21,371 nucleotides of DNA from the IMG/VR virus record IMGVR_UViG_3300023180_000475, positions 1-21,371 of that record; one strand, 5' to 3'. Both the position numbers and the translations under genes were made by a program. This stretch comes from a virus. The notes under the pieces are model-generated. The model ran no database searches. It was not told the origin of the DNA and saw nothing but the letters and a program-made list of their open reading frames with translations. Positions 1 to 21,371 of this stretch are shown one piece after another. Numbering within the stretch: position 1 is the first letter of the stretch; each line of letters starts with the position of its first letter.

Positions 1-26
1 CAAATGGTTTAACTGAGGAGGAATAA
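1..26 (+). CDS. C-terminal end of an upstream gene (partial)
   Basis: Only the last seven codons and a TAA stop (24-26) are visible, reading NGLTEEE in frame 3. The GAGGAGGAA that codes for the EEE tail also serves as the Shine-Dalgarno site of the next gene, whose ATG is at 29. The same stop/SD arrangement recurs at many other junctions in the window, which is the main reason to believe this frame is a real gene end. Nothing can be said about function. Confidence 0.45.
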
Positions 27-28
27 GA

Positions 29-145
29 ATGAAAATTAGAACGCCACGACGATGTATTGCTTGTAATGTAGTAGTGAATAGAAAATATCCCTATTGCTTT
101 ACTTGTTTAAATGAATTAGAAGATAAAAACGGAGATGAATTGTAA
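29..145 (+). CDS. Small zinc-ribbon protein, 38 aa
   Basis: A 38-residue protein with two cysteine pairs: RRCIACN near residues 9-12 and CFTC near 23-26. This CxxC-x10-CxxC spacing is typical of a structural zinc ribbon. The ATG at 29 follows a strong GAGGAGGAA site. The TAA stop overlaps the ATG of the next gene (TAATG, 143-147), so the two are probably translationally coupled. It is one of a cluster of tiny cysteine-pair proteins in this part of the window. The partner (DNA, RNA or protein) cannot be told from the sequence. Confidence 0.7.
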   Translation: MKIRTPRRCIACNVVVNRKYPYCFTCLNELEDKNGDEL

Positions 146-396
146 TGTATAGTGAACTAGAAAACACAGTTATTCAAGCCCTAAAAAAAGAGTTTGGAAT
201 GATTTATGAAGAAAATGAAGAACATATTGTTATGGAAAAGGTAAGGATTGCTCGTCATCTTTATGAAAAGGCAACCGATGATTTCCGAGTGAATCAATCT
301 GCTCAAAACTACAATCATCTAATTATTGCTATGGTTTCTTTACAATACTGGAATCAAAAGAAAGTTCGTCTATTCTCAACTAGGGAGGACTTTTGA
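145..396 (+). CDS. Hypothetical protein, 83 aa
   Basis: I do not recognise this protein. It is predicted mostly helical and acidic in its first half (EEFG...YEENEEH), ends in a short basic then acidic tail, and has no cysteine pairs or membrane segment. It starts one base before the end of the upstream stop codon and is followed immediately by the ATG of the next gene at 397, so it belongs to a tightly packed operon. Its first 13 bases, ATGTATAGTGAAC, are identical to the start of the gene at 1018. Confidence 0.7.
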   Translation: MYSELENTVIQALKKEFGMIYEENEEHIVMEKVRIARHLYEKATDDFRVNQSAQNYNHLIIAMVSLQYWNQKKVRLFSTREDF

Positions 397-507
397 ATGT
401 GTGGTGCAATTTCAACCCCGTGTGAAACAGAAGGTTGTGAACGATTTACTAAGGAGGTTTATTGCTTTAAATGTAAAGCAAACATGGCTCATCCAACAGG
501 TGTTTAA
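397..507 (+). CDS. Small cysteine-rich protein, 36 aa
   Basis: A 36-residue reading frame beginning MCGAISTPCETEGCERF, with six cysteines; the pattern CxxxxC followed by CxxC (YCFKCK, residues 23-26) could bind zinc. The ATG directly abuts the stop codon of the previous gene, and a GGGAGGA site (383-389) lies a few bases upstream. The following gene begins one base after this stop. The ORF is short, but its spacing, ribosome-binding site and cysteine pattern match its neighbours. Confidence 0.6.
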   Translation: MCGAISTPCETEGCERFTKEVYCFKCKANMAHPTGV

Positions 508-508
508 A

Positions 509-811
509 ATGGATTGTAAAAAATGTCAAGGAACGGGATGGTATAAAGTCCCAAATGTCCGTCTTGAAATTATGGAGAATGTTGAATGTATGGATTGTTT
601 AGCACATGAAAACTTCAAAGACCATTTGAAAGGCGAATTGTCCCGACTTCTAATCAACACAAGCCAACAGAAACTTGCTCAAATTGTAGCACAGTTGATT
701 GTTAATTCAGTTGATAGGAACGAGAATGACGACATTCAACGAATTGAGAGTATAATTCATACGAAAAACACAATGAACGCTCTCACGCTTGCAGAAGCGT
801 ATTCACAATAA
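509..811 (+). CDS. Small protein with DnaJ-like zinc-finger half motif, 100 aa
   Basis: The protein starts MDCKKCQGTGW, which is one CxxCxGxG repeat of the type found in the DnaJ zinc-finger domain, followed by a second pair, CMDC, near residues 29-32. Two such pairs would make one zinc site. The remaining ~65 residues are predicted helical with no J domain, so it is not a full DnaJ. The ATG at 509 is preferred to the upstream ATG at 326 in the same frame because translation from 326 would overlap two other packed genes and the cysteine motif begins right at 509. The tRNA gene follows 15 bases later. It may be a folding co-factor, RNA-binding or regulatory protein; the function is unknown. 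Confidence 0.65.
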   Translation: MDCKKCQGTGWYKVPNVRLEIMENVECMDCLAHENFKDHLKGELSRLLINTSQQKLAQIVAQLIVNSVDRNENDDIQRIESIIHTKNTMNALTLAEAYSQ

Positions 812-826
812 GGAAATGGCTCACAT

Positions 827-902
827 GGGCGTATGGTGTAATAGGATAGCATTTTGGCCTTCTAAGCCGAAGATTCGGGTTCAAATCCTGATACGCCCGC
901 CA
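827..902 (+). tRNA. tRNA-Arg (anticodon UCU), CCA encoded
   Basis: All arms fold: acceptor GGGCGTA (827-833) with TACGCCC (892-898); D stem GTGT/GCAT with two wobble pairs and a GG-containing loop; anticodon stem TTGGC/GCCGA around the loop CTTCTAA with anticodon TCT at 861-863; a four-base variable loop; T stem TCGGG/CCTGA around TTCAAAT. The discriminator is G899 and CCA is encoded at 900-902. There is no intron. It should read AGA, a codon favoured in several genes here (for example 16921-17766) but not in others such as the chaperonin. Confidence 0.93.
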
Positions 903-951
903 TTTTCTGTTGTTGAACCAACTTTTAGACAAGACCGCCGCCATGTTTGGG

Positions 952-963
952 TTTTTTATATAC
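952..963 (+). promoter_or_regulatory. Archaeal TATA box upstream of the 1018 operon
   Basis: The sequence TTTTTTATATAC matches the archaeal TATA box and resembles the element at 2184-2195. It lies about 55 bases before the ATG at 1018; initiation about 25 bases downstream would leave a leader of roughly 30 bases. It sits inside the largest gap of this region (903-1017). It is flanked by short complementary blocks (AAGACC 931-936 with GGTCTT 975-980; GTTGAA 912-917 with TTCAAC 981-986). The T-run might also act as a terminator for the tRNA. Confidence 0.55.
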
Positions 964-1017
964 TCTCGGCTGTTGGTCTTTTCAACCAAACCAATTAAAA
1001 AATAAAGAGGTAATAAA

Positions 1018-1392
1018 ATGTATAGTGAACAAGAAACAATGCAAACCGTGATTCTTAATATCCTTTTGAATCACGAAAGAGTTACGAATGAAGATTGTAA
1101 AAACGCTTTACTTCATGCGAATCTTATTAAGCCAACAACCAATGATATGAATAATACTATTCGTGCATTATTTATTTCCTTGAAAAGATTTTTCAAGGAA
1201 TATGATATTTCGTTGTATGGTGGTTTTTTAGATGTAAAAGATAATGTTAAGTATTACAAAGCAACAGAAGAAGCAGTTGAGTTTTGTAGCAAGATGCTAT
1301 TACAAGAAATGTATGACGAAGATGGACAATTAATTGGGTGTTTCTTTCAACACCCAATTGCACTTAAAAAAGAAAGGATGGAATTAATATGA
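1018..1392 (+). CDS. Hypothetical protein, 124 aa
   Basis: I do not recognise it. It is mainly helical; residues about 1-60 have alternating hydrophobic and charged helices that could be a winged-helix fold, but no clear motif supports this. The ATG at 1018 follows AGAGGTAATAAA. It is the first gene after the TATA box at 952-963 and overlaps the next gene by four bases (ATGA, 1389-1392). The coding sequence contains two perfect 11-bp inverted repeats (1176-1200 and 1332-1359). Its first 13 bases are the same as those of the gene at 145. Confidence 0.75.
   Translation: MYSEQETMQTVILNILLNHERVTNEDCKNALLHANLIKPTTNDMNNTIRALFISLKRFFKEYDISLYGGFLDVKDNVKYYKATEEAVEFCSKMLLQEMYDEDGQLIGCFFQHPIALKKERMELI
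1176..1200. repeat. Perfect 11-bp inverted repeat, 3-base loop
   Basis: TTCCTTGAAAA (1176-1186) is the exact reverse complement of TTTTCAAGGAA (1190-1200), separated by GAT. It lies inside the gene at 1018, where it codes for a stretch around SLKRFFKE. It could form an RNA hairpin or bind a dimeric protein. A rough expectation for any perfect 11-bp stem with a 3-8 base loop in 21 kb of random sequence is about 0.03, more in AT-rich DNA. Confidence 0.6.
1332..1359. repeat. Perfect 11-bp inverted repeat, 6-base loop
   Basis: AATTGGGTGTT (1332-1342) is exactly complementary to AACACCCAATT (1349-1359) around the loop TCTTTC. It lies near the 3' end of the same small gene as the repeat at 1176-1200, about 30 bases before the overlapping start of the next gene (1389). 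It may influence translation or stability of the downstream message. Confidence 0.6.
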
Positions 1393-1637
1393 ATGAAATA
1401 AAACCAAAAGTAGAATTTAGAATAATTGACGCAGAAGATATGCCGCCAATGGTTATATCACAGAATGAAAATGATGAACCGAAGGTGGTGATTAATACTT
1501 ATCACCGACTTTGGTTAAGTCTTAACCGACGATTGATTGCAGGTATCATTGATGCTTTGCCTGAAAAACTAGATATGATTCTCTCTTCATATCTTAGAGA
1601 ACAACGAAACTTTGAAAAAATGGATAGGGAGGAATAA
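1389..1637 (+). CDS. Hypothetical protein, 82 aa
   Basis: Not recognised. Residues about 8-38 look like beta strands (VEFRIIDAE, PMVISQ, PKVVINTYH), followed by two helices (LWLSLNRRLIAGIIDAL and EKLDMILSSYLREQ). No cysteine pair, signal or membrane segment is visible. It overlaps the previous gene through ATGA, and its tail (DREE) is coded by GGGAGGAATAA, which doubles as the ribosome-binding site of the next gene at 1640. Confidence 0.75.
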   Translation: MNEIKPKVEFRIIDAEDMPPMVISQNENDEPKVVINTYHRLWLSLNRRLIAGIIDALPEKLDMILSSYLREQRNFEKMDREE

Positions 1638-1639
1638 AT

Positions 1640-2068
1640 ATGGCTGGAATACAAAAACAATGCATTGTTTGTGATGAATTTTTTATGAGTAGAACGATTA
1701 AGTCGGCAAGGTGGGAGAAAAAATGCCCAACTTGTTATGGGAAACAAAAACAAACAAGTGTTATTGCACAAGCACAAAAGAGACAAAGCAACTTTGATGC
1801 TTCTGTTCGTAGGGATATTGAAAAGTTGTATGCAAAAGTCTCTGACATTGATGTTCTGATAAGTGCAGAAATTAGTAATGCTTTTGCCTCATTATCAGAC
1901 AATCAATTGTTTGATAAAATCCATCAGCAGATGGAACAAACTCTTAGTGAAAGACTCAAAGAAATCAAAGAAGAGAACGATAAGTTCAAAACTAAGATTC
2001 AGAGTCAATTGGTTACTTTGAACAATAAAATTGTAAAAATTATGCAGGAGATGGAAGAAAATGATTAA
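1640..2068 (+). CDS. Zinc-ribbon plus coiled-coil protein, 142 aa
   Basis: The N-terminus has two cysteine pairs, CIVC (residues 8-11) and CPTC (29-32), consistent with a zinc ribbon. Residues from about 50 to the end are strongly helical and charged, with a long likely coiled coil rich in K, E and Q (KEIKEENDKFKTKIQSQL region). The architecture suggests an oligomeric nucleic-acid or protein-binding factor, but no family is recognised. The strong GGAGGAATAAAT site precedes the ATG. The last eight bases overlap the start of the small membrane-protein gene at 2061. Confidence 0.75.
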   Translation: MAGIQKQCIVCDEFFMSRTIKSARWEKKCPTCYGKQKQTSVIAQAQKRQSNFDASVRRDIEKLYAKVSDIDVLISAEISNAFASLSDNQLFDKIHQQMEQTLSERLKEIKEENDKFKTKIQSQLVTLNNKIVKIMQEMEEND

Positions 2069-2174
2069 AGGATTGATTAAAGGTATTGCATATACCGCAG
2101 GTGCATTAGCATTGGGCGGGATTGGCGTAGCCATCGTAGCCCATATTGCAGAACGGGACTACCCTTTGGAGTAA
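2061..2174 (+). CDS. Tiny glycine-rich membrane protein, 37 aa
   Basis: A 37-residue frame starting MIKGLIKGIAYTAG that carries one hydrophobic, glycine- and alanine-rich segment of about 22 residues (IAYTAGALALGGIGVAIVAH) between a basic N-terminus and an acidic tail (AERDYPLE). This is the profile of a single-pass membrane peptide. The ATG lies inside the end of the previous gene, eight bases before its stop, with AGGAGATGGAAGAA upstream as the likely ribosome-binding site. No homologue is recognised; it could be a membrane component of the virion or a lysis/holin-like peptide, both guesses. Confidence 0.6.
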   Translation: MIKGLIKGIAYTAGALALGGIGVAIVAHIAERDYPLE

Positions 2175-2183
2175 GTGGACTCC

Positions 2184-2195
2184 TTTATATACTTT
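2184..2195 (+). promoter_or_regulatory. TATA box of the ubiquitin-like gene
   Basis: TTTATATACTTT fits the archaeal TATA box. It sits just after the stop at 2172-2174 and about 45 bases before the ATG at 2233, leaving room for initiation near 2210 and a short leader carrying the AGGAGATGAT ribosome-binding site. With the terminator at 2478-2520 this defines a single-gene transcription unit. Confidence 0.6.
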
Positions 2196-2232
2196 GGAAG
2201 AGTAGAGAAAACACACATCAGGAGATGATATT

Positions 2233-2439
2233 ATGATTAAGTTAAGAATTATGAATGAAACTGGACACACAGAAGTTGTTCTCGCACAAAGCGAGGTTAT
2301 TGATGAAATTGACCGACACCCTACCCATTGGGTCTTTATTGACGGAGAAATGGTTAGCCGAGAATCTATCGGTGAAATTAACTGGGAAACGGTTCAATCT
2401 GTTGATTTGACTCCCGCAATCGTTGGAGGGTGCTATTGA
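2233..2439 (+). CDS. Ubiquitin-like protein with masked C-terminal GG, 68 aa
   Basis: A 68-residue protein with the look of a beta-grasp modifier: an N-terminal beta hairpin (MIKLRIMNE...TEVVLA), a helix (SEVIDEI), further strands (WVFIDGEMV) and a final strand ending DLTPAIVGGCY. The L-x-P-x-IVGG ending resembles the short prokaryotic ubiquitin-like proteins (Prok_Ub type) that work with E1 and JAB proteins. G65-G66 is followed by C67 and Y68, so a peptidase would have to expose the diglycine. The window also codes for an E1-like enzyme (7765) and a JAMM peptidase (9395). The gene has its own TATA box, an AGGAGATGAT ribosome-binding site and a terminator. The fold and family are inferred from the pattern; a structural search was not possible. 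Confidence 0.6.
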   Translation: MIKLRIMNETGHTEVVLAQSEVIDEIDRHPTHWVFIDGEMVSRESIGEINWETVQSVDLTPAIVGGCY

Positions 2440-2454
2440 AATTAGTGTAATTTC
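2438..2454. repeat. Perfect 7-bp inverted repeat at the ubiquitin-like gene stop
   Basis: GAAATTA (2438-2444) pairs with TAATTTC (2448-2454) around GTG. It overlaps the TGA stop (2437-2439) and is followed by a T-rich stretch. A 7-bp stem alone is expected by chance several times in a window of this size; its position between stop codon and terminator is the reason to list it. Confidence 0.4.
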
Positions 2455-2477
2455 TTTACTCTTCCAAACCGCATTTT

Positions 2478-2520
2478 GGGGGTAGCGTGGGGTTAATCCT
2501 CCCTGCGCTATCCCCTTTTT
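2478..2520 (+). terminator. Strong hairpin plus T-run terminator
   Basis: Bases 2478-2492 (GGGGGTAGCGTGGGG) pair with 2501-2515 (CCCTGCGCTATCCCC) over 15 positions with three G-U wobbles, around an eight-base loop (TTAATCCT). TTTTT follows at 2516-2520. This has the shape of an intrinsic terminator. Archaeal termination normally depends on the T-run, so the long GC-rich stem is notable. It ends the ubiquitin-like transcription unit. Confidence 0.75.
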
Positions 2521-2526
2521 CGGGTG

Positions 2527-2907
2527 ATGCAACCCGATTTGATTAATTTTATCAACCAAAATGGATTAAAAATAATGCTAGACCTTAAAGGATGGAAATT
2601 AGCATCCTGTATTCAGATAAACGGTTTAGCAGTAGTAAAACCTGACTTCTATCCCGCCCGTCATGTCCTCGCTATGGGGACGAGGGGCTACATTTATGCC
2701 GAAGGGCAGACTCGGATTGAATACGCAGGGCAGACATTTTCATCCACAGAAGAATTGCTTTTTTCTTGTGGAAAAGATGCTATTCTGAATTTTAAGGACT
2801 GGGTATTCCTTGAAGAAATGGAGTGGGTAATAACCGATGGAACTAATTGGTTATCTTCTTTCTCTAATCTTTCTGAATTACCTAAACGAAGTAAATATAG
2901 GTGTTAA
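2527..2907 (+). CDS. Hypothetical protein, up to 126 aa
   Basis: Not recognised. The sequence has strand-like stretches (LASCIQINGLAVVKPDF, GYIYAEGQTRIEYAGQTF) and aromatic-rich segments (DWVFLEEMEWVITDGTNWL), suggesting a compact beta-rich protein; three scattered cysteines. The start is uncertain: ATG 2527 lies within the small hairpin CGGGT/ACCCG just after the terminator, TTG 2539 has a GGTGAT upstream, and ATG 2575 has only a weak site. The reading frame ends five bases before the ATG of the ribonucleotide reductase, and its last codons carry that gene's GGTG ribosome-binding site. Confidence 0.6.
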   Translation: MQPDLINFINQNGLKIMLDLKGWKLASCIQINGLAVVKPDFYPARHVLAMGTRGYIYAEGQTRIEYAGQTFSSTEELLFSCGKDAILNFKDWVFLEEMEWVITDGTNWLSSFSNLSELPKRSKYRC

Positions 2908-2909
2908 AC

Positions 2910-4775
2910 ATGACTCAAGCCCCAAACAAAAAGATTTTATCAGACATTACTGTGCATATGAAATACGCAAAATACAACCCTGAACTTCTCCGCCGAGAGA
3001 CTTGGGATGAAATTGTTGAGCGAAACATGGAAATGCACATTAAAACTTATCCCCAATTAGAAACAGACATTAGAGAAGTTTATACTCACTTTGTCAAGAC
3101 TAAGAAAGTTTTGCCTTCTATGCGCTCAATGCAATTTGGCGGTAAGCCGATTGAAATTAGCCCTAACCGTGTTTATAACTGTGCTTATATGCCTATTGAT
3201 ACTCACATCGCTTTTAGTGAAGCCATGTTCCTATTGTTAGGAGGAACAGGTGTAGGATATTCAGTTCAACGACATCATGTTGAATTGATGACTCCTATTC
3301 AACATCCTAACCCAAATCGCCAACGACGATATTTAGTTAATGATTCAATAGAAGGTTGGGCTGATGCAGTAAAAATTCTAATGGAATGTTATACGGGTAT
3401 AAGAACATCTACTCCTACATTTGATTATTCTGATATTAGACCAAAAGGTTCTCTTTTGAAAACTTCTGGCGGAAAAGCCCCAGGCTCACAACCATTAAGA
3501 GAATGTCTTGTTAAAATTGAAGGAATGCTTCAAAACATTCCTAATGGTTCTGTATTGAAACCTATTCAAGCACATGATATTATGTGTCATATTGCTGATG
3601 CTGTTCTTAGTGGGGGTATTCGTCGTGCGGCCATGATTAGTTTATTTTCAGCAGACGACCATGAAATGATTGCTTGTAAATCTGGTAATTGGTGGGAAAA
3701 CAATCCACAAAGAGGCAGGGCAAACAATTCAGCAGTATTGCTACGCCATAGAGTAACTAAAGACTTCTTTATGGATTTGTGGAACAGAATTAAAGCATCT
3801 GGTTCTGGAGAACCGGGAATTTATTTCAATAATGACAAAGATTGGGGAACAAACCCCTGTTGTGAAATTGCTCTCCGACCATATCAGTTTTGTAACTTAA
3901 CTGAAGTAAATGCTTCAGACATTACAGACCAAGCAGATTTAGAATCAAGAGTTTCTGCCGCCGCTTTCCTTGGAACGCTTCAAGCAGGATATACTGATTT
4001 TCATTATCTCCGTGAAGTTTGGCGAAAGAATACAGAAAAAGATGCTTTGCTCGGAGTTTCTATGACTGGTATTGCTTCAAATGTTGTTGAGCATTTAGAC
4101 TTAGAAATGGCCGCCTATGAAGTTAAAAAGGAAAACGAAAAGGTTGCTAAGTTAATTGGTATTAATCCTGCTTCACGAACCACCTGCGTTAAACCTGCTG
4201 GAACGACTTCTCTTGTTCTTGGGACAAGTAGTGGGATTCATGCTTATCACGATGAGTATTATATTCGCCGTCTGCGTGTTGGTAAGAATGAAGCAATCTA
4301 TGGTTATCTCGCAACCAATCATCCCGAATTGGTTGAGGATGAGTTCTTCAATCCGCACGAACAGGCTGTTATTTCAGTTCCTCAAAAAGCACCAGAAGCA
4401 GCAATTACTCGCCATGAATCAGTATTTGATTTATTAGAAAGAGTGAAAAACTTTAGCATTCGTTGGGTTCGTGCAGGACATAATGATGGGTTGAATACTC
4501 ACAATGTTTCTGCTACTATTTCTATTAAAGATGATGAATGGGAAACAGTTGCCGATTGGATGTGGCTTAACCGACATTATTATAACGGACTGTCTGTTCT
4601 TCCATACGACGGAGGCACATATACTCAAGCACCTTTTGAAACCTGCGATAAAGAAACATATGATAAATTGACTGAAACACTACAAGATGTTGATTTGACT
4701 TTGATTCAAGAATTGCAGGATGATACAGACCTTTCAGGCGAAATTGCCTGTGCTGGCGGTGCTTGCGAAATCTAA
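2910..4775 (+). CDS. nrdJ: Adenosylcobalamin-dependent (class II) ribonucleotide reductase
   Basis: Converts ribonucleotides to deoxyribonucleotides using a thiyl radical made with adenosylcobalamin, supplying DNA precursors for replication. The 621-residue protein shows the class II barrel motifs: C91 in VYNCAYMPID, GGIRRAAMISLFSADD at about 235-250, NPCCEIALRPYQFCNL with C317/C318, E319 and C328, and a C-terminal CAGGAC (C614, C619) for re-reduction by thioredoxin or a similar donor. No ATP-cone is seen at the N-terminus. The ATG at 2910 is preferred to the in-frame GTG at 2901 because that GTG is part of the GGTG ribosome-binding site. The length is somewhat shorter than the ~740-residue monomeric Lactobacillus type. 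A B12-dependent enzyme implies cofactor from the host or its surroundings. Confidence 0.93.
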   Translation: MTQAPNKKILSDITVHMKYAKYNPELLRRETWDEIVERNMEMHIKTYPQLETDIREVYTHFVKTKKVLPSMRSMQFGGKPIEISPNRVYNCAYMPIDTHIAFSEAMFLLLGGTGVGYSVQRHHVELMTPIQHPNPNRQRRYLVNDSIEGWADAVKILMECYTGIRTSTPTFDYSDIRPKGSLLKTSGGKAPGSQPLRECLVKIEGMLQNIPNGSVLKPIQAHDIMCHIADAVLSGGIRRAAMISLFSADDHEMIACKSGNWWENNPQRGRANNSAVLLRHRVTKDFFMDLWNRIKASGSGEPGIYFNNDKDWGTNPCCEIALRPYQFCNLTEVNASDITDQADLESRVSAAAFLGTLQAGYTDFHYLREVWRKNTEKDALLGVSMTGIASNVVEHLDLEMAAYEVKKENEKVAKLIGINPASRTTCVKPAGTTSLVLGTSSGIHAYHDEYYIRRLRVGKNEAIYGYLATNHPELVEDEFFNPHEQAVISVPQKAPEAAITRHESVFDLLERVKNFSIRWVRAGHNDGLNTHNVSATISIKDDEWETVADWMWLNRHYYNGLSVLPYDGGTYTQAPFETCDKETYDKLTETLQDVDLTLIQELQDDTDLSGEIACAGGACEI

Positions 4776-4784
4776 GGTGATTAA

Positions 4785-5153
4785 ATGAAACTCTTCAAAT
4801 CGTTTGAAGAGTATTTAGAAACAGTAATATTAATGATTAGAGATTTGTCAGACGACTCTCTTAAAAGAATAAACTTAGCAATAAATGTCTGTGATTCATA
4901 CATGGATGAGAATGAAAAAATGTTTAGACTAAATACTACATTAAAAGAATGTTTTTGGGAAATTGAGGAAGCCATCTTTTGTGGCTTTCACAAATACCTA
5001 ATAGAACAAAGTGCTAAGACTAAAGAGTTGGTTGATTATCATAGAGTCAATTGCGAAGGAATAGATTGTAAAATCTGTAAATCAAAAGAATTAACAATAA
5101 ACAGAATGAGGAATTTAAATGAGAGAACACGACCCAAATTATATTCTCAATAA
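4785..5153 (+). CDS. Hypothetical protein with C-terminal cysteine cluster, 122 aa
   Basis: Not recognised. The first ~75 residues are predicted helical (FEEYLETVILMIRDLSDDSL and so on); near residues 90-98 is CEGIDCKICKS, a cysteine triplet that with a nearby His (H86) could bind zinc. AAGGTGATTAA precedes the ATG as a clear ribosome-binding site, nine bases after the reductase stop. Codons 2-9 contain a perfect 10-bp inverted repeat (4790-4812), so initiation may be affected by a hairpin. The end of the gene overlaps the start of the next small gene at 5119 by 35 bases. Confidence 0.7.
   Translation: MKLFKSFEEYLETVILMIRDLSDDSLKRINLAINVCDSYMDENEKMFRLNTTLKECFWEIEEAIFCGFHKYLIEQSAKTKELVDYHRVNCEGIDCKICKSKELTINRMRNLNERTRPKLYSQ
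4790..4812. repeat. Perfect 10-bp inverted repeat at a gene start
   Basis: ACTCTTCAAA (4790-4799) is exactly complementary to TTTGAAGAGT (4803-4812) with the loop TCG. It begins three bases after the ATG at 4785-4787, where a stable hairpin would lie next to the initiating ribosome. Same three-base-loop design as the repeat at 1176-1200. Confidence 0.6.
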
Positions 5154-5280
5154 GAGAAACAATAAACAAATAGCCACACGATGCCGTGTGTGCGGTGGGC
5201 AACTTATGGTTGCTGATGAAATTAAAAAAGAAATTCACAATAAATGTGATAATGATGATAAAAATGTATATATGATGTGA
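5119..5280 (+). CDS. Small zinc-binding protein, 53 aa
   Basis: A 53-residue protein with CRVC at residues 22-25 followed by GGQL and a third cysteine at 43 preceded by a histidine (H40-N-K-C43). CxxC plus HxxC could make one zinc site. It is basic in its first half and ends in an Asp/Asn-rich tail. The ATG follows GAGGAATTTAA and lies within the end of the previous gene in a different frame. The next gene starts four bases after the stop. No family recognised. Confidence 0.6.
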   Translation: MREHDPNYILNKRNNKQIATRCRVCGGQLMVADEIKKEIHNKCDNDDKNVYMM

Positions 5281-5284
5281 TAAA

Positions 5285-6445
5285 ATGAAATTAAATATAT
5301 CAGTTCCCGACGATTCCAACAAATATTATAGTTGTGATATTACCTGCGAAACTTTTAGTTTTCCTGAACTCAAAACCGTTTCTTATATAAGAGCCGCAAA
5401 AGACCCTGTTCAAGCGGGCTTAGAATTATTTTGGAAAAACATTATTTCTCCAAGAAAAAAACGGACTTATCATAGTCTAAGACAGCAAATACATTTTGCT
5501 GACCAGTTTCATCATATTGTGTTCATTGAAGAATGTCCTATTGTTCTTTCAAGAGAAGGTATTCGCTACCACTTGAACGGTAAGGCTTACAGTTTAGCAA
5601 CTATTTGTTCTGCTTTGGCTAGAATTACTTTCAAGGCTTGTTTTGAAAAAGATGGTGCTAAACTTCTTTCTTCTCTTTATTCAACTCTTGATTTACCTGA
5701 AAATGTTCTATATTGTATTGAAAACCGAGCACCTTTTCATTTCTTTGTTGATTTTGAAAAACAAGATGTTCGTTTAAATGTTGTTCAAATTGATGAGAAA
5801 ATGCTGGCTATGGAAATTAGTGATGGTATTTGGGGCGAAATTACTCCTAAGCAATTAGATTCATATTGTAATTTTTATCTTCATGGAAAGAAAAGAGGCT
5901 CTTGGAAGTATCTTTCTCCTAAGAGTCTTTACACTAAATTAATTGGTCGTGAACCCAGCAGTTCTGAGTTAAAGGTTATGATTGCTTTTTTGATGCAAAA
6001 CAGAATGCAAGATATTGTTGATGCTAGAGCATTGGAATTGGTTGCAGATATGCTGGTTCAACACAAAGGTCGTCTTTCTGCTGAGTATGATGATGATGTT
6101 CTTACCACTATTTATATTCGTGGTAAAGACTATGATTGGATGCTAACCAACAACCGATATAAGTCAGGCATTCAAATGGTTTCAACTTATGTTTGGCAAC
6201 CAATTTTTGAAGAATTTAAAGATGAAGAAAGCGGTATAGTTAAAAAAGTTCTTTCTCCTCCAAGTTGGAGAGGCCCAATTTGTATTGATAATATGGCCGA
6301 AGGTTCTCCTTTGGGCGACCAATTCGCAACAAGGGCATTGGCTTTATTAAACGACTTCCACACAATTAAAATAGTGAATACAATTAGGCGGTATCTTACT
6401 GCTGAACCCAATGAATATAGAGTTGATAATGATGAATTGCGATGA
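5285..6445 (+). CDS. Uncharacterised protein, 386 aa (speculative E2-like candidate)
   Basis: No family is recognised with confidence. Residues about 75-100 and 150-190 hold strand-rich segments (HHIVFIEECPIVL, FHFFVDFEKQDVRLNVVQID), followed by helices around 225-260. Residues 325-335 read PPSWRGPICID. The order long helix (245-262), strands (272-302), PP, then G-x-I-C-[IL]-D with C333 and further helices recalls the core of ubiquitin-conjugating (E2) enzymes, but the HPN motif is absent and the match is by eye only. The gene lies between the ubiquitin-like gene and the E1/JAMM genes. It could equally be a replication or virion protein. GTGATAAA precedes the ATG; its 3' end overlaps the start of the TFB gene. 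Confidence 0.7.
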   Translation: MKLNISVPDDSNKYYSCDITCETFSFPELKTVSYIRAAKDPVQAGLELFWKNIISPRKKRTYHSLRQQIHFADQFHHIVFIEECPIVLSREGIRYHLNGKAYSLATICSALARITFKACFEKDGAKLLSSLYSTLDLPENVLYCIENRAPFHFFVDFEKQDVRLNVVQIDEKMLAMEISDGIWGEITPKQLDSYCNFYLHGKKRGSWKYLSPKSLYTKLIGREPSSSELKVMIAFLMQNRMQDIVDARALELVADMLVQHKGRLSAEYDDDVLTTIYIRGKDYDWMLTNNRYKSGIQMVSTYVWQPIFEEFKDEESGIVKKVLSPPSWRGPICIDNMAEGSPLGDQFATRALALLNDFHTIKIVNTIRRYLTAEPNEYRVDNDELR

Positions 6446-7289
6446 ATGTGGTAGCAACGATAATTACTTTGATGAGATTCAAGGTGAAAGAATCTGTAAT
6501 GAATGTGGCCTTGTTCTTGTTCAAGAAATGTTTGAAGAAACTGTCCATATCTTAGATACTGGCGGTAATCTGCAACATTCAGCAGACAAGGGGAAATTAG
6601 GCTCAGTTATTACTGGAAAAGGTTCTTATAAGTTTAATAAGTTTGGTAAAAATAGTGTGATTCCTAAATCCATTCAAAATGGACTTGTTCATTGTAACAT
6701 GGTATTAGCAAATGTAGCACCTAATCTTAACTTAAATGAAAGAGTTGAAAAACTTTACATAGACTTAAACAACAAAGGCATATTTGGCCGAAGTCAATAC
6801 GAAGCAAGAGCAACGGCAGTTGTTTTTTATGCGTTAAGGGAAAATGGAACACCCTACCCATTTAAAGAAGTAATGGGTGAGTTTGAACCTAATTTAAAAG
6901 TAGTAAAGCGTTTGGTTAGAAAAATTAACCAAACCTATCGTAATAGCGCAAACTACATGCCTATCAATCCTCAGTATTTACTTGAACAAACTCTCAATAA
7001 AATTACTGATGATTTAGTATTCAAGCGTCAAGCAATTAAAGTGCTTGAATTTTTTGAATCAAAGGTTGAACAGAATACATTTAACAGAGGCCGTTCTTAT
7101 TATGCTTCTATTATTTGGATTACTGCAAAAATGACTGTGAATACTCAAATTACACAAGTATTGATTACAAAGAAAACTGGGTTTTCTAGATTTAATATTC
7201 GCAGACAAACCAAAGAGATTCTCAGTATGATTGGATTAGAATTAGCCAATCAAGTTAAAGGAAAACAATTAAGTGAACTAGGTGAATAA
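6429..7289 (+). CDS. tfb: Archaeal transcription initiation factor TFB (TFIIB-like)
   Basis: TFB bridges TBP bound to the TATA box and RNA polymerase. The 286-residue protein has an N-terminal zinc ribbon (C4, C7, C23, C26: CDEC...CNECGLVL), a linker corresponding to the B-finger/reader, and two cyclin-like repeats of about 90 residues each; GRSQYEARATAVVFYALRENG matches the first-repeat signature. The length fits the family (~300). The start is taken as ATG 6429 (or 6432) directly before the zinc ribbon; ATG 6411 would add six residues with no better ribosome-binding site. It overlaps the previous gene by 17 bases. A viral TFB could redirect host polymerase to the TATA boxes at 952 and 2184. 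Confidence 0.92.
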   Translation: MMNCDECGSNDNYFDEIQGERICNECGLVLVQEMFEETVHILDTGGNLQHSADKGKLGSVITGKGSYKFNKFGKNSVIPKSIQNGLVHCNMVLANVAPNLNLNERVEKLYIDLNNKGIFGRSQYEARATAVVFYALRENGTPYPFKEVMGEFEPNLKVVKRLVRKINQTYRNSANYMPINPQYLLEQTLNKITDDLVFKRQAIKVLEFFESKVEQNTFNRGRSYYASIIWITAKMTVNTQITQVLITKKTGFSRFNIRRQTKEILSMIGLELANQVKGKQLSELGE

Positions 7290-7290
7290 A

Positions 7291-7614
7291 ATGTTTGAAA
7301 GGGAATGGAATAGAATAGCAAAGAAAGTATATACAAATGCAGTTAATCATGGCTTTTGGAAAGAAACTCCTAATGATGGCGAGCGCATGGCTTTAATTCA
7401 TGCTGAAATTAGTGAAGCACTTGAAGCCCTGCGAGAAGGTAATCCTTCTTCATCAAAGATTATTGAATATAGTAATCTTGAAGAAGAATTAGCCGATGCA
7501 GTAATTCGTATTATGGATTATGCTTTTGGAAAAGATTTAGATATAGCGGGTGCGATTCTCGCTAAGATTGAATACAATCAAAGCCGTGAATATATGCATG
7601 GTAAATCGTTTTAA
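7291..7614 (+). CDS. MazG-like nucleotide pyrophosphohydrolase
   Basis: All-alpha NTP pyrophosphohydrolases of this family hydrolyse NTP or dNTP to the monophosphate and PPi. The 107-residue protein shows the metal-binding pattern ExxE (E39-I-S-E42) and ExxD (E66-L-A-D69) on paired helices, as in single-domain MazG-like phage proteins. The ATG at 7291 is chosen over GTG 7282 because the latter lies within the GGTGAATAA ribosome-binding site. Viral copies are thought to adjust nucleotide pools or alarmone levels; together with the class II reductase it points to control of nucleotide supply. Confidence 0.85.
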   Translation: MFEREWNRIAKKVYTNAVNHGFWKETPNDGERMALIHAEISEALEALREGNPSSSKIIEYSNLEEELADAVIRIMDYAFGKDLDIAGAILAKIEYNQSREYMHGKSF

Positions 7615-7624
7615 GGTGAATAAG

Positions 7625-7762
7625 ATGTGTGAACACGATTGGAAACAGACAGACAGTTATGCTGATACCTTTTGGGAAGGATATGGCGTTGATGCTGTAA
7701 ATTTTGAAGAATTAATAATTGAATACACTTGCACAAAATGTGGAGAAACTAAGGAGGAATAA
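7625..7762 (+). CDS. Small zinc-ribbon protein, 45 aa
   Basis: The protein begins MCEHDW and ends with CTKCGETKEE, giving a CxH...CxxC zinc-site pattern (C2, H4, C38, C41). The ATG at 7625 follows AAGGTGAATAAG. It lies between the MazG-like and E1-like genes, two bases before the latter, and its KEE tail is coded by the GGAGGA that serves as the E1 gene's ribosome-binding site. No specific family is recognised. Confidence 0.65.
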   Translation: MCEHDWKQTDSYADTFWEGYGVDAVNFEELIIEYTCTKCGETKEE

Positions 7763-7764
7763 AT

Positions 7765-8322
7765 ATGAGAAAAGTATTAGTAATTGGAGCAGGCGGAATT
7801 GGAAGTTTTCTAATTCCTACTTTAGATAAAGTCGGACTTTACCGCATTCATGTGGCTGACCCCGATAGCGTAGAAACAAAGAACCTACCTTATCAAAACT
7901 TTAAGAAAGGTCATGTAGGGCAAAATAAGGCTCAAGTAATGATGGATTCTTATGAATCTGTCGCTACTTATAGCAAATATCCTGTTTTGACTGAAAAACA
8001 AATGTCGGGCTATGACCTTGTGATTTGTTGCGTTGATAACTTGGGCGTAAGGCGAACCTTATACAACACAAGCCTTAAATGGCTTGACTTACGAGCGCAG
8101 GGCAGAAATGCCGCCCTTGTGTCGCATAAGGCCGACCCGAAAATGTATGATATGCTCTTAGCAGGTGAAGAAGGTTCATTCAGTTGTCAAGGGGATTCAT
8201 GGGATGGAACAAATAGTAATGTTCATTTTATGCAGGTCGCAATCGCAGGATTAGGCGCACAATGGATTCAAAGATACTTCAATCAAGAAGAAGTAAGAGA
8301 TTATATGGTGGTGAATGTATGA
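7765..8322 (+). CDS. Minimal E1/ThiF-like ubiquitin-activating enzyme, 185 aa
   Basis: Enzymes of this fold adenylate the C-terminal glycine of a ubiquitin-like protein with ATP. Visible motifs: the Rossmann loop GAGGIGS (8-14), DPDSVETKNL (32-41) corresponding to the D-x-D...NL...Q nucleotide-binding segment (the usual Arg is Y43, Gln is Q44), K55 in VGQNKAQV, and D91 in CCVDNLGVRR. C141 in SFSCQGDSW is a candidate thioester cysteine. At 185 residues it is shorter than MoeB/ThiF (~250) and lacks the CxxC zinc pairs. It overlaps the Myb-like gene by ATGA (8319-8322), and a JAMM peptidase follows, which argues for protein modification rather than thiamine or molybdopterin synthesis. Confidence 0.88.
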   Translation: MRKVLVIGAGGIGSFLIPTLDKVGLYRIHVADPDSVETKNLPYQNFKKGHVGQNKAQVMMDSYESVATYSKYPVLTEKQMSGYDLVICCVDNLGVRRTLYNTSLKWLDLRAQGRNAALVSHKADPKMYDMLLAGEEGSFSCQGDSWDGTNSNVHFMQVAIAGLGAQWIQRYFNQEEVRDYMVVNV

Positions 8323-9392
8323 GAAAAAGAAAGATATATACTGATGAAGAGATTGCTCACATGGTTGTAGGCAGAACTCTCAAGAAAACTTGGGAAACTA
8401 TTGCTGATGAAATAGAAGTAAAGTTCGGCTATCGTCGCTCCCCATCAAATCTTTCAATCAAATATAACTCTTTGATTGGATTAGATTTCAGCAATTATTA
8501 TACTGATAAACAAACACAGTTTGTTTATGCCGCTTGGCTAAATAATTTTCCTATGAAGAAAATTATTGCTGGCTTTGAGGAACAATTTCAGCAAAAAATT
8601 AACAAAGATAATGTTGATTTTATCGTGAAACAAATGAATCACGAACAAAAGGTTAAATCAGAATTAACCGAAACAAAAAACAAAATAAAACAAAATATGG
8701 AGATGAAAAAGATGAAGAAAAATGCATGGACAAAAGAAGAAGATGAGCAATTGCTTGCTTGTGGTTCTTGGAAGAAGGCTATGGAATTGGATAATGGTCG
8801 GTCAAGGTCGGCTAAAAACCAGCGATGGTCTTTTCTTCAAAAACAACAAACAAAAAATGGCGTAAAGCGTGGGCGGCTCTCACAGGTTGAATTAGAAATG
8901 ATTCGTAATTGTGAAACCGTTGAAGAAGCAATTGCTCTTAACTTGCGAAAACCAGAAACAATTACTAAGCATTTCTTGTTGCTTAAAAGTGATTCACATT
9001 CTCATAAGGAATGGAAGAAGAAAGAAGCGGTTCTTGCCGTTGAGCCTAAGCAAAAGGTTCATGGAAACAAAGGTAGAAAATATAGCCCTCGCTGGACAAA
9101 AGAAGAGGACTATGACCTCATCTTGAACTTTTACGAACTTTCAATTGACGAAGCCCGAAACCGATTTAATCGGCCATACGGGGCTATCGCAACCCGCTTA
9201 GAAAAGTTGGTTGATAGCACAAAGCCTGAGCATATCTCTATGCTTATGGAGGCTTCTAAGGAAATCAAGGCTCGCAAACAATCGCAAGCCCCGAAGCCAA
9301 AAAAGAGCCGCCGTATGCGTCGTAAGGAGCGAAAACAGGCCAAGAAAACGGCTAAGTTAGAAGCCAAATTGAACCGCCTCCGAGGTGAATAA
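8319..9392 (+). CDS. Myb/SANT-like DNA-binding protein, 357 aa
   Basis: Two segments match the Myb/SANT helix-turn-helix start: AWTKEEDEQLL at about 136 and RWTKEEDYDLIL at about 258, each followed by two more helices (the second ending in PYGAIATRLEKL, the recognition-helix position). A third, weaker repeat may lie at residues 5-50 (KIYTDEEIAHMVV). The C-terminus (from about 320) is very rich in Lys and Arg and should bind nucleic acid. The start at 8319 overlaps the E1 stop as ATGA with GGTGGTGA upstream. Its place between E1 and JAMM genes is unusual; it may be a transcription factor, a genome-binding protein or a target or specificity factor of the modification system. Confidence 0.75.
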   Translation: MRKRKIYTDEEIAHMVVGRTLKKTWETIADEIEVKFGYRRSPSNLSIKYNSLIGLDFSNYYTDKQTQFVYAAWLNNFPMKKIIAGFEEQFQQKINKDNVDFIVKQMNHEQKVKSELTETKNKIKQNMEMKKMKKNAWTKEEDEQLLACGSWKKAMELDNGRSRSAKNQRWSFLQKQQTKNGVKRGRLSQVELEMIRNCETVEEAIALNLRKPETITKHFLLLKSDSHSHKEWKKKEAVLAVEPKQKVHGNKGRKYSPRWTKEEDYDLILNFYELSIDEARNRFNRPYGAIATRLEKLVDSTKPEHISMLMEASKEIKARKQSQAPKPKKSRRMRRKERKQAKKTAKLEAKLNRLRGE

Positions 9393-9394
9393 AC

Positions 9395-9985
9395 ATGGGA
9401 AAAATTAAAGATAAATACTGGAAAGAAATTGAAAACGAAGATGATTCAGGCTACGATGATTGGGTTGCTGAAAATGCCCTCATTGATGAAGCACGACTTA
9501 CTGCTCAACAAATCATTGAAAACCACTTTGAAGAATTGCTTCAAGAACAATTAACTTCTTGTGCTGGCCCAAAAGAAAAACTTCTTGATGTTGCTATGCA
9601 CAACCATAGTTTTCACGACACTATTTGGGAAGCATCAACGGTTCTTTTGCCCAATCTTGAAGTTCAAGTAGTTATTGATGGTAAAAACAATTGTTTCGTA
9701 TCAACAGGAACAGCAGGATATGTTGATTTCTTTCAACCTCCTGTTGGAATGAGTTTGCCTATTCGTTGTTGGATTCATACTCATCCCTTTGGGGCAGCAT
9801 ACTTTAGTGGAACTGATATTCGGACAGTTTCTATTTGGGAACTAAATATGGAATGTGCATATGTTCTTGGTGGAGAAGGCCACTATGGTTTTTGGAATCA
9901 AAAAGAACCACAACAACTTGAAATCTATCGCAACTTTGAATCAGAACAAATTCAAACTTGGAATAAAAAGGAGGAAGAAGAATGA
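9395..9985 (+). CDS. JAMM/JAB-domain metallopeptidase, 196 aa
   Basis: JAMM peptidases are zinc enzymes that cut after the C-terminal glycine of ubiquitin-like proteins. The signature H-x-H-P-x6-S-x2-D is complete: H128, H130, S138 and D141 (IHTHPFGAAYFSGTDIRT). The catalytic glutamate upstream cannot be placed with certainty; E79 or E89 are candidates. An N-terminal extension of about 60 residues is acidic and helical. GAGGTGAATAA gives the ribosome-binding site, and ATGA couples it to the next gene. Likely roles are removal of CY from the ubiquitin-like precursor (2233) and deconjugation. The tail EEEE is produced by the overlapping ribosome-binding site. Confidence 0.85.
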   Translation: MGKIKDKYWKEIENEDDSGYDDWVAENALIDEARLTAQQIIENHFEELLQEQLTSCAGPKEKLLDVAMHNHSFHDTIWEASTVLLPNLEVQVVIDGKNNCFVSTGTAGYVDFFQPPVGMSLPIRCWIHTHPFGAAYFSGTDIRTVSIWELNMECAYVLGGEGHYGFWNQKEPQQLEIYRNFESEQIQTWNKKEEEE

Positions 9986-10269
9986 CAAAGTTTAGAACAA
10001 TTAAAAGTGGGTTAAGCACAGCAAAGAAATACGGAGAAAGACCAATGCGCCGACATGATGAAGAACCATTAGAACCTCATCATATTCGTCATCCTAATGA
10101 CAAAAATGAGCGAAGAACCGATAAAGGTGTTCAATGGGTTAAGAAAGGTGCTAAAAAGACTGAGCGTGAAAAGCGTCTTGAGCAATTTTACAAAACTCAT
10201 GTTTATACTTGGGTTTCAGAAAACCGCCGAGCATGGGTCGCTATTCCTCAATCGGAGGAAGAAGAATGA
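9982..10269 (+). CDS. Highly basic hypothetical protein, 95 aa
   Basis: A small protein rich in Lys, Arg and His across residues 1-70 (KKYGERPMRRH, HHIRHPNDKNERR, KKGAKKTEREKR), then an aromatic segment (YKTHVYTWVSENRRAWVAI) and an EEEE tail. No domain is recognised; it may bind nucleic acid or be a basic substrate. It is coupled at both ends by ATGA overlaps, to the JAMM gene before it and the GroES-like gene after it. Confidence 0.75.
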   Translation: MTKFRTIKSGLSTAKKYGERPMRRHDEEPLEPHHIRHPNDKNERRTDKGVQWVKKGAKKTEREKRLEQFYKTHVYTWVSENRRAWVAIPQSEEEE

Positions 10270-10484
10270 AGGCTTTGGGTAATTATGCAGTAATTAAACT
10301 AGAAAACTCTGTTTCTGCGTCAGGTATTCAGGTTAAAATTGATAGCACAGGTATTGTGCATTCATGTCCTTCTATGCCTGAAGTAGAGGGTAAATTGGTT
10401 CTATTTGATGATAGACACCGTTTTGTTACCCATGATGATATGATTATTGTTTCCGTTGAACATTTGTTGGGTGTGATTGAATGA
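10266..10484 (+). CDS. groES: GroES-like co-chaperonin, 72 aa
   Basis: GroES caps the chaperonin ring. The 72-residue protein starts MKALGNYAVIKLE, like the first strand of GroES, has SASGIQV where the mobile loop precedes the conserved G-I-V, and finishes with GKLVLFDDRHRF...DMIIVSVEHLLGVIE, matching the family's closing strands (...VxIxxxxDILAIVE). It is shorter than the ~95 residues of bacterial GroES, with a reduced loop region. GGAGGAAGAAGA precedes the ATG, and it overlaps the GroEL-like gene by ATGA (10481-10484), the classic pair order. Confidence 0.8.
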   Translation: MKALGNYAVIKLENSVSASGIQVKIDSTGIVHSCPSMPEVEGKLVLFDDRHRFVTHDDMIIVSVEHLLGVIE

Positions 10485-12004
10485 TTTTGAATGGAGAAGA
10501 AGTAAAACAAAAGTTGCTACAAGGTATTAACTTGGTTGCTGATACTGTAAAACCTACTCTTGGCCCTCAAGCCAAAACTGTTATTTTGCAGGGTAATCCA
10601 CCAGTCGTCATTAATGACGGAGTAACTATTACAAAGTATGTTTCCCATGATGACCCTTATGTTCAAATGGGTGTCCAATTAGTTCAAAATCTAGCAAGTA
10701 AAGCACAAGAAGGTTCAGGTGATGGAACGACTACTGCTTGTATTCTTGCACAGGCTTTTTGTAACGAATTGATGAAAAATGAAGAACAATTGACTACTCA
10801 CGACTTTAATCTTCTAATGGAATCTCTTCGTGAACAAACTATTAATTTCTTAAATAGCATCTCTATTGAAGTTAATGACAACGATATTATGAATGTTGCT
10901 ACTATTGCGGCAAATAACGACTCGGCATTGGGTGAATTGATTCAAGAAGCATTTAATACGGTTGGTCGTGATGGAGTTATTACTGTTGAGGAATCTAACA
11001 ATTACCAAACTCAACTAATTCTTCGTGAAGGTATGGAGATTCAAGAAGGCTATCTTAGCCATCTTATGTGTAATACAGAAAGTGGAAAAGTAGAATTTGA
11101 TAATCCCGTTGTTTTCATGTCAAATATGAGCCTTCGTCATTTCAAGGACATTATGCCTTTGCTTGAGTATTCAGCAAGTCAAAGCCGACCACTTTTAATT
11201 ATGTGTAAAGGAATGGATGGTTCGGCACTTAACAATTTGATTATGAATCTAATCAATAAAACTGTTGAATGTGCAGTAGTTATGTCTCCTAACTTCGGAG
11301 ATGCTCAAATTGATGAGTTGTCGGATATTCAGTCTTTGATAGGAGGTAAAGTCTTTGTTGAAGAGAGTAAAGACGACTCTAAACTTTTTACTGAAACTGA
11401 TTTGGGAACTTGTTCTAAGGTTATCATTACTAAGGAAACTACGACTTTTATCGGTGGAGAAGGTAATACAGAAGAACGCATTAAATCTCTAAAACAACAG
11501 GCTCAAGAATTAAAGGGACATGATTTGGCTCGGATTAAAGCGAGAGTCTCTCGTCTAAAGGGAGGTATTGCTACCATTAAGGTTGGTGCTTCATCTTCAA
11601 TTGAAATGCGTGAAAAGAAAGAAAGACTTGATGACGCACTTAACGCAACAAAAGCCGCTTTAGAAGAAGGTATTGTTGTTGGTGGTGGTGTTCCGTTTAT
11701 TCGTCTTGCTTATGCAATTGAAGCACCAGAATGGTTTAGAAAGTCGGTTGTTAAGCCCTATCGTGTTTTGATGGACAATGCAAACTATACCGAGCAAACA
11801 AGAGTCGTTGAGTTTGAAATTGAAAAGACAATTGATGGGACAAACCCTAATTGGGGTTTCAATGCAGTTTCATGTCAGCATGAAGATTTGTTTAATGCAG
11901 GGGTCTTTGACCCTGTGAAGGTTTCTAAGAATAGTTTCTTAGCGGCATTATCAATTGCTCAGTTGTTTTATTCAACAGATGTAGCAGTATTAGTGGAGGA
12001 ATAA
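10481..12004 (+). CDS. groEL: Group I chaperonin (GroEL/Cpn60-like), 507 aa
   Basis: ATP-driven folding chamber. Group I features: VKPTLGPQAKTVI (23-35), INDGVTITK, EGSGDGTTTACILAQAF (ATP-binding loop near residue 80), and a C-terminal equatorial block RVSRLKGGIATIKVGA, MREKKERLDDALNATKAA and EEGIVVGGGV that holds the conserved catalytic Asp. These match bacterial GroEL, not the archaeal thermosome. The length is about 40 residues below the usual ~545 and the C-terminal GGM tail is missing, with LVEE instead. The adjacent GroES-like gene is co-translated. It may fold virion proteins; the divergence of the apical domain (190-370) suggests specialised clients. Confidence 0.93.
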   Translation: MILNGEEVKQKLLQGINLVADTVKPTLGPQAKTVILQGNPPVVINDGVTITKYVSHDDPYVQMGVQLVQNLASKAQEGSGDGTTTACILAQAFCNELMKNEEQLTTHDFNLLMESLREQTINFLNSISIEVNDNDIMNVATIAANNDSALGELIQEAFNTVGRDGVITVEESNNYQTQLILREGMEIQEGYLSHLMCNTESGKVEFDNPVVFMSNMSLRHFKDIMPLLEYSASQSRPLLIMCKGMDGSALNNLIMNLINKTVECAVVMSPNFGDAQIDELSDIQSLIGGKVFVEESKDDSKLFTETDLGTCSKVIITKETTTFIGGEGNTEERIKSLKQQAQELKGHDLARIKARVSRLKGGIATIKVGASSSIEMREKKERLDDALNATKAALEEGIVVGGGVPFIRLAYAIEAPEWFRKSVVKPYRVLMDNANYTEQTRVVEFEIEKTIDGTNPNWGFNAVSCQHEDLFNAGVFDPVKVSKNSFLAALSIAQLFYSTDVAVLVEE

Positions 12005-12006
12005 AT

Positions 12007-12138
12007 ATGGTAGATGCTCTAAATATGTTATTGGATAATGAAATTGTAAGAATGACCGTTGTTTATGCTGATGGCTCGTTGGCCATTTTCCTTAGACAAA
12101 AGGACGGAACTTTTAGTGTAGAAAGGAGGCATTCTTGA
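12007..12138 (+). CDS. Small hypothetical protein, 43 aa
   Basis: A 43-residue frame with helical N-terminus (VDALNMLLDNEI) and a strand-rich middle (VRMTVVYADGSLAIFLR). It starts two bases after the chaperonin stop with GGAGGAATAAAT as the ribosome-binding site, and its stop overlaps the next ATG (TGATG). A perfect AGGAGG near its end serves the next gene and codes for the RR in ERRHS. Function unknown. Confidence 0.6.
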   Translation: MVDALNMLLDNEIVRMTVVYADGSLAIFLRQKDGTFSVERRHS

Positions 12139-12533
12139 TGAAAAAAGCAATAACTGTGACTTTACCCGCACCTCACAAAGCAAGGGTTAAATGCCCTATT
12201 TGTGTAGGCAATAAATGTAAAGTCTGCGGAATGACTGGAGAATTAGCAATTGAAGTTGCGCCAAAAATCCCCATTCAAAGAGCACATATTATTAAATATG
12301 TTGTTGAAAATATTCATGAAGTAGCGAAAGAAATAACCAAAAAATATGGTTTAGTTCCAGAAATCAATACTTCTGAAGTCTTAGAAGTTAATCAAGGACA
12401 ATTTGAAGTTGTTCAAGTTTCTAGTCTAGGTGGTGTTTGTTGGGTTGTGAATCGTTTGGATGATTTAGATACCCCAAGATATTTTACATCAAAACAGGAA
12501 CTTGATAAGTTTAAACAGGGGTGGATGAATTGA
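12138..12533 (+). CDS. Zinc-finger protein (DnaJ-type cysteine repeats), 131 aa
   Basis: Residues 19-37 read CPICVGNKCKVCGMTGEL, with CPIC and CKVCGMTG resembling DnaJ-type CxxCxGxG repeats arranged as one compact zinc site. The rest is an unrecognised alpha/beta region with a helical stretch (HIIKYVVENIHEVAKEI) and strands (FEVVQVSSLGGVCWVV). AGGAGG (12123-12128) precedes the ATG. It is the last gene of the chaperonin-containing run. It could assist folding, but no J domain is present. Confidence 0.7.
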   Translation: MKKAITVTLPAPHKARVKCPICVGNKCKVCGMTGELAIEVAPKIPIQRAHIIKYVVENIHEVAKEITKKYGLVPEINTSEVLEVNQGQFEVVQVSSLGGVCWVVNRLDDLDTPRYFTSKQELDKFKQGWMN

Positions 12534-12742
12534 CAGATGAATTAGAAGTCAAAGGAACGATAGTCCGTAATGCTGAACTGGACTGTAAAATAAAGCGTGG
12601 TGTCTATTGGAACATAGATGTTATGGATATTCGTTGGTATCGTAATGACAAGCCAACGAATAAAGGCATTCGTTTGAATGTTGATGAAGCAAAATTGTTA
12701 TTACAAATTTTAAGGAGAGAATTAGATGAAGAGAGTGAGTGA
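12530..12742 (+). CDS. PC4/p15-like single-stranded DNA-binding protein, ~70 aa
   Basis: The sequence VMDIRWYRNDKPTNKGIRLN followed by a helix (DEAKLLLQILRREL) closely follows the PC4/p15 coactivator pattern: D-I-R-x-[YW] strand, K-P-[TG]-x-K-G-I-x-L strand, then a C-terminal helix. Such proteins bind single-stranded DNA and act in transcription or replication; small phage and bacterial members exist. The start is probably TTG 12530, overlapping the previous stop as TTGA with GGGGTGG upstream; GTG 12521 would add three residues. It forms a natural set with TFB and the histone-fold protein in this window. Confidence 0.65.
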   Translation: MTDELEVKGTIVRNAELDCKIKRGVYWNIDVMDIRWYRNDKPTNKGIRLNVDEAKLLLQILRRELDEESE

Positions 12743-12989
12743 TGTTCAATCAAAGAAAAGCCTACGGGCGGCAAATGAAGAAAGACAATACGGCCATAAC
12801 GCAGTTCCGAGATTTGGAAATTGTGCTGGTAAGATTATTGATTTATTCGCACAGTATGTTGAGGATAGTATGACTGTTCCGCCTAAAGGTGGAAGAGGTT
12901 GTCGTGTTCAAAAAGAACATATTGATTTGTGTTTCGGTAAGTTTTATCAAGCGATGAGAGAATTTATGGACGGTGAAAAAAATGAATAG
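12726..12989 (+). CDS. Hypothetical protein, 87 aa
   Basis: Not recognised. Basic and polar at the N-terminus (KRVSDVQSKKSLRAANEERQ), with helices at about 33-45 (CAGKIIDLFAQYVED) and 65-82 (DLCFGKFYQAMREFMD), joined by a Gly/Pro-rich basic linker (PPKGGRGCRVQK). It overlaps the previous gene by 17 bases and the next by eight. The GGTGA within its end is the next gene's ribosome-binding site. Confidence 0.7.
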   Translation: MKRVSDVQSKKSLRAANEERQYGHNAVPRFGNCAGKIIDLFAQYVEDSMTVPPKGGRGCRVQKEHIDLCFGKFYQAMREFMDGEKNE

Positions 12990-13347
12990 ATATAATGAAT
13001 TATTAGATTGGCTACAAAACGAACACAACGAAGTGTTTAATCAATGGGCGCAAATAGAAGAAGTAATGCTTCTTGAAGAAGAGCAGAAAGCCTCAGAAGA
13101 ACATTCTAGAAATAATAGAATGTTTGATTACTGTATTTCTATGTATAAGAAAACATATCCCGACACTTCACCAGAGATTTTAAATGCTATTGATATGATT
13201 AATGATTCAGTAGATTTGGCTTATCCATATAAAATGGACGCTATTCGTTCTTTGTTGCATGAAAGGGGAGGAAGAATTTTTAGAGGTAGCGGTAATCTTT
13301 GGGGTCAATGGAAGAAAGAATTTAATACATTGGAGGAAGAAGAATGA
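12982..13347 (+). CDS. Hypothetical acidic helical protein, 121 aa
   Basis: Not recognised. Strongly helical and acidic from residue 1 to about 45 (YNELLDWLQNEHNEVFNQW, EEVMLLEEEQK), then mixed; ends with LEEEE, coded by the next gene's ribosome-binding site. ATG 12982 is preferred over GTG 12973 since the GTG belongs to the GGTGA site. A perfect 9-bp inverted repeat (13100-13124) lies in the coding region. It overlaps the following gene by ATGA. Confidence 0.7.
   Translation: MNRYNELLDWLQNEHNEVFNQWAQIEEVMLLEEEQKASEEHSRNNRMFDYCISMYKKTYPDTSPEILNAIDMINDSVDLAYPYKMDAIRSLLHERGGRIFRGSGNLWGQWKKEFNTLEEEE
13100..13124. repeat. Perfect 9-bp inverted repeat, 7-base loop
   Basis: AACATTCTA (13100-13108) pairs exactly with TAGAATGTT (13116-13124) around GAAATAA. 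It lies inside the gene at 12982. About 0.5 stems of this length are expected by chance in a random window of this size, so on its own it is weak evidence. Confidence 0.4.
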
Positions 13348-13703
13348 ATAAACTATATTTGATTACAACCAACAATAAGAAGTTTGATTCTTGGTCTAAA
13401 GAAGTGAAGAAGCAACTAAAGGCAAACTCTATTGCTTTAGAGGCTTTTAATTCGGGATATAATGAAGTAGTGAATGGAAATTATTTGGCGAGAGCCTCTT
13501 TTGTTTGCTATTGGGAAATCTATACAAATGACTCTTTAGCAAGACTAGCACCTGCAATTACTCAAGCATCATTAATCCATATGTTGCATAGATTCTTGGA
13601 CGCACAAATGTATGAAGAAGCGAGGGTTGTTGAGCAATTAATGATGAATTTCTTGCGTCTCCTTCAAAAACTAGACGGAGAGGAAAACAATGAAGAAGAG
13701 TGA
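13344..13703 (+). CDS. Hypothetical protein, 119 aa
   Basis: Not recognised. It begins with a strand (KLYLITTNNKKF) and is helical from residue 15 on, including a long amphipathic region (PAITQASLIHMLHRFLDAQMYEEARVV...), ending in an acidic EENNEEE tail. It is coupled to the previous gene by ATGA and overlaps the next gene by 14 bases. Confidence 0.7.
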   Translation: MNKLYLITTNNKKFDSWSKEVKKQLKANSIALEAFNSGYNEVVNGNYLARASFVCYWEIYTNDSLARLAPAITQASLIHMLHRFLDAQMYEEARVVEQLMMNFLRLLQKLDGEENNEEE

Positions 13704-13917
13704 TTGGGTTTATTTGGCGAAAGCCATGTGGACTTATTCAGAGAAACATGAAGGAAAAATCAGTAACCTTCTAAAACAACTGATTGTAGAAATAAATAAT
13801 AGTAAGGAGATGATTGAAAATGACATGGGAAAATATGAGCAGAATGCTACAAGCGACAGACCAATTGACACCGACTCAACAGATAAGTCGGATTTCACGG
13901 GACTTGGAGAGTTTTAA
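13690..13917 (+). CDS. Hypothetical protein, 75 aa, overlapping the ligase gene
   Basis: Not recognised. The first 50 residues are helical (DWVYLAKAMWTYSEKH, ISNLLKQLIVEINN); the last 25 are polar and probably disordered (ATSDRPIDTDSTDKSDFTG). GGAGAGGAAAAC precedes the ATG. The final 98 bases overlap the DNA ligase gene in a different frame, much longer than the 4-17 base overlaps usual here; the disordered tail falls exactly in that overlap, as expected if it is an extension into a pre-existing gene. Confidence 0.6.
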   Translation: MKKSDWVYLAKAMWTYSEKHEGKISNLLKQLIVEINNSKEMIENDMGKYEQNATSDRPIDTDSTDKSDFTGLGEF

Positions 13918-15361
13918 TACTGAAAAGAGTAGTCCTTCTTTGGTTTTGCAGATTCTTGACAAAGATAAACTTGAAGCAAATAGTCTCGGTTTAGCAAAAG
14001 CAAAGAAATGGATGGCTAAAATCTTTGATGTTTTTGACGATGAAATTGATGGATTAATGTATGCTCACGATGATTTGGGCGAAGCAATTTATCACCTTGA
14101 CCCATCAGCAGAAAAACAACGAAACTTTTCTGTTCAGTATGTTCATCGTATTTTGAACATGAACTGCGGAAAGATTGATTCTAACGAGTTTTCTATTCTT
14201 GAGGAATCAATTTTGGCTATGTCTGCAAACGCACGACGCTGGTTCATTCGCTATATGCTAAGAACACCACGAAACGGAATCAATGAAGGAACAGTTGCGA
14301 AGATTATCGCCAAGCATTACAATAAGAAGCAAGCAGATGTAAAGAAACATTTAAACTTCAATTCTGTTGAAGTAGTTATTTCTCATTATGTTGCTGGCTC
14401 TAATCCTCCATGTAATCTAACATATGGAAAATTCATTAAACCAATGCTTGCTAAAGAAGTTCCGATGAATAAATGGCCGACTAACTTTGTTGTTGATTAC
14501 AAATACGATGGAAACCGCTATCAGATTCACATTGATGGTGATAAGACGATGATTTTTAATCGTAAAGGTAAGATTGTGACTAATCAATTCCCTGATGTTG
14601 TTGAATTGGTTCAAGCATATGGTGTTCAAAATGCAATTCTTGATGGTGAAATCTATCCTATCTTGGAAAACGGCGCACCTGCACCTCATAAGCAAATGGG
14701 AACAAGAGTTCATTCAAAGAATGTTCAAGAGGCTATGGAAAGAGTCAAGGTTGAATGGGTTATTTTTGATTGTCTAATGTTGAACAACGAAACAGTCATG
14801 GATTTATCATACACGGAACGCTTGGAGAAGATGAAAGACTTGCCGAATCAAGCACACCGAATCACCGAGGGCGACATTATGGCCTTTTACCATGAAGCAA
14901 TCAACGAAGGATTTGAAGGAATCATCGTTAAGGACGCAAGCCAACCTTATCAATCAGGAAAACGCTCCGTTTCTTGGGCTAAATATAAACCTCCGCAGAT
15001 TAATCTTGATGTTGTTGTCCTCTCCGCAAAATACGGGGAAGGAAAGAGGTCAAGTGTTTTCGGCACTTACGAATTAGGCGTGAAGGCTGATAATGGTTTT
15101 CATAGCGTTGGCTGGTGCGGGACAGGCTTCTCGGATAGCGATTTAATCAACCTCACCAATACCCTTCGGCGTAATGTTGAGTCGTTTGAAAATGGCCAAT
15201 TCTTTGTTTCACCTGTTGTTATTTTAGAAGTAAAGGCTGATTTGGTTAGCCGTGATGAAAAGGGGAACATTGGACTTAGGTTTCCTCGTTGTGTTCGTAT
15301 TCGTGACGATAAGTTCGTTGCTGATATTAATACTTTAAATGATGTGGAGAGATTAGAATGA
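13820..15361 (+). CDS. lig: ATP-dependent DNA ligase (archaeal/eukaryotic Lig1 type)
   Basis: Seals nicks in double-stranded DNA through an enzyme-AMP intermediate. The 513-residue protein has an N-terminal DNA-binding helical domain (to about 190), a nucleotidyltransferase domain with motif I DYKYDGNR (adenylated K228), motif III ILDGEIYP, VIFDCLML (IIIa), motif IV EGIIVKD (from E366) and motif V SWAKYKP (K388/K390), and a C-terminal OB domain ending with GLRFPRCVRIRDDK (motif VI region). ATG 13820 follows AAGGAGATGA; ATG 13835 is a weaker alternative. Expected to join Okazaki fragments or repair products together with the clamp-loader proteins coded nearby. It overlaps the next gene by ATGA. 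Confidence 0.94.
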   Translation: MTWENMSRMLQATDQLTPTQQISRISRDLESFNTEKSSPSLVLQILDKDKLEANSLGLAKAKKWMAKIFDVFDDEIDGLMYAHDDLGEAIYHLDPSAEKQRNFSVQYVHRILNMNCGKIDSNEFSILEESILAMSANARRWFIRYMLRTPRNGINEGTVAKIIAKHYNKKQADVKKHLNFNSVEVVISHYVAGSNPPCNLTYGKFIKPMLAKEVPMNKWPTNFVVDYKYDGNRYQIHIDGDKTMIFNRKGKIVTNQFPDVVELVQAYGVQNAILDGEIYPILENGAPAPHKQMGTRVHSKNVQEAMERVKVEWVIFDCLMLNNETVMDLSYTERLEKMKDLPNQAHRITEGDIMAFYHEAINEGFEGIIVKDASQPYQSGKRSVSWAKYKPPQINLDVVVLSAKYGEGKRSSVFGTYELGVKADNGFHSVGWCGTGFSDSDLINLTNTLRRNVESFENGQFFVSPVVILEVKADLVSRDEKGNIGLRFPRCVRIRDDKFVADINTLNDVERLE

Positions 15362-15732
15362 AAGAAGAACAAGCAACTTGGAATACAAAATATTATCCTG
15401 ATATTATGGGAAGATGCCGTAAGATTTCTGAAATGAGTCTTAAACAATGTAATACAGCAATTGGGACTTCTTTTGCTAGAATGAAAACAATTAAGACTCA
15501 ACTTGATGGTTTATATCAACGGCGTTTTGTTCTCATGCAAGAGATGGGCGAAACAGATTATATGCGTAAAAACACTAAGGAAAAAATTGTGCAAAATCTT
15601 GCCCTTAAAGAACAAGTGCAAACTAATGAAAGAATGCAACAGATTTTACTTACGGCTCTCAATTTTATTGAACAAGGCCAAAGTGTTGATTTAGTAAAAG
15701 CAATTCTTGAACAAGCGAGGGATGAATTATGA
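15358..15732 (+). CDS. Helical, coiled-coil hypothetical protein, 124 aa
   Basis: Almost entirely helical by composition, with a long stretch from about residue 25 to 100 that has heptad-like hydrophobic spacing (ARMKTIKTQLDGLYQRRFVLMQEM ... IVQNLALKEQVQTNERMQ). No motif is recognised. It sits between the ligase and the histone-fold gene, joined to each by a four-base ATGA overlap, so the three are probably translated together. Confidence 0.7.
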   Translation: MKEEQATWNTKYYPDIMGRCRKISEMSLKQCNTAIGTSFARMKTIKTQLDGLYQRRFVLMQEMGETDYMRKNTKEKIVQNLALKEQVQTNERMQQILLTALNFIEQGQSVDLVKAILEQARDEL

Positions 15733-16172
15733 TTCAGCAAGGAGAAATGACAATTATTGATGCAGTAACATATAGGTGTTTAAAAGTTGATGAAGAAGGC
15801 TATGCTCATCTTAAGAATATTCTACATGAACAGGGAAGACCTAAATTAATTTTGCAGAAGTATTGTCCTTATATTGAGAATAACCAAATCATTATTCCCG
15901 AAAAACCAAAGTATGTAAAACCTAAACCTACTACTAAAATCAATGTAACTAAGTTAATAAAAGAAACTACTGATTTACAAATATCAAATGAAGCAAAGTA
16001 TTTCATTACACAATGGGTGGAAACTGCGATTTCTAATCTTGTAAGCAACGCAGAAGAAAACGCTATTAACAGGGGCGACTCTCGCCTAACTGCGGCGCAC
16101 TTCTATTGGCTTGAAACAAATACTGCACCTAATGGTTATTGGCCTTCAAACACAGAATATATTCAGGATTGA
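15729..16172 (+). CDS. Protein with C-terminal histone fold, 147 aa
   Basis: Residues about 70-132 follow the archaeal histone plan: short helix (NVTKLIKET), loop, long helix (SNEAKYFITQWVETAISNLVSNAEENAIN), loop with GDSRLTAAHF, then a final helix. The NAEENAxxxGxSRLTAAHF portion parallels the AxExAkhaGRkTIkaeDi motif that ends the histone fold. An N-terminal ~65-residue segment with a Pro/Lys linker (PEKPKYVKPKPTTK) is not recognised. If the assignment is right, it may compact DNA, or act as a subunit of a transcription complex. The case rests on pattern reading alone; a coincidental three-helix protein is possible. Confidence 0.55.
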   Translation: MIQQGEMTIIDAVTYRCLKVDEEGYAHLKNILHEQGRPKLILQKYCPYIENNQIIIPEKPKYVKPKPTTKINVTKLIKETTDLQISNEAKYFITQWVETAISNLVSNAEENAINRGDSRLTAAHFYWLETNTAPNGYWPSNTEYIQD

Positions 16173-16176
16173 TAGT

Positions 16177-16533
16177 ATGATTGCCGATACCCAAATCCAA
16201 AGTTGGATAGAGGAATTTGGGACAGTAACAAGTTTTACTTTTATTGTATATGGTGATATGAAAGATGAAGAATTAGCCACTATTATCAAAGGCTTAGTTT
16301 TTCACTTAAACTGTAAAGGTCTGCAACCTGAAACTGCCGTATTTTCAGAATACATTGACGAAGAAAAAGCAGTTGCTTGGAATACTTTTCAAGGAACATC
16401 AATTTCTTTTGTCTTTGCAGGAGATGTATTAGACATTGAGAATGAGATTATTGAAGTTGTTCAAGATGGTTTAAAGTATCTTAGATATAAAAATGACTAT
16501 ATGGGTAATGATAGGAGTTGTTCTTATGTATAG
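16177..16533 (+). CDS. Hypothetical alpha/beta protein, 118 aa
   Basis: Not recognised. Alternating strands and helices are suggested (SFTFIVYGD, EELATIIKGLVFHL, GTSISFVFAGD, IENEIIEVVQDGLKYL), a ferredoxin-like or ACT-like layout, but no functional motif is visible. ATG 16177 is preferred to the upstream in-frame ATG at 16111, which lies inside the histone-fold gene; AGGATTGAT precedes it. Overlaps the next gene by eight bases. Confidence 0.65.
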   Translation: MIADTQIQSWIEEFGTVTSFTFIVYGDMKDEELATIIKGLVFHLNCKGLQPETAVFSEYIDEEKAVAWNTFQGTSISFVFAGDVLDIENEIIEVVQDGLKYLRYKNDYMGNDRSCSYV

Positions 16534-16921
16534 TAAGGATATGCTTATTGGTATCTTGTTATCTTCGGGTAAATTAGACTTTAATATTGAAAGAGTAAAA
16601 GATGCCCAAATGGGCTATCGTATTCGGGTGAAAATTATCCTTCGTGCTGAAGAACCGTTTCTTAGAGCAGTAGAAAGAACACTACTTCAACATGAAATTA
16701 CATCTTCTTACAAAGAAAAAGAGTCAAAGACAAGACCTAAGCCAGTCTTAAAAATTGGCGGCATTAAAAATCTGTATAAATTGACACAATTAGTTCCAGT
16801 ATTGCCCGACGCAAAGGATGAATGGGGAATATTTAGAGAATTAGTTAGTCTAATATCTGAAAATAAACATAGAACATCAAGTGGACTTGATAGAATATTT
16901 GAATTAAAAGGGGTAATTTAA
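16526..16921 (+). CDS. Degenerate LAGLIDADG-like protein, 131 aa
   Basis: MLIGILLSSGKLDF near the N-terminus resembles the LAGLIDADG helix but with Ser in place of the catalytic acidic residue. It is followed by a strand pair (GYRIRVKIIL), a helix (PFLRAVERTLLQHEI), KPVLKIGGIKNLYKLTQLV and a closing segment (KDEWGIFRELVSLISENKHRTSSGLDRIFEL) in the order seen in single-domain LAGLIDADG proteins. Without the acidic residue it is unlikely to cut DNA; it may be a domesticated DNA-binding protein. GGAGTTGTTCTT precedes ATG 16526. The stop shares a base with the ATG at 16921. Confidence 0.5.
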   Translation: MYSKDMLIGILLSSGKLDFNIERVKDAQMGYRIRVKIILRAEEPFLRAVERTLLQHEITSSYKEKESKTRPKPVLKIGGIKNLYKLTQLVPVLPDAKDEWGIFRELVSLISENKHRTSSGLDRIFELKGVI

Positions 16922-17766
16922 TGGGATTGACAAATAAAAATAATGACAATAGAACAATTTTACTAACGGGCAAAACTGGAACGGGAAAATCAACAAAGGC
17001 ACTTACATTTGTAAATGACCCAATCGTTCTTTATGCAAACGATATTGATTTTGACATAGGTTCATTTCCTGTGGAGAACGGTATTGTTATTGAAGATGTG
17101 CATTACAAGGCAGATAAGTCTGCAATTTTGCACATCATACGAAATTATCAAGGTCAAGTAGTATTGACTTCTATTAATCAAAAATCTGTTCCTAAAGAAA
17201 TTAAGGATATGTGTAAAATTAAAAGAGCAGGTTCTCATAATTTTCTTGAGGAAGAAATAAAAACAATTGCACCAAATAGTGAAACTCCTTTCTCCTTAGA
17301 AAGAGATACCTATTCAATTGTAAATGGTTTTCTAAAAGAAAGAGATAGGGATTTAGTTGCCGAGGTATTGTTATTTAACAAACCATCAGATACGCAGATT
17401 TTATCATGGTTGTCTGAAAATATGCATCCTAACAGATTAATTTTTGTTGATGGAAGAGTTAAAAGAAGATGGAGTCAAAGATATTTTTATGAGATGCTCG
17501 CCTATTCTCATACAGGTGGTTTCGTTGGGCAGTTAAATATGCCGAAAAGAAAAGCCTACTCACAAATACCTAAACTAGCAAAAAGACTTGGTGTTAAGAA
17601 CCAAAGGCTTCTTCCTGCTTTATTAAAAGATGAAGTATTTAAGGAACACGCAAAAAAGAAACTTAATAATGCTGAATGCCGCATACTTAAAATTGGTGAA
17701 AAAAGGCGTAGAAAGAAAACTACGCCAATTGAAATTCAGCAATCTTCATTGGAGGAATACATTTGA
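16921..17766 (+). CDS. rfcL: RFC large subunit-like clamp-loader ATPase, 281 aa
   Basis: P-loop GKTGTGKST (about 17-25), then IVIEDVHYK in the Walker B place (E-D instead of D-E), and QVVLTSINQKSVPKEIKDMCKI, which matches the sensor-1 region of archaeal RFC large subunits (x-IxLTANDxxxxPKxIRNxC). It ends QSSLEEYI, a good PIP box (QxxLxxY-hydrophobic) as at the end of RFC-L, preceded by a basic stretch (KRRRKK). It is shorter than cellular RFC-L (400-500). The RFC small subunit follows one gene later. Together they would load a PCNA clamp. Arginine is coded by AGA/AGG in 15 of 18 cases. GGAGGA inside the PIP box is the next gene's ribosome-binding site. Confidence 0.68.
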   Translation: MGLTNKNNDNRTILLTGKTGTGKSTKALTFVNDPIVLYANDIDFDIGSFPVENGIVIEDVHYKADKSAILHIIRNYQGQVVLTSINQKSVPKEIKDMCKIKRAGSHNFLEEEIKTIAPNSETPFSLERDTYSIVNGFLKERDRDLVAEVLLFNKPSDTQILSWLSENMHPNRLIFVDGRVKRRWSQRYFYEMLAYSHTGGFVGQLNMPKRKAYSQIPKLAKRLGVKNQRLLPALLKDEVFKEHAKKKLNNAECRILKIGEKRRRKKTTPIEIQQSSLEEYI

Positions 17767-18008
17767 AAAACCAATATAAAAAATTAATTCATAGAGTATT
17801 AAAAGATAGAGAACCTTTAACATCAAGGCAGATTTTTGATGCTATTATTGACTTACCTGCGATGGAAGAAGGCGGAAAGCCAAAAAGAAGGGCAACCATT
17901 CCAGAATACAATGTATTAGTTGGAATGTTATCTAATCCCAAATATGGATGCGTAAGAGCAAACGGTAAATATGTTTATCCTGCTCTTTGGAAATTAAAGG
18001 AGGAATAA
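17763..18008 (+). CDS. Small winged-helix-like protein, 81 aa (TTG start)
   Basis: The sequence looks like a winged helix: helix (KKLIHRVLKD), PLTSRQIFDAIID, a basic loop (GGKPKRRATIPEY), a recognition-type helix (NVLVGMLSNP) and a wing (KYGCVRANGKYVYPALWKL). This may be a small DNA-binding or regulatory protein. Translation begins at TTG 17763, overlapping the previous stop as TTGA, with GGAGGA six bases upstream; no ATG or GTG fits. It lies between the two clamp-loader genes. Confidence 0.65.
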   Translation: MKNQYKKLIHRVLKDREPLTSRQIFDAIIDLPAMEEGGKPKRRATIPEYNVLVGMLSNPKYGCVRANGKYVYPALWKLKEE

Positions 18009-18010
18009 AA

Positions 18011-18919
18011 ATGCTATGGACAGAAAAATATAGACCAAAAAATTTGAATGAAGTAATTGGACAAGAACACTTTGTATCTGATGCAAGAGGTTGGGTTGAA
18101 GAAAATAATATGCCTAATATTCTATTATACGGAAATCCTGGAAATGGTAAAACAGGAGCAGGATTAGTGATTGGAAGAGAAATCTTAGGTGAATCATTTC
18201 AAGATAATTTCATTGAAGTAAATGCGTCAGATGATAGGCGATTAGAAAATGTGCGAACTACAATTAAAAATATCGCACAAAGCGGCACAATCGGTGATGC
18301 ACCATTTAGAATCGTATTATTAGACGAAATGGATGGTATGACTACCGATGCCCAAAACGCACTAAAGCGTATCATGGAAAGATATGCAAGCAATATTCGT
18401 TTTATTATTACCTGTAATGATAGAAATAAGATTATCTTTGCATTACAAAGTCGGTGTGCAAATTATCATTTTAAACCGCTTTCTAATGAGGCTGTCCTTG
18501 AAGTATTAACTTCAATCCTCAAGGCTGAAGAAATAACCCGATTCTCCCAAGATGAATTGGACTCCTTTATATATGCGATGAATGGTGATATGCGGAGGGC
18601 GATTACGGAACTACAAGCGGCAAAGGCAAGCAATTCCACCCTCAAATCGCAAATTGATGCAGGATTAAACGAATACAAAAAATTGTTAATGAAAATTGTA
18701 AATAAAAATACTTTAGCATTAAGCAGTATGCACGACTTCTTACACAACGGATTCACTATCCGTGAAGTCTGTATTGGCTTACATGATGCAGTAATTGATT
18801 CTGAATTAGAGAGTAATTTGAAATTCAAAATCCTTAGAACTATTGGAGAAAGCGAATGGCGTTCAACCACTATGACTCCAAAAGTGTTAGCCTCTTGGTT
18901 AATTAGCCAACTATCATAG
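18011..18919 (+). CDS. rfcS: Replication factor C small subunit
   Basis: AAA+ clamp-loader subunit. The 302-residue protein starts MLWTEKYRPKNLNEVIGQEH, has Walker A GNPGNGKT (about 42-49), EVNASDDR, Walker B VLLDEMD, sensor 1 FIITCNDRNK, the SRC arginine finger (ALQSRCANYHF) and sensor 2 with GDMRRAITELQ, then a helical C-terminal collar domain. The usual DEAD box reads DEMD, with the catalytic Glu kept. Slightly shorter than cellular RFC-S (~320). GGAGGAATAAAA precedes ATG 18011. It should pair with the RFC-L-like protein to load PCNA. A TATA-like 16-mer identical to that at 2176-2191 lies within it (18558-18573). Confidence 0.95.
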   Translation: MLWTEKYRPKNLNEVIGQEHFVSDARGWVEENNMPNILLYGNPGNGKTGAGLVIGREILGESFQDNFIEVNASDDRRLENVRTTIKNIAQSGTIGDAPFRIVLLDEMDGMTTDAQNALKRIMERYASNIRFIITCNDRNKIIFALQSRCANYHFKPLSNEAVLEVLTSILKAEEITRFSQDELDSFIYAMNGDMRRAITELQAAKASNSTLKSQIDAGLNEYKKLLMKIVNKNTLALSSMHDFLHNGFTIREVCIGLHDAVIDSELESNLKFKILRTIGESEWRSTTMTPKVLASWLISQLS

Positions 18920-18959
18920 AATTGAACAAAAATAAAAACAAAAATGGAAGTGAAAAAAC

Positions 18960-20177
18960 ATGGAAGAAAACATGAAAGCAGAAATTGAAAAGAGCGCACA
19001 ATACATTGGTATGAGCGTTGAAGAAGCGACGAACAAGTTTGAAGAGATTTGTTCCGAAAACAACATTGAAACCACTAACCCCATTTCAAGGGGTCTTTGG
19101 CGCAACTATGTTGCGAATGTGCGAAGAACGCAAGATAGCGGAGATTCATCCAAAGGTAATGATTCTTACTACAAAGCAGCATTTGGTTTCTTTGTTTCCC
19201 TTGATGCCCCTAGAGACATGATGGCTTGGAATCGCATGAAGGCAAAAGAAGAGTTTATGCGTGATGCTGATAATGCCCTTGAACAAGGTATTGTTGCTAT
19301 TGCATCACAAAATGCACTTGGAAAGTGGGTTGTTTCCCGCTATCACAACGGAGAATACGGTGAAAAAACTGTTTCAACGCTTCCTTCTGGTGCAGAAGAA
19401 GCAGAAGATGGTCGTTTCTTTATTCCTTTGGATAATACCGCAACCTACATGAATGGTGGTAAAAACAACAATTACGGTAAGCCTCTTCCCGCAGAACAAA
19501 TGCGAAGAAGCGGTGTTTTCTTCGGCTCTATCGGTCAAGGAGAAATGAAGCCTTACTACTTCTCTTACAAAAATGATGCAGGGGTTCAATTTGCACCAAA
19601 CACTTTTGAATGGGTGCATTTCCTTTGTATCGCTAACGACAACGGGACTGATATTTATGGGGCTAAAGATTTGACTTTGAACAGTCTTTCTCTTAACTCA
19701 GAAATGAATCCCGAAAACGAACTTTACCGTGATATGTCGTCTTTTGACTTTGAGGATTGTTTGCGTGAGAACTTCTCTTCTCATCTTGTTCCTCTTGTTG
19801 ATATGGACAAAGCGCACATTGAGCGTCAAGCCCTTCCTTCTAAAGAGCGTTATGTGATTACTGACGGAACTGTTTGTAATATGAACATGACTCCTACAAA
19901 GAACGGAAACAGAATCATTAACCTAACTGACTTAAATGCAGAAATGGACTATGATTCTGAATCAACGGGTATTACTACCTGTTGGATTCCTGAACATTTG
20001 ACTCTTGATTTCGGTATTGGTTCTTCCGTTATCGTTATTGGGCGAACTAGTCAAAGAACGACTGATGAAGGAGTTGAGCCAGTTACTATCAATGTTGCTG
20101 GTCTTTACTGCGTTATTCGTCATGGTTCGGCAGTTGAGGTTTCAGTTCCAGTTGAAGAGGATTTTGACTGGTTTTGA
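18960..20177 (+). CDS. OB-fold single-stranded DNA-binding protein (RPA/SSB-like), 405 aa
   Basis: Residues about 290-395 look like an OB fold: ERYVITDGTVCNMN, RIINLTDLNAE, TTCWIPEHLTLDFGIGSSVIVIGRTS, VTINVAGLYCVI. The N-terminal two thirds are unrecognised alpha/beta sequence rich in Asn and Gly. The protein ends VEEDFDWF, an acidic, aromatic tip like the SSB tail that recruits replication proteins. Its place between RFC-S and a RadA/Sak4-like ATPase supports a role in replication. The start at 18960 follows GGAAGTGAAA. Codon use (CGT, CTT) resembles well-expressed genes here. The family is inferred; a structural protein is the main alternative. Confidence 0.6.
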   Translation: MEENMKAEIEKSAQYIGMSVEEATNKFEEICSENNIETTNPISRGLWRNYVANVRRTQDSGDSSKGNDSYYKAAFGFFVSLDAPRDMMAWNRMKAKEEFMRDADNALEQGIVAIASQNALGKWVVSRYHNGEYGEKTVSTLPSGAEEAEDGRFFIPLDNTATYMNGGKNNNYGKPLPAEQMRRSGVFFGSIGQGEMKPYYFSYKNDAGVQFAPNTFEWVHFLCIANDNGTDIYGAKDLTLNSLSLNSEMNPENELYRDMSSFDFEDCLRENFSSHLVPLVDMDKAHIERQALPSKERYVITDGTVCNMNMTPTKNGNRIINLTDLNAEMDYDSESTGITTCWIPEHLTLDFGIGSSVIVIGRTSQRTTDEGVEPVTINVAGLYCVIRHGSAVEVSVPVEEDFDWF

Positions 20178-20186
20178 TTAAAACCA
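20169..20186 (+). terminator. Hairpin over the stop codon of the SSB-like gene
   Basis: TGGTTTT (20169-20175) pairs perfectly with AAAACCA (20180-20186) around GATT, spanning the TGA stop (20175-20177). CCTTTTG follows. It may act as a first, weak terminator or an mRNA 3' end structure. A 7-bp stem alone could be chance. Confidence 0.4.
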
Positions 20187-20220
20187 CCTTTTGTGTAGTC
20201 GTTGGCGTTAATGACGGCCA

Positions 20221-20246
20221 TAGAGGTGCGAAGCCTCTAGTTTTTT
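20221..20246 (+). terminator. Hairpin plus T6 terminator
   Basis: TAGAGG (20221-20226) pairs with CCTCTA (20234-20239), extended by a T-G wobble, around the loop GCGAA. G and TTTTTT (20241-20246) follow. It closes the gene group that ends with the SSB-like gene and lies just before the ribosome-binding site (AAGGTGAAAA) of the next gene. Confidence 0.65.
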
Positions 20247-20261
20247 AAAAAAGGTGAAAAT

Positions 20262-20558
20262 ATGCAAAAGATTACAATTAATGATTATAAATCAGCATTT
20301 ATCTCTAATGGCTTTGTAGTTAAGGCTGGAAGTTGGATTATAAATTTAAGAGATGTTGAATTTATGACTTACAGATTAAACGACAAAGATGAAACTTCAT
20401 ATTTAGTGGCGTTTCATATTGGTGATAAAGAAACAAAAATCATGGTAAATGATATTCAAGCGGTTAAGGAACTTTTCAAAAGTTGGACAAACGCTAAAGG
20501 AACTGAATTAGAATTTGAATACGAAGATATTAAAGGAGGAATGAGAGAATGGGATTAA
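20262..20558 (+). CDS. Hypothetical protein, 98 aa
   Basis: Not recognised. Alternating strands (QKITINDYKSAFISNGFVVKAG, SWIINLRDVEFMTYRL, SYLVAFHIGDKETKIMV) followed by a helix (DIQAVKELFKSW) and an acidic end, giving a small beta-sheet domain. AAGGTGAAAAT precedes the ATG. It overlaps the RadA/Sak4-like gene by ten bases and its AGGAGG near the stop is that gene's ribosome-binding site, so the two are probably linked in function. Confidence 0.7.
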   Translation: MQKITINDYKSAFISNGFVVKAGSWIINLRDVEFMTYRLNDKDETSYLVAFHIGDKETKIMVNDIQAVKELFKSWTNAKGTELEFEYEDIKGGMREWD

Positions 20559-21370
20559 CCAGTAATAATAAAACAAACGCAGTTGATGAAGGAATGACTA
20601 ACAATGCAAGAGTTGTTGCCTTCAAAGAAAAGTTGAAGAAACAAACAGAAGGACGAATGGCTAGAAACAATCGTCTTATTTGTGGTATTTGGGGAGAGCC
20701 TAAGACTGTTAAAAGCGGTTTGGCTTTAGATTTTCCCGATAAACAGATTTATGTTCTTGACTGGGATGATGGTTGCGAACCTACTTGGAGACAAAACCAT
20801 GAAATGACTGATAGAATTACTCTTTGGAATCCCGAAGTGCGAAACAAAAATGGAGAATTGGATATTCAAAAGTCCGAAGCAAACTCAGAAGATTTTGTTT
20901 TGTTTGTGAAGTCAAAGATTGAAGAAGGCGAAGATGTTCTGTTTGTATTTGATGGAATTGATAAGTGGCTTGATTGTTGCACTTTAAATGTAACTGGTTC
21001 TTCAAAGATTGGAAAGCCTCAAAAGATGAAGTTTGAGTGGGGAAAGCGAAACGCACCATTCTATTCTCTTCTTATGATGTGCAAGAATCTTGATTGCGAC
21101 CAAATTTACATTACTCATGCTAAAGCAGATTATGGAGCAACAGGAGAAGTTATTGGTTCTAAACCAAACTGGCATAATTGGGGTGATTATCTGTATCAAA
21201 TTATTTCAACAAGAAGAACACGCAAAAAGAATGATGTTGTGTATAAGGCTGAATTACTCAGCAGTAAAACCAACACCGAATTAGTGGGCAAAACTTGGGA
21301 AACTCTAACCGTTGGTGGTGGAAATGTTTCTTGGGAAGGAATGCCTGAATTGCGTGAGGGATTGATTTGA
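20549..21370 (+). CDS. RadA/Sak4-like P-loop ATPase, 273 aa
   Basis: The core resembles the Sak4/RecA-like ATPases of viruses: ICGIWGEPKTVKSGLALDF as Walker A (residues 43-61), IYVLDWDDG as the following strand, VLFVFDGID as Walker B, and QIYITHAKADYGATG plus a basic STRRTRKK segment typical of the family. The Walker A reads GEPKTVKS: the Gly before Lys is replaced by Val (V54, codon GTT at 20708-20710), one base away from GGT. Such proteins anneal or pair strands in recombination and replication. The stop is at 21368-21370, so the gene is complete. Its first residues MGLTxxN resemble the RFC-L-like protein's start. Confidence 0.7.
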   Translation: MGLTSNNKTNAVDEGMTNNARVVAFKEKLKKQTEGRMARNNRLICGIWGEPKTVKSGLALDFPDKQIYVLDWDDGCEPTWRQNHEMTDRITLWNPEVRNKNGELDIQKSEANSEDFVLFVKSKIEEGEDVLFVFDGIDKWLDCCTLNVTGSSKIGKPQKMKFEWGKRNAPFYSLLMMCKNLDCDQIYITHAKADYGATGEVIGSKPNWHNWGDYLYQIISTRRTRKKNDVVYKAELLSSKTNTELVGKTWETLTVGGGNVSWEGMPELREGLI

Positions 21371-21371
21371 A

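Follow-up and report, generated by a model that had tools for sequence, protein, structure and literature searches.

A probable virus-encoded ubiquitin-like modification system of three genes in a widespread group of ocean viruses

The window analysed here is the stretch of 21,371 nucleotides at positions 1 to 21,371 of the IMG/VR record IMGVR_UViG_3300023180_000475. Three plus-strand genes are of main concern: a 68-aa ubiquitin-like modifier (2233..2439), a minimal 185-aa E1/ThiF-like enzyme (7765..8322), and a 196-aa JAMM/MPN+ peptidase (9395..9985). An earlier reading of the letters alone (the sequence-only reading) had seen in them parts of a ubiquitin-like modification system in a virus-like genome. 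The open reading frames were confirmed with the positions, lengths, and motifs it gave, and the folds, catalytic residues, and co-occurrence described below support the reading itself. All three genes have many homologues under purifying selection, with median dN/dS values of 0.13 (modifier), 0.15 (E1), and 0.19 (JAMM). Because of this selection, and of the invariant GG, E1 nucleotide loop, and JAMM motif, these genes are not chance open reading frames.

The gene content includes a TFB-like factor, RFC, an ATP-dependent ligase, a GroEL-type chaperonin, and tRNA-Arg(TCT); the related virus genomes are 86-97 kb. Magroviruses are recognised by archaeal-type replication and transcription genes, a chaperonin, and a genome of about 90-100 kb, and the gene content agrees with the traits of these Poseidoniales viruses (PMC10768690, PMC5332604, PMC5628999). 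Judged on the replication and transcription genes, the chaperonin, and the size of its relatives, the virus can be assigned to the magrovirus type. The viruses carrying the three genes appear to form a widespread ocean group with archaeal hosts. A scan of cellular genomes returned three contigs only, all from one MAG labelled Altibacter, which are most simply read as viral contigs binned into it.

The modifier was searched by sequence in PDB, Pfam, PHROGs, NCBIfam, and PADLOC with no relevant match, and no ThiS/MoaD or ubiquitin model in Pfam, NCBIfam, or PHROGs matched it. The modifier, which has no recognised sequence relatives, is therefore missed by current annotation, and fold comparison was needed. 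The AlphaFold model, built from the single sequence rather than from an alignment, has a pLDDT of 88.1 and the predicted elements E2-8, E11-17, H19-28, E32-36, E39-41, and E56-61. This is the β-β-α-β-β order of the ubiquitin-like beta-grasp superfamily. The top PDB fold matches were ubiquitin, NEDD8, ISG15, SUMO, and MoaD, with E-values of 5e-3 and above and TM scores of 0.4-0.6. The modifier is thus predicted to be a ubiquitin-like beta-grasp protein, as had been proposed; a predicted non-beta-grasp fold, which would have refuted the sequence-only reading, did not result.

The modifier ends in IVGGCY, where Gly65-Gly66 is followed by a Cys-Tyr tail (codons at 2431..2436). Residues 66-68 are flexible and of low confidence in the model, consistent with an exposed C-terminal GG. 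The GG is invariant in 69/69 distinct modifiers, and the residues after it vary, being 0, 1, or 2 in number. No loss of the GG was seen in any relative with E1 and JAMM, and even divergent relatives at 48% identity keep it. The modifier is also nearly lysine-free, with lysine absent from 35 of 67 distinct sequences. With so few lysines, the modifier should be less prone to self-modification, which would favour single tags over chains.

The modifier gene has its own regulatory elements. A TATA box, TTTATATA, lies 42-49 nt 5' of the ATG (2184..2191, plus strand). In the 90 nt upstream of the gene, 45/77 distinct relatives have a strict TTTAWA box, against a background of 7% per 90 nt, and nearly all of these boxes are positioned at -40 to -55. 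The gene is followed by a terminator-like hairpin, GGGGGTAGCG / CGCTATCCCC, and then TTTTT (2478..2520, plus strand); a hairpin with a T-run was found at this place in 42/77 distinct relatives (background 12%). The separate promoter and terminator suggested by the sequence-only reading are therefore supported both in the window and by enrichment over background in the relatives. It is a reasonable inference that far more modifier than enzyme is made.

The E1-like enzyme carries the motif GAGGIGS and scored 64.6 bits against Pfam ThiF (cut-off 28.1, E 1e-17). Its earlier assignment to the ThiF/E1 superfamily holds, with a profile score above cut-off, the nucleotide loop, and the catalytic Asp. 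Among 90 distinct sequences, GxGGIG, Lys55, Asp91-Asn92, and Cys141 are invariant. Cys141 is the one invariant Cys near the expected catalytic loop, where the alignment is ambiguous; in that alignment it falls on a zinc-ligand region of UBA5 and does not clearly coincide with the UBA5 catalytic Cys. The conserved Arg of the NxxRQ stretch is absent from the viral E1 in 90/90 distinct sequences, with Tyr43 at the position aligned with the Arg of UBA2 and UBA5. The viral E1 also begins directly at the first strand. Given these two features, its adenylation might be weak or different. The enzyme does not score as UbaA (31.1 bits against an equivalog cut-off of 450). No close relative of the modifier, E1, or JAMM was present in the phage collection, where the E1 matches were remote ThiF proteins, in most cases from crAss-like phages.

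A PDB search with the E1 profile retrieved UBA5, Cap2, MccB, MoeB, and ThiF. Since MccB is among these closest solved relatives, the set might modify a small molecule, peptide, or nucleic acid instead of proteins, e.g. in an MccB-like reaction, with the modifier as carrier and the JAMM as release enzyme. However, MccB-type systems use a short peptide and not a beta-grasp modifier, and no extra biosynthetic gene is consistently apparent beside the set in the window. We regard modification of such a substrate as improbable.

The peptidase contains the motif HTHPFGAAYFSGTD. The HxHPx6SxxD signature is present in 221/221 loci, and Glu89, His128, His130, Ser138, and Asp141 are invariant in 90/90 distinct sequences, which gives the full set of JAMM/MPN+ catalytic residues. 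The outcome of the profile check was divided: Prok-JAB matched 21 of 25 family members, but the window protein itself fell below the Pfam cut-off. The AlphaFold model has a pLDDT of 87.9, and its PDB fold matches are dominated by JAB/MPN proteins (AfJAMM, AMSH, and Rpn11). E-values in the fold searches are modest (5e-3 and 1e-3 at best). The single sequence also gave WD-40 matches, which are a repeat or composition artefact; the family profile leaves just one, and it is weak.

The JAMM had been proposed to cut after GG, but removal of Cys-Tyr cannot be its sole job. Lineages with a tail-less modifier, ending in GG, have arisen several times, and in them the JAMM is still intact and under purifying selection. 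The JAMM must therefore do more than maturation, and a role as maturase alone is ruled out. Its retention in these lineages points to reversible conjugation.

Sulfur-carrier pathways also contain JAMM and E1. The viral E1 might adenylate the modifier to form a thiocarboxylate, which would donate sulfur, e.g. to tRNA or a metabolite, with the donor and acceptor enzymes supplied by the host. The JAMM would then trim the tail or release the product, as in CysO/Mec+ or QbsE/QbsD, and a Mec+-like role would also account for its retention without a tail. The ThiF/MoeB superfamily membership of the E1, the presence of MoaD among the modifier fold matches, and two U34 tRNAs in the window (tRNA-Lys UUU and tRNA-Arg UCU) are consistent with such a function. 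However, no rhodanese, PP-loop thiolase, MoaE, or PLP cysteine synthase was found in 26 long contigs, in a search that recovered its controls. A separate, strong-looking promoter and lysine depletion would also be unexpected for a catalytic carrier. We regard sulfur transfer as unlikely, though it is the most probable alternative to protein conjugation.

The E1 and JAMM genes belong to a gene string that runs from TFB to GroEL, densely packed and with some overlaps, and this packing fits the operon with TFB and chaperonins that the sequence-only reading described. The five genes of this string that are named here are on the plus strand. The TFB-like transcription factor lies upstream (6411..7289; Pfam TFIIB zinc ribbon, below cut-off, and phrog_20431), and the GroEL-type chaperonin lies downstream (10481..12004; Pfam Cpn60_TCP1 and phrog_5725). 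Between E1 and JAMM is a Myb-like DNA-binding protein (8319..9392; Pfam Myb, below cut-off), whose start overlaps the E1 stop. It probably plays no role in the mechanism; E1 adjoins JAMM in other lineages, and the gap between them is below 60 nt in 15/99 distinct loci.

Modifier, E1, and JAMM occur together, in constant order, in 177 IMG/VR loci (81 distinct E1s), with no exception where the flanks suffice. GroEL was used as an independent anchor for co-occurrence, as TFB-anchored loci were too few for a denominator. The set was present in 38/40 GroEL-anchored loci; one of the two misses is an unrelated virus, and the other is truncated where its locus ends. The expected co-occurrence in related contigs is thus borne out by both counts.

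The modifier might also be a structural or inhibitory protein that is never conjugated, acting e.g. in tail assembly (lambda TAPI) or protease inhibition (T4 PinA). Phage tail proteins are among its fold matches in viral structures. Weak matches to Pfam Inhibitor_I24 (PinA) were found in 8 of 15 members, below cut-off (best E 6e-4), and hhalign against T4 PinA gave a weak 35% probability over 45 columns. However, such a role would leave unexplained why the GG is invariant while the tail varies, and why the gene so strictly accompanies E1 and JAMM. The three genes are also surrounded by genes of replication and transcription and not by tail genes. We consider a non-conjugating role highly improbable.

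We infer that the viral set conjugates the modifier to proteins. Where the separately expressed modifier has a tail of 1-2 residues, the viral JAMM would cut this tail off behind Gly-Gly. The C-terminal Gly of the modifier would be adenylated by the minimal E1, and perhaps held as a thioester on Cys141. Lysines in host or viral proteins would then receive the modifier, and the JAMM could also take it off again. Because no viral E2 or E3 was found, the joining may be direct, as in archaeal SAMP/UbaA, or may occur with host help; the E2 search gave no UQ_con match in the 26 long contigs, but its positive control was not recovered and divergent E2s could escape it. Candidate targets are virion proteins, transcription factors of the host, and proteins that are sent to its proteasome.

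Taken together, a virus-encoded, reversible ubiquitin-like modification system of modifier, E1, and JAMM is the reading we favour, with reasonable confidence, and these viruses probably use it to tag proteins in infected cells, as ubiquitin does in ours. A fuller account has an even chance of being correct: a first ubiquitin-like protein conjugation system of archaeal viruses, present in nearly all members of a large virus group that is abundant in the ocean. In this account, the lysine-depleted modifier, expressed from a separate promoter, would be attached to host proteins through a 185-aa E1 that needs no E2, and the JAMM would serve both to mature the modifier and to remove it; the tag might steer host proteins to the proteasome of the cell. 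No published description of such a set in archaeal viruses was found, nor any paper joining 'magrovirus' with 'ubiquitin', in a literature search whose reach did not extend to the key magrovirus papers.

Practically every sampled genome of this widespread viral lineage keeps the three genes, and the set is therefore likely core to infection rather than accessory. Bacteria use ubiquitin-like conjugation against phages; here, in contrast, the virus owns the set. With about 450 aa in total, it offers a tractable minimal ubiquitin-like cycle for reconstitution. It also raises the question of which proteins marine archaeal viruses tag.

QbsE/QbsD/QbsC and CysO/Mec+ are sulfur carriers with JAMM. 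They resemble the viral set in having a GG with a short tail, which a JAMM removes in them and presumably in the virus, together with an E1; however, they occur in biosynthetic clusters, whereas no sulfur acceptor enzyme was found for the viral set in the 26 long contigs. The bacterial E1/Ubl/JAB operons and the anti-phage Bil, Bub, and type II CBASS (Cap2/Cap3) systems share Ubl, E1, and JAB with it; the viral E1 matches Cap2, and the viral JAMM fold matches BubCD. The present set differs in being carried by a virus and not used against one, in its separate single-domain E1 and JAMM proteins, and in the lack of a detected E2 (UQ_con, 26 long contigs, control not recovered). The lambdoid phage TAPI/TAPK proteins pair a Ub-like domain with JAB-NlpC (PMC1779556), and are likewise virus-encoded. 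However, they lack an E1 and have fused domains in a tail-assembly cluster, whereas the viral set has a free modifier together with an E1, in a neighbourhood of replication and transcription genes.

The SAMP/UbaA/JAMM system of Haloferax volcanii has a beta-grasp modifier ending in GG, a noncanonical E1, and a JAMM that removes the modifier (PMC4895103). The viral set likewise has a GG-ending, predicted beta-grasp modifier, a noncanonical E1, and a JAMM, whose fold matches PfJAMM1, including PfJAMM1 complexed with SAMP2. Cellular archaea seldom have their Jab genes close to Ubl genes (PMC2948915), whereas the present set is virus-encoded and its genes are always clustered. Moreover, its E1 falls far short of the equivalog threshold for UbaA (31 vs 450 bits), and its modifier is nearly lysine-free and has a presumably removable tail.

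The 68-aa modifier (2233-2439), which ends in IVGGCY, gave no useful match in sequence searches. An AlphaFold2 model from single-sequence input was confident (pLDDT 88.1), and its top matches in the PDB were ubiquitin, NEDD8, ISG15, SUMO, other ubiquitin-like proteins, and MoaD; giant-virus ubiquitin-like proteins and phage proteins were matched in a viral library. The E-values were modest, no lower than 5e-3 (TM 0.4-0.6), which is usual for so small a domain. The predicted fold supports the ubiquitin-like identity proposed in the sequence-only reading. The family (2251-2391) also shows a weak likeness, below all cut-offs and possibly due to chance, to the Lon protease inhibitor PinA of T4.

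The GG was kept without exception in 69 distinct modifiers, followed by no residue (13), one (8), or two (48), with no tail residue conserved. GG is also conserved in a divergent group (48% identity), where the tails are QN, CY, and NL and both E1 and JAMM are present; conservation of GG wherever these enzymes are kept was thus borne out. Judged from these alignments, an invariant GG with a variable tail is the pattern of a putatively processed ubiquitin-like C-terminus. Among 67 distinct mature modifiers, 35 contain no lysine and 29 contain one, almost always Lys3; lysine content is 0.8%, whereas E1, JAMM, and the long frames of the virus have 5-8%. This depletion would restrict self-modification and the growth of chains.

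Pfam identifies the 185-aa protein (7765-8322) as a ThiF/E1 at a score well over the cut-off, and the profile of its family matches UBA5, Cap2, MccB, the NEDD8 E1, MoeB, and ThiF. The 196-aa protein (9395-9985) contains the JAMM motif, and its confident model (pLDDT 87.9) gave fold matches headed by AfJAMM, CSN5, AMSH, Rpn11, and PfJAMM1, one being the PfJAMM1-SAMP2 complex. Both enzyme identities suggested earlier were confirmed by these results. Many crAss-like Bacteroides phages have a distant ThiF/E1-like protein (phage collection matches H1-H51), annotated as 'thiamine biosynthesis protein' or hypothetical.

IMG/VR was scanned with each of the three cassette genes in turn as anchor, yielding 91, 68, and 316 related stretches, which were scored with profiles of the three families; some loci were shared between scans, and 81 distinct E1 sequences remained after duplicate removal. 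All three genes occur together at 177 loci, where the modifier invariably comes first, then E1, then JAMM; none was missing at any locus with enough flank. To avoid circularity, the GroEL gene (10481-12004) was used as anchor. Of the 40 loci that extended 9 kb or more upstream, 39 contained E1 and JAMM and 38 the modifier. Of the two exceptions, one comes from an unrelated virus, whose GroEL is 31% identical; the other locus begins just beyond the modifier, which is present on the same contig in locus L011.

The modifier gene has a predicted TATA box of its own at a conserved distance, often with a terminator-like hairpin, unlike E1 and JAMM, which lie within a packed gene string; the separate promoter and terminator and the shared string had both been proposed. 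Directly 5' of the modifier promoter is a membrane-peptide-like 37-aa open frame (2061-2174; MIKGLIKGIAYTAGALALGGIGVAIVAHIAERDYPLE), whose DYPLE end is also seen ahead of the modifier gene in several relatives. E1 and JAMM adjoin or overlap in 15/99 distinct loci; in the window, a Lys/Arg-rich Myb-like DNA-binding protein with possible repeats (8319-9392) lies between them in the same string.

On the E1 tree, modifiers ending exactly at GG require four changes of state (gains or losses), three or more of which are forced by well-supported branches. All 30 such loci still have a JAMM with the complete motif, and this JAMM is under purifying selection (median dN/dS 0.175). Because an enzyme serving maturation alone should decay there, JAMM appears to have roles beyond tail trimming. 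The suggested maturase function agrees with the processed-type C-terminus of tailed modifiers, but trimming would not be its sole role. Taking off attached modifier would be the simplest reason for retention. A release step like that of CysO/Mec+ would account for it as well, and would suit a sulfur carrier, to which the U34 of both tRNA-Arg(TCT) (827-902) and tRNA-Lys(TTT) (20156-20247) is also relevant. A sulfur carrier is nevertheless unlikely: PP-loop thiolase, rhodanese, MoaE, and PLP cysteine synthase were all missing from 26 long contigs, with positive controls detected.

Protein conjugation is the preferred and probable function, as judged from sequences and models. Sampylation in archaea depends on UbaA, a noncanonical E1, and JAMM proteins undo it (PMC4895103). 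No classical E2 was matched in the 26 contigs, where the positive control of that search was likewise undetected; archaeal E2 and E3 were undetected as of a 2010 survey (PMC2948915). Two cautions apply to conjugation. The invariant Tyr43 of E1 replaces the Arg aligned in UBA2 and UBA5, and the invariant Cys141, within an invariant SxSCQ stretch, is at this stage a candidate for the catalytic Cys.

The window, an entire 21,371-base IMG/VR record, is part of a larger virus, whose long relatives reach 86-97 kb. Nearly all its genes are on the plus strand, including TFB-like, RFC small subunit, ATP-dependent DNA ligase, class II ribonucleotide reductase, Sak4-like, and GroEL genes. Gene content and relatives' size fit the magroviruses described for marine Poseidoniales (PMC10768690), which have a group I chaperonin (PMC5332604) and tRNA-Arg-TCT (PMC5628999). 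Two differing cassette copies about 93 kb apart (L003 and L057) on IMGVR_UViG_3300021958_000021 (184,733 bp) suggest two joined virus genomes. Three contigs (L227, L228, L229) with the viral cassette or its modifier in a MAG labelled Altibacter sp. EAC109 are probably binning contamination.

No publication linking magroviruses with ubiquitin was found; priority is uncertain because literature coverage of key magrovirus papers was incomplete. Sets of ubiquitin-like, E1, and JAB proteins are known from bacteria. Apparently new here are the family of modifiers and the cassette itself, which is minimal, owned by the virus, and nearly universal. Jab and Ubl genes are seldom neighbours in cellular archaea (PMC2948915). 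Lambdoid phages contain ubiquitin-like/JAB pairs (PMC1779556), whereas the present virus combines a ubiquitin-like protein with both E1 and JAMM.
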